Of a stretch of 64,000 bases of DNA, positions 1-64,000 are shown piece after piece. A program made the position numbers and the translations under genes. The notes beneath the pieces were generated by a model. That model searched no databases. It saw only the letters and a program-made list of their open reading frames with translations, and had not been told where the DNA came from. Within the stretch, counting starts at the first letter, position 1. Each line of letters starts with the position of its first letter. The DNA is from Sinimarinibacterium sp. NLF-5-8 (GTDB taxonomy: Bacteria; Pseudomonadota; Gammaproteobacteria; Nevskiales; Nevskiaceae): assembly GCF_010092425.1 (NCBI RefSeq), contig NZ_CP048030.1, positions 1,178,001 to 1,242,000 on the forward strand, given 5' to 3'.

Positions 1-575
1 ACCGGCGTCAAAAAGCAGTTGTCCACGCACAGCAGCGCGCCGTGGCGATGGGCAATTTCGGCCACCGCGCCGATGTCGATCAGTTCGGTCAGTGGATTGG
101 AGGGGGTTTCGACAAACAGCAGCTTGGTGTGCGCGGTCATCGCAGCGTCGATTGCCGCCAGATCGGTGGCATCGACATAGTGGGTTTGCAAGCCAAACCG
201 CGACAGGATGTTGTTGAACAGGCTGATGGTGGAGCCAAACAAGCTGTGCGAGGCAACGATGTGATCACCGGCCTTGAGATGGGTCAGACACAGGCTGAGC
301 ACTGCGGCCATGCCGCTGGCGGTGGCCACGCAGCTGTGCCCGCCTTCGAGTGCGGCCAGCCGCCTTTCAAACGCCTGCACGGTGGGGTTGGCAAACCGCG
401 AGTAGATGTAGCCCGGCTGATCGCCATGAAAAACGGCGGCGGCTTCCTCGGCACTGCGATAGGTGTAGCTGGAGGAGAGCGACAGTGTCGGCGAGTGTTC
501 GCGCTGGTCGGTGTGCATCTGCGCGGCGCGAATGCCGAGCGTCGCCATGCCCCATTCGGATTCTGGCTCATTCAT
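1..575 (-). CDS. metZ: O-succinylhomoserine sulfhydrylase, 5' part (cut by window edge)
   Basis: First 191 residues of a Cys/Met-metabolism PLP enzyme that makes homocysteine from O-succinylhomoserine and sulfide in methionine synthesis. Visible family motifs are YSRFANPT (about 58-65), ETPSNPL (156-162) and VDN (184-186), whose Asp contacts the PLP ring nitrogen. The residue after VDN is Cys where Thr is usual. The PLP-binding lysine lies beyond the window. The ATG at 575 is preceded by a GGAG-type ribosome site. The gene follows purF by 87 bp on the same strand, the order known from Pseudomonas, which favours MetZ over MetB/MetC. Confidence 0.88.
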   Translation of the reverse strand, partial: MNEPESEWGMATLGIRAAQMHTDQREHSPTLSLSSSYTYRSAEEAAAVFHGDQPGYIYSRFANPTVQAFERRLAALEGGHSCVATASGMAAVLSLCLTHLKAGDHIVASHSLFGSTISLFNNILSRFGLQTHYVDATDLAAIDAAMTAHTKLLFVETPSNPLTELIDIGAVAEIAHRHGALLCVDNCFLTP

Positions 576-662
576 TTTTTGTTACTCCAAAAACGCACGA
601 AACCGCAGCAAAAACGCCCCATAGGTGCAAGCCCGGCTCCGAACGCAGCGGCCAATGTCCGA

Positions 663-2177
663 TCAGGCGGTATTGGTCAGATCGATCACCGTCTGCGCGC
701 GCGAGCGCGCCTCGCGCGCCGAATCGGTGCGAAACAGCTCCAGCTGATTCAGGTACTCGGCGGTCACGTCCTGGGTGATGTACTCCCCGGTGAACACCGA
801 GCAATCAAAGCGCGTGATGGCTCGATTGCCTTGGCGCACGGCATCGACCAGATCAGCAAGGTCCTGATAGATCAGCCGATCGGTGCCCAGCAGGGTTTGC
901 AACTCGGCCTCGGTCCGGCCATGGGCGACCAGTTCGGAGGTGGTCGGCATGTCGATGCCATAGACGTTGGGGTAGCGCACCGGCGGCGCTGCCGAAGCAA
1001 AGTAAACCTTTTTGGCGCCGGCATCGCGCGCCATCTGCACGATTTCCTGCGAGGTGGTGCCGCGGACGATGGAATCGTCCACCAGCAGCACGTTCTTGCC
1101 GCGAAACTCGATATCAACCGGATTCAATTTCTGCCGCACCGATTTTTTGCGCAGCGCCTGCCCCGGCATGATGAAGGTGCGGCCGATATAGCGGTTTTTG
1201 ATGAACCCTTCGCGGTAATGCACACCGAGTTTGGCCGCCAGCTCGGCGGCGGCCACGCGCGAGGTATCGGGAATCGGGATGACCGTGTCAATGTCATGGT
1301 CGGGCCACTCGCGCATGATTTTTTCGGCCAGCTTGATGCCCATGCGCAGGCGCGCCTTGTAGACGTAGATGTCGTCAATCACCGAGTCGGGGCGCGCCAG
1401 GTACACATGCTCAAAAATACACGGTGCGTACTGCGGATTGGCCGCACACTGGCGTTTGTGTAACTGGCCGTCCAGCGTAATCAACACCGCTTCGCCGGGG
1501 GCAATATCGTCTAATAACTCATAGCCCAAAGCATCCAGCGCCACCGACTCGGAAGCGATCATGTAATCCGGCCCCTTAGGGGTTTCGCGCACACCGTAAA
1601 CCGCAGGACGGATGCCATAGGGATCACGAAAGCCGACAATGCCGTAGCCGGTGATCATCGCCACACAGGCATAAGCGCCGCGACAACGCCGATGCACGCC
1701 GGAGACCGCCGCAAAAACATCTTCGGGTGTCAGCCGCAGCACGCCTCGCTGCAAAAGCTGGTGGGCAAAGATGTTGAGCAAAACCTCGGAGTCTGAATCG
1801 GTGTTCAGATGCCGCCGATCCTGCAAAAACAGCTCTTGCTTGAGTTCCTCGGCATTGGTCAGGTTGCCATTGTGCGACAGGGCAATGCCGTAGGGTGTGT
1901 TGGTGTAAAACGGTTGCGCTTCGGCATTGGTGGTGCTGCCCGCGGTGGGGTAACGCACATGCGCCACGCCCATGCGCCCGCGCAGCCGGGTCATGTGCTC
2001 ATCATTGTTGAAAACGTCGCGCACCAGACCGTTGTCCTTGCGCAAAAACAGGTGATGCCCATCATTGGTGATGATGCCTGCAGCATCCTGGCCACGATGC
2101 TGGAGCATCGTCAGGGCATCAAACAGTTCCGAATTGACTTCATGACTTTGAGAAACAACGCCGGCGATTCCGCACAT
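663..2177 (-). CDS. purF: Amidophosphoribosyltransferase
   Basis: First committed enzyme of purine synthesis: it transfers ammonia from glutamine to PRPP, giving phosphoribosylamine, in the cytoplasm. The 504 residues match the family length. The protein begins MCGIAG, so Cys2 becomes the N-terminal nucleophile of the glutaminase domain after Met removal. The phosphoribosyltransferase half carries the PRPP loop [14 protein letters not shown] at 363-376. It starts 6 bp after the cvpA stop, so the two are probably co-transcribed, as in E. coli and Pseudomonas. Confidence 0.97.
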
Positions 2178-2183
2178 GCTTGA

Positions 2184-2705
2184 TTAGCCTGCTTCAGGAG
2201 AAGAAGTGGGGAGTTGATCTGGCTCAAGTGACTCAAGCCAGCGAGAAGGAATCAGTGATTCGAGGCTGTGCGCAAGCGGCACGAAGCGCTCGATCAGCGT
2301 GGCGCGCTGCCACCAGCCGTACTCGGTGGCTGCGGCACGTTCGCCCACCAGCACCAGCAGCGCAATCAGCACCACCGCGCGCAACAGCCCCAGCCCGCCG
2401 CCCAGCGTACGATCGACCGCAGAAAAGCCGCTGCCCCGCACCCAGCCGACCAGAAAATGGGTCAAAACCGCGCCCACCAACAAGGCCAGCATGAACACGG
2501 CTGCACTGCCGCTGGCCGCGCGCAGTAACGGATCGTCGATATAGGGCAGCAGCCATTGTGTGGCGGCTTCGCGCCACAGCCACAGCGCAGCAAATGCGCC
2601 GACCCAGGTGATCAGGCTGAATACCTCGCGCGTGACGCCGCGCCAGGCACCCAGACCTACCGACGCCACAAAGACGCCCACAATGCTGTAGTCAACCCAG
2701 CTCAT
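2184..2705 (-). CDS. cvpA: CvpA family inner-membrane protein
   Basis: Small membrane protein of 173 residues with four hydrophobic segments. The ATG at 2705 is preferred because the protein then begins MSWVDYSIVG, which lines up with the usual CvpA start. An in-frame GTG at 2717 would add four residues. CvpA is needed for colicin V production in E. coli and is otherwise linked to envelope homeostasis; the molecular role is unclear. It sits directly upstream of purF and 67 bp after the SPOR-protein gene, the standard gammaproteobacterial order. Confidence 0.9.
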   Translation of the reverse strand: MSWVDYSIVGVFVASVGLGAWRGVTREVFSLITWVGAFAALWLWREAATQWLLPYIDDPLLRAASGSAAVFMLALLVGAVLTHFLVGWVRGSGFSAVDRTLGGGLGLLRAVVLIALLVLVGERAAATEYGWWQRATLIERFVPLAHSLESLIPSRWLESLEPDQLPTSSPEAG

Positions 2706-2772
2706 GCCACTCGGCACAGCCTCGTCATTGCCAAAAGGGGCGCAATTTTAGCACCGCTTGGCTCCGGCGTTA

Positions 2773-3465
2773 CTACGGCTTGATGATCTGCGCATCGGCA
2801 TAGCCTGCGGCAGCCGCCTGCGCGCGCGCGCGCTGCACCAGTGCCTCGCTTGCATACGGGCCGCTGCGCACACGGTACAGCGTCGCCGTACCGACGGCGA
2901 TGGGCGCAACGATGACGGTCTGCCCCAGGGCGCGCAACTGCGTCTCGGCTTCGCGCGCGTTGTTGATCTCGCCATATGAACCGACTTGCAGCCACCACTG
3001 CGCACTGTCGGCAATCGTCGGCATGGCCGTGGCCGCCACGGTCGGCGCTGCCGTTGCAACCGGCGCTGCATGGGTCGTGGGACTGGCCGTGGGGCTGGCC
3101 GTGGGATTGAGGGTTGGCCTGACCGTCGGGCGGGCCGTTGCCTTGACCTGGGGCGTGGCCACAGGCCGGGGGGAGGCAGTGGCCGGTACCGTTGAAGGCG
3201 TGGCGAGCGGATCGGCAAAATTTTCCTGCTCGCCCCCCTGCTCGGCCTCCTGTTCAGCCCTGTGTGCCGGACTCAGCGTGGGCGCCGGGGTCGGCGGAAG
3301 ATAGCTGATGCTGGAGTCCACCAGCGAGATCGACACCACCTGCTCGCCATCGGCAAGCCTGGGCTGCAATCGCGGCGATGGCAGCAGCATCGCCACCACC
3401 GCCACCATCGCAACAATGAGGGCCGCACCGATCCAGCGGCGCTTGTGTTGCTCATCCATATCCAT
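2773..3465 (-). CDS. SPOR-domain cell-division/envelope protein (DedD-like)
   Basis: 230 residues: a short cytoplasmic start, one transmembrane helix (about 11-29), a long Pro/Thr/Ala-rich linker (about 55-145) and a C-terminal SPOR domain (about 150-230, containing WWLQVGSYGE and YRVRSGPY). SPOR domains bind glycan strands lacking stem peptides at the division septum. Position between folC and cvpA matches dedD. The ATG at 3465 shares one base with the folC stop (TGATG), implying translational coupling. The linker is unusually regular, with repeated PTASPT-like units. The DedD assignment rests on context plus architecture. Confidence 0.85.
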   Translation of the reverse strand: MDMDEQHKRRWIGAALIVAMVAVVAMLLPSPRLQPRLADGEQVVSISLVDSSISYLPPTPAPTLSPAHRAEQEAEQGGEQENFADPLATPSTVPATASPRPVATPQVKATARPTVRPTLNPTASPTASPTTHAAPVATAAPTVAATAMPTIADSAQWWLQVGSYGEINNAREAETQLRALGQTVIVAPIAVGTATLYRVRSGPYASEALVQRARAQAAAAGYADAQIIKP

Positions 3466-4742
3466 CAATCCGCAATCCGAAACTCAGCCAATGCCGCCGC
3501 AACCGTCAGAAACGAGCCGGTCACCACGATGCGCCCCTGCTCGCCCGCGCTGGCTTCGGCCTCGGCCATGGCCTGCTGCATGGTTTCACAGCAGCGCACG
3601 CGCGCGTGGCGCGGCATCTGGGCGGCAAGCTGCGCCGCCGCAGTGCCGCGCGCACCGGGCAAACTCACCAGCACCCAGGCATCTATCTGCGCCGACAGCG
3701 TTTGAATCACCTGTGCCTGCGGCTTGTCATGGAGCATGCCCAATACACCTATGGTGAGAACCTTGGGGGTTTGCGCCAGAAAATCAGCCAGCACGGTGGC
3801 GGCTTCACGGTTATGCGCCACATCAAAAATCCAGCGGCCGCGCTGATCACAGCGGCCGGGCAGCCTGAGCGCGGGCAAAGCCTGGCACAGTGCGTCCATG
3901 CCAACCGGCGCGCGCGCCTGCAAGGCTTGAACCGCGGCAATCACACAGGCGGCATTGCGCAACTGCGCTTCACCGGCAATCCCGGGCAGCGGCAGGTTTT
4001 TGAACTGCTGCCCGGGATTTTCCCAATCAAATCCATCGCCGTGAGGGTGCACGGCAAAGTGTTGCCGGATCACTTGCAGATCAGCGCCGATGGCGCGCGC
4101 GTGGTCGAGCAGACTTTGCGGCGGCGCCAGATCACCGACGATGGCGGCACGCTGCGCGCGGAAGATGCCGGCTTTTTCAAAACCGATGGCTTCGCGGTCA
4201 TGCCCCAGAAAATCCACATGATCGAGACCGATGCTGGTCACGATTGCGGCGTCTGCGTCGATGATATTGACCGCATCCAGCCGCCCGCCCAGTCCCACTT
4301 CTAGAACCTGGACATCGACATTTTCGTGGGCAAACACCCATAGCGCCGCCAGCGTGCCAAATTCAAAGTATGTCAGTGGAATGTCTGCGCGCGCGGCTTC
4401 GATGTCGGCAAATGCGGCACACAGCCGGGCATCGCTGGCAGTGACGCCGTTCACCTGCACGCGCTCGTTGTAATCCAGCAGGTGCGGTGAGGTGTACAGC
4501 CCCACCTTGTAGCCTGCGGCCTGATAGATTTTGGCCGCCAGCGTGCTGCTGGAGCCTTTGCCGTTGGTGCCGCCCACCGTCACCGTCAGCGCGCGCGGCG
4601 TCAGCAGATTCAAACGCTCGGCCACGGCGCGCACGCGCGCAAGCCCCAGCTCAATGGGCTTGCTGTGCAGGGTTTGTTGCCAATGCAGCCAGTCGGCAAG
4701 GCTGCGCGATGAGTCGCTCACTGATTCAGGCAGCGGCAACAC
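3465..4742 (-). CDS. folC: Bifunctional dihydrofolate/folylpolyglutamate synthase
   Basis: Adds glutamate to dihydropteroate, then to reduced folates, using ATP. The 425-residue protein has the P-loop in [10 protein letters not shown] (about 57-66) and the C-terminal Mur-ligase-like domain with [10 protein letters not shown]. The start is a GTG at 4742 inside the last codons of accD, a 17-base overlap; a second in-frame GTG lies at 4721. It sits between accD and the SPOR gene as in Pseudomonas. Confidence 0.95.
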
Positions 4743-5610
4743 TGGGAGAAAAGTGGGTCAGCATCGACAGGATGTTGTAAATACGTTCGCGCATCTGGCG
4801 GCGATCCACAATCATGTCGAGCGCGCCTTTTTCCAGCAAAAACTCGGCGCGCTGGAAGCCCTCGGGGAGTTTTTGCCGCACGGTTTGCTCGATCACGCGC
4901 GGTCCGGCAAAGCCGATCAGCGCATGCGGCTCGGCAATCTGCACATCACCCAGCTGTGCAAAGCTGGCCGAGACCCCGCCCATCGTCGGATGGGTCAGAA
5001 CCGAGATATACGGCAGCCCGCGCTCGGCCAGTCTGGCCAGTGCCGCCGAGGTTTTGGCCATCTGCATCAGCGAAAACAGCGATTCCTGCATGCGCGCGCC
5101 GCCGGAAGCGTGAAAACAGACAAACGGCACACCAAACTCGATGCTGGCGTTGACCCCGCGCACGAATTTTTCACCAACGACGCTGCCCATCGAGCCGCCC
5201 ATGAAGCCAAACTCAAAGGCCGCCGTGACCAGCGGCAATCCCATCAACTGGCCGCGCAGAACCACCAGCGCATCCTGCTCGTGGGTATCGGCCTGGGCTT
5301 CTTTGATGCGCTCGGTGTATTTGCGGCTGTCCTTGAATCTGAGCGGATCGCGCGGGGTGATGCCATCACCGATTTCCACGCGCGGCTCGGCGTCGAGAAA
5401 CTGATCCAGCCGCTGGCGCGCGCCAATCGCGCGGTGGGCGCTGCATTTGGGGCACACCTCCAGGGTACGCTCCAGCTCTGCGCGGTAGAGCACCGACTGG
5501 CAACTGTCGCACTTGACCCACAACCCTTCAGGGACGTTGCGTTTGCGCACGCCCGCCGAAAGCAGTTTGGAACCAGCAATTTTATCGAGCCAACTCATGG
5601 GTTCTGACAT
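4726..5610 (-). CDS. accD: Acetyl-CoA carboxylase carboxyltransferase subunit beta
   Basis: Carboxyltransferase beta subunit that, with AccA, makes malonyl-CoA for fatty-acid synthesis. The 294-residue protein has the N-terminal four-cysteine zinc finger (C34, C37, C53, C56) and the crotonase-like fold with GARMQES and [14 protein letters not shown]. The start used is the ATG at 5610; an ATG four codons in (MSWLDK) matches the common family start and could be the real one. It lies between trpA and folC. Confidence 0.96.
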
Positions 5611-5690
5611 GTTTGATTCAATCCGTAGATAGGTGACCTTAGCAAAGCCGAGTCTAACGCGCGCGGCACAGGCGTCTTGCGCCGGGCGAT

Positions 5691-6497
5691 TCAGCCTGCA
5701 TCCATTGCATCGCGCAGTGATTGCAGCTTGGCCTGCAGGATCGCCGGCAGGGTTTCAACCGCGTTTTGATGGCGCTCGATCTCGGATACCAGTGCACTGC
5801 CAACGACAACGCCGTCGGCGACCTGCGCGACGGCCTGGGCCGATGCCGCATCACGGATGCCAAAGCCCACCGCCAGCGGCAGATCGGTGAATCGACGAAT
5901 GCGCGCCAGATGCTCGGCAACGTCGCTGACATCCAGCGCCGCCGAGCCGGTCACGCCTTTGAGCGAAACATAATAGATGTAGCCGCTGGCCAGCTCGGCC
6001 ACGGCTTTGATGCGTTCATCGGGACTGGTCGGCGCCAACAGAAAAATGGCATCCAGCCCGTGTGCATTGAGCGTTGGCAGATAGTCCGGCGCTTCTTCCA
6101 GCGCCATGTCCACCAGCAGCACGCCATCGACCCCCACTGCCTGGGCGCGCGCGGCAAAGGCCTCGACACCGCGCGTTTCCACCGGATTCAGATAACCCAT
6201 CAGCACCACCGGCGTGTTGGCATTGGTCTGGCGAAACTCGGCGACGATGTCGAGCACCGTCCACAAGCTCGTGCCCTGCGCCAGCGCGCGCTCACAGGCC
6301 AGTTGAATGGTGGGGCCGTCTGCCATCGGATCAGAAAACGGCACGCCGAGTTCGATGATGTCGGCACCGCCGCGCACCATCGCGTGCATGAACTCGGCGG
6401 TATACCGGGGATGCGGATCGCCTGCGGTAAAAAACGGCACCAGCGCGCGGCGATTCTGTGCCTTGAGCGTCGCCAGGGTGGCTGCAATTCGTGACAT
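5691..6497 (-). CDS. trpA: Tryptophan synthase alpha chain
   Basis: Cleaves indole-3-glycerol phosphate to indole, which is channelled to TrpB. With the ATG at 6497 (a GGGG ribosome site upstream) the protein has 268 residues. The catalytic Glu49 and Asp60 then fall at their standard numbers ([14 protein letters not shown]). A TTG at 6512 is also open but would overlap the trpB stop. The gene follows trpB by 11 bp in a trpF-trpB-trpA run. Confidence 0.97.
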
Positions 6498-6508
6498 GAA
6501 CAACCCCG

Positions 6509-7711
6509 TCAAAACAGTTGAATCCCATCGCGCTTGGCGATGGTGAAAATATCTTTGTCACCGCGTCCGGACAGGTTGACGACGATGTTTTGATCCACCG
6601 CCATCGACGCCGCCAGTTTTTTGGCGTAGGCCATCGCGTGCGAGGACTCCAGTGCCGGGATGATGCCTTCCACGCGGGTGAGTTCGTGAAACGCCGCCAG
6701 TGCCTCATCGTCGGTCACCGGCACATAACTGACGCGGCCACTGTCTTTGAGCCACGAGTGCTCAGGGCCGACGCCGGGATAATCCAGCCCTGCCGAAACC
6801 GAGTGCGTCGGCAGGATCTGGCCGTTTTCATCGGCCATGATGTAGGTGCGGTTGCCGTGCAGCACGCCGGGTTTGCCAGCGTTCAGCGGCGCGGCGTGAT
6901 CGGGCGTGGCAATCCCGAAGCCCCCCGCCTCGACGCCGTACATTTTCACCTGCGGCATCTCGATCATCGGATGGAACAGGCCGATGGCGTTGGAGCCACC
7001 GCCAACACAAGCCACCAAAGCCTCCGGCAGACGACCCATCTGGACTTGGCTTTGCTCGATCACCTCGCGGCCGATCACGCATTGAAAATCGCGCACCAGC
7101 ATCGGATACGGATGCGGGCCGGCGGCGGTGCCGATGACGTAGAACGTATTGTCCACATTCGTCACCCAATCACGCAGCGCCTCGTTCATCGCATCCTTGA
7201 GGGTTTTGGTGCCGCTGGTGACGGGCACCACCTGCGCACCAAGCAGTTTCATGCGGTAGACGTTGGGGGATTGACGTTCGACGTCTTCAGCGCCCATGTA
7301 CACCACGCATTCCAGCCCCAGACGCGCCGCAATCGTCGCCGAGGCGACACCATGCTGACCGGCGCCGGTCTCGGCAATGATGCGTTTTTTGCCCAGATGC
7401 TTGGCCAGCAACGCCTGCCCTACGGTGTTATTGATCTTGTGGGCACCGGTGTGATTCAGATCCTCACGTTTGAGCCACACCTGCGCCCCACCCCACTGCT
7501 GACTCAGCCGTTTGGCGTGATACAGCGGCGACGGGCGACCGACGTAGTGACGCAAATCATCGTCAAACTCCCGGCGAAACGCCGGATCGTCCTTGAGACG
7601 CAAATAGGCCGCCTCCAGCTGCTGCAACGGCAGCATCAGGGTTTCGGCAACAAACTTGCCGCCATACGGGCCAAAGTGGCCGCGCGCATCTGGAAACTGA
7701 TAACTCATCAT
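6509..7711 (-). CDS. trpB: Tryptophan synthase beta chain
   Basis: PLP enzyme joining indole and serine to give tryptophan. The 400-residue protein has the PLP lysine in HTGAHKINN (K92) and the phosphate-binding glycine loop [10 protein letters not shown] (about 235-244). Two adjacent ATG codons (7711, 7708) can start it. It begins 3 bp after the trpF stop, so translation is probably coupled. No tryptophan attenuator-like leader is seen in front of trpF. Confidence 0.98.
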
Positions 7712-7714
7712 GCT

Positions 7715-8338
7715 TTATTCACCATCGGTACGCCGCACCGCCTCAACGAAGGCGCGCATCTTGGCAAGATCTTTGACTCCCGGCTCGTGCTCGACGCCAC
7801 TGGACACATCCACTGCAAACGGTTTGAGCACGCGTATGCCGGTGCCGACATTATCCGCATTCAAGCCACCGGCGAGTATCAGACGCTGCTGCGGCGCGCG
7901 CGCGGCGTGCCAGTCGAACGCCTCCCCGCTGCCCCCCATCTGCCCCGGCGCGTGGCCATCCAGCAGCAGTGCTCTTGCATCGGCATAACGCACTGATTCT
8001 TCAGCCAGATCAACCGGGTCGCGCATCGCCACTGCCTTGATGTAGGGCAGTCCAAAACCGGCACAGAATTCGGCGGATTCCGACCCATGAAATTGCAGCA
8101 GACTGGGCGTAAAAATCTGCAGCGTATCGCGCACGGTTTGCGCATCGGCATCCATGAACAGCGCAACGCTGGCGACAAAAGGCGGCAGCGCGCGCGCGAT
8201 GCGCGCGGCGGTTTGCGCGCACACATATCGTCTGGAGCGCGGCACCAGTACAAAGCCCAGCGCATCCACGCCCAGCGCAGCGGCGGCTTCGGCATCCTGC
8301 GCGCGGGTGATGCCGCAGATTTTGATTCGGGTACGCAC
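7715..8338 (-). CDS. trpF: Phosphoribosylanthranilate isomerase
   Basis: Amadori isomerase of tryptophan synthesis, a TIM barrel of 207 residues. The start motif KICGITR gives the catalytic Cys8, and LLLDGHAPGQMGGSGEAFDW carries the catalytic Asp and the phosphate-binding loop. It starts with GTG at 8338, only 1 bp after the truA stop, and is followed 3 bp later by trpB. Confidence 0.95.
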   Translation of the reverse strand: MRTRIKICGITRAQDAEAAAALGVDALGFVLVPRSRRYVCAQTAARIARALPPFVASVALFMDADAQTVRDTLQIFTPSLLQFHGSESAEFCAGFGLPYIKAVAMRDPVDLAEESVRYADARALLLDGHAPGQMGGSGEAFDWHAARAPQQRLILAGGLNADNVGTGIRVLKPFAVDVSSGVEHEPGVKDLAKMRAFVEAVRRTDGE

Positions 8339-8339
8339 G

Positions 8340-9125
8340 TCAGATGGGGGGAAAAATCAGAGAAGGCACAGGCGGCAGGCCAAATTCGGGCGCATATTGT
8401 GCACCGAGCAAATACAAACCGTCAGCCGGTGCGGTCATTCCGGCGCGCGTGCGGTCGCGCCCGGCCAGCACCTCGGCCACCCACGCCTGCGGCTGCTTGC
8501 CCTGCCCCACCAGCAACAGCGTGCCGACGATGTTGCGCACCATGTGGTGCAAAAACGCATTGCCGATCACATCGACGGCCAGCCAATCGCCATGCCGCTG
8601 TACGCTGATGGCTTCGATATTGCGCATCGGCGTGCGGGATTGGCACTGCGAATCGCGGAACGCAGAAAAATCATGTTCGCCGATCAGCGCCTGGGCAGCC
8701 TGATGCATCGCCAGCGCATCCAGAAGATGGAAAAACCAGCAGCAACGCTGCGCCAGCAAGGCACTGCGCGCGCGGGAGTTGTAAATCAGATAGCGGTAGT
8801 GTCGGCGCAGGGCGGCATAGCGCGCGTGAAAGTGATCCGCCACCGGTTGCAGCCAGCGCAGTTTGATCTGTGGCGGCAGCCGTGAATTGGCGCCCATCTG
8901 CCACGCATAGACACTGCGATCGGCACCCGAATCAAAGTGGATGACCTGCTGCAAGGCATGAACGCCCGCATCAGTGCGTCCTGAACCGACCACGCTGATC
9001 GGGTGATCGGCAATGCTGGACAGCGCGTCCTCCAGTGTCTGCTGCACCGTGTTCAGCCCCGGCAACGCCTGCCAGCCACTGAAGCCGGTGCCGACATACT
9101 CCACACCGGCGGCATAACGCGTCAT
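8340..9125 (-). CDS. truA: tRNA pseudouridine(38-40) synthase
   Basis: Makes pseudouridine in the anticodon stem-loop of many tRNAs. The start is the ATG at 9125, giving 261 residues beginning MTRYAAGVEYVGTGFSGWQ. The catalytic aspartate is D52 in GRTDAGVHA. The ATG overlaps the stop of the preceding membrane-protein gene (ATGA). Position after fimV and before trpF is the Pseudomonas order, apart from the inserted EcfT-like gene. Confidence 0.96.
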   Translation of the reverse strand: MTRYAAGVEYVGTGFSGWQALPGLNTVQQTLEDALSSIADHPISVVGSGRTDAGVHALQQVIHFDSGADRSVYAWQMGANSRLPPQIKLRWLQPVADHFHARYAALRRHYRYLIYNSRARSALLAQRCCWFFHLLDALAMHQAAQALIGEHDFSAFRDSQCQSRTPMRNIEAISVQRHGDWLAVDVIGNAFLHHMVRNIVGTLLLVGQGKQPQAWVAEVLAGRDRTRAGMTAPADGLYLLGAQYAPEFGLPPVPSLIFPPI

Positions 9126-9784
9126 CGCAGCACTCCGTGCAAAACCAGCAGCGCCAAAAGCGGCAATAGCCATTGCCACAGCGGCGGCCATGTCGGTGCG
9201 GGCAACATCAGCGGTTCACCCGGCTGTTGCGCGCGCGCTTCAATGGCCAGCAAGCCCTGGCTGGCGCGCGCCCACACATCCATCTGCTCATTGGCCGCGC
9301 GCGCCTGCCATTGCTGCTGCGCCGCTTTGACCCCATCGAGCGCCAGTGCCAAGCGCAGGGCAATCCGTTGGGGCTGGACGCCCACCAGCGCCAGCGGGGT
9401 GAGCAACTGACCAATGGCGTTGATCAGCTGCGCGGTGCTGGTCACCGCCAACAGCCAGTACACCATCACCAGCAAGTCCACCAGCACCCATGCGCGACGC
9501 GCGCCTTCGAGCACGCCTTCGCGGCTGATCCCCGGCAGCGCGGCAATCCATGGCTGACCCGGCGTAAAACCGCCATACAACACAAAAATCGCCAGCAATA
9601 ACCAGCGCAGACGAACCAGGCCACGCCATAACCGGGGCAGCGCGCGCGTAACCTGTACGGTGTAAACCAACCCGCAGCCGCCACCCAAAACAAGCAATAC
9701 GCCCAGCGACTGCATGGGCAAGGCCGCTGCGATCACCAGTAATAAAAGCACCCGCATCAGCGGGTGCAGATGCAGCCGCCGCAT
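9122..9784 (-). CDS. EcfT/CbiQ-like membrane protein, orphan
   Basis: 220-residue protein with about five hydrophobic segments: an N-terminal cluster, a cytoplasmic amphipathic region around 95-180, and a final helix near 200-218. This layout resembles the T component of energy-coupling-factor vitamin/metal transporters (CbiQ/EcfT). The Ala-Arg-Gly type coupling motif expected in the cytoplasmic helices appears only in altered form (ARAANEQM, GARRAW). No ATPase or substrate-binding component is encoded anywhere in the window. It starts 5 bp after fimV and overlaps truA by 4 bp, so it is surely in the same transcript. The family assignment is moderate and the substrate unknown. Confidence 0.6.
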   Translation of the reverse strand: MRRLHLHPLMRVLLLLVIAAALPMQSLGVLLVLGGGCGLVYTVQVTRALPRLWRGLVRLRWLLLAIFVLYGGFTPGQPWIAALPGISREGVLEGARRAWVLVDLLVMVYWLLAVTSTAQLINAIGQLLTPLALVGVQPQRIALRLALALDGVKAAQQQWQARAANEQMDVWARASQGLLAIEARAQQPGEPLMLPAPTWPPLWQWLLPLLALLVLHGVLR

Positions 9785-9789
9785 CGACG

Positions 9790-12696
9790 TCAGCCCAGTT
9801 GAGCAATCAGCCCGCGCGCGCTGGCACGTTGCTGATCGTTGCCCTGAATGATGACTTCATCCAATAGCGAGCGTGCCATTTCGGCATCCCCCATATCCAC
9901 ATACGCGCGCGCCAGCTCCAGCTTGGTTTCGGCTTCGGCGCTGTCACCCGAGGCTCCCGCAGAAAACCCGGGATCCAGCGCATCCAGATCCACATCGTCG
10001 AGGCTCAGGGCTGCGGCGTCGGACGCAGGCACCGCAGCGGCATCGACATCCGCCAGTTCCGGGGCAACCGATAGCGCATCAAGGTCAATATCGTCCAGCG
10101 ACAGGGTCGGCGCCGCAGCGTCCGTGGCCATCTCCGGCGACGGCTCAAGCGAAAGATCATCCAGACCGGCCGTATCCAGACCAGCCGTATCCAGACCCGT
10201 CGCAGGGGCGTCGGCAGACGGCAGCTCCAGCGCGGGCTCATCCTGCCATTGCAGGCGATCGTGATCGGGACGCTCGGCCTCGGGGGGGTGCGGCGGCGTC
10301 AGATCAAAGTCCGACAGATCCAAATCCACCGTGGCACCGTCATCGTGCACAACCGCAGCCTCTGGCGTGGCACTCGGCGCGCTCAGATCAAAATCACTCA
10401 AGTCAAAGTCCAGCGCATGATCCGAATGCAAGTCGCTCTTGAGTGACAGGGCATCAGGCGCCTCGACGGTCGGCACCTCAAAGTCGCTGAGGTCAAAGTC
10501 CAGCATGGGCTCGCCCGCAGGCGTAGCCTTTTCAGGCGCTGCCGATGCAGGCGGTTCTGACAACACCGAACCCTGCGCTTGCGGCTGCGCCTGAAGCTCG
10601 GCTTGCAGCGCCGCCTGGAATGAAGCCTGCGGCTCCGGGCTGGGCGCGGGTGGTGTCTCGATCGCGGACGCATCCGCATCCGGTACAGCGTCACCATCCA
10701 GCGTCGGCAGGTCTGCAAACAATGCCGACTGCGGTGCAATCCGGCGCCCCATCTCGACGATCTTTTGCCACTGCTCGGCAGAGGCTTCATGCCTGAGCAC
10801 GGCGGCCAGCCGCTCGAATTCCTCGGCTTTGCCGCCCGCAAAATAGGCCTCGGCCAGCTTGGTGCGCAGCTCCATCCGCTTGGGCTGACGGGCAATGCCT
10901 TCTTCCAGAATCCGTGCGGCTTCGTCGAACAAGCCATAGGCGATGTGAAAATCCGCCTCGGACAACGGATCGTTGTCATTCAGGTCCAATTCCACCGTCT
11001 GCATCGCAAACTGATCGGTCAGATCAGTCTCCGGCGGCGGCGCTGCGGGCAGATCGCCCGTTTCGGACGGAGCAGGCTGATTCAGCGCGTTGGCATCCAG
11101 CAGCACGGTTTTGGTGAAATTGTCCAGATCATCATCGTGATCCGCCAAAGCCTCTGCAGCAGGCATTGCAGCAGGCGCCGCAGCGATCGGCTCTGGTGCC
11201 GGTGGCGGGGTATCGGCCGTTGCCTCCGGCGCGGGCTCACCGACAGATTTGCGCCGCCGTGCCAACAACCGGCTCATTCCCAGGGCAACCAATGCCAAGG
11301 TCAGCAGCCCCACAATCAGCGGAATCAGCAGTGTTTCGATCAGGCTCGGCTCGTTTTGCGACTGCATACGCTGCCGCCGAACCGGCGCAGCACCGTCATC
11401 GGTAATGCCCCGGGAGGTCGCAGCTTCGTTGGCATCCCGAGCAGACAAAAACCCGGCATCCTCATCTGCACGCAAGACATCTTCGGACGTTGCCGGTTCC
11501 GTTACCGGCGCCGTTGCCGATGGCGGCAAAGTGGACTCATCCACGCCGGCATGATCAGGCGCCTGTGCAGATCCATCGATGGCTTGCGATGCCTGCGTGG
11601 GCGTGGCCGCAGGCGCCGGTGATGGATCAGCCGTGGGCGCGGCTGTGGCCGTAGGGATGGCCGTGGGAACAGGCGTAGGAACAGGTGTGGGAACGGGCGT
11701 GGGGGTCGGCGTTGCTTTGCGCGGTGTTGCCGGTGCCCCTTGGTGCGGCTGACGTAACCGCTGGATCTGCGTGCGCGCGGCGGCAGCACTGACACTGCGC
11801 ATGGCCTCGGCTGACGGCACTTGCAGCGTGACGCCACGCTTGAGCTGGGTGATGCGGCCATTTTCAAACGCATGTGGGTTGGCGTTGTACAGCGCCAGCA
11901 TCACTTGATCCATGCCGACATTTGCCGGTTGCACGCGCTGCGCAATATTCCAAAGGGTTTGCCCGGCACCAATCGGTCCGTATTCGGAAGCAGGCGCGCG
12001 CGCGGCACCCGCAGCATCTGCCGCGGTTTCAGAGGCTTTCCGGGCGTTGCCGGAGTCTTCAAAAAACTGCGTCGGCGCCGTAGTGGGCGGTCGTGTATCC
12101 GGTTCAAAAAAGGCCGGTGAGTCGCTGCGGGTCGTGACACGATCCGGCTCGAAAAAATGGGTGGATGCGTCCGCAGCCACTGTGGGGATGGCCGTGGCCG
12201 TGACAACCGGTGCCGACACCGCCTCCGGCGCGGCGGCTGCAGGAATTGGACTGGCCTGCGCCGTCGGCGCGGCACTGGGCAGCGGCACACGACTCACCGG
12301 TGGCTGGTAGTCGGGCGGATCGAGCATGACCGTGTATTCCCGTACCACCCGACTTTGCCCGTCGCTGATTTCCAGCAGCAGGCTCATCACCGGCTCGCGC
12401 GCGAGCTGATCGCTGCGGATGACCACGCGCGGCGTGCTGCCGCCGATCACCGAGAACTGTAATCCTGTCAAAAACGCCGAGCGCTCAAGACCGACCCGGG
12501 CAAACTCGCTGGCGGGCGCCAATGCCACACGCACACCGGACAGTGTGCTGGCAGTGACATCATTCAGGGCGATACTGGCCTCAAAACGCTGATTCAGCCG
12601 TGAAGCGACATCAAGTTCGCCCAGCCCCAGTGCCGCCGCCGAGCCAGCCCAGAGCATCGGCGTCATCGCCGCCAACCCCGCAAGCGTGCGCTTCAT
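9790..12696 (-). CDS. fimV: FimV/TspA-type polar pilus assembly protein
   Basis: Large inner-membrane protein of 968 residues, the hub protein linked in Pseudomonas to type IV pilus assembly and polar organisation. Order of parts: signal peptide (1-22), the FimV N-terminal domain (about 23-130), a linker with three FFEP/FFED motifs (181, 197, 211), a LysM peptidoglycan-binding domain (about 239-294), a Pro-Val-Thr repeat (about 328-365) and one transmembrane helix (455-478). A very acidic cytoplasmic region with three LDFDLSDF-like units follows, and then the C-terminal TPR-like FimV domain (about 920-968). The first two-thirds of the cytoplasmic region is low complexity. A promoter-like region lies upstream. 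Confidence 0.93.
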   Translation of the reverse strand: MKRTLAGLAAMTPMLWAGSAAALGLGELDVASRLNQRFEASIALNDVTASTLSGVRVALAPASEFARVGLERSAFLTGLQFSVIGGSTPRVVIRSDQLAREPVMSLLLEISDGQSRVVREYTVMLDPPDYQPPVSRVPLPSAAPTAQASPIPAAAAPEAVSAPVVTATAIPTVAADASTHFFEPDRVTTRSDSPAFFEPDTRPPTTAPTQFFEDSGNARKASETAADAAGAARAPASEYGPIGAGQTLWNIAQRVQPANVGMDQVMLALYNANPHAFENGRITQLKRGVTLQVPSAEAMRSVSAAAARTQIQRLRQPHQGAPATPRKATPTPTPVPTPVPTPVPTAIPTATAAPTADPSPAPAATPTQASQAIDGSAQAPDHAGVDESTLPPSATAPVTEPATSEDVLRADEDAGFLSARDANEAATSRGITDDGAAPVRRQRMQSQNEPSLIETLLIPLIVGLLTLALVALGMSRLLARRRKSVGEPAPEATADTPPPAPEPIAAAPAAMPAAEALADHDDDLDNFTKTVLLDANALNQPAPSETGDLPAAPPPETDLTDQFAMQTVELDLNDNDPLSEADFHIAYGLFDEAARILEEGIARQPKRMELRTKLAEAYFAGGKAEEFERLAAVLRHEASAEQWQKIVEMGRRIAPQSALFADLPTLDGDAVPDADASAIETPPAPSPEPQASFQAALQAELQAQPQAQGSVLSEPPASAAPEKATPAGEPMLDFDLSDFEVPTVEAPDALSLKSDLHSDHALDFDLSDFDLSAPSATPEAAVVHDDGATVDLDLSDFDLTPPHPPEAERPDHDRLQWQDEPALELPSADAPATGLDTAGLDTAGLDDLSLEPSPEMATDAAAPTLSLDDIDLDALSVAPELADVDAAAVPASDAAALSLDDVDLDALDPGFSAGASGDSAEAETKLELARAYVDMGDAEMARSLLDEVIIQGNDQQRASARGLIAQLG
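10161..10205. repeat. 15-bp tandem repeat in fimV
   Basis: Three consecutive 15-bp units (CCAGACCGGCCGTAT, CCAGACCAGCCGTAT, then a diverged copy) encode the pentapeptide GLDTA repeated in the acidic part of FimV. The unit is a multiple of three, so copy-number change would alter protein length without a frameshift. Confidence 0.75.
11663..11710. repeat. 12-bp tandem repeat in fimV
   Basis: Four consecutive 12-bp units (GTGGGAACAGGC, GTAGGAACAGGT, GTGGGAACGGGC, then a diverged copy) encode a PVPT tetrapeptide repeat in the periplasmic linker after the LysM domain. Confidence 0.75.
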
Positions 12697-12719
12697 AGTT
12701 TCTCCCGGATCCTTACGCG

Positions 12720-12790
12720 GATTCCATATTCAGGAATCAGATTAAATAGCGCGCATAAACTGTTTATACCCTAAGCATTATTCTGCAAGC
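12720..12790 (-). promoter_or_regulatory. Candidate fimV promoter region with 13-bp palindrome
   Basis: The 111 bp between usg and fimV are AT-rich compared with the flanks. They contain the perfect palindrome ATAAACTGTTTAT (12755-12767). On the minus strand TATAAA (-10 like) overlaps it, with TTGCTT 18 bp further upstream as a weak -35. The palindrome would cover the -10 region. Start site and regulator are unknown. Confidence 0.35.
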
Positions 12791-12807
12791 AATATCAAAC
12801 TTCTGGT

Positions 12808-13824
12808 CTATAAATGCTGACGAATCAGGATTGCTGCGCAGTGGATGGCATTCTCCGCTGCCGCCACGCGCAGATTATCGGCCGTCAACCAGAATGCGAC
12901 ACTGTCGGGATGCGCGCCCCGACGCAGGCGCGCGACCCGCACAGCGAGACTGGCGGTGGCATCGGTCACCGGCGAAGGACATTCGGCAGCCGCCGATGAC
13001 TCGATCATCTCAACGCCTTCGATACCCCCCAGCAGCGCGCGCGCGGCAGCCACATCCAGCCCCTGGGCGCGGCATTCCACCTGCATCGCATAGCCATAAA
13101 AAATCCCGCTCTGAACCAGGGTGATCGCCATGGGCAGCTCAGGTTGTCCAAGCAGCGCGCGCGCGTCGGTCAGCGCCTGGCGTTCGCGCGCGGTCAGGCC
13201 ATCGGCACCGGCATCACCGATCTGGCCGTGGGTATTGAAGGCAATCTGCTGCGCAAAATGCCGGCGCGTGATGTAGCGGGCATTGAGCAGCGCGGTGGTT
13301 TCCTGCGCCAGATCCTGAAATGCCGGCAGGCCACTGTCAGAGACCGGCACCTGCACGGTGACATGCAGTGCCTGCAATGGATGGCGCCGATGCAACGGCG
13401 CCAGCGCGCGCAGCAAAGGCACCAGTACGCGCTCGGCGCTGGCAACGATGCCGCACTCGTTGAACCCCTCCAGCGCAGTGGGGTTGACCGCAGCAATCAC
13501 CCGCGGGATCGCAGCCTCCGGCCACGCCGCGCCGGTAGCGTCGATGACCACGCATCCGGCGTCTGCCGCGCGTTGTGCCTCGCTTCGCAGCGGCTGATCA
13601 TCTCCGGCCAGAAAGGCCAGCTGAACCTGGGCAAAGTTGAATTCGCGTGCATTGTCCAGCGGCTGCGCCTGCCCCATGAACTCCACACTTTGTGCAGCAT
13701 CGGGATCGACCACCAGCACGCTGAGTTCCCCCAACGGCAGACGCCGCTCGGCCAGCAGCTCCAGCAAGGCGCTTGCAATCGGGGTGTCTGCGCCGATGAT
13801 GGCGATATCAAAACGTTGTTCCAT
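12808..13824 (-). CDS. usg: Usg-1-like protein, aspartate-semialdehyde dehydrogenase family
   Basis: 338-residue homologue of aspartate-semialdehyde dehydrogenase with an N-terminal Rossmann start (FDIAIIGADTPIASALLELL) and the family dimerisation half. The motif around the catalytic Cys of true Asd (NCST-like) reads ECGIVASAER here. A Cys is present nearby but not in the normal motif, so enzymatic activity is doubtful, as for other Usg-1 proteins. Position upstream of fimV is conserved in Pseudomonas. The gene begins 6 bp after the response-regulator stop. Confidence 0.8.
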   Translation of the reverse strand: MEQRFDIAIIGADTPIASALLELLAERRLPLGELSVLVVDPDAAQSVEFMGQAQPLDNAREFNFAQVQLAFLAGDDQPLRSEAQRAADAGCVVIDATGAAWPEAAIPRVIAAVNPTALEGFNECGIVASAERVLVPLLRALAPLHRRHPLQALHVTVQVPVSDSGLPAFQDLAQETTALLNARYITRRHFAQQIAFNTHGQIGDAGADGLTARERQALTDARALLGQPELPMAITLVQSGIFYGYAMQVECRAQGLDVAAARALLGGIEGVEMIESSAAAECPSPVTDATASLAVRVARLRRGAHPDSVAFWLTADNLRVAAAENAIHCAAILIRQHL

Positions 13825-13830
13825 GGGGTC

Positions 13831-14997
13831 TCAATTCAGGTCCATGCCGCCGCGTACCCGGATCGGCTCGACCACTGTGCCGGGACGCAAGTTGTTGAGC
13901 CGTTGCAACAGGCTTGCCGTGACTTCAAAGCCGCGTGCGATCAGCAAGGTGCCGTTGGTCGCCTTGACGTCTGCAACGATGATCATGCCGGGTCGCAGAT
14001 TGGCCAGTGACACTGAATGCACTTCACGCCCGACATAGCCTTGATTGCAGACATCTTCGAGTGCCAGCAGCACGGAAGGATCATAACGGCCAGGGCGCGC
14101 TTTCAATTTGCCGAGAATCTCGATGGGGCTGTAGGCCGATGCATCCAGTTCATCAAAATCGAGGGCAACTCGGAGAATGTCTGCACCGTGGCGAACCACC
14201 GATGTGGCCTCCTCCTTGCTCAGTTGAAACGGTGCCATCGACGCGTTTTCGTCCTGCAACCGTGCGAGGATTGCGCGCGTCAGATCCAGACGCGGGATGT
14301 GTGCAAGCAGCGATTCGGTCAGCATTGCGGCCTTTTCGACCATGCGCTTTTCGCCCAGCCCCAGCGGCTGGCCACCATAGGCCTTATCGACCACTTCATC
14401 CGGCAGCGAGATTGCCCCCAGCGGCGAGAGCATCGCTGTCATTTCCAGCGCCCAGCGGTACTGCGGCAAAATCCGTTGCGCCAGTTCACCGGCCAGTTGC
14501 TTGATCCGTGAGGCGTAACCGAACACTTTGGGACTGGCCATCGCCAGCACATCGACTAAAACCTTGATGGTGCCGTTGAGCGTATCGCCCAGCAAAATGC
14601 GCTCGGCATTGATCAGCCGGTACTGGGTCAGTGCTGCCTGCAGGGTTTCCAGCAGCATCTCCTGCGGACACGGTTTGATCAGAAAGCGAAAAATCTGTCC
14701 TTCATTGATGGCGGTGACAGCCGAATCCAGATCGGCATGGCCGGTCAGCAAAATCCGCTGGGCGTCGGGCAGTTTGGCGCGCGCCTGCTTGAGAAACGCA
14801 GCCCCGTCCATGCCCGGCATCCGCATATCGGAAATGATGACCTGAACATCACGCCGGGCATCCAGAATCGTCAGTGCCTTGCTGCCGGAATCTGCCGAAA
14901 GCACCTCGAATTGCCGCCGCAGCAACAGCGTCAATCCTGACAGAACCTGGGGCTCGTCATCGACACACAGTACAACCGGCTTCAATTCTTCACTCAT
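13831..14997 (-). CDS. Response regulator with degenerate HD-type output domain
   Basis: 388 residues from the ATG at 14997 (an ATG at 15006 is also open). Receiver domain at 7-120, with acidic pocket D13/D14 and phospho-acceptor D57 in IISDMRMPGMDG. The rest resembles the helical HD/HD-GYP-type output of RpfG-like regulators (about 140-300). Where the catalytic HD and following IPD motifs are expected, the sequence reads MLSPLGAISLPDEVV, so metal-binding residues are missing. A C-terminal extension of about 60 residues (LRPGMIIVADV, EVTASLLQRL) follows. It lies directly downstream of the histidine kinase gene, its likely partner. Output is probably protein-protein signalling, not c-di-GMP hydrolysis. 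Confidence 0.8.
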   Translation of the reverse strand: MSEELKPVVLCVDDEPQVLSGLTLLLRRQFEVLSADSGSKALTILDARRDVQVIISDMRMPGMDGAAFLKQARAKLPDAQRILLTGHADLDSAVTAINEGQIFRFLIKPCPQEMLLETLQAALTQYRLINAERILLGDTLNGTIKVLVDVLAMASPKVFGYASRIKQLAGELAQRILPQYRWALEMTAMLSPLGAISLPDEVVDKAYGGQPLGLGEKRMVEKAAMLTESLLAHIPRLDLTRAILARLQDENASMAPFQLSKEEATSVVRHGADILRVALDFDELDASAYSPIEILGKLKARPGRYDPSVLLALEDVCNQGYVGREVHSVSLANLRPGMIIVADVKATNGTLLIARGFEVTASLLQRLNNLRPGTVVEPIRVRGGMDLN

Positions 14998-15006
14998 AGC
15001 TCGCAT

Positions 15007-16620
15007 TCAATTCAAAACAGCCGCGGCAACCGGTGACGCCACGACCTGCGGCAAGCGGATCGTAAACGTACTGCCCCGTCCCACCACCGAGTCCAGTTCC
15101 AATTGCCCCTGGTGCTGATCGACGATGATCGCACGCGCCAGCGCCAGTCCCTGACCGGTTCCCTTGCCCACCTCCTTGGTGGTGAAAAAGGGATCAAAAA
15201 TCCGTTCGCGGATCGTATCCGGAATTCCGCAGCCATTGTCCTGGATGGCAATCCACACATCATCCCCGGTAACGCCGGTTCGCAGGGTAATCTGCCCCGG
15301 CTCGGCCTGCTCGTCACTGCGCGCCGCAATTGCGTGACCGGCGTTGACCAGCAAATTGAGAATCACCTGACTCAGCTCACTGGCATAGCAAGCCACCATT
15401 GGCACCTCTCCCAGCTCAACACTGACCTGTGCCACAGATTTGAGTTCACTGTTGGCAATGGTCAGGGTGCTGGTGAGAATATGGTTGATATCGGCCATTT
15501 TGCGCTGACCTTTACCCGGATGCGCATATTCCTTCAAAGATCGCACAATCGTCGCCACCCGCTTGAGTCCGTCCAGCGCATGCGCCACCGATTGCGGCAT
15601 CTGCTCGGCCAGAAAGTCCCAGTCGGCCTGTTTGCGCGCGCGCAGGAACCGTTCGGACAACTGCGTCACCGGCAGCACACCGGAAGCCGCCTGCCGGATA
15701 TCGGCATCAACCCCCTCGACCAGACCACAAACATCTTCGACGCTCTGCTTGAGGAAAAAACAATTGTCACTGGCAAACTGGATCGGAGTGTTGATCTCAT
15801 GCGCCACGCCGGCCGCCAGACGGCCGATCGCCTCCAGTTTCTGAGCCTGGCGCAGTTCGATTTCGACCTTGCTGCGCTGCTCCATTTCATCACGCAATTG
15901 GCTGTTGAGTTTTTGCAGCGCCTCGGTGCGCGACTGCACGCGCGCATCCAGCGTGCGGTTGCTCTCGGCAAGCTGGGCATCGGCATCAGCAACGATCTGA
16001 AGATATTGCCGCACCATGCCGCTGATCCACAGCCATGCCGCCGCCAGTGCCAGCAGCAGCGCCAGTCCCAACACGCCGACGATGGCCACTTGCTGCTGCT
16101 GCAAGCGCAGCCGCTGCCGGCCTTGTTGCAGCAACTGCTGGCTCAAATCCGCCAGCGAGGTCTCGACCTGCTGCAACAAGCCTTGATATTGGGGATCGCT
16201 GAGCATTGCCAGCGCGGCGTCGTGGCGTCCCTGCCTGAGCAGCACAAACGCGGCCTGTTCAGCCTGCGTCGCAGCAGCGCCCGCCGCCCACAGCGGCGAG
16301 CGCTGGATCGAACCATCACTGGCAACGCTCACCACCCGGCGCAAGGTGTTGACATAGGCCGGCTCTGCGCGCCGATACGCATCGATCCATTGTGTCTGGC
16401 CGGTTTCAACGGCAAGCCGGGCCGTTTTTGAAAGCTGTTCACGCTGCGCCAGCAATTGTCCGCTCAAAAAGCGCAACTCCAGTTCCTGCGCCACCATCGC
16501 ATGCACATCGCGATAGCTCAGCCAGGTGGCCGCTGCACCCGCCATCAGCAACAGCAACAGCAGCAGCACGCCAACGATCAACGCATACATTGGCGGCGAA
16601 CGCCGCGCATCGAGCCGCAT
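15007..16620 (-). CDS. Membrane sensor histidine kinase
   Basis: 537 residues: a first transmembrane helix (12-33), a periplasmic sensor of about 140 residues rich in Gln/Ala helices, a second helix (178-200), a coiled-coil (about 210-260) and the phospho-acceptor H273 in GVAHEINTP. The ATPase domain follows, with N box [12 protein letters not shown]1 DNGCGIP, F box DPFFTTK and G2 GTGQGLALA. All catalytic motifs are intact. The stop lies next to the start of the response regulator gene, so the two form an operon. The sensed signal cannot be read from the sequence. Confidence 0.92.
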
Positions 16621-16702
16621 CAGCGCAGCCTCATCGGCGATGCGCGCGGCAGCGTCGACACGGGCTGAACATCAACAAGCAAACGGTGCACGGGCCGCAC
16701 GC

Positions 16703-17884
16703 TTAGAACGTATCGCTCGGCACGCGCACGCAGCCTTCCATCAAAATGCGCGCGCTGCGGGACATCACGGCTTTTTTGGCAATCCACTGGCCGTTTTCCT
16801 GCACCGCCTGCGCGCCCACGCGCAAGGTGCCGGACGGATGACCAAAGCGCACGGCATCGCGCGCGCCGCCGCCAGCCGCAAGATTGACCAGCGTGCCGGG
16901 AATCGCCGCCGCCGTGCCGATGGCCACCGCACAGGTGCCCATCATCGCGTGGTGCAGTTTGCCCATCGACAGCGCGCGCACCAGCAAGTCCACATCTTCA
17001 GCTTTGATCTGCTTACCACTGGAAGCGGTATAGCTCTTGGGCGTCGAAACAAAGGCAATTTTGGGCGTGTGCTGGCGCGTGGCGGCTTCTTCCGGGGTTT
17101 TGATCAAACCCATTTTCAGCGCACCGGCAATGCGGATCTGCTCAAAACGCTTGAGTGCAGCGGCATCGCTGTTGATGTTTTCGCGCAGTTCGGTGCCGGT
17201 GTAGCCAATGTCCTGCGCGTTGACAAACACGGTGGGAATCCCGGCGGTGATCATGGTGGCCTTGAATGTGCCGACGCCGGGGACTTCAAGATCATCGACC
17301 AGATGACCGGTGGGGAACATCGCCCCATCGCTTTCATCGGACGGGTCCATGAACTCCAGCACGATTTCTGCCGCCGGAAAGGTCACGCCGTCGAGTTCAA
17401 AATCGCCGGTTTCCTGTACTTGCCCGTTGCTGATCGGCACATGCGCGATGATGGTTTTTTTGATGTTGGCCTGCCAGATGCGCACCACACAGGTGCCGTT
17501 TTGTGGAACGCGCGCGGGGTCTATCAATCCGGCATGAATCGCAAACGCACCGGCGCCGGTGGACAGGTTGCCGCAGTTGCCGCTCCAGTCCACAAAGGCT
17601 TTGTCAATGGAGATTTGCCCATACAGGTAATCCACATCGTGATCGGGCACGCTGCTCTTGGACAAAATCACACACTTGGAGGTGCTGGACGTGGCGCCGC
17701 CCATGCCGTCGATATGGGCGGCATACGGATCGGGCGAGCCAATCACGCGCATGAACAATTTATCGCGCGCCGCACCGGGCTGGCGGCAGGCCTCGGGTAA
17801 ATCGTCCAGCTTGAAAAAAACGCCTTTGGAAGTGCCGCCACGCAAATAGGTGGCAGGGATTTTCATTTGCGGTGCAGTGCTCAT
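16703..17884 (-). CDS. prpF: 2-methylaconitate cis-trans isomerase
   Basis: 393-residue PrpF-family protein (diaminopimelate-epimerase-like fold). In the AcnD form of the methylcitrate cycle it isomerises 2-methylaconitate during propionate breakdown. K70 (SSTSKCVIL) and C104 (SGNCGN) keep the spacing of the active-site Lys and Cys of characterised PrpF. It is oddly alone: prpB, prpC and acnD are absent from the window. Its neighbours are der and a two-component system. Related tautomerases such as 4-oxalomesaconate tautomerase share the fold, so the exact substrate is not certain. Confidence 0.85.
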   Translation of the reverse strand: MSTAPQMKIPATYLRGGTSKGVFFKLDDLPEACRQPGAARDKLFMRVIGSPDPYAAHIDGMGGATSSTSKCVILSKSSVPDHDVDYLYGQISIDKAFVDWSGNCGNLSTGAGAFAIHAGLIDPARVPQNGTCVVRIWQANIKKTIIAHVPISNGQVQETGDFELDGVTFPAAEIVLEFMDPSDESDGAMFPTGHLVDDLEVPGVGTFKATMITAGIPTVFVNAQDIGYTGTELRENINSDAAALKRFEQIRIAGALKMGLIKTPEEAATRQHTPKIAFVSTPKSYTASSGKQIKAEDVDLLVRALSMGKLHHAMMGTCAVAIGTAAAIPGTLVNLAAGGGARDAVRFGHPSGTLRVGAQAVQENGQWIAKKAVMSRSARILMEGCVRVPSDTF

Positions 17885-17919
17885 AGATTTTCCATCGTTG
17901 ATTCAAAAAACCGCGCGCG

Positions 17920-18069
17920 TTATTTGAGCACTGGGCTCAAGCGCAATGCGGTCAGCCGGCTAATGGTAGCGATTCGCTGACGTTGCAGCACGCGCGCGTG
18001 CTGCGCGTGACTTTCAGCCGCTGCAAAACTTCCCTGCTCCCACATGCGCGCGCGGCAGTCCCGATCCAT
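17920..18069 (-). CDS. Possible small ORF downstream of der (doubtful)
   Basis: The 275 bp between prpF and der contain one open frame on the same strand. It could start with ATG at 18069 and encode 49 residues (MDRDCRARMWEQGSF...). The frame stays open upstream of this ATG for about 17 codons, containing two more Cys (C..P..FC). No family is recognised, GC at third positions is modest, and no strong ribosome site is seen. It may be chance or a gene remnant. Confidence 0.2.
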   Translation of the reverse strand: MDRDCRARMWEQGSFAAAESHAQHARVLQRQRIATISRLTALRLSPVLK

Positions 18070-18159
18070 CCATTGCCCGCCGCAAAAACGGGCTGGCTGA
18101 CAGCCGCCGTGCGCTGATCAGGTTTCAAGTGCGCCCCGCGCGCGCAAAACGCTTTGGCT

Positions 18160-19566
18160 TCAGCGTCCCTTGACTCGCGCCATCAGCCGCCGGCGTTTTT
18201 TGATTTGCCGTCCGCTGAGTTGATTTTTCTTGTCTTTGTACGGGTTATCGCTGGTTTTGAAGCTCAGCAACAATGGCACCCCGACCAGCTTGAACGCAGC
18301 GCGGAAGCGGTTGGCCAAATAGCGTTTATAGGCTTCCGGCAGCTTATCGGTCTGGTTGCCGTGGACGACGATGCGCGGCGGGTTTTTACCGCCCTGGTGG
18401 GCGTAGCGCAGCTTGATCCGGCGTCCCAAAACCGCTGGCGGCTGGTGCGCCTGCACCGCTTCTTCCAGCACGCGGGTGACCTCGGCGGTGGGCAGTTCAC
18501 GCATGGTGGCGGCGTGCGCCACTTGCACCGCCTCCATCACCTCGCGCAGCCCGGAGCCATGCAGCGCCGAGATGTACAGCGTTGGCGCGTAGTCCAAAAA
18601 CGGCATTTTCAGCTCGACCTGATACTTGGCGCGCTCACGGTCGGCGGCGGACAGGCCATCCCATTTGTTGACCGCCAGAATCATCGCGCGCCCACGCTGG
18701 GCCACCAGCCCCAGCAAGCGCGCGTCCTGTTCACCAATGTCGCCCTGGGCATCGATGATGGCGATCACCACGTGCGCGCGCTCGATGGCTTGCAAGGTTT
18801 TGACGATGGAGAGCTTTTCCACGCCCTCCCAGACGCGCGCGCGGCGGCGCACACCGGCAGTGTCGATCAGCTGATAAGCCTGGCCGTCGTATTCAAACGC
18901 CACGCTGATAGCATCGCGGGTGGTGCCGGGGACGTTGGCGGCCAGTACCCGATCTTCACCGAGCAGGCGGTTGATCAGCGTTGATTTGCCAACATTGGGG
19001 CGGCCAATGATGGCCACCCGGATCGGCCCTTCTTCGTCTTCTTCAGGCAACTCAACGGGTGCAAAGTCTGCCAGTACCTTGCGCAGAACGGCGGCAACGC
19101 CCTGGCCTTTTTCGGCTGAAATCGGCAGTGGATCACCCAGGCCCAGCTGAAAAAAATCGGCCTGGGCACTGGCTTTTTCGCGGCCTTCGGCCTTGTTGGC
19201 CAAAAGCGTCAGTGGCTTGCCGCGCTTGCGCAGTTCGCGCGCGATCAGACTGTCGGATGGCGTCAGCCCGGCCTGGCTGTCCACCACAAACAAGATATGG
19301 TCGGCTTCGTCCAGCGCCATCCGCGCCTGATCTTCTGCCAGTTCAGCCAACGGGTCCTGGGACTCAGGCATCAGCCCGCCGGTATCCACCACCACGAAGT
19401 GATGCTGTTCAAACTTGCCGGTGCCGTATTGACGGTCGCGGGTCAAGCCGGGCAAGTCGGCAACCAATGCGTCCCGGGTGCCGGTGAGGTAGTTGAATAA
19501 TGTGGATTTGCCGACATTAGGCCGCCCCACCAGCACCAGTGTGGGTAATTTTTCGATCATCGCCAT
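18160..19566 (-). CDS. der: Ribosome-assembly GTPase Der (EngA)
   Basis: Essential GTPase of 50S ribosome assembly with two tandem G domains. Each has the P-loop GRPNVGKSTL (about 14-23 and 195-204), and the NKAE and NKWD specificity motifs are present. A C-terminal KH-like domain ends in a basic tail (KKRRRLMARVKGR). The 468-residue length is typical. It follows bamB as in E. coli, but a strong terminator lies between them, only 38 bp ahead of the start. Confidence 0.97.
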   Translation of the reverse strand: MAMIEKLPTLVLVGRPNVGKSTLFNYLTGTRDALVADLPGLTRDRQYGTGKFEQHHFVVVDTGGLMPESQDPLAELAEDQARMALDEADHILFVVDSQAGLTPSDSLIARELRKRGKPLTLLANKAEGREKASAQADFFQLGLGDPLPISAEKGQGVAAVLRKVLADFAPVELPEEDEEGPIRVAIIGRPNVGKSTLINRLLGEDRVLAANVPGTTRDAISVAFEYDGQAYQLIDTAGVRRRARVWEGVEKLSIVKTLQAIERAHVVIAIIDAQGDIGEQDARLLGLVAQRGRAMILAVNKWDGLSAADRERAKYQVELKMPFLDYAPTLYISALHGSGLREVMEAVQVAHAATMRELPTAEVTRVLEEAVQAHQPPAVLGRRIKLRYAHQGGKNPPRIVVHGNQTDKLPEAYKRYLANRFRAAFKLVGVPLLLSFKTSDNPYKDKKNQLSGRQIKKRRRLMARVKGR

Positions 19567-19604
19567 TGCCTTTCATTCTCCCGCCCGAGCAGGCGGCCAA
19601 ACCG

Positions 19605-19631
19605 ACAAAAAAGGCGGGCTGCGCCCGCCTT
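19605..19631 (-). terminator. Intrinsic terminator after bamB
   Basis: On the minus strand, stem AAGGCGGGC / GCCCGCCTT with a 3-base loop is followed by a run of T. It sits 31 bp after the bamB stop and 38 bp before der, ending the rlmN-to-bamB transcript at least in part. Confidence 0.9.
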
Positions 19632-19662
19632 GTGTAACCCTTGAGGCTTTGATCGCAAGCGA

Positions 19663-20799
19663 TCAATGCACGGTCAGTGCCGCAACCTTGCCCTGCTGGT
19701 TTTCAATATACAGGCGCCCATCGGCCACCACCGGGGTGGCGCGAATCGGCTTGGAGCCGACACGATTGCGCGCGACCAGACGGCCATCCTTGGGGTCGAG
19801 CCAGTGCAGATAGCCTTGATAGTCTCCGACCACAACGTGTCCTTCAAACACCTGTGCGCCAGACAAGCGCCGATATTTCAAATCCTCATTGCGCCAGGTG
19901 GCCGCACCGGTATAACGATCCAGCCCCCAGACCACACCGGCTTCATCGCTGACCACGATCACGTCGCCTGCGCGCACCGGGCCGGTAAAACTTTTCACGG
20001 CATGGCGCCACTGGACCTGTCCGGTATTGCGATCGGCGCGCACCACTTCGCCACCGAAGCTGGCAACGAACAAGTCGGCGCCATCGAGCAGCATCGCGCC
20101 ATCCACATCATTCAGACGCTCCAACTCATTACGTCCGCCGGGCACGGTGATCAACTGCTCCCACATCGGCTGACCATCGCGCATATGCAGTGCAGCGACG
20201 CGGCCGTTATCCATGCCGATATAAACGATGTTGTCGTCGATCAGCGCCTTGCCCAATCCTCGCAGAGTCAGATTGGGAACGGTGCGGTCGAACGACCACA
20301 CGCGCTGGCCGCTGACCGCCGACAGCGCCTGCACCTGACCATCACTGCTGCGTGCAATCACCAGCGTGCCATCACCGCTGGGCGCCGCCAGCGCCTCGCT
20401 GGGCATCTGTGCACGCCAGTAGGGCGCACCGTCAGTGCGCTTGAGCGCGATGATCTCACCGTCCATCGTGCCCATCAGCACCGTATTGGCGGCCAGCGTC
20501 GGCCCGGAAACGATCCGCGCGTTGGTTTTGACCCGCCACAGACGCTTGCCGCTGGCAGGATCAAATGCCTGCACGACCCCGTTGATATCGGCAGTAAACA
20601 CGCCATCGCCAGACACCGCCGGACGCAGCGCGGTGTAGTACTTGCCACTGCCCTCACCGGCCTGCACTGTCCATGCGGTCTTGATGTTGAGCTGCGGATT
20701 GACCACATCCTGCAACGGCGTGGGCTCACGCAGCTTGGCCTTGCTGGAACACGCAGCAAGCAGCGCCACCAATACCAGAACCGTCAGCCGCTGCATCAC
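19663..20799 (-). CDS. bamB: Outer membrane protein assembly lipoprotein BamB
   Basis: Lipoprotein of the BAM complex, which folds beta-barrel proteins into the outer membrane. 378 residues, with lipobox LVALLAACSS at the N-terminus and an eight-bladed PQQ-like beta-propeller (repeats such as GDGVFTADINGVVQAFDPASGKRLW and VYIGMDNGRVAAL). The ATG overlaps the yfgM stop by 4 bp. A strong terminator follows. Confidence 0.94.
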   Translation of the reverse strand: MMQRLTVLVLVALLAACSSKAKLREPTPLQDVVNPQLNIKTAWTVQAGEGSGKYYTALRPAVSGDGVFTADINGVVQAFDPASGKRLWRVKTNARIVSGPTLAANTVLMGTMDGEIIALKRTDGAPYWRAQMPSEALAAPSGDGTLVIARSSDGQVQALSAVSGQRVWSFDRTVPNLTLRGLGKALIDDNIVYIGMDNGRVAALHMRDGQPMWEQLITVPGGRNELERLNDVDGAMLLDGADLFVASFGGEVVRADRNTGQVQWRHAVKSFTGPVRAGDVIVVSDEAGVVWGLDRYTGAATWRNEDLKYRRLSGAQVFEGHVVVGDYQGYLHWLDPKDGRLVARNRVGSKPIRATPVVADGRLYIENQQGKVAALTVH

Positions 20800-21434
20800 G
20801 ACTGCACCGCCTCGGCCAGATCGTCGATCTTCTGTTGGAGAACAGTGCGCACCGCCGGATCCTCGACACTGGCAGCCAGTGCTTTCTGGTAAGCGACCCG
20901 TGCCGCAGCGTGATCGCCCTGCGCAAGCTGGATGTCTCCACGCAGTTCTTCAATCTGCGCAGCAAAATGGCCGGGCTTGGTATCCAACAGCTTCAACGCG
21001 GCATCCAGTTGCCCCTGCTGCCACAACACCTGTGCTTCACGCAGCCGCGCAACCATGCGCACACCCTCGTCATAGCCGTGTTCACGCGCCCATTGCAGGC
21101 GCTGCTGCGCTTGCGCCAGATCATCGGCATCGACCGCTGTGGCCGCCAGAACCAGTGCCGCGCCAGAGGCATAGGGACTGCTGGCGTACTGGCTGATCAA
21201 GGCATCGCCAAGGCGCTGAACGTCATCGCCACGCTGGGTATCGACCGCAATCTTGAGCTGCTCATACAAGCGCGAGGCCGTTGCATTCTGGGTGTTGCTG
21301 TAACTTTTCCAGCCCTCCCAACCAAAAATTGCGGCCAGTCCGATCACCAGTCCGCCCGCCAGCGCCAACCAGTTTTCCTTCCACCACTGCTTGAGTTGTT
21401 CAGCTTGTTCTTCGTCGTCGAGATGCGTTGCCAC
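20796..21434 (-). CDS. yfgM: YfgM-type translocon-associated TPR protein
   Basis: 212-residue inner-membrane protein: an acidic N-terminal cytoplasmic stretch (DDEEQAEQLKQWWKENW), one transmembrane helix (about 24-42) and a periplasmic TPR-like domain. In E. coli YfgM associates with SecYEG and periplasmic chaperones. It starts 18 bp after hisS and overlaps bamB by 4 bp. Confidence 0.9.
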   Translation of the reverse strand: MATHLDDEEQAEQLKQWWKENWLALAGGLVIGLAAIFGWEGWKSYSNTQNATASRLYEQLKIAVDTQRGDDVQRLGDALISQYASSPYASGAALVLAATAVDADDLAQAQQRLQWAREHGYDEGVRMVARLREAQVLWQQGQLDAALKLLDTKPGHFAAQIEELRGDIQLAQGDHAAARVAYQKALAASVEDPAVRTVLQQKIDDLAEAVQS

Positions 21435-21452
21435 GGCTTATCCGTCCTGTAT

Positions 21453-22736
21453 TTAAGCGTGAAGCAGACCGGCCAGCAGCGCGGGGAGTTCCGTCCATGC
21501 CAGGGTTTGCTGTTGTAAGGGTGAATCAGATGATCGCAGAGATTTTACTTGAATGCGCTGCTCGGCAAGCTCGGCCTCCCCCAAAATCAGCGCCAGCTGC
21601 GCACCGCTGCGATCCGCGCGCTTGAGCTGGGCAGCGAGTTTGCCGCCACCGGCGTTGCTCATCAAGCGCAGATCGGGCAACGCATCGCGCCATTGTTCGG
21701 CCAGCCTGGCCAGCGCGCGCGCGCTGGGTTCGCCCAAAGCACACAAATAAGCATGAGGGGCGGCATCGGGCAAAGTCACACCTTGCGCTTTCATCAGCAA
21801 AATCAGGCGTTCGATGCCGCTGGCCCAGCCCACCGCCGGAGTGGCCGAGCCACCGAGCTGCGCCACCAAGCCGTCATAGCGCCCCCCGGCGCAAATGGTG
21901 CCTTGCGCGCCGAGTGCGTCGGTAATCCATTCAAAAACGGTGCGGCTGTAGTAATCCAGACCGCGCACCAGGCGCGGGTTCAAGGTGTAGCCAATGCCCA
22001 GATCACTCAAACCCTGGCACAGGCCATCAAAGTGCGCGCGCGAATCAAGATCGAGCATGTCGAGCATCGTCGGCGCGTCTTTCACGATTGCCTGGGTTTG
22101 CGCCACTTTGGAGTCGAGCACGCGCAGCGGGTTTTTGTGCATCCGCTGTTTGGATTCTTCATCCAGATGCGCTTCGTGCTGCTGCAAAAAGGCGATCAGC
22201 TTGGCGCGATATTGCTGGCGCACTTCGGGCGTACCGAGGGAGTTGAGCTCCAGACGGACATCTTCAATGCCGAGCGCACGGATCAGGCGCGCGGACAGGG
22301 CGATGACTTCCAGATCAATATCCGGCCCGGCCATGCCGTAGGCTTCGGCACCGAGTTGGTGAAACTGGCGATAGCGACCCGCCTGCGGGCGCTCGTGGCG
22401 AAACATCGGCCCCGAATACCAAAAACGCTGTTGCTGATTGTGCAGCAAGCCATGCTCAAGACCCGCGCGCACACAGCCGGCAGTGCCTTCTGGCCGCAGA
22501 CTGAGGCTGTCGCCTTCACGGTCCTGGAAGCTGAACATCTCTTTTTCAACAATGTCGGTGACTTCGCCAATGGAGCGCGCGAACAGCGCAGTGTGCTCCA
22601 GCAGTGGCAGCCGCACTTCGCCATAGCCGTAGGCGGCAAAGGTGCGCTGGGCGACGTTTTGCACATGCTGCCAAATCGCCGTATCCGGTGGCAGCACATC
22701 GTTAAAGCCGCGCACCGATTGCAAACGGGTACTCAT
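21453..22736 (-). CDS. hisS: Histidyl-tRNA synthetase
   Basis: Class II aminoacyl-tRNA synthetase of 427 residues. It begins with the conserved [11 protein letters not shown], has motif 2 around [18 protein letters not shown], and the histidine-specific motifs [12 protein letters not shown] and [10 protein letters not shown]. The C-terminal anticodon-binding domain is complete. Its ATG overlaps the ispG stop (ATGA). Confidence 0.97.
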
Positions 22737-23842
22737 GCTTTGGGGGTTCCTTGTTCAGCGCGCGCGGCGAGTTTTTCGCGCACGAGGCGTTCGAGCGTGT
22801 CCACCAGCTCATCGTTATAGGCTTTGTGGGTGATTTTGCCGTCCACAAAAATCGAGTTGGGATAGCCGCCGGCAACGCCAATAGCGGCTTCGCGCGCTTC
22901 GCCAGGGCCGTTGACCACGCAGCCAATCACCGCCACGTCCAGCGGCTGATCAATGTCTTCAAACCGTGATTCCAGCTCTTGCACGGCCTTGATCACATCA
23001 AAGTTTTGCCGTGAGCACGACGGGCACGCGACCAGGTTGATGCCGCGCTGACGCAGGTGCAGACACTTGAGCAAATCCCAGCCGACTTTGACTTCTTCGA
23101 CCGGCGGCGCCGCCAGCGAGACGCGAATGGTGTCGCCAATGCCATCGGCCAGCAACATGCCCAAGCCGACCGCGGATTTGACCGCACCGGCGCGCGCGCC
23201 ACCGGCTTCGGTAATGCCCAGATGCAAGGGCTGCTCGATCAGCGCAGCCAGCTTGCGGTAGGCAAACACGGTCATGAACACTTCGCTGGCCTTGAGCGAG
23301 ACTTTGAAATCTTCAAAGTTGTGGCGCTTCAAAATATTGATGTGATGCAGCGCCGATTCCACCAGCGCATCGGCATTGGGCTCGCCATATTTTTCTTGCA
23401 GGCTGGCTTCGAGCGATCCGGCATTGACGCCAATGCGAATCGGGATGCCGTGATGCTTGGCGCAGGCCACCACTTCAGCCACTTTTTGATCATTGCCAAT
23501 GTTGCCGGGGTTGATGCGCAAACAATCCGCGCCGGCTTCGGCGGCGGCCAGGCCGCAGCGATAGTTGAAGTGAATATCGGCCACCAGCGGGATATAGCCC
23601 ACTTCTTTTTTGATTTTGCCGAAGGCTTCAGCGGCTTTGATCGTCGGCACCGACACGCGCACGATGTCCGCACCGGCTTTGACTGCCGCACGGATTTGCG
23701 CAACGGTGGCGGCGACGTCTTCGGTGTCGGTGTTGGTCATCGTTTGCACCGAAATCGGTGCCCCGCCCCCCACCGAAACCCGACCCACACGGATTTGCCG
23801 TGACAATCTGCGAACGATTTGATGATGATGGCTCATGGCCAT
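22733..23842 (-). CDS. ispG: 4-hydroxy-3-methylbut-2-enyl-diphosphate synthase (flavodoxin)
   Basis: Iron-sulfur enzyme of the MEP isoprenoid pathway that makes HMBPP from MEcPP. 369 residues with an N-terminal TIM barrel and the 4Fe-4S ligands in CPSC (two Cys) and [10 protein letters not shown]. The ATG at 23842 has an AGGTG ribosome site; another ATG is two codons downstream. It lies between rodZ and hisS in the conserved order. Confidence 0.96.
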
Positions 23843-23870
23843 GGTGACACCTATACGTCAAAGGCGCGCA

Positions 23871-24806
23871 TCAGCCCTGCGGCAGTGCAAAGCGCGCGGT
23901 GTTGTTTTCTCTTGTCATCCCACGCAGGTCGATGAGCTTGCCCTCGAAGTTGACTTCGACCCCGGGCGCGTTGCCAAGAAAAACACTCAGCGGCAGCGCC
24001 CCGGTCAACAGATCTTCCTGGCCCGCTTCACGGATGCCGTTGACCAGACTCTTGCCGTTGGCATCGTTGATCCTGACCCATGAAGTCTGCACATAGCGCA
24101 GCCGCAACTGCCCCGGTACGCGCGGCAGCGGCGCAGTGGCCACCGGCGCAGGCGTTGCTGTGGCCGCAGGCGCAGCGGGACTCATCGTTACTGCAAGTGT
24201 GCCCTGTTGCAGGGTCTCGTTACCTTCACCGATGTCGTCCTGCGCCACAGGCCGGAGCGTGTCCACAGAGGCCGCCGGAGAGGGCAGAGCCGACGCCGTC
24301 GGCACCGGGGTGACGATCGGCGTCGCAGCAGCAATCCGTGCCTCTGCGCGCTGTGCATTCTGGGTACCACTGCCTTCGCGTGCCAGCCACAGAAAAGCAC
24401 TGACCACGATCGCCGCCAGAGCCGCCAATACGGCCATGACCATCGGCAGGCGGCTGCTGGCGCCCAGCTCCTCACCCGAAGACACGCGCACCTTGGTGAG
24501 CAGCTCCACCGGCTTGGGCCGGGCATGTGCGTTGTACGCCGCCACCAGCGCCGATTCATCAAGCTCCAGCACCTTGGCGCAGCGTCGGTAATAACCCCGT
24601 ACATAAACCGGCTCCAGCAGCGTGTGATGATCATCACGCTCCAGCGCCTCAAGGGTCGCACGCGACAGTTTGGTATGCGCCGACATATCCTCCAGCGACA
24701 GCCGCGCACGCTCCCGCGCTTCGCGCAGCAGGGTGCCGGGGCTGGGGCTGTTGTCGGCCACAGTGGCCGCCATCGTCGAAGCAGAATCTGGATTATCTAG
24801 GGTCAT
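23871..24806 (-). CDS. rodZ: RodZ-like cytoskeletal/cell-shape protein
   Basis: 311 residues: an N-terminal Cro-type helix-turn-helix (about 24-90, LREARERARLSLEDMS), which in RodZ binds MreB, then one transmembrane helix (about 117-138). A Pro/Ala/Thr-rich periplasmic linker and a C-terminal beta domain follow (QTSWVRINDANGKSL, LSVFLGNAPGVEV). Position between pilW and ispG is the normal rodZ slot. The start overlaps the pilW stop by 4 bp. Confidence 0.93.
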   Translation of the reverse strand: MTLDNPDSASTMAATVADNSPSPGTLLREARERARLSLEDMSAHTKLSRATLEALERDDHHTLLEPVYVRGYYRRCAKVLELDESALVAAYNAHARPKPVELLTKVRVSSGEELGASSRLPMVMAVLAALAAIVVSAFLWLAREGSGTQNAQRAEARIAAATPIVTPVPTASALPSPAASVDTLRPVAQDDIGEGNETLQQGTLAVTMSPAAPAATATPAPVATAPLPRVPGQLRLRYVQTSWVRINDANGKSLVNGIREAGQEDLLTGALPLSVFLGNAPGVEVNFEGKLIDLRGMTRENNTARFALPQG

Positions 24807-25552
24807 GGCATTTGAGCCGCCACTGCTGCGGCTTCAGCGGATTCAGGGAACTCCAGCACCAGGCGCTGCGCAAAGCGCTGTGCGTTATCCGGATCGCCCA
24901 AGGCGGCTTCCGTGTGCACAGCGATCAACAGCAAATCGGGGCTGGCTTGAGTACGCAAATCATAGCGCTGCAAAAACGCGCGCGTGCGCAAATACTGTTG
25001 TTGGGCATAACTGATACGCGCCATTTCAGCCAGGGCAATCCGGTCATCGGGGCGAATCTTCAAGGCTTCACGCAAATAGCGCTCGGCGCGCGCAGGATCA
25101 CTGCGCCGCAGACAACGTCCGGCATTGCTCCATGCGGCCTCTGGCGTGGCATAGCCCGGCGTGCGTGCGGCCTTGACAAAATAACTCTCGGCTTCCAGCG
25201 GGCGATTCTGGCCACACAGAAACACCGCAAAATTATTGAACAGCGCCGGATCATCGGGCGCACCGGACAAGGCCTTGCGGTAATGCTTTTCAGCCAGTTC
25301 AGGCTGCCCGGTCTGCTGATAGACAAACGCAAGCCCCTGATGCGCAGTGGACAGATCGGCATCCTGCGCCACCGCGCGCTTGAGCTTGTCCAGCGCAATG
25401 CCGTACTGCCCGCGTTCGGCATAGCTCAGGCCGAGCTGGGTGTTGATACGCGCGGCGTTGTGGTCGGCCGCGCGCTTTTCGGCACTGGCGCAACCACCCA
25501 GGCCAAGCGTCAGCATCAACCCTGCCAATACGCAAAAAATGGCGTGATTCAC
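24803..25552 (-). CDS. pilW: Type IV pilus biogenesis/stability lipoprotein PilW (PilF)
   Basis: 249-residue lipoprotein (lipobox LGLGGC, lipidated C21) with about six TPR units (for example AHQGLAFVYQQTGQPELAEKHY). In Pseudomonas this pilotin helps the PilQ secretin reach and assemble in the outer membrane. It overlaps rlmN upstream and rodZ downstream by 4 bp each. With fimV it suggests a type IV pilus system, whose other genes are outside the window. Confidence 0.9.
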   Translation of the reverse strand: MNHAIFCVLAGLMLTLGLGGCASAEKRAADHNAARINTQLGLSYAERGQYGIALDKLKRAVAQDADLSTAHQGLAFVYQQTGQPELAEKHYRKALSGAPDDPALFNNFAVFLCGQNRPLEAESYFVKAARTPGYATPEAAWSNAGRCLRRSDPARAERYLREALKIRPDDRIALAEMARISYAQQQYLRTRAFLQRYDLRTQASPDLLLIAVHTEAALGDPDNAQRFAQRLVLEFPESAEAAAVAAQMP

Positions 25553-26763
25553 TGCACCACCACGGGAATGCCGCGCAGCCGGTTCTTCTGCCTGGAAGCT
25601 ACTTTGCCGACGAGCTGGCCACAGGCAGCATCAATATCGTCCCCACGGGTTTTGCGCGTGGTGGTGATGATGCGCTTGTCCCGAAGAATCTTGGCAAAGG
25701 CCTGGATCACTTCAGGCCGGGAACGCTTGTACTGGGTCTGCGGGAAAGGATTGAACGGAATCAGGTTGACCTTGGCCGCCATGCCCGACAGCAATTTGGC
25801 CAGCGCGCGCGCGTGCTCGGGCTGATCGTTGATCCCTTCGAGCATCACATATTCATAAACGATATGCGCCTTGCGATCCTTGCCCTGGGTGTAGCGGCGG
25901 CACGCGGCAAGCAGCTCGGCCAGCGGGTATTTGCGATTGATCGGCACCAGCGCATCGCGCAGGGCATCGGTCGGCGCATGCAGCGACACCGCCAATGCGG
26001 TATCGACATCATCACGCAGACGATCAATAAACGGCACCAGCCCCGACGTGGATACGGTGACGCGGCGCTTGGACAGGCCAAAGCCAAAGTCGTCGAGCAA
26101 GATGCGAATGGCATCGACGACCGCGCTGTAATTGGCCAGCGGCTCGCCCATGCCCATGAACACGACGTTGGAAATCACCCGCCCGCCGGGCTCACCCGAC
26201 TCGCTTTTCCATTGCTGCCCATGAAAATCGCCCCCCAGCGTGCGCGCGGCAAACCAGACCTGGGCGATGATTTCGGCGGTGCTCAGGTTGCGGTTGAAAC
26301 CCTGCTGCGCGGTGGAGCAAAACGAGCAATCCATCGCGCAACCCACCTGTGAGCTGATACACAGCGTGGCGCGGTCTTCTTCGGGGATGTAGACGGTTTC
26401 GATGGCGTTGCCGCCATCCAGACGCAGCACCCATTTGCGGGTGCCGTCCTGGGAGATTTGTTCGGTGACCAATTCCGGCGTGCGGATCTCAAAGTGTTGC
26501 GCAAGGCGTTCGCGCAGATCTTTGGAGAGGTTGGTCATCCCCTCGAACTCGGCCATGCCCCGGCGATAAATCCATTGCATGACCTGATCGGCGCGAAACG
26601 GTTTTTCACCCATTTGCGCAAACGCCGCGCGCAACTGCTCGCGCGACAGGCCAAACAGATTTTGCCTGCCCGCGTCAGCGCGCGCGCGCTGACCTTGCGC
26701 CGCCCCTGCCGCCTGCACAACAGCAGATAGGGTCAGCGGTTTTTCGGCAGCGGGCAAGGTCAT
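25549..26763 (-). CDS. rlmN: Dual-specificity 23S rRNA/tRNA m2A methyltransferase
   Basis: Radical-SAM enzyme that methylates C2 of A2503 in 23S rRNA and A37 in some tRNAs. 404 residues, with the 4Fe-4S cluster motif CAMDCSFC and the GMGEPLANY SAM motif. The C-terminal part has the family's conserved Cys in IDAACGQL. The N-terminus is about 25 residues longer than in E. coli and alanine-rich. It follows ndk by 24 bp. Confidence 0.96.
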   Translation of the reverse strand: MTLPAAEKPLTLSAVVQAAGAAQGQRARADAGRQNLFGLSREQLRAAFAQMGEKPFRADQVMQWIYRRGMAEFEGMTNLSKDLRERLAQHFEIRTPELVTEQISQDGTRKWVLRLDGGNAIETVYIPEEDRATLCISSQVGCAMDCSFCSTAQQGFNRNLSTAEIIAQVWFAARTLGGDFHGQQWKSESGEPGGRVISNVVFMGMGEPLANYSAVVDAIRILLDDFGFGLSKRRVTVSTSGLVPFIDRLRDDVDTALAVSLHAPTDALRDALVPINRKYPLAELLAACRRYTQGKDRKAHIVYEYVMLEGINDQPEHARALAKLLSGMAAKVNLIPFNPFPQTQYKRSRPEVIQAFAKILRDKRIITTTRKTRGDDIDAACGQLVGKVASRQKNRLRGIPVVVQ

Positions 26764-26787
26764 GACAATCTTTCAGAGCAGGTCAGA

Positions 26788-27219
26788 TCAGCGTGTGCGC
26801 GGGCACAATTCGGTCTGACCAAAGAAGTAGGCGATTTCGATCGCGGCATTCTCAAGACTATCGGAACCGTGGGCGGCGTTTTCGTCGATCGACGAAGCAA
26901 AGTCTGCGCGGATCGTGCCGGCTGCCGCTTTTTTCGGATCGGTGGCGCCCATCACATCACGGTAGGCAGCCACGGCATTTTCGCCTTCGAGCACCTGCAC
27001 CAGCACTGGGCCGGAGGTCATGAACTTGACCAGATCGCCAAAGAAAGGACGCTCGCGGTGCACGGCGTAAAAACCTTCGGCCTGTGCCTGGGTCAGGTGC
27101 AGCATCTTGGCGGCAATCACTTTCAGACCCGCTTTTTCAATGTAGGAAATCACCCCGCCAATGTTGTTCTTGGCAACGGCGTCGGGCTTGATGATGGAAA
27201 AGGTACGTTCAACCGCCAC
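26788..27219 (-). CDS. ndk: Nucleoside diphosphate kinase
   Basis: Balances NTP pools by phosphate transfer through an active-site histidine. The start is the GTG at 27219, because an AAGGAG ribosome site lies 9 bp upstream; this gives 143 residues beginning [15 protein letters not shown], the family length. A longer TTG start at 27246 would include that ribosome site inside the gene and is rejected. The catalytic His is H117 (NAAHGSDS). First gene of the large minus-strand cluster, behind a good promoter. Confidence 0.96.
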
Positions 27220-27284
27220 GGCAACAAACTCCTTGAAGATACGCAAAAAAGACCGAAACCCGGAGGTCGATCAACTGTGTGAAA

Positions 27285-27321
27285 ACGGGCAATTATACCG
27301 GCGCTTGCTGCACTGCGGCAA
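27285..27321 (-). promoter_or_regulatory. Sigma-70 promoter of ndk cluster
   Basis: On the minus strand, -35 TTGCCG (27316-27321), an 18-bp spacer and a perfect -10 TATAAT (27292-27297) predict a start near 27285 and a leader of about 65 bases before the GTG of ndk. This is the most upstream promoter of the minus-strand block. Confidence 0.7.
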
Positions 27322-27454
27322 TTGAACCGACGGCAAAGTCGGCAACAGCCGCTGTCATCGCAGCTTTAGTGTGCAACTATTTGCATAATCAATTTGCCGC
27401 ATATTAGAGTTGCGGCGTCGTTTTCAACCTCATCTTTTGCAACAGGAATCCAAG

Positions 27455-28420
27455 ATGGCTCTGCCCGCATTTTTGCAAGATCGTTTACGCCTGCCGGTTG
27501 TGGCTTCACCGATGTTCATCGTTTCCAATCCCGATCTGGTGATTGCCCAGTGCAAGGCCGGCATCGTCGGCTCCTTCCCGGCACTCAATGCGCGCCCGGA
27601 AGATCAGCTCGACGTTTGGCTCAAGCGCATCAACGAAGAGCTGGATCGGCATAATCAGGCTCACCCCGATCAGCCCGCCGCACCTTACGCGGTCAACCAG
27701 ATCGTCCACCGCACCAATCCGCGCCTGCAACACGATCTGGAAGCGTGCGTCAAATACAAGGTGCCGATCGTCATCACCTCGCTGGGCGCGCGCGAAGATG
27801 TCAACGCAGCGGTGCACAGTTACGGCGGGATCACCCTGCACGATGTCATCAACAACCGCTTTGCCAAAAAAGCCATCGAAAAAGGCGCCGATGGCCTGAT
27901 TGCCGTTGCTGCCGGCGCGGGGGGACACGCGGGCACGCTGTCGCCGATGGCACTGATCCAGGAAATCCGTGAATGGTTCAACGGCCCTTTGCTGCTGTCG
28001 GGTGCCATTGGCAACGGGGGGGCGGTTCTGGCCGCACAGGCGATGGGCGCCGATCTGGCCTATATCGGCTCGGCATTCATCGCCACCACGGAAGCCAATG
28101 CCAGCGACGCCTATAAACAGTGCATCGTCAATAGCGGCGCCGACGACATCGTCTACACCAATCTGTTCACCGGCGTTCACGGCAACTATCTGCGCGAGCC
28201 GATCGTCAAGGCCGGCCTTGATCCCGACAACCTGCCCGAATCCGACCCCAGCAAGATGAACTTTGGCTCCGGCGGCGGCATGGATGCCAAAGCCTGGCGC
28301 GACATCTGGGGCTGTGGCCAGGGCATCGGTGCAGTCAAGGCGGTGATGCCCACCGCAGAGCTGGTCGCCCACCTGCGCCGTGAATACGACGCCGCGCGCC
28401 AACGTCTGCTCGGCGCCTGA
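27455..28420 (+). CDS. Nitronate monooxygenase-like flavin oxidoreductase
   Basis: 321-residue FMN-binding TIM-barrel protein of the 2-nitropropane dioxygenase/enoyl reductase II family. Motifs are VASPMFIVSNP near the start, AGAGGHAGT and the phosphate-binding GAIGNGGAVLAAQAMGADLAYIGSAFIA. The ATG at 27455 has an AGGAA ribosome site; the frame is open further upstream but this start gives the family N-terminus. Members oxidise alkyl nitronates or reduce quinones and other substrates; the substrate here is unknown. A PadR gene starts 11 bp downstream, so the two are co-transcribed. Confidence 0.85.
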   Translation: MALPAFLQDRLRLPVVASPMFIVSNPDLVIAQCKAGIVGSFPALNARPEDQLDVWLKRINEELDRHNQAHPDQPAAPYAVNQIVHRTNPRLQHDLEACVKYKVPIVITSLGAREDVNAAVHSYGGITLHDVINNRFAKKAIEKGADGLIAVAAGAGGHAGTLSPMALIQEIREWFNGPLLLSGAIGNGGAVLAAQAMGADLAYIGSAFIATTEANASDAYKQCIVNSGADDIVYTNLFTGVHGNYLREPIVKAGLDPDNLPESDPSKMNFGSGGGMDAKAWRDIWGCGQGIGAVKAVMPTAELVAHLRREYDAARQRLLGA

Positions 28421-28431
28421 GAGAGCCGATC

Positions 28432-28986
28432 GTGGCGCTGTCACACGCCATCCTGGTCTCGCTGCTCGACCGCCCACAGTCTGGTTATGACCTCGCCAAG
28501 CGGTTTGACCAGACCGTGGGCTATTTCTGGAAAGCACGCCACCAGCAGATTTATCTGGAATTGCACAAACTCGCCAAACTCGGCTGGGTGCATTCCGAGA
28601 CGGTGCCCCAGCGCGCGCGCCCCAACCGCATCGTTTACGCGATCACTCCGCACGGTCAGCGCGCACTGGACGAGTGGCTTCGCCTGCCAACCGAGCCGCC
28701 CAACATCAAGGAAGAATTGCTGATCAAGCTGTTTGCCTTGAAGCCCGCCAACCTGCCGTTGCTGCTCGAAGAAACCCGGCGACGCCTGTGCGCGCACCGT
28801 CAGCGGCTTGCGCAGTATCAGCAACTGATGCAGCAGCATTATGCGCAGCCTGCGCAGCTGAGCCTGCGCAGGCGCGGCCACTATCTGGGGTTGCGGATGG
28901 GGATTCTCATTGAGCAGGCCACCCTCCAATGGTGTGAGGAGGCACTGCAATTGCTGATGCCCGCAGACCCGTCTCAAAGCGCCTGA
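28432..28986 (+). CDS. PadR family transcriptional regulator
   Basis: 184 residues, GTG start. N-terminal winged helix (about 1-75; GYDLAKRF, YLELHKLAKLGWV) and the C-terminal helical dimerisation domain (Vir_act_alpha_C type, about 85-175). PadR proteins usually repress genes for aromatic-acid or drug responses. It probably controls the flavoprotein gene in front of it. Its 3' end overlaps the araC-type gene on the other strand by 13 bp. Confidence 0.88.
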   Translation: MALSHAILVSLLDRPQSGYDLAKRFDQTVGYFWKARHQQIYLELHKLAKLGWVHSETVPQRARPNRIVYAITPHGQRALDEWLRLPTEPPNIKEELLIKLFALKPANLPLLLEETRRRLCAHRQRLAQYQQLMQQHYAQPAQLSLRRRGHYLGLRMGILIEQATLQWCEEALQLLMPADPSQSA

Positions 28987-30005
28987 CGTTGCCCATGCTC
29001 CGACGGGCTGTAGCCGGCGATCCGGCGAAATGCGCGGGCAAAATTGGCGCGATCGGTAAAACCCAGTGAATACGCCACATCGGTAACACTCATTCCCAGC
29101 GCCAGCCGTTCGCAGGCCAATTGATGCTGGATACGTGCAGACAGCGCGCGATAACTGGTGCCTTCGCGCGCAAGATAACGGTTCAGCGTGCGGCCCGACA
29201 TGTTCAGCGTGGCGGCCAACTCATCCAGCCCGGGCAGACCATCGGCCACCTCGTGCAGCGTCATCGCCACCCAATCGGCAAAATGCCGCCCGTCGCTGAC
29301 CTTCTGCACCATGTTGCGGCAACGCGCCTCGGCCAGCTTCAAGGCACTGCTGTCCGCCATTGCCAGCCTCAGGGCACGCGGATCACTCAAAATCCGCACG
29401 CGCACACCCGGCGTATCGCCAACATTGAAACGAACGGCAACATCCCCCAGCTCGCGGTGATAGCGCGCAACATGCGGCGGCTCGGCAATCGACAGTTCCA
29501 GTCGGCATGGTGGCCGCTGATTGCCGGTCAGATCGGCCACTTCCCGCAGCGCCGCAACACCAATGCCCTCCAGATGAAACGCCAGGCTGAGCCGGCTCAT
29601 GGCCGCGCGCGGGGTAAAGCGCATCTCGCCAAACTCGGCGGCACTGACATAGCGCATATCAAAACTGGGCATGATCAGCCGAAAATACTGCGCCTCGAAG
29701 CGCAGCGCCTGATCCAGCGTGGCGCTGTTGAGCATCGCAAAGCCAACAAAGCTGTGCGCCGTGGCACTCAAAAGTTTGCCCAGCTCAAATGCCAGATCAC
29801 TGCGCCCGGTACGATCGGCCAGGTGCTGTAACAGCTGATCGACCTGCCCTACCTTCAGCATCGCATCCGGATCATCCAGCCAGTGCGTCGACCACCCCAT
29901 TTCGGCCAGCACCGCCGCCATGTCGATCCCCTGCCGCGCCAGCACCTCGGCTACGCGCGCGTAGTAGCGCGCCGGAACCCGCAAGGCACTTCCAGAAATC
30001 GACAC
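28974..30005 (-). CDS. AraC family transcriptional regulator of alkane hydroxylase locus
   Basis: 343 residues from the GTG at 30005, chosen because a GGAGG ribosome site lies 5 bp upstream; a TTG at 30026 lacks one. The N-terminal half is the arabinose-binding-like domain of the OruR/ArgR-type AraC subgroup (MLNSATLDQALRFEAQYF). The C-terminal half holds the two helix-turn-helix motifs (LDELAATLNMSGRTLNRYLAREG; VTDVAYSLGFTDRANFARAFRR). It is divergent from alkB across 116 bp containing phased direct repeats, so it very likely regulates alkB and perhaps itself. Confidence 0.9.
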   Translation of the reverse strand: MSISGSALRVPARYYARVAEVLARQGIDMAAVLAEMGWSTHWLDDPDAMLKVGQVDQLLQHLADRTGRSDLAFELGKLLSATAHSFVGFAMLNSATLDQALRFEAQYFRLIMPSFDMRYVSAAEFGEMRFTPRAAMSRLSLAFHLEGIGVAALREVADLTGNQRPPCRLELSIAEPPHVARYHRELGDVAVRFNVGDTPGVRVRILSDPRALRLAMADSSALKLAEARCRNMVQKVSDGRHFADWVAMTLHEVADGLPGLDELAATLNMSGRTLNRYLAREGTSYRALSARIQHQLACERLALGMSVTDVAYSLGFTDRANFARAFRRIAGYSPSEHGQRQAL

Positions 30006-30017
30006 GGCATCCTCCAA

Positions 30018-30056
30018 TGGCGCCAAATGACTCCATCATGGCGCAAAATGACTCCA
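30018..30056. promoter_or_regulatory. Phased 18-bp direct repeats, candidate AraC operator for alkB
   Basis: TGGCGCCAAATGACTCCA (30018-30035) is repeated with one mismatch as TGGCGCAAAATGACTCCA (30039-30056). The start-to-start distance is 21 bp, two helical turns. AraC-type activators bind such same-face direct repeats. They lie just upstream of the regulator's ribosome site and 66 bp before the alkB start. The link to this regulator is inference from position and spacing. Confidence 0.65.
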
Positions 30057-30121
30057 CCTGGCCACTGCATACCGGCATGCTTGTTCCACGCTCAAAGCGT
30101 GTCTCATCTGGAGGATCAATC

Positions 30122-31537
30122 ATGCAAACCCAAACGCTTTCCGGCAGCACCGCAACGCCGTGGATCGACGCCAAACGCTACTGGTGGCTGCTCAGCCCGG
30201 CCATTCCCGCCGTGGGCCTCGCCTCGGTTGTCACGCCCTTGCTTGGCGGCCCGCTGTGGGCACTGTGGGCACTGCCGATCGTGCTGTATGTGTTACTGCC
30301 GATCATGGACGCACTCATCGGCGAGGATCGCGTCAACGCCCCCGAATCAGCCGTCAGCCAACTCGAAGACGACTTTTACTACCGTCTGATCGTCTTTGCC
30401 TACATCCCCGTGCAATACGCCACCACCATCGGCGGCGCCTATCTGGCCGCCACTGGCAATCTGCCGTGGTGGGCCATGATCGCGCTGATCGGCACCGCCG
30501 GCATCACCAACGGCGTGGCCATCAATACCGCACACGAGCTCGGCCACAAAACCAACGCACTTGAACGCTGGCTGGCCAAAATCACGCTGGCACCGGTGGC
30601 CTACGGACACTTTTTCATCGAACACAACAAGGGTCACCACAAAAATGTGGCCACGCCCGAAGACCCGGCCAGCTCACGCATGGGCGAAACCTTCTGGGCA
30701 TTCATCCCCCGCACCGTGATCGGCAGCGCGCGCTCCGGCTGGAACATTGAAAAAGACCGTCTGCAACGTCTGGGCAAATCGGTCTGGTCGCGTGAAAACG
30801 AAAACCTGCAAGCCTGGGGCATGACCGTTGTGATGTTCGGCGCCCTGACGCTGTGGCTGGGCAGCACCGCCCTGCTGTTCCTGATTGCACAGGCCATCTT
30901 CGGCTTCTTGCTGCTGGAAGTGGTCAACTACCTCGAACACTACGGCCTGTTGCGCCAGAAACTGCCGAGCGGCCGCTACGAGCGCTGCCAGCCGCGTCAC
31001 TCCTGGAACAGCAACCACGTTGTCACCAACCTGGTGCTGTATCAGCTGCAACGTCATTCGGATCACCACGCCAATCCGACCCGTCGTTATCAAGCACTGC
31101 GCCACTTTGAAGACAGCCCGCAACTGCCTTCCGGCTACGGTGGCATGATCGTCGTCGCTTACTTCCCGTGGCTGTGGTTCAAACTGATGGATCACCGCGT
31201 CGTGGCGCACCACGGCGGCGACCTCAGCAAAGCCAACCTGCATCCGGCCAAACGTGAAGCGCTGCTGCGCAAATGGGCACACGCCATGCCGCAAAACGTC
31301 GGCAGCAGCCGCCCCGTCGCCAGCGATGCCGTGGCTTCAAACGACGACGCCAGCGATCACCAATGCCCCAACTGCCAATACGTCTATCGCGCCGAAATCG
31401 GCTGCCCGCACGAAGGCTACCCTGCCGGCACCCTGTGGAGTGCGCTGCCGATGAACTGGCAATGCCCGCAATGCGCCGTGCGCGAAAAACCTGACTTTGT
31501 GGCCATCAGCCCGGATCAGGCAGAAGCAGTGGCATAA
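30122..31537 (+). CDS. alkB: Alkane 1-monooxygenase fused to rubredoxin
   Basis: 471 residues from the ATG at 30122 with a GGAGG site 7 bp upstream. Residues 1-395 form a membrane di-iron hydroxylase with several transmembrane helices and all histidine boxes: HELGH (138-142), EHNKGHH (167-173), LEHYG (H273) and RHSDHH (H312-H316), plus the AlkB-specific ATPEDPASS and NPTRRYQ. After a short linker, residues 413-460 form a rubredoxin with CPNC (415, 418) and CPQC (448, 451). Alkane hydroxylation normally needs a separate rubredoxin; here the electron carrier is covalently attached. The rubredoxin has Gln in place of the Gly after the second Cys and an extra Cys428. No rubredoxin reductase gene is nearby. 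Confidence 0.95.
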   Translation: MQTQTLSGSTATPWIDAKRYWWLLSPAIPAVGLASVVTPLLGGPLWALWALPIVLYVLLPIMDALIGEDRVNAPESAVSQLEDDFYYRLIVFAYIPVQYATTIGGAYLAATGNLPWWAMIALIGTAGITNGVAINTAHELGHKTNALERWLAKITLAPVAYGHFFIEHNKGHHKNVATPEDPASSRMGETFWAFIPRTVIGSARSGWNIEKDRLQRLGKSVWSRENENLQAWGMTVVMFGALTLWLGSTALLFLIAQAIFGFLLLEVVNYLEHYGLLRQKLPSGRYERCQPRHSWNSNHVVTNLVLYQLQRHSDHHANPTRRYQALRHFEDSPQLPSGYGGMIVVAYFPWLWFKLMDHRVVAHHGGDLSKANLHPAKREALLRKWAHAMPQNVGSSRPVASDAVASNDDASDHQCPNCQYVYRAEIGCPHEGYPAGTLWSALPMNWQCPQCAVREKPDFVAISPDQAEAVA

Positions 31538-31560
31538 GTCGCCTGCCTCGTATCAGGCCA

Positions 31561-31598
31561 TGCCGGAAGTGAGCACCTCGCTCACTTCCGGCATTTTT
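31561..31598 (+). terminator. Intrinsic terminator after alkB
   Basis: Perfect 14-bp stem (TGCCGGAAGTGAGC and its complement, 31561-31574 / 31580-31593) with a 5-base loop, followed by five T on the plus strand. It separates alkB from the convergent xerD. Confidence 0.92.
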
Positions 31599-31616
31599 CA
31601 TGCGCCCCTATGCCCC

Positions 31617-32510
31617 CTACCCCCGTGGATGGTGCCGGGCATGGATTTGCTGAAGGCGCGCGGTGGCAACGTGGGTGTAAATCTGGGTGGTGGACAAATC
31701 CGCATGGCCGAGCAACGACTGCAAAACGCGCAAATCGGCGCCATGTTCGAGCAGGTGCGTCGCAAACGCATGGCGCAGCGTATGCGGCGACAGCGGCGTG
31801 CGGATTCCCGCTTGCAGGGCATAGAGCTTGATCAGCCGCCAAAAGTTATGGCGCGTCATCACCCCTGCGCGCGCGGTGATGAACAAGCCTTCGATCTGGC
31901 GTCCGGCGGCCAGTTCGGGACGCGCCTGACGCAGATAGCGGGCGATCCAGTCCATCGCCAACTCGCCCATCGGCACCAGCCGTTCACGCCCGCCTTTGCC
32001 GACGATCTGCACCACGCCCGCGCGCACGTCGGCACTGGTCAGAGGCAGCGTGACCAGCTCGCTGACGCGCAGGCCGCTGGCGTACATCAGCTCCAGCATC
32101 GCGCGGTCACGCAGCCCCAGAACGGTATTCACATCAGGGGCGTCGATCAATGCGGCGACTTCCTGCTCGCTCAAGGTCTTGGGCAGACGCAGCCCCATTT
32201 TGGGAGAATCGAGGCGCGCGGTCGGATCGTCCTGGCGCTGACGGTCGGCGTGCAGATAACGATAGAACTGGCGCAGCGACGACAGCAGCCGCGCCTGACT
32301 GCGCGCAGACAGCGCGCGCGCGGCAAGGTAGCCGCGCAGTTCGACTTCGCCGGCGTCCACGAGTAGCCGGTTTTGCGTTTTCAGCCAGCGCGCGAACAAG
32401 TTCAGGTCGGAGCGGTAGCTGGCCTGGGTATTGCCGGAGAGGCCGCGCTCCAGCCACAGATGATCCAAAAACCGGGCAATGACGGCGCTGTTTTCTGCAT
32501 CGAGACTCAT
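31617..32510 (-). CDS. xerD: Tyrosine recombinase XerD
   Basis: 297 residues: an N-terminal SAM-like DNA-binding domain and a C-terminal catalytic domain. The full catalytic set is R148, K172, H243, R246, H269 and Y278. With XerC it resolves chromosome dimers at dif. Length and motifs (SPHTLRHAFATHLLEHGADLR pattern, LGHADLSTTQIYTH) fit XerD better than phage or integron integrases. It is divergent from plsC with 30 bp between starts. No attachment sites or mobile genes are nearby. Confidence 0.92.
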   Translation of the reverse strand: MSLDAENSAVIARFLDHLWLERGLSGNTQASYRSDLNLFARWLKTQNRLLVDAGEVELRGYLAARALSARSQARLLSSLRQFYRYLHADRQRQDDPTARLDSPKMGLRLPKTLSEQEVAALIDAPDVNTVLGLRDRAMLELMYASGLRVSELVTLPLTSADVRAGVVQIVGKGGRERLVPMGELAMDWIARYLRQARPELAAGRQIEGLFITARAGVMTRHNFWRLIKLYALQAGIRTPLSPHTLRHAFATHLLEHGADLRVLQSLLGHADLSTTQIYTHVATARLQQIHARHHPRG

Positions 32511-32540
32511 TTATACGATCCGCTTCCCTACAATAGGCTC

Positions 32541-33308
32541 ATGACTCGCCGCTTATTTGACTCCATTTACGCCCCGTTGGCTGCGGCCTTGCTGGCCGTG
32601 GCCACGCTGATCACCTGCATCGTTGTCATCATCGGGCCAACGCTTGCGATCCGCCGCGAACTTGGGCGCTTCGGCGTGCGCCTGATGCTGGCCTGCATTG
32701 GCGTCCCGCTGGTGGTGCGCGGGCGCGCGCACCTGCCCAGCGGCGGGTGTATCGCGGTGGCCAATCACGCCAGCTACATCGATGGATTGGTGCTGACGGC
32801 AGCACTGCCGCGCGAGTTTACCTTTGTCGTACAAAACGGCGCCGCGCAGTGGCCGATCATCGGACTGACGCTGCGCCGCATGGGGGTGATGTTCGTCGAT
32901 CGCGCTTCGCCCAAACAAAGCGCGCAGTTGACGCGGCAACTGATGCGGCGGCTGAAGAATCACCAGCCGATTGCGATTTTTCCCGAGGGCACCTTCAAAT
33001 CCGAACCCGGGGTGCTGCGCTTCAAGGATGGCGCCTTTGTGATGGCCGCGCGCACCCAGACGCCGGTGATCCCGATCGGCATCCGTGGCACCCGGCTGCT
33101 GTACGGCGGGGGCCGCAAACTGCCTCGCTGGAGTCCGGTGGTCGTTCACATGGATGCGCCGATCATGGCTGAAGGCAGCGATCACGCCGCAGCACAAATC
33201 CTGCGTGATCGCGCGCGCGCGCAGGTCATCATCCTCTGCGCCGAAGCCGATCGCGATACCGCCACCGCCGAAAACCAGACCAACGCGCCCCCTGAAAGCG
33301 CGTCCTGA
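32541..33308 (+). CDS. plsC: 1-acyl-sn-glycerol-3-phosphate acyltransferase (PlsC family)
   Basis: 255 residues from the ATG at 32541. A hydrophobic N-terminal segment (about 12-36) anchors it to the inner membrane. The acyltransferase motifs are NHASYID (H76, D81), FVDR, and FPEGTFKS (about 147-154). It adds the second acyl chain to lysophosphatidate in phospholipid synthesis. PlsC-family paralogues with other acceptors exist, so the exact acceptor is not proven. TACAAT sits just in front of the start, but no clear -35 pairs with it. Confidence 0.85.
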   Translation: MTRRLFDSIYAPLAAALLAVATLITCIVVIIGPTLAIRRELGRFGVRLMLACIGVPLVVRGRAHLPSGGCIAVANHASYIDGLVLTAALPREFTFVVQNGAAQWPIIGLTLRRMGVMFVDRASPKQSAQLTRQLMRRLKNHQPIAIFPEGTFKSEPGVLRFKDGAFVMAARTQTPVIPIGIRGTRLLYGGGRKLPRWSPVVVHMDAPIMAEGSDHAAAQILRDRARAQVIILCAEADRDTATAENQTNAPPESAS

Positions 33309-33359
33309 ATCCGCTATCCTGCCGCCGCTTTTGATCTTCAGACCGGTTGCCCCGCTGCC

Positions 33360-34682
33360 ATGAACACACGCTCTGCTCGTCCTCGCCTCTGGCACAACTG
33401 GGCCGGCACCGTGTCCTGCGAACCGGCTTATTGCGCCTACCCGGTGACGCTGGAGCAGATCCAGTCCGAGGTCATGCGCATCAGCGAAGAAGGTGAGCGC
33501 TTGCGCGTGATCGGCAGCGGCCATTCATTTTCCGAATTGTGCTGGGCCGATGAAAATCATTTATCCCTGAGCCGCTTCACCGGCATCGACAGCGTTGATT
33601 TTCAGCGCCGCCGGGTCTGGGTGCGCGCCGGCACACAGCTGCATCGCCTGACCGAATCGCTGGCCGATCGCGGCCTGGCGCTGGAAAACGCGCCCGATCT
33701 GGATCGGCAGACGCTGGCAGGCGCGCTGGCCACCGGCAGCCACGGCACCGGCGGTACATTCGGCAACCTTGCCACACTGGTCACCGGCCTGCGCATGGTG
33801 CGTACCGACGGCGCCGTGTCCGCCATGACCGCCGACGGCGATCCAGAGACTTTCCACGCCCATGTCGTTGCGCTGGGCGCACTCGGGGTGGTCACCCATA
33901 TCGAACTGCAATGTGTGGACGACTATCGCCTGCGCGTTGATAACCGCAGCGCAACTCTGGGCGAGGCGCTGGAGCGGCTCGATGAGCTGCGTCGCGACCA
34001 TCGCAACAGCAGTTTTTACTGGTTTCCCAATACCCATAGCGCCTTGATCCGCACCGCAGACGTGACCCGCGACCGCCCGACCGCGCTGGCGCCGGTTCAG
34101 CGCGGCCTGCGCCAGCGCATCAACCGCAACACCTTTGCCGGCATGTCGCTGATCGCCCGGCATATGCCGCAGACCGCTGACCGGATGACGCAAATATCAC
34201 TGCAGATGCTTGCCAACCGCAGTGAGGTGTATCACGCACGCAATGCCTATACGTTCAGTCACCCGGGCCGGTTCCAGCAAATGGAATACGCCCTGCCGGT
34301 TGAACATACGGTTGCCGTCCTGCGCGCCTTGCAGCGCGCGATCGGGGCGCTGTCGATCCGCATCCCATTGCCGATCGAAGTTCGCTTTGTTGCCGCAGAC
34401 CCGCACTGGCTATCGCCCCACTCCCAGCGCGACAGCGTTTGCATCAGCATCCCTGCCTACACCGACATGGAATCTGCCGCCTACTTTGAGCCTCTGGTTG
34501 AGATTTTTGACCGCTACGACGGCCGCCCGCACTGGGGCATGGTGCACAAGCTGCGCGCCGAGGCCTTGACCCGACTGTATCCGCGCTTCGAGGACTTTCG
34601 CGAGCTACGCCGCCAGGCCGACCCACGCGGATTGCTGCTCAATCGCCACCTGGCACGGCTGTTTGCCGAAAGCCTGCGCTGA
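33360..34682 (+). CDS. FAD-linked D-arabinono-1,4-lactone oxidase family protein
   Basis: 440 residues: an N-terminal PCMH-type FAD-binding domain (about 20-185) with GSGHSF, whose His is the usual covalent FAD site, and ATGSHGTGG. The C-terminal ALO (aldonolactone oxidase) domain ends with the typical RPHWGMVHKL and FRELRRQADPRGLLLN. Relatives oxidise sugar lactones or alditols; the bacterial substrate is unknown. It lies 51 bp after plsC and 2 bp before zapE, suggesting one transcript. Confidence 0.85.
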   Translation: MNTRSARPRLWHNWAGTVSCEPAYCAYPVTLEQIQSEVMRISEEGERLRVIGSGHSFSELCWADENHLSLSRFTGIDSVDFQRRRVWVRAGTQLHRLTESLADRGLALENAPDLDRQTLAGALATGSHGTGGTFGNLATLVTGLRMVRTDGAVSAMTADGDPETFHAHVVALGALGVVTHIELQCVDDYRLRVDNRSATLGEALERLDELRRDHRNSSFYWFPNTHSALIRTADVTRDRPTALAPVQRGLRQRINRNTFAGMSLIARHMPQTADRMTQISLQMLANRSEVYHARNAYTFSHPGRFQQMEYALPVEHTVAVLRALQRAIGALSIRIPLPIEVRFVAADPHWLSPHSQRDSVCISIPAYTDMESAAYFEPLVEIFDRYDGRPHWGMVHKLRAEALTRLYPRFEDFRELRRQADPRGLLLNRHLARLFAESLR

Positions 34683-34684
34683 TC

Positions 34685-35791
34685 GTGGCCGCTTCATTGC
34701 CCCAGGCGCTGTCACCGCAGCAGCGCTACGCCAGGGATTTGCAGCGCAGCGATTTTTCCCACGATGCCGCCCAGGCGCGCGCAGTGACTTCGCTGGAGCG
34801 CGTCCACCAATCCATCCTGGCGCAACCCCCCAAACGCTTCTGGGGTTTTGGCAAGCGCCACTGGCCGCCGGTACAAGGGCTGTACATGTGGGGCGGTGTT
34901 GGCCGTGGCAAAACCTATTTGATGGATGCGTTTTACGAATCCCTGCCCGATGTGCCGCGTCTGCGCACCCACTTTCACCGCTTCATGCTCGATGTTCACG
35001 AACGGCGGCGCAAATATCCCGACGAGCAAGATCCCTTGTTGCTGGTTGCCGCCGAGTACGCCGCCGAAATCCGGGTGCTGTGTTTTGATGAGTTTTTTGT
35101 TTCCGACATTGCCGATGCCATGATCCTGGGGCGCCTGTTTGAAAGCCTGTTCGCGCGCGGCGTCACGCTGGTCACCACCAGCAACATTCCCCCCGATCGG
35201 CTTTATGAAAACGGCTTGCAGCGCGCCAATTTTTTACCGTTTATCGACCTGCTCAAAACCCATGTGGAAGTGCTCAACGTGGACGGCGGCGTGGACTACC
35301 GCCTGCGTACGCTGACCCAGGCGCCGCTGTATTACAGCCCCTGCGATGCCGCCGCCGAGGCCGAACTGCGCCGCTGGTTTGAACAACTCGCCGGAGGCCC
35401 CGGCCAAAGCAATGAAGCGCTCGATATCAATGGCCGCCAGATCCGCAGTCGCCGTATTGCCCAGGACGTGGCCTGGTTTGATTTTCACAACCTCTGCGAA
35501 GGCCCGCGCGGCACCGCCGATTACATCGAAATCGCGCGCGCCTATCACACCGTTTTACTGTCACGGGTGCCGCAACTGGATGAAAACAAGGAAGACGCCG
35601 CGCGCCGATTCATCAACCTGATCGACGAGTTCTACGACAGCGGGGTCAAGCTCATCCTTGCCGCCGCCGTCCCCCAGGCCGAACTCTATGTGGGCAAAAA
35701 AGCCCAGTTTGAGTTTCAGCGCACACACTCACGATTGATCGAAATGCAATCACAGGAATACCTGGCCGCACCGCATCATCTGGATCGTTGA
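34685..35791 (+). CDS. zapE: Cell division ATPase ZapE (AFG1-like)
   Basis: 368 residues, GTG start two bases after the oxidase stop. AFG1/LACE1-type AAA-like ATPase with Walker A GGVGRGKTYL (70-79) and Walker B VLCFDEFFVSD. In E. coli ZapE acts on FtsZ rings late in division and under low oxygen. The C-terminal FIDEFYDSGVKL is typical of the family. Confidence 0.92.
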   Translation: MAASLPQALSPQQRYARDLQRSDFSHDAAQARAVTSLERVHQSILAQPPKRFWGFGKRHWPPVQGLYMWGGVGRGKTYLMDAFYESLPDVPRLRTHFHRFMLDVHERRRKYPDEQDPLLLVAAEYAAEIRVLCFDEFFVSDIADAMILGRLFESLFARGVTLVTTSNIPPDRLYENGLQRANFLPFIDLLKTHVEVLNVDGGVDYRLRTLTQAPLYYSPCDAAAEAELRRWFEQLAGGPGQSNEALDINGRQIRSRRIAQDVAWFDFHNLCEGPRGTADYIEIARAYHTVLLSRVPQLDENKEDAARRFINLIDEFYDSGVKLILAAAVPQAELYVGKKAQFEFQRTHSRLIEMQSQEYLAAPHHLDR

Positions 35792-35850
35792 TCTGCGCGC
35801 CGTCATGGTTTACCCCTGACGAGGGCGGCGACGCCTGCCCAGCGAAGCGA

Positions 35851-36252
35851 TCAGCCCTGCTGAACATCTTCAACGGTGAGATAACGGACTTTTTCACCTT
35901 CACCGACCCACCAGGAAATCCGTTGCCCCCTGGTCAACCCGATCAGCGCCGCCCCAATCGGACTGACCACCGAGATTTTGGCCGCGGCAACATCTGCCTG
36001 CTGCGGCCACACCACGCGCACGGTCCGACTTTGGCCAGTGGCCTCATCCCGGTATGTCACCTGCGAGCCGACGGTGACCACATCAGCAGGGATCTGACCG
36101 GCATCACGCAGATCGGCGCGATCGATTTCTGCCAGCAGCCGCTCCGCCACCCCTGGCGCGCGCGCGCGCGCCTCGGTCGCCAGCCGGTAAAGCTGGTCAT
36201 ACGCTTCATTATCGAGAATCAGGGTCGGCTGGACAGCGGATGAATCGGACAT
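35851..36252 (-). CDS. rnk: Regulator of nucleoside diphosphate kinase (Rnk), GreA/GreB family
   Basis: 133 residues with a short N-terminal helical part and the C-terminal FKBP-like GreA/GreB domain (VTVGSQVTYRDE, ISVVSPIGAALIGLTRGQ). It is too short for a transcript-cleavage factor because the coiled-coil is minimal, which fits Rnk. Such proteins bind RNA polymerase and in Pseudomonas affect Ndk levels and alginate. A GAGGAG ribosome site precedes the ATG at 36252. Confidence 0.88.
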   Translation of the reverse strand: MSDSSAVQPTLILDNEAYDQLYRLATEARARAPGVAERLLAEIDRADLRDAGQIPADVVTVGSQVTYRDEATGQSRTVRVVWPQQADVAAAKISVVSPIGAALIGLTRGQRISWWVGEGEKVRYLTVEDVQQG

Positions 36253-36558
36253 GACACGGGCTCCTCAATACCTGGGGGATCGCGCACAACCACCGCCAGG
36301 GCGTTGGCGCTGCAAAAAACGGGGGACGGGTAAAACCAAAATCCTGAAAACTGTTCTGAATAAAGATGGTTTCAGGTGCACCATGACTTGCATTCCCCGG
36401 CCGTGAAACAACGTTGAGCGGCAAGCCGCCACGTCCGGGGCTGATCAGCCTTCGACGAGCGGTCCGCTCCAGGGCAATGTTGGCAAGTCATGTATGGGAT
36501 GCATGGCGCAGATCATCGGCTGAGTCACAATGCAGTGTCAAACCCGTGCATTGAAGAA
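36253..36558. other. Intergenic stretch between rnk and lpxO promoter
   Basis: The 368 bp between rnk and lpxO hold no open frame with coding character on either strand and no tRNA-like fold. The right end contains the lpxO promoter (listed separately) and the left end the rnk leader. A small antisense or structured RNA in the middle cannot be excluded, but none is supported. Confidence 0.5.
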
Positions 36559-36594
36559 TTCACAATACCCGGACAACAGCCGATAATGGCGGAT
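36559..36594 (+). promoter_or_regulatory. Sigma-70 promoter of lpxO
   Basis: -35 TTCACA (36559-36564), 17-bp spacer and -10 GATAAT (36582-36587), each 5 of 6 to consensus, predict a start near 36594, 27 bases before the ATG of lpxO. Confidence 0.72.
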
Positions 36595-36620
36595 TACTTT
36601 TCGAGCGACAGGCTTCTTTC

Positions 36621-37526
36621 ATGCTGATTTTAACGGCTGTCTTTTTAACCTATGCCGGCAGTCTGGCGTTTATCCGTCTGCGCAATCGCGCGCATCTGCC
36701 GTGGGGTCGCCAGCTCACCGATTTTTCCACCTTCATGGTGCCGTTCAATCTGCCCGCCTACTGGCTGTCCAAAGTGCCCACCACCGCGCGCGTGACCGCC
36801 AGCACCCTGCCGCAAATCCAGGCCCTCGAAGCCCATTGGCAAACCATTCGTGACGAAGCCCTGGCGCTGTACGGAAGTGGCCACATCGCCACCAAAAACG
36901 ACCTGCCCGCCAGCAGCTTTTACAAGGACAACCGCTGGAAAAGCTTTTACCTGAAGGTCTACGACCACGACATCCCTTCCGCGCGCCAACTGGCGCCCAA
37001 GACGCTGGCACTGATCGAACAAACTCCGGGGATGAACCTGGCCCTGTTTGCCGTGCTCATGCCCGGCAAAAAACTCGGCGCACACCACGACCCGTTTGCC
37101 TACAGCCTGCGTTATTCACTGGGGCTGTCCACGCCCAACTCCGAGCAATGCGTGATCACCGTCGATGGCGTGGAGACCGTCTGGCGCGACGGCCAAAGCA
37201 TCATCTTTGATGAAACCTATCTGCACACCGCGCACAACGACACCGATATCCCGCGCATCATCTTGATGACCGACATCGACCGTCCCCTGCGCTGGCGCTG
37301 GGTGCAGCGCGCGTATTTTCACTTTGGACGCTTTTTCAACGGTCTGTTTTACATCGACAACCTCGACCCCAGCATCACCGGTCTCGGCAACAAGATCACC
37401 GCCCCGCTGGCACGCTACAAAGCCACCATGCGCGCGCTCAAAACCCGTAACCGCAGCGCCTACAAGGTTGGCAAATGGACGCTGCACATCGCCCTGCTCG
37501 GACTGCTGGTGGCGTGGGCGCTATAG
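36621..37526 (+). CDS. lpxO: Lipid A 2-hydroxylase LpxO (aspartyl/asparaginyl beta-hydroxylase family)
   Basis: 301 residues: an N-terminal membrane anchor (1-20), a cytoplasmic Fe(II)/2-oxoglutarate dioxygenase domain and a C-terminal hydrophobic segment (about 285-301). The iron ligands are H155 and D157 ([13 protein letters not shown]) and a distal His, H202, in [11 protein letters not shown]. LpxO adds a 2-hydroxyl group to a secondary acyl chain of lipid A, changing envelope properties. Overall pattern (QLTDFSTFM near the start, [13 protein letters not shown]) matches LpxO rather than soluble AspH proteins. Confidence 0.88.
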
Positions 37527-37669
37527 CCCCGCACCTGTTCGGACGACGGTCGGACCCCCGCCAAAGCGCGCGCGGCTCACCCGCACTGTTGGCGCGCGCT
37601 TACAATCACCCCCTTTCATTCACCGCCGCAGCCACGCGCGCGCGGCTCGGCGCAGATTTTTTACAGCTT

Positions 37670-40468
37670 ATGGACAAAACGTTTGACCCCCGGCGCATCG
37701 AAGCCCACTGGTGTTCTGTTTGGGAGCAAGGCGGCTATTTCACCCCAGAGACGGTGGCCGAACTGCGTGGCATGGATCGCGCGCAGGCGCAACCCTACAG
37801 CATTGCCATTCCGCCGCCCAACGTCACCGGCACGCTGCACATGGGGCATGCGTTTCAACATGCGGTGATGGATGCGCTGACCCGCTACCACCGCATGCGC
37901 GGCTTTGACACGCTGTGGCTGCCCGGCACCGATCACGCCGGTATCGCCACGCAAATGGTGGTGGAACGCAAACTCGCCGCCGAAGGCGTCAAGCGCGTGG
38001 ACCTGGGGCGCGAAAAGTTCCTGGAAAAAGTCTGGGAGTGGAAGGAATACTCCGGCAGCACCATCACCCACCAGATGCGCCGCATGGGCACCTCGGTGGA
38101 CTGGTCGCGCGAGCGGTTCACGATGGACGATGGCCTGTCGCGCGCGGTGACCGAAGAATTCGTGCGCCTGCACGAGCAAGGGCTGATCTATCGCGGCAAG
38201 CGATTGGTGAACTGGGACCCCACACTGCTGACGGCAGTGTCCGATCTGGAAGTCGAAAGCAAGGAAGAAAACGGCCATTTGTGGCACTTTCGCTATCCGC
38301 TGACCGATGGCAGCGGATATCTGGTGATTGCCACCACCCGCCCGGAAACCCTGCTGGGCGATACCGCCGTCGCCGTGCATCCTGAAGACGAGCGCTATCA
38401 ACATCTGATCGGCAAAACCGTCAATCTGCCGCTATGCGACCGCGCGATTCCGGTGATTGCTGATGACTATGTGGAACGCGACTTTGGCACCGGCGTGGTC
38501 AAGATCACGCCCGCGCATGACTTCAACGACTACGCGGTCGGCCAACGCCACGATCTGCCGATTCTCAACATCCTCACCCCCACCGCGCACATCAACGACG
38601 ACGCCCCCGCCGCCTATCGCGGGCTGGAACGCTACGAGGCGCGCAAACGCATCGTCGCCGATCTGGATGCGCTGGGGCTGGTGGAGAAAATCGACGATCA
38701 CAAACTGATGGTGCCGCGCGGCGACCGCACCGGCGTGGTGCTGGAGCCGTTCTTGACCGACCAATGGTTTGTGGACATGCAGCAGCTCGCCGCGCGCGCG
38801 CAGGCTGCGGCTCACGATGGACGGATGAAGTTTGTGCCGGAAAACTGGATCAACACCTACGATCAGTGGCTCAACAACATTCAGGACTGGTGCATCTCCC
38901 GCAACCTGTGGTGGGGGCATCGCATCCCCGCGTGGTACGACGACGCCGGCAACATCTACGTCGGACGCTCGGAAGCCGACGCGCGCGCGCGCGCCAAACT
39001 CGACGCCAGCATTCCCCTGCGTCAAGACAACGACACCTTCGACACCTGGTTCTCCTCCGCGCTGTGGCCGTTTTCCACGCTCGGCTGGCCGGAGCCGACC
39101 GCCGACCTCAAACGCTGGTATCCCACCAGCGTGCTGGTGACGGGTTTCGACATCATCTTCTTCTGGGTCGCGCGCATGGCGATGATGGGACTGCACTTCA
39201 TGGACGACGTGCCGTTTCGCGAGGTCTACATCACCGGACTGGTGCGCGACTCCGAAGGCAACAAAATGTCCAAGTCCAAGGGCAACGTGCTCGACCCGCT
39301 GGATCTGGTCGATGGCATTGATCTGGAAGCCCTGGTGAGCAAACGCACCAGCGGCCTGATGCAGCCGAAAATGGCGCAAAAAATCGAAGCCGACACCCGC
39401 CGCCAATTCCCCAACGGCATTGAAGCCGTCGGCGTGGATGCCCTGCGCTTTACCTTTTTGGCACTCGCCAGCACTGGGCGCGACATTCGCTTTGACGCCG
39501 CGCGCGCGGCTGGCTATCGCAACTTCTGCAACAAAATCTGGAACGCCGCGCGCTTCGTGCTGATGCAGTGCGAAGGTCAGGATTGCGGGCAGGACTGCGG
39601 CGCAGATGGCGCGCAAGTCACCCTGTCTGCCGCCGACCGCTGGATCATCTCGCGCCTGCAAAAGCTCGAAAGCGAGACCGCCGAACTGTTCCGCAGCTAT
39701 CGCTTCGACCTGCTCGCGCAGGCGCTCTACCACTTCATCTGGAACGAATACTGCGACTGGTATCTGGAACTCGCCAAACCCGCGCTGCAAAACGGCGACG
39801 CCAGCGCCCAGCGCGGCACCCGCCGCACCCTGGTGCGCGTGTTGGAGGCCGCCCTGCGCCTGCTGCACCCGCTGATGCCGTTCATCACCGAAGAAGTCTG
39901 GCAACGCATCGCCCCGCTGGCCGGCGCCAACGGCGCCAGCATCATGCTGCAAGACTATCCCCAGGCAAATCTGGCCCGCGTGGACGATGCCGCCGAAGCC
40001 GACATCGACTGGCTCAAAACCTTCATCCTCGGCGTGCGCCAGATTCGCGGTGAAATGGACATCAGCCCCGGCAAACCACTGCCGCTGCTGCTGCAAAACG
40101 TCAGCGCCGCCGATCAAGATCGCCTGAGCCGCCTGGAAGACAGCATCAAGTTCCTGGCGCGCATCGAATCCATCCAGGTGCTGGGTGAAAGCGACACCGC
40201 CCCGCAATGCGCCGCCGCCCTCGTCGGCCAACTCAAGCTGCTGGTACCGATGGCCGGCCTCATCGACAAAGATGCAGAGCTTGCGCGCCTGGCCAAGCAA
40301 ATCAGCAAACTGCAAACCGACATGGGCAAAACCCAGGCGCGCGTTGAAAACCCCAATTTCGGCAAAGCCCCCGAAGCGGTGCAGCAACAAGCGCGCGATC
40401 TGCTGGCCAAGCAGCAGCAGGAACTGACGGCATTGCAAGAGCAGCAAGAAAAAATCAGTCAGCTGTAA
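37670..40468 (+). CDS. valS: Valyl-tRNA synthetase
   Basis: Class I synthetase, 932 residues from the ATG at 37670; the frame is open 65 codons further upstream, but that part has no family similarity. HIGH signature HMGH (57-60) in [14 protein letters not shown], a CP1 editing domain (about 190-330), KMSKS near residue 532, the anticodon-binding domain, and the C-terminal coiled-coil arm ([18 protein letters not shown]). Complete and of usual length. Confidence 0.97.
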
Positions 40469-40593
40469 GCGCGTGTAGAGCAACGACTGTCTCATAGTTG
40501 TCCTGTGACTGACACAGGGCAACCACGGCGCCGCTGGTGTTATTTTGTGACGCTGATTTACCTTGCGTGCCCACGTTTACATGCAGGTTTTTT

Positions 40594-41760
40594 ATGCCCG
40601 TCCGCAATGCACCCTCTGCTTTTTCGACCACGATCCGCTTTATCGGATCACGCTTGCGTCACCGTTTAACCGGCGGCGGTCATGTTCCACACCCCGACTT
40701 TCAATCGCGCATCGAGCATGCCTTACAGTCGCTCGGCGACGCCGTACAAAGCTGCACCTGGCTTGATCTGCGCGCCACCCCCACACCGTGGCAAGACACC
40801 GGCATATCGGTTGCGGCGGGACAAGCCGTTACATTGATTGCCGATGGCATGATTTACGCCTCAAGGGCGCTGGACATAGGGTTTGAGGCACGCACCGGCC
40901 TGTGGTACCGCATCGACGATGCACCCATGGCCAAGATCGTCGGGAATGCCTGCACCTTTTACAGTGCGCGCGCTGGCGATTTGCGTATCACGACCAAGCC
41001 CCCAGGAGAATTTGCCGGCCGCGACGGGCAATTTGATCCACGCTATCCACGCCAGCGATTTGCCGGTGCGCTGACGGTTGCAGTCATTCTTTGGCGTTGC
41101 GACCCGATCGACGCCCTGCAACAAGCTGCGCAACAAGAACCGACATTGTTTGATGCGGCGTTGGCACGTCTGCAAGCGCCGATTTTGCCGCCGCAAGGCT
41201 GGCATTACCTGTGGCGCCTGGGACAAGGCGAGATTTTCTCGCCCAGCCCACGCCACGAAGGTGGGGTGTGCTGCCACACGCAAGCTGATGTGGGAATTTT
41301 GCAGTTTCCGGTCGATCTGCCGCTCACCGAAGAAACCCGCGTCGATTGGTCATGGTGCGTCGAGCAGCTGCCATCTAAGCTGCCCGAACATACCGAACCC
41401 ACACACGACTATCTATCCTTGGCGGTGGAGTTTGATAACGGATTAGACCTGACATGGATGTGGAGCGTGAGCCTGCCCACAGATACTGTTTTTCAATGCC
41501 CCCTGCCCTGGTGGGACGCGCGCGAAACGCATTGGGTGGTGCGCAGCGGTACCGATCAGCTCGGTCAGTGGGTGAATGAGTCACGCTCAGTTTTGGCGGA
41601 TTATCAAAAAGCCATTGGCGGCGATTTACCCAAGCGCATCGTCGGCATTTGGCTGATTGCCAACACCGTGTTTCAACGCGCCCAGGGACGATGTGAATAC
41701 CGCGATATTCAATTGCACAACGGCCAGAGACATCCGGTGGTGCGGGTGGGAATCCCTTGA
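40594..41760 (+). CDS. Uncharacterised two-part protein: LecA-like N-terminus, DUF3047-like C-terminus
   Basis: 388 residues from the ATG at 40594 (a GTG at 40537 would add 19). Residues about 45-165 resemble the galactose-binding-like beta-sandwich of PA-IL/LecA lectins (TPWQDTGISVAAGQAVTLIADG ... YRIDDAPMAKIVGN), a module seen in secreted or periplasmic proteins. The last 190 residues resemble DUF3047 (YLSLAVEFDN, HWVVRSGTDQLGQWVNESRSVL, DLPKRIVGIWLIANT). No clear signal peptide is visible, though a long basic/hydrophobic N-terminus precedes. It stands alone between valS and the convergent patatin gene. Function unknown; both domain calls are pattern recognition. Confidence 0.55.
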   Translation: MPVRNAPSAFSTTIRFIGSRLRHRLTGGGHVPHPDFQSRIEHALQSLGDAVQSCTWLDLRATPTPWQDTGISVAAGQAVTLIADGMIYASRALDIGFEARTGLWYRIDDAPMAKIVGNACTFYSARAGDLRITTKPPGEFAGRDGQFDPRYPRQRFAGALTVAVILWRCDPIDALQQAAQQEPTLFDAALARLQAPILPPQGWHYLWRLGQGEIFSPSPRHEGGVCCHTQADVGILQFPVDLPLTEETRVDWSWCVEQLPSKLPEHTEPTHDYLSLAVEFDNGLDLTWMWSVSLPTDTVFQCPLPWWDARETHWVVRSGTDQLGQWVNESRSVLADYQKAIGGDLPKRIVGIWLIANTVFQRAQGRCEYRDIQLHNGQRHPVVRVGIP

Positions 41761-41837
41761 CCGGATGGCTGCTTAAAAGCAAATCAGCCCTTGCCGCGAT
41801 AACCATAAAGCGGTCTGCAGACGATGCTGCAAGCGGA

Positions 41838-43334
41838 TCAGCCTGATTCGCGAACCCGGATCAGGTGCAGGTCAGGACGAACCTTGCCCATCGGTGCCAG
41901 CCGCGCCGCCGAACCACGCTCGACGCGCTCCAGGCATTCCGTGAGCGTTTGGCCGATCAGCATCTGGTTGCGAATCATCTCGATGCGCGGCCAGGTCGCA
42001 CGTTCACCTTCGAGCATGAACCGTTTGATCGCACCCATATCCGGGTTGCTGGTGACGTTGGCGTAACGCCACAGGGTGACGTCGGGCAGGATGTTGATGT
42101 TGCCGCGATATTCCTGGTTGAGGATCGACGAGCCCAGGTCCAGCGTACGCCGGACACCGCCAAACGGCAGGTTGTAACGAGCCAGATCAATCAGGCTCTT
42201 GGCCTGATCGCGCACGGTGGAAAACAGATAACCGCGCGCCGCATCCAGTGCACCGCCATCGCCCGGCCCCCGGCGCGATACAAACGGCAAAACGTGCGGA
42301 TTGGTTTGGCTGACGATGAAATGGTTGACGTTGTGCAGGCGGCGCATCCGCAAGATCGGCAAGTCAGATTTGAGCGAGCCGTCGTTCCAGCGCAACAGCG
42401 GCATGTAGGGCACGCGCTGGTTTTGCTCGTTCTGTGTCATCAGCATCACCGGCGGAAAAATCACCGGAACCGCACAGGAGGCCAGCACTGCCTCTTGCAG
42501 GTACAGGTAAGGGAATGTCAGGTGGTTGAGCAGCCGGGGCGGCTGATTGAAGCCGGCGGGTGACACCGTGATGTTGATCACCCGCCCCGAGCGGGCATAA
42601 GCCTCCTCAAAGGTCCAGTCACGCACATTGGCTTCAATGGCCTTGCGCAGCTGGTTCTGATCCATCACCGAGCGGTTACGCAGCATGTCGCGCAGCGGCA
42701 GCATCCGCCAGAAATGGTAGTAAGCCGATTCCGGCTCCAGCAGTTCTTCGACTTCGTGGGGTTCTCGGGTTGCAACGGTGGCACACACAACCGATCCGGC
42801 GCTGGAGCCAGACACCACCGAAGGCACCAGCCCTTCCCGGAACAAGGCCTTGACCACCCCCACATGAAACAGTCCCAGCGTTGCGCCGCCCGACAGCATC
42901 AATGCGGAACGGCCATAGCTTTGCGAGACTTCGTCAAAGAATTTGAGCTTGGCGGCATGGGGCCATTCCGGTGAGTCCAGCTCACTGAGAAATTGCAAGG
43001 TTCGTGCGATCTCGCCGACGTATTCATGGATCAGCCGTTTGGTGCCCACACGGGCAAACTGATACAGACGCGGATTGCCGGAGTTGCCCAGGTTCCAGTG
43101 CAGCCCCTGGCGCAGATGGTGAACCAGTTTGGCAATCTGCCCCTCGCTGCGATATTGGCGAACCTGACGCAGCCGCGCGCGGATCAACCGCCAATCGTAA
43201 TCATGGCTGGTGTCATCCTCACACCATTGATCCCAGCCCTCAAGCTGATCGAGGCGTTCGGCCGCGCCACGCCAACTGGCGTAATCGGTCGCATTTTTCA
43301 TCTCCCGCAGGAGTTCACGTTTATTGCGTTCCAC
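41838..43334 (-). CDS. Patatin-like phospholipase with DUF3336-type N-terminus
   Basis: 498 residues. GTG start at 43334 with a GAGG site 6 bp upstream; an ATG 11 codons in is the alternative. An N-terminal helical region (about 1-140, DUF3336-like as in yeast triacylglycerol lipases) precedes the patatin domain, with oxyanion loop SGGATLG, nucleophile S178 in GSSAG and dyad Asp D318 in NDG. It probably hydrolyses membrane or storage lipids. No signal peptide is seen. Its substrate cannot be told from the sequence. Confidence 0.85.
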   Translation of the reverse strand: MERNKRELLREMKNATDYASWRGAAERLDQLEGWDQWCEDDTSHDYDWRLIRARLRQVRQYRSEGQIAKLVHHLRQGLHWNLGNSGNPRLYQFARVGTKRLIHEYVGEIARTLQFLSELDSPEWPHAAKLKFFDEVSQSYGRSALMLSGGATLGLFHVGVVKALFREGLVPSVVSGSSAGSVVCATVATREPHEVEELLEPESAYYHFWRMLPLRDMLRNRSVMDQNQLRKAIEANVRDWTFEEAYARSGRVINITVSPAGFNQPPRLLNHLTFPYLYLQEAVLASCAVPVIFPPVMLMTQNEQNQRVPYMPLLRWNDGSLKSDLPILRMRRLHNVNHFIVSQTNPHVLPFVSRRGPGDGGALDAARGYLFSTVRDQAKSLIDLARYNLPFGGVRRTLDLGSSILNQEYRGNINILPDVTLWRYANVTSNPDMGAIKRFMLEGERATWPRIEMIRNQMLIGQTLTECLERVERGSAARLAPMGKVRPDLHLIRVRESG

Positions 43335-43512
43335 GAAAGCCTCGCGATGGGGTACGAATGACCCATTGATAGTGAAGCGTGCCCACCAATAAAGGCAACA
43401 TGGGCACGAGTAGTTGAATCATCCTATTGACACCGTTGATCGGAAGACCCGGCCGCACTGATTTGCCTACACTGCGCCTCTTTGCCTTTTTCAGCTTACC
43501 TGGAGCTGCTGC

Positions 43513-44424
43513 ATGAGTGATGCGCTGCACACCGCCCTGGCCCGCCTGGATACCTTGATTTTGGGTAAACCCACACAAATTCGCCTGGCGCTGACCTGTC
43601 TGCTCGCGCGCGGACACCTGCTGATCGAGGATGTGCCGGGGGTTGGCAAAACCACCTTGGCACTGGCATTGGCACGGGTGCTGGGGCTTGAGTTTGCGCG
43701 CGTGCAATTCACCTCCGATCTGCTGCCCGCCGATATTCTTGGCGCCTCGGTCTACCATGCGCGCGAGGCGCGGTTTGATTTTCATCCCGGGCCGATTTTC
43801 ACCCAGCTGATGCTGGCCGATGAAATCAACCGTGCCAGCCCCAAGACCCAATCGGCGCTGCTGGAGGCCATGGAAGAGCGCCAGGTTTCGATCGAGGGCC
43901 AAACGCGCGCGCTGCCAGAGCCGTTTTTCGTGGTCGCCACGCAAAATCCGCAGCAGCAGATCGGCACCTTTGCCCTGCCCGAATCGCAGCTCGATCGCTT
44001 TTTGATGCGCATTTCGCTGGGCTATCCCTCGCCAGAGGCCGAGCGCGCGCTGTTGCTGGAGCAAGACCGCCGCAGCCTGTTGCGTGATGTCACCCCGGCA
44101 CTGACGCTGACCGAGCTGCAGGCGCTGCAACAACAGGTTCAGCAGGTTCGCACCACCGCGCCGCTGATCGATTACCTGCTGGCGCTGATCGAACACAGCC
44201 GCACACATCCCCGGTTGCGCCAAGGCCTATCGCCGCGCGCGGGGCTGGCACTGCGGCGCGCGGCGCAGGCCTGGGCCTTGCTGCATGGACGCAGCGGCGT
44301 GATTCCCGAAGATGTGCAGGCGGTGTTTGCCAGTGTTGCCGGGCACCGCCTGGTTGCACAGACGCACGATCAGGGTCATGTCCTGCAGGCACAGGCGCTG
44401 CTGGCGGAAGTGGCGATCCCATGA
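43513..44424 (+). CDS. MoxR-type AAA+ ATPase
   Basis: 303 residues with Walker A VPGVGKTTLA (41-50), Walker B LADEINRASP (101-110) and sensor 1 VVATQNP, plus the MoxR C-terminal helical lid. MoxR ATPases act as chaperones for the maturation of partner proteins. Its stop overlaps the DUF58 start by 4 bp (ATGA), and the DUF58 and transglutaminase genes follow, the standard three-gene arrangement. Confidence 0.92.
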   Translation: MSDALHTALARLDTLILGKPTQIRLALTCLLARGHLLIEDVPGVGKTTLALALARVLGLEFARVQFTSDLLPADILGASVYHAREARFDFHPGPIFTQLMLADEINRASPKTQSALLEAMEERQVSIEGQTRALPEPFFVVATQNPQQQIGTFALPESQLDRFLMRISLGYPSPEAERALLLEQDRRSLLRDVTPALTLTELQALQQQVQQVRTTAPLIDYLLALIEHSRTHPRLRQGLSPRAGLALRRAAQAWALLHGRSGVIPEDVQAVFASVAGHRLVAQTHDQGHVLQAQALLAEVAIP

Positions 44425-45410
44425 TGGCGGTGCTGCGCGCGCTGCTGCATCCCCTGAATACACTGCAGGCGCGGATTGATGCGTGGGTGATGCGCCGCGT
44501 CAAGCGCCAGAGCGGCACCGTCGCCCTGCATCGCAACCGGATTTACATCCTGCCCACACGCTTTGGCTGGCTGTTTGCCCTGATGCTGCTGCTGATGCTG
44601 CTGGGCGCGATGAATTACGCCAACAGCATGGGCTTTGCGCTCACTTTCCTGCTCGCCGGACTGGGGCTGGTCTGCATGCATCACACCCACGCCAATCTGG
44701 CCGGATTGCGCGTGGCCGCAGGCCGCTGCGAGCCGGTGTTCAGCGGTGATGACGCCGTCTTTGAAGTGGTGCTCAGCGCCGCCTGCACGCAGCCGCGTTG
44801 GGGGTTCGAATTGGGTTGGGCGCGCCCCGATGCACGGGTTTCGGACAATGTGGATATTGCATCCAACAGCCATGCGCGCGCCGCCCTGCGGCTGCCGGCA
44901 ACGCGACGCGGGCGGCTGGACGCCGGTGTTTTCAGCATCGCCAGTGCCTATCCGCTGGGATTGTTCCGGGCATGGACGTGGATCGAGCTGGACATGCAAT
45001 GTCTGGTTTTTCCTCATCCCGCCCCCCAGGGCGTCAACAGTCTTGGCAGCAGCGGCCGCGGCGGCACCCACAGCGGTGCCGCCAGTGGCACCGATGAGTT
45101 TGCAGGCTTGCGCAGCTATCACCCCGGCGATGCCCCGCGCTCGATCCATTGGAAAAGTCTGCCCAAACTGCAACAACCGATGGTCAAGCAGTTTGCCGAA
45201 GCCCGCGATGAGGACTTATGGCTGGATTGGCAAACACTCACCGTGCCTGATGTCGAAACCCGGCTTTCGCAACTCACTCGCAGCGTGCTCGACGCCAGCG
45301 CGGCACAGCGCCGCTTTGGCCTGCGCCTGCCATCGCAGACCTTTGCCCCCGACAGCGGCGAGGCGCACCGGCTCGATTGCCTCAAGGCTCTGGCCCTGTT
45401 TGCCCCATGA
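44421..45410 (+). CDS. DUF58 (von Willebrand A-like) membrane protein
   Basis: 329 residues with two transmembrane helices at about 35-80 and the DUF58 signature GLRSYHPGDAPRSIHWKS (about 232-249). DUF58 proteins are the usual partners of MoxR ATPases. The stop overlaps the start of the transglutaminase gene (ATGA), so all three are translated together. Confidence 0.9.
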   Translation: MMAVLRALLHPLNTLQARIDAWVMRRVKRQSGTVALHRNRIYILPTRFGWLFALMLLLMLLGAMNYANSMGFALTFLLAGLGLVCMHHTHANLAGLRVAAGRCEPVFSGDDAVFEVVLSAACTQPRWGFELGWARPDARVSDNVDIASNSHARAALRLPATRRGRLDAGVFSIASAYPLGLFRAWTWIELDMQCLVFPHPAPQGVNSLGSSGRGGTHSGAASGTDEFAGLRSYHPGDAPRSIHWKSLPKLQQPMVKQFAEARDEDLWLDWQTLTVPDVETRLSQLTRSVLDASAAQRRFGLRLPSQTFAPDSGEAHRLDCLKALALFAP

Positions 45411-47401
45411 ACCGCGCGCACCCTGCATTTTTATCCGTTCAGACGCTGCTGCCCCTGCTGGCGGTGCTGTTGCTGACGCTGGCACCGCACGCCGCCCACC
45501 TGCCGCTGTGGGAAAGCGCGGGTATTGCCGGGCTGCTGCTCTGGCGCGCGCACGCCGCACGGCGTCATTGGCCCCTGCCGCCGGGCGCTGTGAAAACCGC
45601 CTTGACCCTGCTCGCCGTCATTGGTGTGGTCGTCAGCTTCAGGGGGCGGCTATCCGGTCAGTACGCCGGCACCGCCCTGCTCTGCGCCATGGCCGCGCTC
45701 AAACTGCTGGAACTCAAACAGCGGCGCGATGTGATGGTGCTGCTGTTTTTGATGTATTTCCTGGTGCTCACCCATTTTTTGTTCAATCAGGATCTGTGGA
45801 CGCTGGCGTATCTGCTCGCCTGCGTCATCGGCACCACGGCGGTGCTGATTCAAAGCCATCACAGCACCGCACTGTCGCTACGCTACGCCCTGAAAACCAG
45901 CACGCGCATGGTGATCCAGGCGCTGCCGCTGATGGTATTGCTGTTTGTACTGTTTCCGCGCATCCCCGGTCCGCTGTGGGGGTTGCCCAACGATGCCGGT
46001 GCCGCCCGCAGCGGGCTGTCGGACGACATGAGTCCGGGCGATATTTCTTCGCTGATCAACTCGGATGAAGTCGCGTTCCGGGTCCGTTTCAAAGACCGTG
46101 TTCCCCCGCCCAGCGCGCGCTACTGGCGCGGGCCGGTACTGGATCAGTTCGATGGCCGCCGCTGGCACGCGCGCACGCAGCAACCCTTCGCACAAGCCAT
46201 CCCCGAGATCACCCTGCACGGCACCCCGCTGTACTACACCATCACCCTGGAGCCGCAGCGCAGCCGCTGGCTGCTGGCCCTCGACATGCCCGAGGCCGAG
46301 TCGATTCCCGCCGATGCGCAGCTTGCCGCCAGTGCCACGCTGCTGGCCAAAAACCCGGTCATCGACCGGCGTCGCTATACGCTCGGCTCCAGCCCCGATT
46401 ACCGGCTCGACGCGGCGCGCGCGCCCGCACCGGCGCTGGTTGCCCTGCCCCCCAATCTCAATCCGCGCACGCGCGCGTTTGCCCAACAACTGCGCGCGCA
46501 ATATGCAAGCGATGTCGATCTGGTGAACGCGGCGCTCCAGCACTTTCGCAGTGAGCCGTTTTATTACACGCTGCGACCGCCGCTGCTGGGGCGGAACAGC
46601 GTGGATGAGTTTTTGTTCGATACCCGCCGGGGCTTTTGTGAGCACTACGCCAGCGCCATGACCGTACTCATGCGCGCCGCCGGCATTGCCGCGCGCGTCG
46701 TCACCGGCTATCAAGGCGCCGAACGCAACGCCCTAGGTGATTACTGGATCGTGCGCCAATCTGACGCGCACGCCTGGGTTGAAGTCTGGCTTGCGCAGCG
46801 AGGCTGGGTGCGGATCGACCCGACTGCGGCGGTTGCGCCCGAGCGTATCGAATCAGGGCTGGAATCTGCCCTGGGCCTGGGTGAACGCCTGCCCCGCCAC
46901 CTTCTCGCGCGCACGCCTTGGCAGCACTACATTGCCGTACGCTGGGATTGGGTCAACGCCCAATGGAACGCGGCGGTGCTCGGCTACGGACCTGAACTGC
47001 AGCAGGCATTCTTGCGCCGCTTCGGACTGGACGATCTGCGCCGGATGCTGCTGGCCTTGACCCTGTCGATGACCGCAGTGCTGACGATCCTCGGTTTATG
47101 GATTTTGTATCGGCAGCAAAAACCCGCTGTACAGGACCGTGCCGCACGGCTTTGGCAACGCCTGCAAAAACGCCTCGCGCGCGCGGGGTTCACGGCTCAA
47201 CCACACGAAGGGGCACAGGATTTCATCCTCCGCGTCAACCGCGCGCGTCCACAATGGGCAGACGCATTGACCGACGCCCTGCAGGCCTATCAGGCCTGCC
47301 GCTACGGCACGCTTGATCCGGCACAGGGCGATGATGACCCTGCCCAGCTTCTGCGGGCCTTGCGTGCAGCCCTAGACAAAGCTACTTCCAGCGTCGGGTA
47401 A
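45407..47401 (+). CDS. TgpA-type transglutaminase-like membrane protein (DUF3488)
   Basis: 664 residues from the ATG at 45407. An N-terminal block of about five to six transmembrane helices (10-185) is followed by a periplasmic transglutaminase-like domain with catalytic C411 (RRGFCEHYAS), H455 (DAHAWVEVW) and D471 (IDPTAA). One further helix (about 549-570) and a C-terminal cytoplasmic DUF4129-like part complete it. In Pseudomonas aeruginosa TgpA is essential for growth; its substrate is unknown. Its 3' end overlaps the MscS-like gene on the other strand by 20 bp. Confidence 0.92.
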   Translation: MNRAHPAFLSVQTLLPLLAVLLLTLAPHAAHLPLWESAGIAGLLLWRAHAARRHWPLPPGAVKTALTLLAVIGVVVSFRGRLSGQYAGTALLCAMAALKLLELKQRRDVMVLLFLMYFLVLTHFLFNQDLWTLAYLLACVIGTTAVLIQSHHSTALSLRYALKTSTRMVIQALPLMVLLFVLFPRIPGPLWGLPNDAGAARSGLSDDMSPGDISSLINSDEVAFRVRFKDRVPPPSARYWRGPVLDQFDGRRWHARTQQPFAQAIPEITLHGTPLYYTITLEPQRSRWLLALDMPEAESIPADAQLAASATLLAKNPVIDRRRYTLGSSPDYRLDAARAPAPALVALPPNLNPRTRAFAQQLRAQYASDVDLVNAALQHFRSEPFYYTLRPPLLGRNSVDEFLFDTRRGFCEHYASAMTVLMRAAGIAARVVTGYQGAERNALGDYWIVRQSDAHAWVEVWLAQRGWVRIDPTAAVAPERIESGLESALGLGERLPRHLLARTPWQHYIAVRWDWVNAQWNAAVLGYGPELQQAFLRRFGLDDLRRMLLALTLSMTAVLTILGLWILYRQQKPAVQDRAARLWQRLQKRLARAGFTAQPHEGAQDFILRVNRARPQWADALTDALQAYQACRYGTLDPAQGDDDPAQLLRALRAALDKATSSVG

Positions 47402-47924
47402 TACGCTGAAAAAACAGGCTGTTGGGAATTTGCAAGGTAGTGCCACTCATGTCTTCTTTGATTTCTTCGAGCGTGGTGTAGACCATGTTGATATCCACCA
47501 CCCGCCCGCGCAATCCCGGTTTTTCGCCGTTTTCGAGCAGCTCAATCTTGTCGTAGAGCCGAAAAGGGCGTGTGGTCAAGATCAGCAGGGCACAAAAAAT
47601 ATTGGAAAGCACGCTCCATGCGGCAAAAAATGCCACCGCAGCCATGGCCGCAAAGCCGGTGAATGCCGTCCACAGCACCGTGGCCGAAACACCCAGGCGC
47701 TCCAGAATCCACAGCAGCGCCACACCATAGATCAGCGCCCCCAGGACACGACGGATGCCAATGGCCGCCTCGGCAGGCAGGTTATAACGGGCACTCATCC
47801 GCGCAATCAGCCGCCGTGCCAGGTAGCGCAGCGCCCAGGCGCCCAGCGCAATCAGCAAAACCTCACTGACCGGGATCAGCCAGTGCAAGGCCTCCGGAAA
47901 CCATTTGGGAATCAGCTGTTTCAT
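47382..47924 (-). CDS. Short MscS-family protein
   Basis: 180 residues from the ATG at 47924 (GGAG site 9 bp upstream; an ATG at 47939 and a TTG at 47960 are also open). Two N-terminal transmembrane helices, then the pore-lining-helix region (AFTGFAAMAAVAFFAAWSVLSNIFCALLIL) and the start of the beta domain (RPFRLYDKIEL, GLRGRVVDINMVYTTL, LQIPNSLFF). It then stops, lacking the alpha/beta vestibule that follows in E. coli MscS (286 residues). The end is clean, so this looks like a naturally minimal version. Confidence 0.8.
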   Translation of the reverse strand: MKQLIPKWFPEALHWLIPVSEVLLIALGAWALRYLARRLIARMSARYNLPAEAAIGIRRVLGALIYGVALLWILERLGVSATVLWTAFTGFAAMAAVAFFAAWSVLSNIFCALLILTTRPFRLYDKIELLENGEKPGLRGRVVDINMVYTTLEEIKEDMSGTTLQIPNSLFFQRITRRWK

Positions 47925-47943
47925 CGCTTCGATCTCCATCAAA

Positions 47944-47971
47944 TCAAAACCCCGCCGCAAGCGACGGGGTT
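47944..47971 (-). terminator. Intrinsic terminator after ferredoxin gene
   Basis: Minus-strand stem AACCCCGTCG / CGGCGGGGTT (one G-U pair) with loop CTTG, then TTTGATTT. It ends the ferredoxin transcript and lies just ahead of the MscS-like start, overlapping its longer alternative starts. Confidence 0.8.
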
Positions 47972-48000
47972 GATGTCAGTCTGGAACAGATACCGGCACA

Positions 48001-48318
48001 TCACGGCAATCTCAGGCGCTCGACGATACGGCCATGGCGCAGGTGCTCGTCGATGATTTCATCGACATCATCCTCATCGACGTAGTGATACCAGACGCCC
48101 TGCGGGTATACCACGATGCATGGCCCCTGCTCACAGCGATCCATGCACCCCGCCTGATTGATCCGCACCTTGCCCTCGCCTGCCAGCCCCAGCGCCTTGA
48201 CCCGGTCTTTGGCATAGGCGCGCACGCGCGATGCCCCCTGATCATTGCAACAGACCCGTTCGCCGGGCGCGCGCTGGTTACAGCAGAAAAACACATGGTG
48301 CTGATAAAAATCGCTCAC
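48001..48318 (-). CDS. Thioredoxin-like [2Fe-2S] ferredoxin
   Basis: 105 residues with the cysteine pattern of thioredoxin-fold ferredoxins: CC at 12-13, CC at 23-24, and GCMDRCEQGPC (C58, C62, C67), followed by IVVYPQGVWY. These carry one 2Fe-2S cluster and act in electron transfer or sulfur metabolism; the partner is unknown. It follows the DUF481 gene by 6 bp on the same strand. Confidence 0.9.
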   Translation of the reverse strand: MSDFYQHHVFFCCNQRAPGERVCCNDQGASRVRAYAKDRVKALGLAGEGKVRINQAGCMDRCEQGPCIVVYPQGVWYHYVDEDDVDEIIDEHLRHGRIVERLRLP

Positions 48319-48324
48319 GATGGA

Positions 48325-49032
48325 TCAACCACCAAAGTTGTAAGACAGATTGATTGCGGTGAATGAGTCGGTCTTGTCGGTTCCCGGTGCCACATCGGTG
48401 TTGTGACGCACCGTATACGACAGCGACGCAAACAGGTTACCGATGATCGACATCTTCAGCTCGCTCAAAGATTCCATGAAGGTATTGGAATCGCCGGCCT
48501 CGACCTTGACGCCTTCGCTGAATTGGCTGGTTTCGCTGATCTTGAACGTATACAGGCCGGAAAAACGGCCAATCAGATCGTTGTTGTGCTCGCGCGTACC
48601 CTGCTCGATTTCCTGACGTGCACCAACGCCGATCTCCAGATCGAGCAGATGCACAGGGCCCACCAGCACATTGCGGCCATAACCGATGGTTTCCGAAACC
48701 CGCTGGCGTACCCCGCCAAACAGATCCTTTTCCCACTCGGCAGCAGCAAATGCATAGTTGCGCAGATCACCGCCGAACTTCAGATTGAGCTGATCAGAAG
48801 CGGCATAGCGTTCGGCTGAGGTCACGCCGGTGTCCTTGCTGTAGACCCCCAGAGCCTTGAAGCTGTTCTTCCACCGCTCGGCGTTGTAATCCACGCCCAG
48901 CTTGCCGTTGAGGGATTGGGTGCTGGTGTTGCCTGAGGTTGCCAGATAACCCGCGGCGACTTCGCCACCCCATTGCGCATGCGCCGGAAGCGCAGCAAAC
49001 AATGCTGCCCAAAAAACGGTCCGTTTGATCAT
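48325..49032 (-). CDS. DUF481 family outer-membrane protein (YdiY-like)
   Basis: 235 residues from the ATG at 49032 with a GGAG ribosome site. Signal peptide with cleavage after AHA (about residue 19), then an all-beta protein of alternating hydrophobic/polar strands ending in aromatic F/Y-rich strands (AINLSYNFGG), typical of a DUF481 beta-barrel. The family includes the salt-induced YdiY; no precise role is known. Confidence 0.88.
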   Translation of the reverse strand: MIKRTVFWAALFAALPAHAQWGGEVAAGYLATSGNTSTQSLNGKLGVDYNAERWKNSFKALGVYSKDTGVTSAERYAASDQLNLKFGGDLRNYAFAAAEWEKDLFGGVRQRVSETIGYGRNVLVGPVHLLDLEIGVGARQEIEQGTREHNNDLIGRFSGLYTFKISETSQFSEGVKVEAGDSNTFMESLSELKMSIIGNLFASLSYTVRHNTDVAPGTDKTDSFTAINLSYNFGG

Positions 49033-49093
49033 GAAAACTCCAGATTCTGTGTCGAAAAGCGCGCGCATTATACGCAGCCCGCCAAACACGAAA

Positions 49094-49125
49094 CGAAGCA
49101 CCACAGATCGATCTGCGGTGCTTCG
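49094..49125 (-). terminator. Intrinsic terminator after degQ/mucD
   Basis: Stem CGAAGCACC / GGTGCTTCG (49094-49102 / 49117-49125) capped by the palindrome CAGATCGATCTG. On the minus strand it is followed by TTTCGTGTTT. It sits 30 bp past the protease stop. Confidence 0.82.
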
Positions 49126-49154
49126 TGCCGGATGTCACATCTCTTTCGAGTCTT

Positions 49155-50564
49155 TTATTGCAGCAACAGGAACATCGCCCCCGAACCCCGGCGGATATGC
49201 AGCAGCAGCTGCCCCTTGCCCTGTGCCTGCTTGCGGAACTGATCCATCGTCGTCACGGCCTTGCGGTTGACCGAGACGATCACATCACCCTTGCGCAGTC
49301 CAGAACGCGCGGCCGGTGAGTTGGGCTGGATGTCCTGCACGATGATGCCACTGTCGCCATTTTCGGATCGGGTGCCGTCATCGACCGGCGCAAACGAGGC
49401 ACCGGCCAACCGTGGGTGCAGATCATCGCCGGCAGCCGCCGCTTCATCATCCTTGCCAACGGTCACGCTGATCTTTTTGGCTTTACCGTCGCGGAGCACT
49501 TTCAGGTCAACCTTGTCGCCCACACGCAGCAAGCCAACGATGTTGCGCAACTGGAAGAAATCGGCAATGACCTTGCCATTGGCCTCGGTGATGATGTCCT
49601 CGGACTTGAGTCCGGCCTTTTCAGCCGGGGAGCCGGGCAGCACACGGGTGACAACAGCCCCGCGCGTATCCTTGAGCCCAAACGCCTGTGCCAGCTCCGG
49701 CGTCAGCGGTTGCCCCATGATGCCGATGCGACCCCGCTGCACCTCCCCGTGCTCGACCAGCTGCGCCATGATGCCCTTGGCCAGATTCACCGGAATGGCA
49801 AAGCCGATCCCGATGTTGCCGCCCGAGCGCGAGTAGATCATCGACGGAATGCCGACCAGTTGCCCGCGTAGATCGACCAGCGCACCGCCGGAGTTGCCCG
49901 GATTGATCGACGCATCGGTTTGAATGAAGCCGCCGTAGTTGCTGCTGACGCCGGTACGTCCCAGCGCACTGACGATACCGCTGGTGACCGTCTGCCGCAG
50001 ATTGAATGGCGAGCCGATGGCAACGACGAAATCACCCACTTCGAGCGCATCGGAATCCCCCATCGGTACCGCGTCCAGGTGATCGGCCTCGACCTTGAGC
50101 ACGGCAATGTCGGTTTCGGCATCACGCCCAACCAGGGTTGCATCAAACTCGCGGTCATCATTGAGGCGCACCTTGAGTTTTTTCGCGTTTTCGACCACAT
50201 GGTTGTTGGTCAGGATGTAGCCTTTTTTGGCATCGACCACGACTCCCGAACCTACAGACTGGAACTCACGCTCCTGCGGCGTATCCGGCACACCAAAGAA
50301 GCGCCGGAAGAACGGATCGTCCATGAACGGACCGAGATTGGATTGCACCTCGGCTTCGCCAGTGACCGAAATATTCACCACGCCGGGCATCACCTGCTTG
50401 AGCATCGGCGCCAGCGATGGCACGCCCTGCAAAGTCACGGGCGCCACCAGCGGAAGATCGGCATGCGCCGGCGGCGGCGCCCCACTGAGCATGAATGCAG
50501 ATGTCAGCAACGAAGCCGAAACGGCCAGTGGCGCAAATACCTTGATCGCAAATTGTTTTGTCAT
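49155..50564 (-). CDS. mucD: Periplasmic Do-family serine protease (DegQ/MucD)
   Basis: 469 residues from the ATG at 50564: signal peptide (about 1-36), trypsin-like domain with the triad H122 (TNNHVV), D152 (TDIAVLK) and S225 (GNSGGALVD), and two PDZ domains (about 265-350 and 395-465). It degrades or holds misfolded envelope proteins. Length and lack of a long Q-linker fit MucD of Pseudomonas; algU/mucA/mucB, which usually precede it there, are not present here. Confidence 0.9.
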   Translation of the reverse strand: MTKQFAIKVFAPLAVSASLLTSAFMLSGAPPPAHADLPLVAPVTLQGVPSLAPMLKQVMPGVVNISVTGEAEVQSNLGPFMDDPFFRRFFGVPDTPQEREFQSVGSGVVVDAKKGYILTNNHVVENAKKLKVRLNDDREFDATLVGRDAETDIAVLKVEADHLDAVPMGDSDALEVGDFVVAIGSPFNLRQTVTSGIVSALGRTGVSSNYGGFIQTDASINPGNSGGALVDLRGQLVGIPSMIYSRSGGNIGIGFAIPVNLAKGIMAQLVEHGEVQRGRIGIMGQPLTPELAQAFGLKDTRGAVVTRVLPGSPAEKAGLKSEDIITEANGKVIADFFQLRNIVGLLRVGDKVDLKVLRDGKAKKISVTVGKDDEAAAAGDDLHPRLAGASFAPVDDGTRSENGDSGIIVQDIQPNSPAARSGLRKGDVIVSVNRKAVTTMDQFRKQAQGKGQLLLHIRRGSGAMFLLLQ

Positions 50565-50589
50565 GGGTGTCCTTGAGTTGCAAACCAAA

Positions 50590-50610
50590 CCGCCGCATCA
50601 ACTGCGGCGG
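50590..50610 (-). terminator. Possible terminator hairpin between PEBP gene and mucD
   Basis: CCGCCGCA / TGCGGCGG stem with a 5-base loop, followed on the minus strand by TTTGGTTTG. It lies between the PEBP gene stop and the mucD start. The T run is interrupted, so it may be a weak terminator or a leader hairpin of mucD. Confidence 0.4.
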
Positions 50611-50686
50611 ACGGCTCTTATGACCATGTCGTGGCCGGTGAGTTTCGTCATGCTGGCAAAGTTTTTTTGCCGCACAAACAGCCCAT

Positions 50687-51319
50687 TCAGCGCAGGCCAA
50701 TGCGTGGGTTCAGGCTGTAGCGCCCGACTCGCTGCGCGCGCGCCAGCACATGCCCTTCCAGTGCTGCACGCAACCCTGCCAGATCAAAGCCTTCCGGCAA
50801 ATCCAGATGCGCCACATCCAGCGCCAGCACCTCGAAGGTATAGCGATGAATACGGGCATCGTTCCACGGTGGGCAGGGGCCGTCATACCCCAGATAAGTC
50901 CCGTTCATCGCAGCATCTGTGGCAAACCAGCCGGTGTAATCGTTGATGCCCTGGCGCGCGCCCCGAGGTCCGGCCGGGGCGGTTTTTCCTTTTGCAGTCA
51001 CCCCTTGCGAGCAGGCGCCCTCGGCGATTTCATTGACCTGGGCCGGAATATCGGCCATCAGCCAATGCACAAACTCGGTACGCGGCAACTTTGCAGACAC
51101 CTCGCGTCCCGGCTGGTTGACATCATCAGGCCGGGTCGGCGCATCGGCATCAATACAAGTCAGAACAAAGCTCTGTGTGCCGTCCGGTGCGCCCCGCCAG
51201 GCCAGATGCGGGTTGCGGTTGGCCGCCAGCCGCACATGACCTTTGGGCGCCTTGACTGCAAATGCACAGCGCCCCGGAATGCGGCCGTTGGCCGAAAAAC
51301 TACGACTTGTCAGTTCCAT
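50687..51319 (-). CDS. YbhB/YbcL family (PEBP) protein
   Basis: 210 residues of the phosphatidylethanolamine-binding protein fold, with the conserved DADAP (ligand-pocket loop), FVHWLMADIP, and GYDGPCPPWNDARIHRYTFEV. It has no signal peptide, so it is probably cytoplasmic. Bacterial members are of unknown function. It is encoded 45 bp after sohB on the same strand. Confidence 0.88.
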   Translation of the reverse strand: MELTSRSFSANGRIPGRCAFAVKAPKGHVRLAANRNPHLAWRGAPDGTQSFVLTCIDADAPTRPDDVNQPGREVSAKLPRTEFVHWLMADIPAQVNEIAEGACSQGVTAKGKTAPAGPRGARQGINDYTGWFATDAAMNGTYLGYDGPCPPWNDARIHRYTFEVLALDVAHLDLPEGFDLAGLRAALEGHVLARAQRVGRYSLNPRIGLR

Positions 51320-51364
51320 CTGAACACTTCCTCATCAAATTTGGGTTTGCAGCAGCAAGCCACA

Positions 51365-52399
51365 TCAATGCCAGCGCGCACTGATCTGATTCTGCATGCT
51401 GCGCCGAACCCCCTGCCCCATCACCGAAACCCCTTGCGCAAGACGCTCGGCAAGCTTTGCCCGGCGCATGAAGCGCAGTTCAACCAGATCGTGGCTTTCA
51501 ACCTTGGACAGCAGATAGTCGTCGCTGGTCTGTAGTTCATCCACCAGCCGCAACTGCAACGCACGCTGGCCATACCAGTGCTCGCCAGTGGCCACTTCAT
51601 CCAGCGGCACCTGCGGACGGTGATCGCTGACGAACTGCTTGAACAGTCCATGGGTCTGCTCAAGCTCTTCGCGGAACTTTGCACGCCCGGCCTCGGTATT
51701 CTCACCAAACAAGGTCAATGTCCGCTTGAACTCTCCGGCTGTGTGCAGTTCAAAATCCACATCCATGCGCTGCAACAGGCGGTGAAAGTTGGGTAACTGG
51801 GCAATCACCCCGATCGAGCCAATGATCGCAAACGGCGCTGCAATGATGCGGTCGCCGACACAGGCCATCAGGTATCCACCACTGGCCGCAACCATGTCAA
51901 TGGCAATCGTCAGCTGAATCCCGCGCGCCCGGATCCGCGCTAGCTGAGACGCCGCCAGGCCATAGGCATGCACCATGCCGCCTTCACTCTCCAGCCGCAG
52001 CAAAACCTCATCGCCAGCTTCGGCCAGCTGCAAGACAGCACTGATCTCCTCGCGCAGCGCGCCTACGGCATGGGCATGCAGATCACCTTCAAAATTGAGC
52101 ACGAAAACACGCGGCTTGCGGTTCTGCTCACCATCACGCTCACGCTGCTTGTGCGCCTGCTTGCGCTGCTTGTGCAGGCGTTTGAGCGCCTCCTGCGGCA
52201 GAATGCTTTCACGGACGGCATCGGCCATGTCGCGAAAACGCTCATTGAGATTGCGAATCTCAAGACGTTCCTGATGGCGCAGTGCGGCCACCTGCCGAAC
52301 CGCACCGGCAATCACCATCACAATCAACGCCACCGCAATCACCACCGTCACCGCTTTTGCGGCAAAAATAAGATACGCCTGCAACCATTCGATCCACAT
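51365..52399 (-). CDS. sohB: SohB-type inner-membrane serine protease (S49 family)
   Basis: 344 residues: an N-terminal transmembrane helix (about 8-33), the Peptidase_S49 N-terminal helical region (about 40-95), and the ClpP-fold protease domain with nucleophile S173 (AASGGYLMAC) and general base K225 (GEFKRTLT). This Ser-Lys dyad enzyme resembles signal peptide peptidase but is shorter, matching SohB. It is divergent from the ompA-like gene. Confidence 0.92.
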   Translation of the reverse strand: MWIEWLQAYLIFAAKAVTVVIAVALIVMVIAGAVRQVAALRHQERLEIRNLNERFRDMADAVRESILPQEALKRLHKQRKQAHKQRERDGEQNRKPRVFVLNFEGDLHAHAVGALREEISAVLQLAEAGDEVLLRLESEGGMVHAYGLAASQLARIRARGIQLTIAIDMVAASGGYLMACVGDRIIAAPFAIIGSIGVIAQLPNFHRLLQRMDVDFELHTAGEFKRTLTLFGENTEAGRAKFREELEQTHGLFKQFVSDHRPQVPLDEVATGEHWYGQRALQLRLVDELQTSDDYLLSKVESHDLVELRFMRRAKLAERLAQGVSVMGQGVRRSMQNQISARWH

Positions 52400-52513
52400 A
52401 AGTTCTGATGCAAAGAGACAAGAAAGCCGATATCATATCCAGTCATGACCCGCTGAAACGTTAATGACAGCGTTGCAGCGACCATTCAACTTGAAACAGG
52501 GACGCAAAAAGCA

Positions 52514-53545
52514 ATGACACAGATCAAGGGTTACTTGGTGGCTGCAGCCGCATTGTCAACACTGCCACTGGCAGCCAACGCTGAAGATGTGATGCCAAAG
52601 TTCACCATCTCGGCCGGATATTCGCATGCACTTGCCGTTGACCGGGACGTCAACCGCCAATCAGATGACGGCATGGGCTTTTTTGTCGGCGTCGGCGTGC
52701 CGGTTGCCCGCTATCTGGATGTTGAATTCAGCGCTTATCACCACGGCTACGGCGATGATGCCCCTTCTCGCCCTCTCGAATGGAAGGAAAACGGCGCACA
52801 GGCCGACTTCAACTTCGTCTTTTCGCGCAACCGCCTGTTCTCGCCCTATGTCGGCATCGGCGGTGGTTTTGCCAAGAACAAGATCGACAACGCTTCACCC
52901 AAGGTCGATGATTCAACCGGCTTTTTCGACGCAGGCCTGGGCTTCAAGAGCTACCCGCTCAAGAGCACCGTGGTCGGTCTGACCTTTGATGCCCGCTATC
53001 GCTGGACCAAGTCCGACGATCTGCGCAACAAGGGCTGGGTCGGCGACAAGCGCATGGAAGACGTCGTTTTACGCGCTGGATTGGTCGTTCCGTTTGGCCT
53101 GCCCGCAGCGCCGGTTGCTGCCCCCCAGGTTGCTGAAGTCGCGCCGCCGCCGCCGCCAGCCACCGAGCCGAAACAGCCAACACTGGCCGCCGAGCGTCGC
53201 TTCACCGATGTCCTGTTCGCGTTTGATCACTCCGACCTGAGCACCAAGGCACAAGGCGATCTCGACAGCGCGGTTCAAACCATCAACGAGCTGAGCAACC
53301 AGTACCCGAACCTGCGCGTCAAGGTTGATGGCCACACCGACTGGATCGGCACCGATGGCTACAACCAGGGTCTGGGTGAGCGTCGCGCCAATACCGTCAA
53401 GAGCTATCTGGTTCGCAAGGGTGTGTCGGCAGATCGGATCGACACCAACTCCTACGGTGAATCCAAGCCGGTGGCCAGCAACGAAACCGCCGAAGGGCGC
53501 CAGCTGAACCGTCGTGCCGAAGTTCGCACGACCGACGGCAAGTAA
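52514..53545 (+). CDS. OmpA/OprF family outer-membrane protein
   Basis: 343 residues: signal peptide (1-23), an N-terminal eight-strand beta-barrel (about 24-190; KFTISAGYSHAL, FSPYVGIGGGFAKNK), a Pro-rich hinge (APVAAPQVAEVAPPPPP) and a C-terminal OmpA domain (about 225-340) whose peptidoglycan-binding motif is DGHTDWIGTDGYNQGLGERRA. It links the outer membrane to the cell wall. A strong terminator follows. Confidence 0.92.
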   Translation: MTQIKGYLVAAAALSTLPLAANAEDVMPKFTISAGYSHALAVDRDVNRQSDDGMGFFVGVGVPVARYLDVEFSAYHHGYGDDAPSRPLEWKENGAQADFNFVFSRNRLFSPYVGIGGGFAKNKIDNASPKVDDSTGFFDAGLGFKSYPLKSTVVGLTFDARYRWTKSDDLRNKGWVGDKRMEDVVLRAGLVVPFGLPAAPVAAPQVAEVAPPPPPATEPKQPTLAAERRFTDVLFAFDHSDLSTKAQGDLDSAVQTINELSNQYPNLRVKVDGHTDWIGTDGYNQGLGERRANTVKSYLVRKGVSADRIDTNSYGESKPVASNETAEGRQLNRRAEVRTTDGK

Positions 53546-53561
53546 ACTCTGTCCGCTGTAC

Positions 53562-53591
53562 AAAAAGCCCGCTGATCTCAGCGGGCTTTTT
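53562..53591 (+). terminator. Intrinsic terminator after ompA-like gene
   Basis: Stem AAAAAGCCCGCTGA and its complement (53562-53575 / 53578-53591) with a very tight loop and five T in the 3' arm. The arms are A/T-flanked on both sides, so it can also work in reverse. Confidence 0.92.
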
Positions 53592-53685
53592 GCTGCCCTA
53601 CACTTTTTTGTGGGGTGCGCGCATTTGCGACCCCCTACAATCCCGACCCACCCCTGCCATTCACACTCTCGTCAAGGAGCGTTCC

Positions 53686-54882
53686 ATGATTTCAGCCTCT
53701 GCGTCCGATCCCATCGTCATCACCAGCCTGGCGCGAACGCCAATGGGCGGCATGATGGGTGTTTTGTCGTCACTGTCGGCCGACCGACTGGGCGCCACAG
53801 CCATCGCCGCTGCGGTCAAGCGCAGCGCACTGGCGCCCGATGAGGTGGATGAGGTGATCATGGGATGCTGTCTGCCTGCCGGACAAGGACAGGCTCCGGC
53901 ACGCCAGGCCGCGCGCGGTGCAGGGTTGGCTGATGCTACCGGGGCTCTGACAATCAACAAAATGTGTGGTTCCGGCATGAAAGCGATCATGCTGGCGCAC
54001 GATCTGCTGCGTGTTGGCAGCGCACGCGTGATGGTGGCCGGCGGCATGGAGAGCATGAGCAATGCCCCCTACCTGCTGCCCAAGGCGCGTGGCGGTTATC
54101 GTTATGGGCATGGCGAGATTCTTGACCATATGGCGCTCGATGGCCTGGAAGACGCCTACGAAAAACGCACGCCGATGGGTGTGTTTGCCGAGCGCGCGGT
54201 ACAGCAATATGGCTTTACGCGCGCCCAGCAGGATGCCTTTGCCATTGAGTCCCTGGCGCGCGCCAGGCGCGCCATTGAAGATGCCAGCTTTGCAGCCGAA
54301 ATCAGCCCCATCGAGATTGCCAGCAAGGCGGGTACGCTCTGCATCGACCAGGATGAGCAGCCGCTCAAGGCGCGCCCGGACAAGATCCCTCATCTGAAAC
54401 CGGCCTTCATCGCGGACGGCACGATCACTGCCGCCAACGCCAGCTCCATTTCCGATGGCGCGGCCGCGCTGGTCTTGATGCGCCAATCAGAAGCGCGCGC
54501 GCGCGGTGTCACACCGCTGGCGCGGATCGTTGCCCATGCCAGCCACGCCCGCCTTCCGGCAGAGTTCACGATCGCCCCGGTACAAGCGATCCGTGACGTC
54601 CTCGATCAGGCCGGCTGGCAGGCTGCCGATGTCGATCTGTGGGAAATCAACGAGGCTTTTGCCGTGGTGACCATGATCGCAATGCAGGAACACGCGCTCG
54701 ATCACGCGCGCGTCAATGTTCATGGTGGCGCCTGCGCCCTCGGGCACCCGATCGGCGCCAGCGGCGCACGCATCGTCGCCACCTTGCTCAATGCCCTCGG
54801 CCAGCGCAGCGCCAAGCGTGGCGTTGCAACCCTGTGCATTGGCGGCGGCGAAGCGGTGGCTCTGGCCATTGAAATGACATGA
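53686..54882 (+). CDS. Thiolase (acetyl-CoA C-acetyltransferase)
   Basis: 398 residues from the ATG at 53686 with an AAGGAG site. Thiolase fold with all three signatures: nucleophile C94 (NKMCGSGMKA), catalytic His in GGACALGHPIGASG (about residue 354) and second Cys in TLCIGGGE (about 384). It condenses two acetyl-CoA or cleaves 3-ketoacyl-CoA. The sequence fits biosynthetic-type thiolases (AtoB/PhbA) best. No PHB or fatty-acid operon partner is adjacent. Confidence 0.92.
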   Translation: MISASASDPIVITSLARTPMGGMMGVLSSLSADRLGATAIAAAVKRSALAPDEVDEVIMGCCLPAGQGQAPARQAARGAGLADATGALTINKMCGSGMKAIMLAHDLLRVGSARVMVAGGMESMSNAPYLLPKARGGYRYGHGEILDHMALDGLEDAYEKRTPMGVFAERAVQQYGFTRAQQDAFAIESLARARRAIEDASFAAEISPIEIASKAGTLCIDQDEQPLKARPDKIPHLKPAFIADGTITAANASSISDGAAALVLMRQSEARARGVTPLARIVAHASHARLPAEFTIAPVQAIRDVLDQAGWQAADVDLWEINEAFAVVTMIAMQEHALDHARVNVHGGACALGHPIGASGARIVATLLNALGQRSAKRGVATLCIGGGEAVALAIEMT

Positions 54883-54887
54883 CGCCC

Positions 54888-54921
54888 CGCGGTTTGCGGA
54901 TGGTGGCATCCGCAAACCGCG
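54888..54921. repeat. Perfect 15-bp inverted repeat between convergent genes
   Basis: Arms CGCGGTTTGCGGATG (54888-54902) and their exact complement (54907-54921) around loop GTGG, located between the thiolase stop and the outer-membrane channel stop. There is no T run on either side, so it is not a standard intrinsic terminator, though it could block transcription or protect both transcript ends. Confidence 0.8.
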
Positions 54922-54945
54922 CCACCGCGCGCGCGCAGACGCCGA

Positions 54946-56349
54946 TTACGGCGCTTGCGCCGACGGAACATCCCATCCGCCGCCCAGCGCCCGATACAAC
55001 TCGATGGTCGCCAGTTGTGCACCCAGACGCGCCTGGGCGGTTCCCTGTTCGGCAGTGAACAGATCACGGTTGGCATTGATCACATCAAAATAAGATGAGT
55101 AGCCGCCTTTATAGCGCGCCTGGGCCATCGCCTCGGCCTTGCGCAGCGCGCTGACCTGATCTTGCTGGGCTTGCAGCATCTGACGATTGCGCTGTTGCCC
55201 GACCAGCGCATTGGCGACCTCGGCAAAAGCGCTGCGCACCACTTTTTCATAGTTCAGCACCGCTTCGCGAGTGCGCGCCCTGGCCAGATCGACCTGGTAC
55301 AGATTTCGGTCAACGTTGAACAACGGCTGCAACAGCCCCACGCCAACCGACCATGACTCCGAGCCGCTGTGCAGCAAATCAGACACATCACGGCTCACGG
55401 CACCAAACGCTCCGGTCAGCGACACGCTGGGAAACAAGGCTGCCTTTGCCGCACCGATGCGCGCATTGGCGGCGACCATGCCTTGCTCGGCCTGGAGAAT
55501 ATCGGGGCGACGCTCAAGCAGGCGGGAAGGCAAGCCCGTTGGCGTTTGTGCCAGCGGCTCGCTACACGCACCGCGCGTGACCGGCTGCAAAGGCTGCGCC
55601 AACAAAACGCCAAGGGCATTTTCGGTTTGCGTGGCCTGGCGTTGCAGATCGTAGATGCTCGCCTGTGCTGCGGCACGCTGCGCCTGGGCGGTGAGCACAT
55701 CAAGTTCACTGGTCACGCCACGCTGAAACTGCGCCTGGGTCAGCTCAAGAAAAGCCTCGCGCGTTTCCAGGCTGTGTCGAGCCGCAGTGATGCGATCATC
55801 CAACGCGCACAAAGTGTAGTAGGCACTGGAAACATTGGCGATCAGGCTCACGCGCAGAGCCTGGCGGGCATACTGGGTGCCCAGATACTCGGCGCGCGCC
55901 GCTTCGGTCAACCGCCGCAGCCGTCCCCAGAAGTCCAGCTCCCATGACAGATTGACGCTCAAATTGGCGTTTTCGCTGATGTGCGGCTGACTCGGCACTT
56001 GCACATTGCGCGCGGTCTGGCTGCGGCCGACGCTGCCAGCACCGCTGAGTTGTGGCAACTGCCCGATGCGCGCAATCCCAAGCTGCGCCTCAACCTGCTC
56101 GATTCGGCTGGCGGCCATCTGCAAATCGAGATTGGCTGCCAGCGCGCGCTCGATCAGCTGCTGCAATTCGGCTGCGGTATAGACGTTGCGCCAATCCATT
56201 TCGCCCACCGAATCAGGGGACAAAGCTGCGGCCTGATCCCGAAACTGCTGCGGAATGCTCTGTTCGGGGCGCTGGTAATCCGGCCCAAGCGCGCAGCCGC
56301 CCAGCAACATTGCAGCAAGCGCCGTCATGGTGATCTTGAACATGCTCAT
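54946..56349 (-). CDS. RND efflux outer-membrane channel lipoprotein (OprM/TtgC type)
   Basis: 467 residues with lipobox LLGGC (C19) followed by ALGPDYQRPE, the typical start of OprM-type channels. Two OEP repeats form the trimeric beta-barrel/alpha-tunnel. Last gene of the pump operon; its ATG overlaps the pump stop by 4 bp. It gives the export path through the outer membrane. Confidence 0.93.
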   Translation of the reverse strand: MSMFKITMTALAAMLLGGCALGPDYQRPEQSIPQQFRDQAAALSPDSVGEMDWRNVYTAAELQQLIERALAANLDLQMAASRIEQVEAQLGIARIGQLPQLSGAGSVGRSQTARNVQVPSQPHISENANLSVNLSWELDFWGRLRRLTEAARAEYLGTQYARQALRVSLIANVSSAYYTLCALDDRITAARHSLETREAFLELTQAQFQRGVTSELDVLTAQAQRAAAQASIYDLQRQATQTENALGVLLAQPLQPVTRGACSEPLAQTPTGLPSRLLERRPDILQAEQGMVAANARIGAAKAALFPSVSLTGAFGAVSRDVSDLLHSGSESWSVGVGLLQPLFNVDRNLYQVDLARARTREAVLNYEKVVRSAFAEVANALVGQQRNRQMLQAQQDQVSALRKAEAMAQARYKGGYSSYFDVINANRDLFTAEQGTAQARLGAQLATIELYRALGGGWDVPSAQAP

Positions 56350-59300
56350 GCGCGCACCTCCTGCTGTGCCGCACGGCGACCCCGCCAGCGATCCACAGTG
56401 CCCTGGATCAAGACATAAAAAACCGGAACCATGAAAATGCCGAACAAGGTGGCACCGAACATGCCCCAGACGGCCACAGTCCCCAGCACCTGACGCGCTG
56501 CGGCGCCAGCGCCGGTGGCGAGCATCATCGGCAACGCGCCAAAAATAAACGCAAATGAAGTCATCAGGATCGGACGCAAGCGCAATCTGGCACCGGCGAC
56601 GGCGGCCTCGGCCAGCGGGCGACCTTTTTCGTATTCGAGCTTGGCGTACTCAACGATCAGAATGGCGTTTTTGGCGGCCAGCCCGATCAGCATCACCAAA
56701 CCGATCTGGGCATAGATATCGTTGGCAAAACCCCGCGCGGTCAGCGCGCCGAACGCACCGAATACGGCAAAGGGGATCGACAACAACACTGCAAACGGGA
56801 CTGCCCAGCTTTCGTACAGTGCCGCCAGCACCAGAAACACGAAGATGATCGCCGCAGCAAAAATATAGGGTGTTTGTCCGGCCGAACGTTTTTCCTGATA
56901 CACCACGCCCGCCCATTCATAACCGTAGCCGGGCGGCAAATCGGCGGCGACCCGCTCCATCGCCGCAGACGCATCGCCGGAACTGACGCCGGGTGCCGCC
57001 GATCCCATGATGGTGACGGCGCGATAGACGTTGAAGCGCTCGATGTAATCCGGCGATTGCCGGGTACGAATCGACACCAGCGTGGACAGTGGCACCATTT
57101 CTCCGGCCGCCGTGCGCACATAAATGCGATTGACCGCATCCGGCGTTGCGCGCGCTTCGCCTTCGGCTTGTGCCGTCACTCGAAAAGTACGTCCGAACAA
57201 GTTGAAATCATTGATATAGCTGCCACCAAAAAACATTTGCAGCGTGGAGAAAATATCTGAAATCGGAATCCCCAGCGCTTTGGCGCGCTCACGGTCGATG
57301 ACATATTCAAGCTGCGGCGTGCTGGGGCTGAACTGGGTGAATACGCGCGTCAGTTCCGGTTGCTGCTGCGCGCGCGCAATCAGATCACTCATGGTGTCGG
57401 TCAAATCCTTGAGATCGCCGCCACCGCGCGCTTGCAGCATGAAATCAAAGCCACCGGCCGAGCCGATACCCGGAATCGCTGCCGGATTGATGACGATGAA
57501 GGTCGCTTCACGAATCGTCGCCAGAGCCTGGTTGAGCCTTTGCAGCATCTGCTGCGCACTCACACTGCGTTGGTTCCACGGTTTGAGAACGATGAACATG
57601 GTTGCCGTGGACGGAGACGAGACGCCGCTGAGCAATGACATCCCGGTGATTTCCACCGCGCTTTCGATCTCCGGCATTTGCGCCGTAAGCTGGCGAAAAC
57701 GCTCCATCACCGCTTCGGTTCGTTGCAGCGACGCGCCCGGCGGCAGGCTCACCGCGGTGAGCAAATAGCCCTGGTCTTCTTCCGGCACAAATCCACTGGG
57801 GCGCTTGGACACCAGATACCCGGTAGCAATGCCCACGGCCAAAAACACCACCAGCCCGACGACCGTGCGACGGATACCGTTTTGTACGCTGTTGGTATAT
57901 CCCTGCGTCAGTCGTTTGAAGCCTCGGTTGAAGCCGCCAAAAAACCAGCCCAACGGCCCCGGCCAGTGAGACTCCGCCGTAGGCCGCAGCAGCAGCGCGC
58001 TCAATGCGGGGATGAATGTCAGCGCAATCAAGGCCGAAATCAGCACCGATGCCGACAACGTCAAAGCAAACTGGCGATAAAACTCACCGGTCAATCCCGG
58101 CAAGAATGCCACCGGCACAAATACCGCACACAACACCAGCGCAATGGCGATGACAGGGTTGGAAACATCCCTCATCGCCGCGCGCGCGGCCTCCATCGGC
58201 GGCATGCCGTGGTGATCCATTTTTTCGGTGATCGCCTCGACCACGACAATGGCGTCATCAACCACCAGTCCAATGGCCAGGATCATCGCAAACAATGTCA
58301 GCGTGTTGATAGAAAATCCCAGCGCCACAAACAGACTGAAAGACCCCAGCAGCGCCACCGGAACCGTGAGCATGGGAATCAGCGTTGCCCGCCAGCTTTC
58401 CAAAAACACAAACACCACCAGCAGCACCAGCAGCCCGGCTTCAAACAGGGTTTTGATCACCTCATGCATCGAGGCCGAAACAAACTTGGACGTATCAAAC
58501 GGCACCGTATAGGTGATGCCCTCGGGGAAGCTGCGCGATAGCTCATCCATGACCGTGCGCACGTTTTCCGCCACTTCCAGCGCATTGGCATCGGCTGAAG
58601 GAAAAATACCGATGTTGGCCACCGGCTCTCCATTCAGGCGGCTGGAACGGGAATAGTCGGTCGCGGCCAGTTCGATCCGCGCAAAATCGCGGAGCTTGAC
58701 CTGCGAACCATCGCTGCCGGTGCGCACAATAATGGCTTCATATTCAGCCACGTCACTCAAGCGCCCGCGCACACTGACCGGGTACACGCGCTGCTGCCCC
58801 TGCGGCGCCGGCTCGGCACCGATCGTTCCCGCCGGCGCCACCACGTTTTGCTCCTGGAGCACGCGCGAAACATCCTGGGCGGTGATGCCCAGGCGCGCCA
58901 TTTTTTCGGGATCAAGCCAGATGCGCATGCCGTAATCGCGCGCGCCAAATACGGTGACCTGCCCCACGCCTTTGATGCGCGCGAGTGCGTCATAGACATT
59001 CAACGTCGCATAGTTGGACAAAAACAGATAATCAAACTGCGGATCCGTTGCGCGCAATGCCACAAACAACAAGGGCTGTGGCTGGCGCTTGATGACCGTC
59101 ACGCCCTGCCGTGCCACTTCCTGGGGCAAGCTGCGCTGGGCAATGGCCACGCGGTTTTGGACTTCGACCGCAGCCAGATCCTGATTGGTGCCGACTTCAA
59201 ACGTCACGTTCAGCGAATACGAGCCATCGTTGCCGCTTTTGCTGCTCATGAACAACATGCCCGGGGCGCCGTTGACCTGCTGCTCGATCGGCGCCGCCAC

Positions 59301-59480
59301 GGATTGCTCCACCGTAGCCGCATCCGCTCCGGGAAAGCTGGTGCTCACGACAATCGATGGCGGGGTGATCGGGGGGTAACGCGCAATCGGCAACTGCGTC
59401 ATTGCGATTGCGCCGGCCAGGGTGATGATGATCGCCAGAACCGTGGCAAAGATCGGCCGACTGATGAAAAACTGGCTCAT
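56346..59480 (-). CDS. RND efflux pump, HAE1 family (AcrB/MexB/TtgB type)
   Basis: 1044 residues with 12 transmembrane helices and two large periplasmic loops. The N-terminus SQFFISRPIFATVLAIIITLAG and the proton-relay Asp pair in GLVVDDAIVVVE are intact. Proton-driven exporter of drugs, solvents or bile-like compounds. Overlaps its neighbours by 4 bp on both sides, so the three genes are one translationally coupled unit. Substrate range cannot be read from the sequence. Confidence 0.95.
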   Translation of the reverse strand: MSQFFISRPIFATVLAIIITLAGAIAMTQLPIARYPPITPPSIVVSTSFPGADAATVEQSVAAPIEQQVNGAPGMLFMSSKSGNDGSYSLNVTFEVGTNQDLAAVEVQNRVAIAQRSLPQEVARQGVTVIKRQPQPLLFVALRATDPQFDYLFLSNYATLNVYDALARIKGVGQVTVFGARDYGMRIWLDPEKMARLGITAQDVSRVLQEQNVVAPAGTIGAEPAPQGQQRVYPVSVRGRLSDVAEYEAIIVRTGSDGSQVKLRDFARIELAATDYSRSSRLNGEPVANIGIFPSADANALEVAENVRTVMDELSRSFPEGITYTVPFDTSKFVSASMHEVIKTLFEAGLLVLLVVFVFLESWRATLIPMLTVPVALLGSFSLFVALGFSINTLTLFAMILAIGLVVDDAIVVVEAITEKMDHHGMPPMEAARAAMRDVSNPVIAIALVLCAVFVPVAFLPGLTGEFYRQFALTLSASVLISALIALTFIPALSALLLRPTAESHWPGPLGWFFGGFNRGFKRLTQGYTNSVQNGIRRTVVGLVVFLAVGIATGYLVSKRPSGFVPEEDQGYLLTAVSLPPGASLQRTEAVMERFRQLTAQMPEIESAVEITGMSLLSGVSSPSTATMFIVLKPWNQRSVSAQQMLQRLNQALATIREATFIVINPAAIPGIGSAGGFDFMLQARGGGDLKDLTDTMSDLIARAQQQPELTRVFTQFSPSTPQLEYVIDRERAKALGIPISDIFSTLQMFFGGSYINDFNLFGRTFRVTAQAEGEARATPDAVNRIYVRTAAGEMVPLSTLVSIRTRQSPDYIERFNVYRAVTIMGSAAPGVSSGDASAAMERVAADLPPGYGYEWAGVVYQEKRSAGQTPYIFAAAIIFVFLVLAALYESWAVPFAVLLSIPFAVFGAFGALTARGFANDIYAQIGLVMLIGLAAKNAILIVEYAKLEYEKGRPLAEAAVAGARLRLRPILMTSFAFIFGALPMMLATGAGAAARQVLGTVAVWGMFGATLFGIFMVPVFYVLIQGTVDRWRGRRAAQQEVRA

Positions 59481-60604
59481 TGCCCCGCTCCGTGCGGTAC
59501 ATCCACCGGCTGCGGATCAACCAAAGTGTCCGGGCGCAAGCGCATGAAGCCATCCACGATCACCGTGTCTTCTGGCTCAAGCCCTTGCTCGACCAGCCAT
59601 TGATTGCCCACGCGCGCGCCCATCTGCACGGCACGCATTTGCGCCTTGTTCTGCGCATCCAGCACCCACAGGGATGTTTTGCCTTGCAGCTCCTGCACCG
59701 CACTTTGCGGCACCAGCAGGGCATCATCACGTTGCTCTGCGGCCACCACCACGCGCGCAAATTGACCCGCACGCAGCAGGCCGTCGGGGTTGGCGACCTG
59801 CAAACGGATCGGCAAGGTACCGGTCTGCCGATCGACCGCCGCATCCACAAAATTCAGCACGCCGGGATGGCCGTATTCAGACCCATCCGACAACAGGATC
59901 CTGAAGCTGGTGGCACGCTCGGCCGTTCGGCCCGCCCTGAAATCGGGGCGCTTTTGCAGCGCCAGCATGCGCTGCTCACTGATGCTGAAGTTCACATACA
60001 TCGGATTGTCGGCGTATACCGTTGTCAGCAGCGATTGATACGCGGTGACCAGCCCACCCATGCGAAACTGCGCGCGCCCCATCACCCCATCAATCGGCGC
60101 GGTCACGCGGGTGTATTCCAGATTCAGCTCGGCACTGCGCACCGCCGCCTGCGCGGCCTGAACCGCAGCTTGTCCGGCTTGTTCACGCGCCTGTACGGCA
60201 TCGAGTTCCTGTTGGCTCACGGCATTGACTGCCGCCAGCGGTTCAACCCGTGCCAAATCGCTTTTGGCTTGCTTGAGGCTCACTTGCGCCTGTGCCAAAG
60301 CAGCCTTGGCCTGTTCCAGCGCCACCACATAGGGCTGCCGGTCGATTTCAAACAACAGCTGCCCTTTCTTGACCGCCTGGCCTTCTACCGCACTTTGCCG
60401 CTCCAGCAATCCCCCTACGCGCGGACGAATTTCGGCGGTATTTGAAGCCTCGGTTTCAGCCACATACTCAACCTCCACGGTCGCGGGCCGGGGATGGATT
60501 TGCAACGTTCCCACCTTGGGCAGCGGCGGCGGTGCAGGTGGTGCAGGCTGCTGACAGGCCACCAGTAATGCAGCAGAGAAAAACAAAGCGGACGGCGCGC
60601 GCAT
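59477..60604 (-). CDS. RND efflux membrane fusion lipoprotein (AcrA/MexA/TtgA type)
   Basis: 375 residues from the ATG at 60604 with an AGGAG site 7 bp upstream; an ATG at 60625 would place that site inside the gene. Lipobox LLVAC (C17), biotinyl-lipoyl-like halves flanking an alpha-hairpin (about 90-170), a beta-barrel (SDGSEYGHPGVLNFVDAAVD) and the membrane-proximal domain. It is the first gene of the pump operon, divergent from the MarR gene. Confidence 0.94.
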   Translation of the reverse strand: MRAPSALFFSAALLVACQQPAPPAPPPLPKVGTLQIHPRPATVEVEYVAETEASNTAEIRPRVGGLLERQSAVEGQAVKKGQLLFEIDRQPYVVALEQAKAALAQAQVSLKQAKSDLARVEPLAAVNAVSQQELDAVQAREQAGQAAVQAAQAAVRSAELNLEYTRVTAPIDGVMGRAQFRMGGLVTAYQSLLTTVYADNPMYVNFSISEQRMLALQKRPDFRAGRTAERATSFRILLSDGSEYGHPGVLNFVDAAVDRQTGTLPIRLQVANPDGLLRAGQFARVVVAAEQRDDALLVPQSAVQELQGKTSLWVLDAQNKAQMRAVQMGARVGNQWLVEQGLEPEDTVIVDGFMRLRPDTLVDPQPVDVPHGAGQ

Positions 60605-60623
60605 GAACAGGCTCCTGAGTCGC

Positions 60624-60680
60624 ATACTTGCGGCAAATGATCGACAATGTTAGCTTGCTAATTATTATTATCGCAAGTAT
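60624..60680. promoter_or_regulatory. Divergent promoter/operator between pump operon and marR
   Basis: The 81-bp region holds the palindrome TTAGCTTGCTAA (60650-60661), a size and form usual for MarR operators. A wider inverted repeat encloses it, ATACTTGCG (60624-60632) with CGCAAGTAT (60672-60680). For marR, TCGACA (60641-60646) and TATTAT (60663-60668), 16 bp apart, form a promoter with the palindrome in its spacer. On the other strand TTGCGA and TAACAT, 18 bp apart, could drive the pump. One regulator could therefore block both. Confidence 0.65.
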
Positions 60681-60685
60681 CTGCC

Positions 60686-61189
60686 GTGGAAAGTCTGTGC
60701 CCTGAACAAAGCTTTGGTTATCTGCTGCGCGAAGTGTCCCAGCTTTGGCGCACACTGATCGATCGTCGGCTGGAACCACTGGGGCTGTCGGACGCGCGCT
60801 GGCAGCCGCTGCTGGTGCTCCACCGCAGCGATGAGCCGATGACGCAGACTGCGATTGCCACGGCACTGGAGATTGAAGCACCGAGTCTGGTCCGTCTGCT
60901 CGACCGGCTGTGCAAAGATGGCTGGGTAGAACGACATAAAAACCCGCACGACCGGCGCGCGCATCACGTCACCCTGACCGCCAAGGCGCGCCGCACCTGC
61001 GACAACATCGAGCAAGCCCTTGCCGACACCCGCAATGACGTCCTGGCGCACATCGATGAGGCAGAAGTCTGCGCCTGCGTTGATGTCCTGACCCGCGTGC
61101 GCACGCGCGCAGCCAGCCTGCTCAACAACGGCGCCACTCCCCAGGAAAACCCGATTACGGAGCGGCTGCGCCGTCCGCGTCGGCACTAG
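60686..61189 (+). CDS. MarR family repressor of the efflux operon
   Basis: 167 residues, GTG start. Winged-helix MarR domain (about 30-115): TQTAIATALEIEAPSLVRLLDRL recognition region and the wing NPHDRRAHHVTLT. The neighbouring RND operon and the palindrome between them suggest an SlyA/MarR-like ligand-released repressor. The 3' end overlaps the S46 peptidase gene by 35 bp on the other strand. Confidence 0.9.
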   Translation: MESLCPEQSFGYLLREVSQLWRTLIDRRLEPLGLSDARWQPLLVLHRSDEPMTQTAIATALEIEAPSLVRLLDRLCKDGWVERHKNPHDRRAHHVTLTAKARRTCDNIEQALADTRNDVLAHIDEAEVCACVDVLTRVRTRAASLLNNGATPQENPITERLRRPRRH

Positions 61190-63287
61190 CCGCCCCGGCA
61201 CCGCTGGCAGGCAACAATTCACGCAGCAAATGCTGCGCGCCGTAGACCTTGTCCAAGGCTTCAACGATCACCGCACTGTGTACCGCAACGCAGCGGTTGG
61301 TCTGTGCCTGATAGCCGAATGCGCCGCCCAGCGAGTGGATGTTGCCGTCAAAAACCAGCCCCACCACTTGCAGGTCGCGATTGATCACCGGACTGCCGGA
61401 ATTGCCACCGATGATGTCGTTGGTGGTGACAAAATTGAACCGGGTGTTCATCTCCAGCCGCGATCTGGCCTTGCGCCAGCGCGGCGCCAAAGCAAACGGC
61501 TCCGCCCCGGTCGCCCGGCTATACAAGCCTTGTACGTTGGTGAACGGGGCAATGGTTTTGCCCTGTTCGTGCCAGCCCTGCACTTCGCCGTAAGACAATC
61601 TCAGGGTGAAGGTTGCATCCGGGTAAGTACTGGTGCCCGATTGCGCAAAGCGCAGGCTGGCGATGCTTGCCGCAGCGCGCGCTTCAACCGCCTCCACATC
61701 CTTTTCGTAGCGCTGCCGCAGATCGCGCGAAACACTGTCTACCGCGCGCGCCAGCTGAATGAAGGGATCCGTGGATTGGGTCACGGCATCAAATCCGCCT
61801 TCCCAGAGCTGCTGGCGAAACGCAGCGTCACCCAGGCGGGTCTCGCTCACCAATTTGCCTGCCAGCGTTTCTGGTGCATCCCGCGCCAGAACCAGTTTGA
61901 CCAATGGCGCATCCGCCCCCAGCTTTTCGCGTAATTTGCCCAGCGACCACGCCAGCCTGGCGGTTTCCAGCCTGGGGTGCAGTGCGGTGGGGGCCAACAA
62001 CGTCTGCTGCAGCCGGGGCAGTGCAGCATCCTGGTACTCACGCAAGCGCTTTGGGCTGGGTTTAGCGCGCTCCTCAGCCGCGCGCACCAGTTGTCGCGCG
62101 TATTCAAAATAGCGGCTGTCGAAGCCGCGCCCGACTTCAAGCATCTGATACGCAGCGGCCAGATCGCGATAAGCCATCTGCGCCTGCTCAATCTGCCCCC
62201 AGGGATCATCTGCTTCGGCGGCGTCAGCCTGCCGTTGTTGCTGCGCATAAGCGCGCAGCTCGGCTTCCTGTTTGCGCTTGCTCTCCAGCAGCCCTGGCTG
62301 CCGCAAGGCATCCAGTTGACCCCGGATCACCTTCAGGCTGTTTTCGGTCAGGGTCAGATCAGCCTGGGCATGGCGCCGCGCCGCGTCACCACTGCGGCCA
62401 TACTGCCACAGCAGCGCCCGCCGCTCGGACAGATAGGCCAGGCTGTCAATGAAATTGACATCACGCAGGCGCTGCAATTGCGCCACGGTCAGTTGGCGCT
62501 GGGTGCGCCCCGGATGGCCGGTCACCATCACCAACTCCCCGACTTTGGCCCCTTCAGGCTTGAGGGAGAAATGTGCGTCGGACATGGCCGGCTTGCCATC
62601 CTCGTAGGCACGCAACAAAGCCATATCGAAGCTATACCGTGGAAAATTGAAATTATCGGGATCGCCCCCGAAAAAACTGCTGCGATACTCCGGCACAAAA
62701 ACCAGACGCACATCCTGATAGCGGTGATAGCGATACAACTGATATTGACTGCCGCCGTAAAGCTCCACGACATCACAGCGGCGAACGGCGGCTGCCTGCC
62801 CGACACACTCTGATTCGATCCGGGCTTTTTCTGCATTGCGGGCCTCGACGAACGCGCGCCCACGCAGCCCCGTCGTGGCTTTTTCGATCTGCGCGGTGAC
62901 ATCGACGATCTGATCCAGTCGATTCAGTTCTTCGCTGGGACAGCGCATTTCATCTGTTGGCGCCGCCGCAATGAAACCGTCATTGATGATGTCCTGCGCA
63001 TCGTCCGATTGTTCATGCGCGCATTGCAAAACACAGTGAGCATTGGTCAGCACCAGCCCCTGCCCGGACACAAACGATCCCGAACAGCCACTGGCCAGGC
63101 GCACCGATGACTGCATGGCCTGCTGAACCCAGCGTGCGTCTGGCTCAAAACCATATTGCTGCTGTAGCGCCTCGCGCGGCAGGTGATCCAGTGTCCACAT
63201 GCCTTCAGCGGCAACAGCACCGGCCGGACACACCAGACTCCACACAATAGACCACGCCCCGATCCGCCCGCCCTTGATCCCTCTCAT
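61155..63287 (-). CDS. S46 family dipeptidyl-peptidase, DPP7-type
   Basis: 710 residues from the ATG at 63287 (GAGG site 8 bp upstream; the frame is open further). Signal peptide (about 1-27), then a chymotrypsin-fold exopeptidase with triad H84 (TNAHC), Asp in PRYSFDMALL and Ser in IIGGNSGSPV, plus a large helical insert. The residue 18 after the catalytic Ser is Gly (FDGN), the position that separates DPP7 (Gly, hydrophobic P1) from DPP11 (Arg, acidic P1), so hydrophobic specificity is predicted. It likely feeds on periplasmic oligopeptides. Confidence 0.9.
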   Translation of the reverse strand: MRGIKGGRIGAWSIVWSLVCPAGAVAAEGMWTLDHLPREALQQQYGFEPDARWVQQAMQSSVRLASGCSGSFVSGQGLVLTNAHCVLQCAHEQSDDAQDIINDGFIAAAPTDEMRCPSEELNRLDQIVDVTAQIEKATTGLRGRAFVEARNAEKARIESECVGQAAAVRRCDVVELYGGSQYQLYRYHRYQDVRLVFVPEYRSSFFGGDPDNFNFPRYSFDMALLRAYEDGKPAMSDAHFSLKPEGAKVGELVMVTGHPGRTQRQLTVAQLQRLRDVNFIDSLAYLSERRALLWQYGRSGDAARRHAQADLTLTENSLKVIRGQLDALRQPGLLESKRKQEAELRAYAQQQRQADAAEADDPWGQIEQAQMAYRDLAAAYQMLEVGRGFDSRYFEYARQLVRAAEERAKPSPKRLREYQDAALPRLQQTLLAPTALHPRLETARLAWSLGKLREKLGADAPLVKLVLARDAPETLAGKLVSETRLGDAAFRQQLWEGGFDAVTQSTDPFIQLARAVDSVSRDLRQRYEKDVEAVEARAAASIASLRFAQSGTSTYPDATFTLRLSYGEVQGWHEQGKTIAPFTNVQGLYSRATGAEPFALAPRWRKARSRLEMNTRFNFVTTNDIIGGNSGSPVINRDLQVVGLVFDGNIHSLGGAFGYQAQTNRCVAVHSAVIVEALDKVYGAQHLLRELLPASGAGAASADADGAAAP

Positions 63288-63392
63288 CACCACATCCTCG
63301 AATTGCTGCAGTGCACACAATACCCGCAGCGAGCCAAGAACGAAAATGATCGGCTTTACATCCGGCGTCCGGCACAAGCGCTCAACGCGTGT

Positions 63393-63659
63393 TCATCCAT
63401 GCCGACCCTGTGCCATTTGCCGCATCAATCCCCAGCCCATGGCAAACAGGCCAAGGCAGCCCGCCATTCCAACCACCAGCGTTTCCTTGGCGCGCGCACT
63501 GATCGGCAACTGCATCAGCAGCCACATGCACACGCCCGTCAGCCCCAGCACCGCATAGAGCGCGCGCATGCCGAGGCTGCGCAGGCGATCCAGAACACCG
63601 GCGCGAACCGGCAGCGACAATCGGTTTTGCCCTGATGAATCTGAAGTCACCGTGTTCAT
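63393..63659 (-). CDS. Small two-helix membrane protein, unknown function
   Basis: 88 residues from the ATG at 63659 (AGGAG site 7 bp upstream; the frame continues 14 codons further). A basic N-terminal third is followed by two hydrophobic segments (about 29-50 and 58-77) separated by a short polar loop (PISARAKE). No family is recognised. It ends 105 bp before the S46 gene on the same strand. Confidence 0.5.
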   Translation of the reverse strand: MNTVTSDSSGQNRLSLPVRAGVLDRLRSLGMRALYAVLGLTGVCMWLLMQLPISARAKETLVVGMAGCLGLFAMGWGLMRQMAQGRHG

Positions 63660-63832
63660 GATCGCTCTCCTGCGGTTGTGCCTGTTGCGCCCTGCATTCA
63701 TTTAACGGTGCCTCCGGTACGCACAACAGGCCACTGACCCGCGCGCACAAACCGCTGGTCAGGCGCCCTCAACAGGCGGATCAGCGCAACCGATGAACGG
63801 CACTCAGCCACCAGATAACGCGCGCCTGGCGG

Positions 63833-64000
63833 TCAGGACACTTTTTCATCTGTTTCGGCCCTGTTTTTGATCGCATCCGCAATCTGTCGCTGCAAGCCCT
63901 GCATCCGCTTTTCAGCTTCGGCCTGCAACTGCGCCTCGCGCGCCTTCTGCACTTTGCTACGCCCAAACCGGATGCGGTTTTCAGCGGCCTGGACTTGTTT
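63833..64000 (-). CDS. C-terminal part of a charged coiled-coil protein (DUF4169-like), cut by edge
   Basis: The last 55 residues of a frame entering from the right edge and ending at TGA 63833-63835. It is rich in Glu, Lys, Arg and Gln, with QAAENRIRFGRSKVQKAREAQ. The NRxRFGRxK pattern resembles DUF4169 proteins, which are about 60 residues long. Helical, no membrane segment. Function unknown; the assignment rests on one short motif. Confidence 0.4.
   Translation of the reverse strand, partial: KQVQAAENRIRFGRSKVQKAREAQLQAEAEKRMQGLQRQIADAIKNRAETDEKVS

Follow-up and report, generated by a model that had tools for sequence, protein, structure and literature searches.

AraC/XylS-type proteins are known as regulators of alkane oxygenases from the pairs AlkR/alkM in Acinetobacter ADP1 and APR1/almA in A. 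venetianus (PMC8784404, PMC11784139). For ADP1, the element reported to lie between alkR and alkM is an inverted repeat (PMC8784404), and APR1 of Acinetobacter is self-repressing while activating almA, with n-C32 as its inducer (PMC11784139). The XylS site at the Pm promoter is described as two direct repeats of 15 bp, each with the layout box A-N6-box B, with TGCA and GGTA as boxes and a monomer on each repeat (PMC5481539), and for GliR (PA3027) of P. aeruginosa one site is described as overlapping the -35 (PMC8151288). A 2022 review notes that the promoter-protein relations of hydrocarbon regulators still need much work (PMC8784404). The DNA sites of AraC-type alkane regulators are not well defined, and the locus analyzed here, together with its relatives, supplies a precise operator and promoter geometry for one group. 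We infer with high confidence, from sequence comparison, that a pair of direct repeats in this locus is the operator of a divergent AraC/XylS-type regulator that would activate alkB; the same comparison is the source of the binding, activation, inducer and autoregulation proposed below.

The window, meaning the whole 64-kb stretch of DNA that was analyzed, carries the repeats between a minus-strand AraC/XylS-type regulator gene and the divergent plus-strand alkB. The distal copy, TGGCGCCAAATGACTCCA, occupies positions 30018–30035 and the proximal copy, TGGCGCAAAATGACTCCA, positions 30039–30056, with a start-to-start distance of 21 and one mismatch. A first-pass annotation had described 18-bp direct repeats phased at 21 bp and differing at one base; the positions were confirmed, and the identity runs one base further to the left, yielding 19-nt repeats (30017–30035 and 30038–30056, one mismatch, period 21). 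The two copies have the common core TGGCGC-N6-ACTCCA and share an unusual ending, TGACTCCA. The N5 spacing given earlier for this core is wrong, as TGGCGC-N5-ACTCCA has no match in the genome (reversed control 1) and the true spacing is N6; the corrected 18-mer has exactly two exact genome matches, both of them these copies. When three mismatches were allowed for a single repeat, the genome search returned eight sites besides the two real copies, and the reversed control three. Within the 64 kb, this is the sole pair of 18-mers with at least 17/18 identity at spacings of 18–60 (found in two overlapping registers), and one comparable pair turned up when 40 dinucleotide shuffles of the window were taken together. 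On the plus strand, the distal core (30018–30031) comprises box A TGGC (30018–30021), six bases and box B TGAC (30028–30031), with the shared flank TCCA reaching 30035, and the proximal core (30039–30052) comprises box A TGGC (30039–30042), six bases and box B TGAC (30049–30052), with the shared flank TCCA reaching 30056. From one conserved tetrad to the next the spacing is 10, 11 and 10 bp, i.e. box A-N6-box B twice, which sharpens the earlier claim that both copies fall on the same face of the DNA.

The regulator gene (28974–30005, minus strand) encodes a 343-aa AraC/XylS-family protein with the C-terminal double helix-turn-helix domain HTH_18 (PF12833, 7.9e-17, 61.8 bits versus a cut-off of 33.6, above the curated cut-off) and the N-terminal Arabinose_bd domain of a subgroup (PF12625, 8.2e-24, 85.1 bits versus a cut-off of 27.6, likewise above). 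Its best-fitting start is GTG 30005, because a well-placed GGAGG (30015–30011, minus strand) precedes it and because the longer open reading frame from TTG 30026 would lay seven residues across the distal repeat. The start correction proposed in the first-pass annotation on account of GGAGG is supported, and with this start both repeats lie outside the coding sequence. In an 11-row regulator alignment V10 is the first invariant residue, and several rows begin only at about residue 2–8, so that the more upstream residues are not covered. The regulator scored 85.9 bits with the CypR model NF053784, below its curated cut-off of 500, and 92.6 bits with the GliR model NF050186, below its curated cut-off of 570. 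The alkB gene (30122–31537, plus strand, 471 aa) encodes an alkane monooxygenase-type membrane protein in which an FA_desaturase-type membrane domain (PF00487, 2.6e-33) is fused to a C-terminal rubredoxin domain (PF00301, 5.5e-12), both above cut-off. The NCBIfam profile search returned no match of the alkB product to an AlkB-specific model; from the domain layout and general knowledge of the enzyme, we take the gene to be alkB. The ribosome-binding sequence TGGAGGAT is common to both genes in inverted orientation, the Shine-Dalgarno region of alkB (30109–30116, plus strand) being an inverted copy of the regulator's own (30009–30016).

To describe conservation, each tandem was scored by the number of fixed positions matched out of 14 in TGNC-N6-TGAC-N7-TGNC-N6-TGAC, and a tandem was called at 11/14 or more. 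A regulator search at E values up to 1e-40 in 58 genomes of the family found 58 loci in 41 genomes and no hit in 17, and all 58 loci were read. The tandem is present at the regulator start in 57 of them; the sole exception, L068, is the most distant hit, with 36% identity. In 46 of the 58 loci alkB is divergently adjacent, and the tandem is present in every one of these, L034 having the lowest score at 11, while the remaining 12 have no alkB within the stretch read, implying that the operator follows the regulator more strictly than it follows alkB. Other families of the order contributed 12 more regulator loci, 11 of which score at least 11 (L145 scores 10), including all five with adjacent alkB. 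The operator reading, for which the first-pass annotation had proposed a comparison of the alkB upstream regions of relatives, is borne out, in that the tandem is kept in 51/51 loci of the order with divergently adjacent alkB (46 in the family and 5 outside it), although shared ancestry, the many close relatives and several near duplicates mean that these loci are not independent events. In the rest of the same loci, a score of at least 11 occurs at 57 of about 369,000 positions on both strands, a background rate that puts a chance tandem at about 4% or less per scanned upstream region, many of the background matches being reverse-strand or shifted readings of real sites. The genera represented are Solimonas, Hydrocarboniphaga, Sinimarinibacterium, Fontimonas, Nevskia, Algiphilus, Panacagrimonas, Abyssibacter and Stagnimonas. 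Among 28 named loci, most of which lie on the same contigs as loci of the genome set, 22 score at least 12.

Beyond the order, an even draw from the class gave a regulator match at E values up to 1e-45 in 3 of 274 genomes, namely the own genome, a further member of the order and a genome from another family of the class (L176, tandem score 13). No convincing tandem was seen at a Moraxellaceae locus with 40% identity (score 7) or at five Acinetobacter loci with 30–32% identity (scores 7–11), where the lone 11 is a poor match at +171. At these five loci the regulator relative and alkB are 1.3–1.8 kb apart on the same strand; we do not take them as orthologous, and they mark the limit of the tandem's distribution.

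Column frequencies over the 57 loci, inflated at the 14 scored positions because sites were picked as the best pattern match, are T 98, G 100, T 63/G 33 and C 100% in distal box A; T 91, G 91, A 100 and C 96% in distal box B, followed by seven weaker positions; T 86, G 98, T 51/G 44 and C 96% in proximal box A; and T 82, G 91, A 98 and C 93% in proximal box B. Columns that were not used in choosing the site are also conserved, with A at position 10 in 96% and AAA at 29–31 in 88–91%, and further downstream A at 36 (70%), G at 38 (82%) and C at 70 (70%) stand out as single columns. The two copies resemble each other within a locus. In 68 loci, reduced to 62 once identical operators were dropped, a distal copy matches its own proximal partner on average at 5.13 of 9 variable positions, versus 3.60 with shuffled partners, and none of 5000 permutations reached the observed value. 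The same holds within each of two groups, with 4.79 versus 3.65 in 29 loci and 5.42 versus 4.68 in 33 loci (0/5000 permutations each). We count this likeness as evidence that one protein would read both copies, and these repeats are very probably the regulator's landing site.

A candidate -10 element of alkB, CATGCT (30076–30081, plus strand), starts 24 nt past the end of proximal box B and has no recognisable -35. It matches 3/6 consensus -10 bases, and a scan for a consensus sigma-70 promoter found none. The most important two bases of the sigma-70 -10 element are the second-place A and the sixth-place T. In 43/57 loci, including 24/25 of L011–L035, this A/T pair has the same offset from the proximal repeat, and in 14/57 it is missing there; the next best offset has it in 11 loci, and the mean over 75 offsets is 2.3. 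In the column frequencies, the block 24–29 nt past the proximal TGAC reads C 77, A 81, –, –, A 61 and T 77%, then G 60%. Operator and alkB are between 57 and 252 nt apart, depending on the locus, so short spacing does not account for the fixed offset. Given a 17-bp spacer, a -35 would fall on the six bases right after proximal box B, TCCACC, which are unlike TTGACA. The fixed offset combined with the missing -35 points to class II activation, with the bound regulator probably replacing the -35.

In the mechanism that we propose, each repeat would accommodate one monomer, whose two helix-turn-helix motifs would recognize box A (TGGC) and, one turn of the helix further on, box B (TGAC), and two monomers would sit head-to-tail, two turns apart. 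The proximal monomer would end where a -35 hexamer would be expected to begin, 17 bp upstream of the weak -10 (CATGCT), and from this -35 position the inducer-bound regulator would recruit RNA polymerase and thereby switch alkB on. The inducer is probably an alkane or a related compound, an alkane being the obvious candidate given the response of APR1 to n-C32 (PMC11784139). The bound protein would probably also limit its own gene; autoregulation is likely, as a gap of 12 nt separates the distal repeat from the regulator start codon and the operator touches the regulator start region. Relative to aligned regulator residue 1, the operator starts at -13 to +52 nt in the 57 loci, with one case at +141.

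Other elements around the operator were considered as well. Many relatives have TTATGAC within the distal repeat, which reads CATAAT on the regulator strand, where the window has CATTTG; that the regulator's promoter lies in this repeat, with CATAAT on the minus strand, suits many relatives but not the window and was kept as a secondary idea. The inverted repeat CACGCT/AGCGTG that the first-pass annotation had placed between the repeats and alkB is present at 30087–30101 on the plus strand, near the predicted transcript start, and is not conserved. Any role for it, also as a conserved leader hairpin, was rejected; folding from 30088 on gave an unremarkable z of -0.5, and a search by folding across 45 leaders found no conserved leader hairpin (mean z -0.03).

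The further genome copies that the first-pass annotation had suggested looking for do exist. In the own genome, a single 3.2-Mb contig, the pattern TGKCNNNNNATGACNNNNNNNTGKCNNNNNATGAC has three exact matches. One is the window site, another belongs to a second alkB, which has a separate regulator (51% identity), and the third, at 1.585 Mb, adjoins a CypR gene (608 bits, cut-off 500) that is accompanied by ferredoxin and P450 genes. The opposite end of cypR has a fourth site, with one mismatch, and allowing up to three mismatches gives 30 matches versus 4 for the reversed pattern. The second alkB locus (L128, G000:C1:2118500-2126500, at 2.12 Mb) comes with an AraC-type regulator and a tandem operator of its own; in this second locus, read as L043, about 140 nt separate the operator from the aligned start of the regulator. 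Across the family genomes there are 31 exact pattern sites in 23/58 genomes and none for the reversed control, a count in which genomes with a working imperfect site appear as misses, since the exact pattern is stricter than a score of at least 11/14. All 31 adjoin a regulator of the AraC-type kind: 20 belong to alkB, 7 to CypR loci and 2 to a flavin monooxygenase, and the remaining two (L104 and L124) have none of these systems beside the operator. Among CypR-type loci, a count that excludes L185 as too short to score and takes in four loci from two genomes of other families of the class, the best tandem match scores at least 12 in 26/29, the misses being L182, L200 and L201.

Several of these loci have features of their own. 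The own-genome cypR (G000:C1:1585161-1586464; L127:2662-3965) has a near-identical tandem operator at each end, pointing outward, and the gene on its 3′ side is transglutaminase-like; a score of at least 12 is found on the 3′ side in 11 of the 28 CypR loci readable there, and a two-sided regulon at cypR is possible. L190 and L195, from genomes G043 and G033 of two genera, have an identical cypR operator and downstream sequence, which suggests horizontal transfer or a mixed assembly. In L130:1340-3987 and L114/L131, an AraC-type regulator and a flavin monooxygenase lie in tandem on one strand with the operator between them (TGGCGCAATATGAC in L130), possibly an AlmA-like system. The own genome also contains a four-copy array phased at 21 bp (L208:2943-3020; G000:C1:428942-429019), of the TTTGCATTTGATGACA type, TTTGCA..TGATGACA, which is iteron-like and perhaps derived from an integrated plasmid; as it has the same period, 21-bp phasing alone is no proof of an AraC site.

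Residue 275 lies in the first recognition helix (RTLNRYL) of the regulator, at a position that contacts DNA in MarA. Of the 68 loci, 30 have D here, combined in 28 cases with T as the third base of proximal box A; another 30 have N, where that base is G in 24, T in 5 and A in 1, the other 8 having neither residue; this covariation follows the split of the tree into two groups and amounts to few independent events. CypR proteins have A at 275 (one row is gapped), mostly with TGTC, the counterexamples being the CypR loci L190, L195, L205 and L206, where A at 275 goes with a proximal TGGC, and the two flavin-monooxygenase regulators have Q with TGGC. The covariation between residue 275 and box A is no more than a lead. 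Rather tentatively, one grammar, TGKC-N6-TGAC-N7-TGKC-N6-TGAC at a set promoter distance, might be common to the alkB, P450/CypR and flavin monooxygenase regulators of the order, with a residue-275 code (N/Q mostly TGGC, D/A mostly TGTC) separating the systems.

These data can be set against other readings of the repeats. The regulator might bind them but act mainly as a repressor, of alkB or only of its own gene, with a regulator promoter overlapping the operator. The small distance between operator and regulator start in the 57 loci would agree with this, as would the -10-like hexamer GTCATAAT that the distal repeat of many relatives reads on the regulator strand, and self-repression coexists with activation of almA in APR1 (PMC11784139). 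We nevertheless regard a mainly repressive role as improbable: a repressor site needs no fixed phasing to a weak -10 without a -35, an arrangement that suits an activator, the CATAAT hexamer is absent from the window, and autoregulation and activation are mutually compatible. Activation of alkB by the bound regulator is the reading that we prefer.

That the protein on the repeats is some other factor, a global regulator or another AraC paralogue, and not the product of the neighboring gene seems very improbable, given that 57/58 homologous regulators have the operator at their own start, even where no alkB is next to it, and that the third base of box A varies with regulator residue 275. Cross-binding would be possible, as the genome encodes two more regulators with the same grammar, one beside the second alkB at 2.12 Mb, the other at the CypR locus at 1.585 Mb. 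Next to no credence can be given to a chance repeat or to an iteron-like or recombination relic with no regulatory role; the four-copy TTTGCA..TGATGACA array in the same genome does illustrate that 21-bp phasing is not confined to AraC sites, but the window pair is the sole one of its kind in 64 kb, and its position and sequence are conserved over the order.

Among titles and abstract openings of the open-licence PMC literature, we found no description of this operator. Judged by sequence comparison, the predicted operator is a genuine but classical type of switch, with an arrangement kept in dozens of relatives, and its operator and promoter geometry can be used for regulon prediction and alkane biosensors. 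GliR resembles the window regulator in being of AraC type and in having motif A sites, e.g. CTGGCGCTATTCGCC, with TGGCG as in the window; it differs in its target genes, and PMC8151288 nowhere uses the term 'direct repeat'. Like AlkR and APR1, the window protein is of AraC/XylS type and a predicted regulator of an alkane oxygenase, but for ADP1 an inverted repeat is reported where a direct tandem is found here, and five Acinetobacter loci with a relative of the regulator lack the tandem. CypR, the AraC-type activator of the CYP153 alkane hydroxylase, has the same domain layout and the same operator grammar as the window system, whereas its boxes are mostly TGTC and TG(A/C/T)C followed by CCC, compared with TGGCGC/TGACTC in the window. 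The XylS repeats have a period of 21 and abut the -35. The window operator likewise consists of two direct repeats of box A-N6-box B with a period of 21, and it differs from XylS/Pm in its boxes, TGGC and TGAC, in the Arabinose_bd-type N-terminal domain of its regulator and in its target, alkB.
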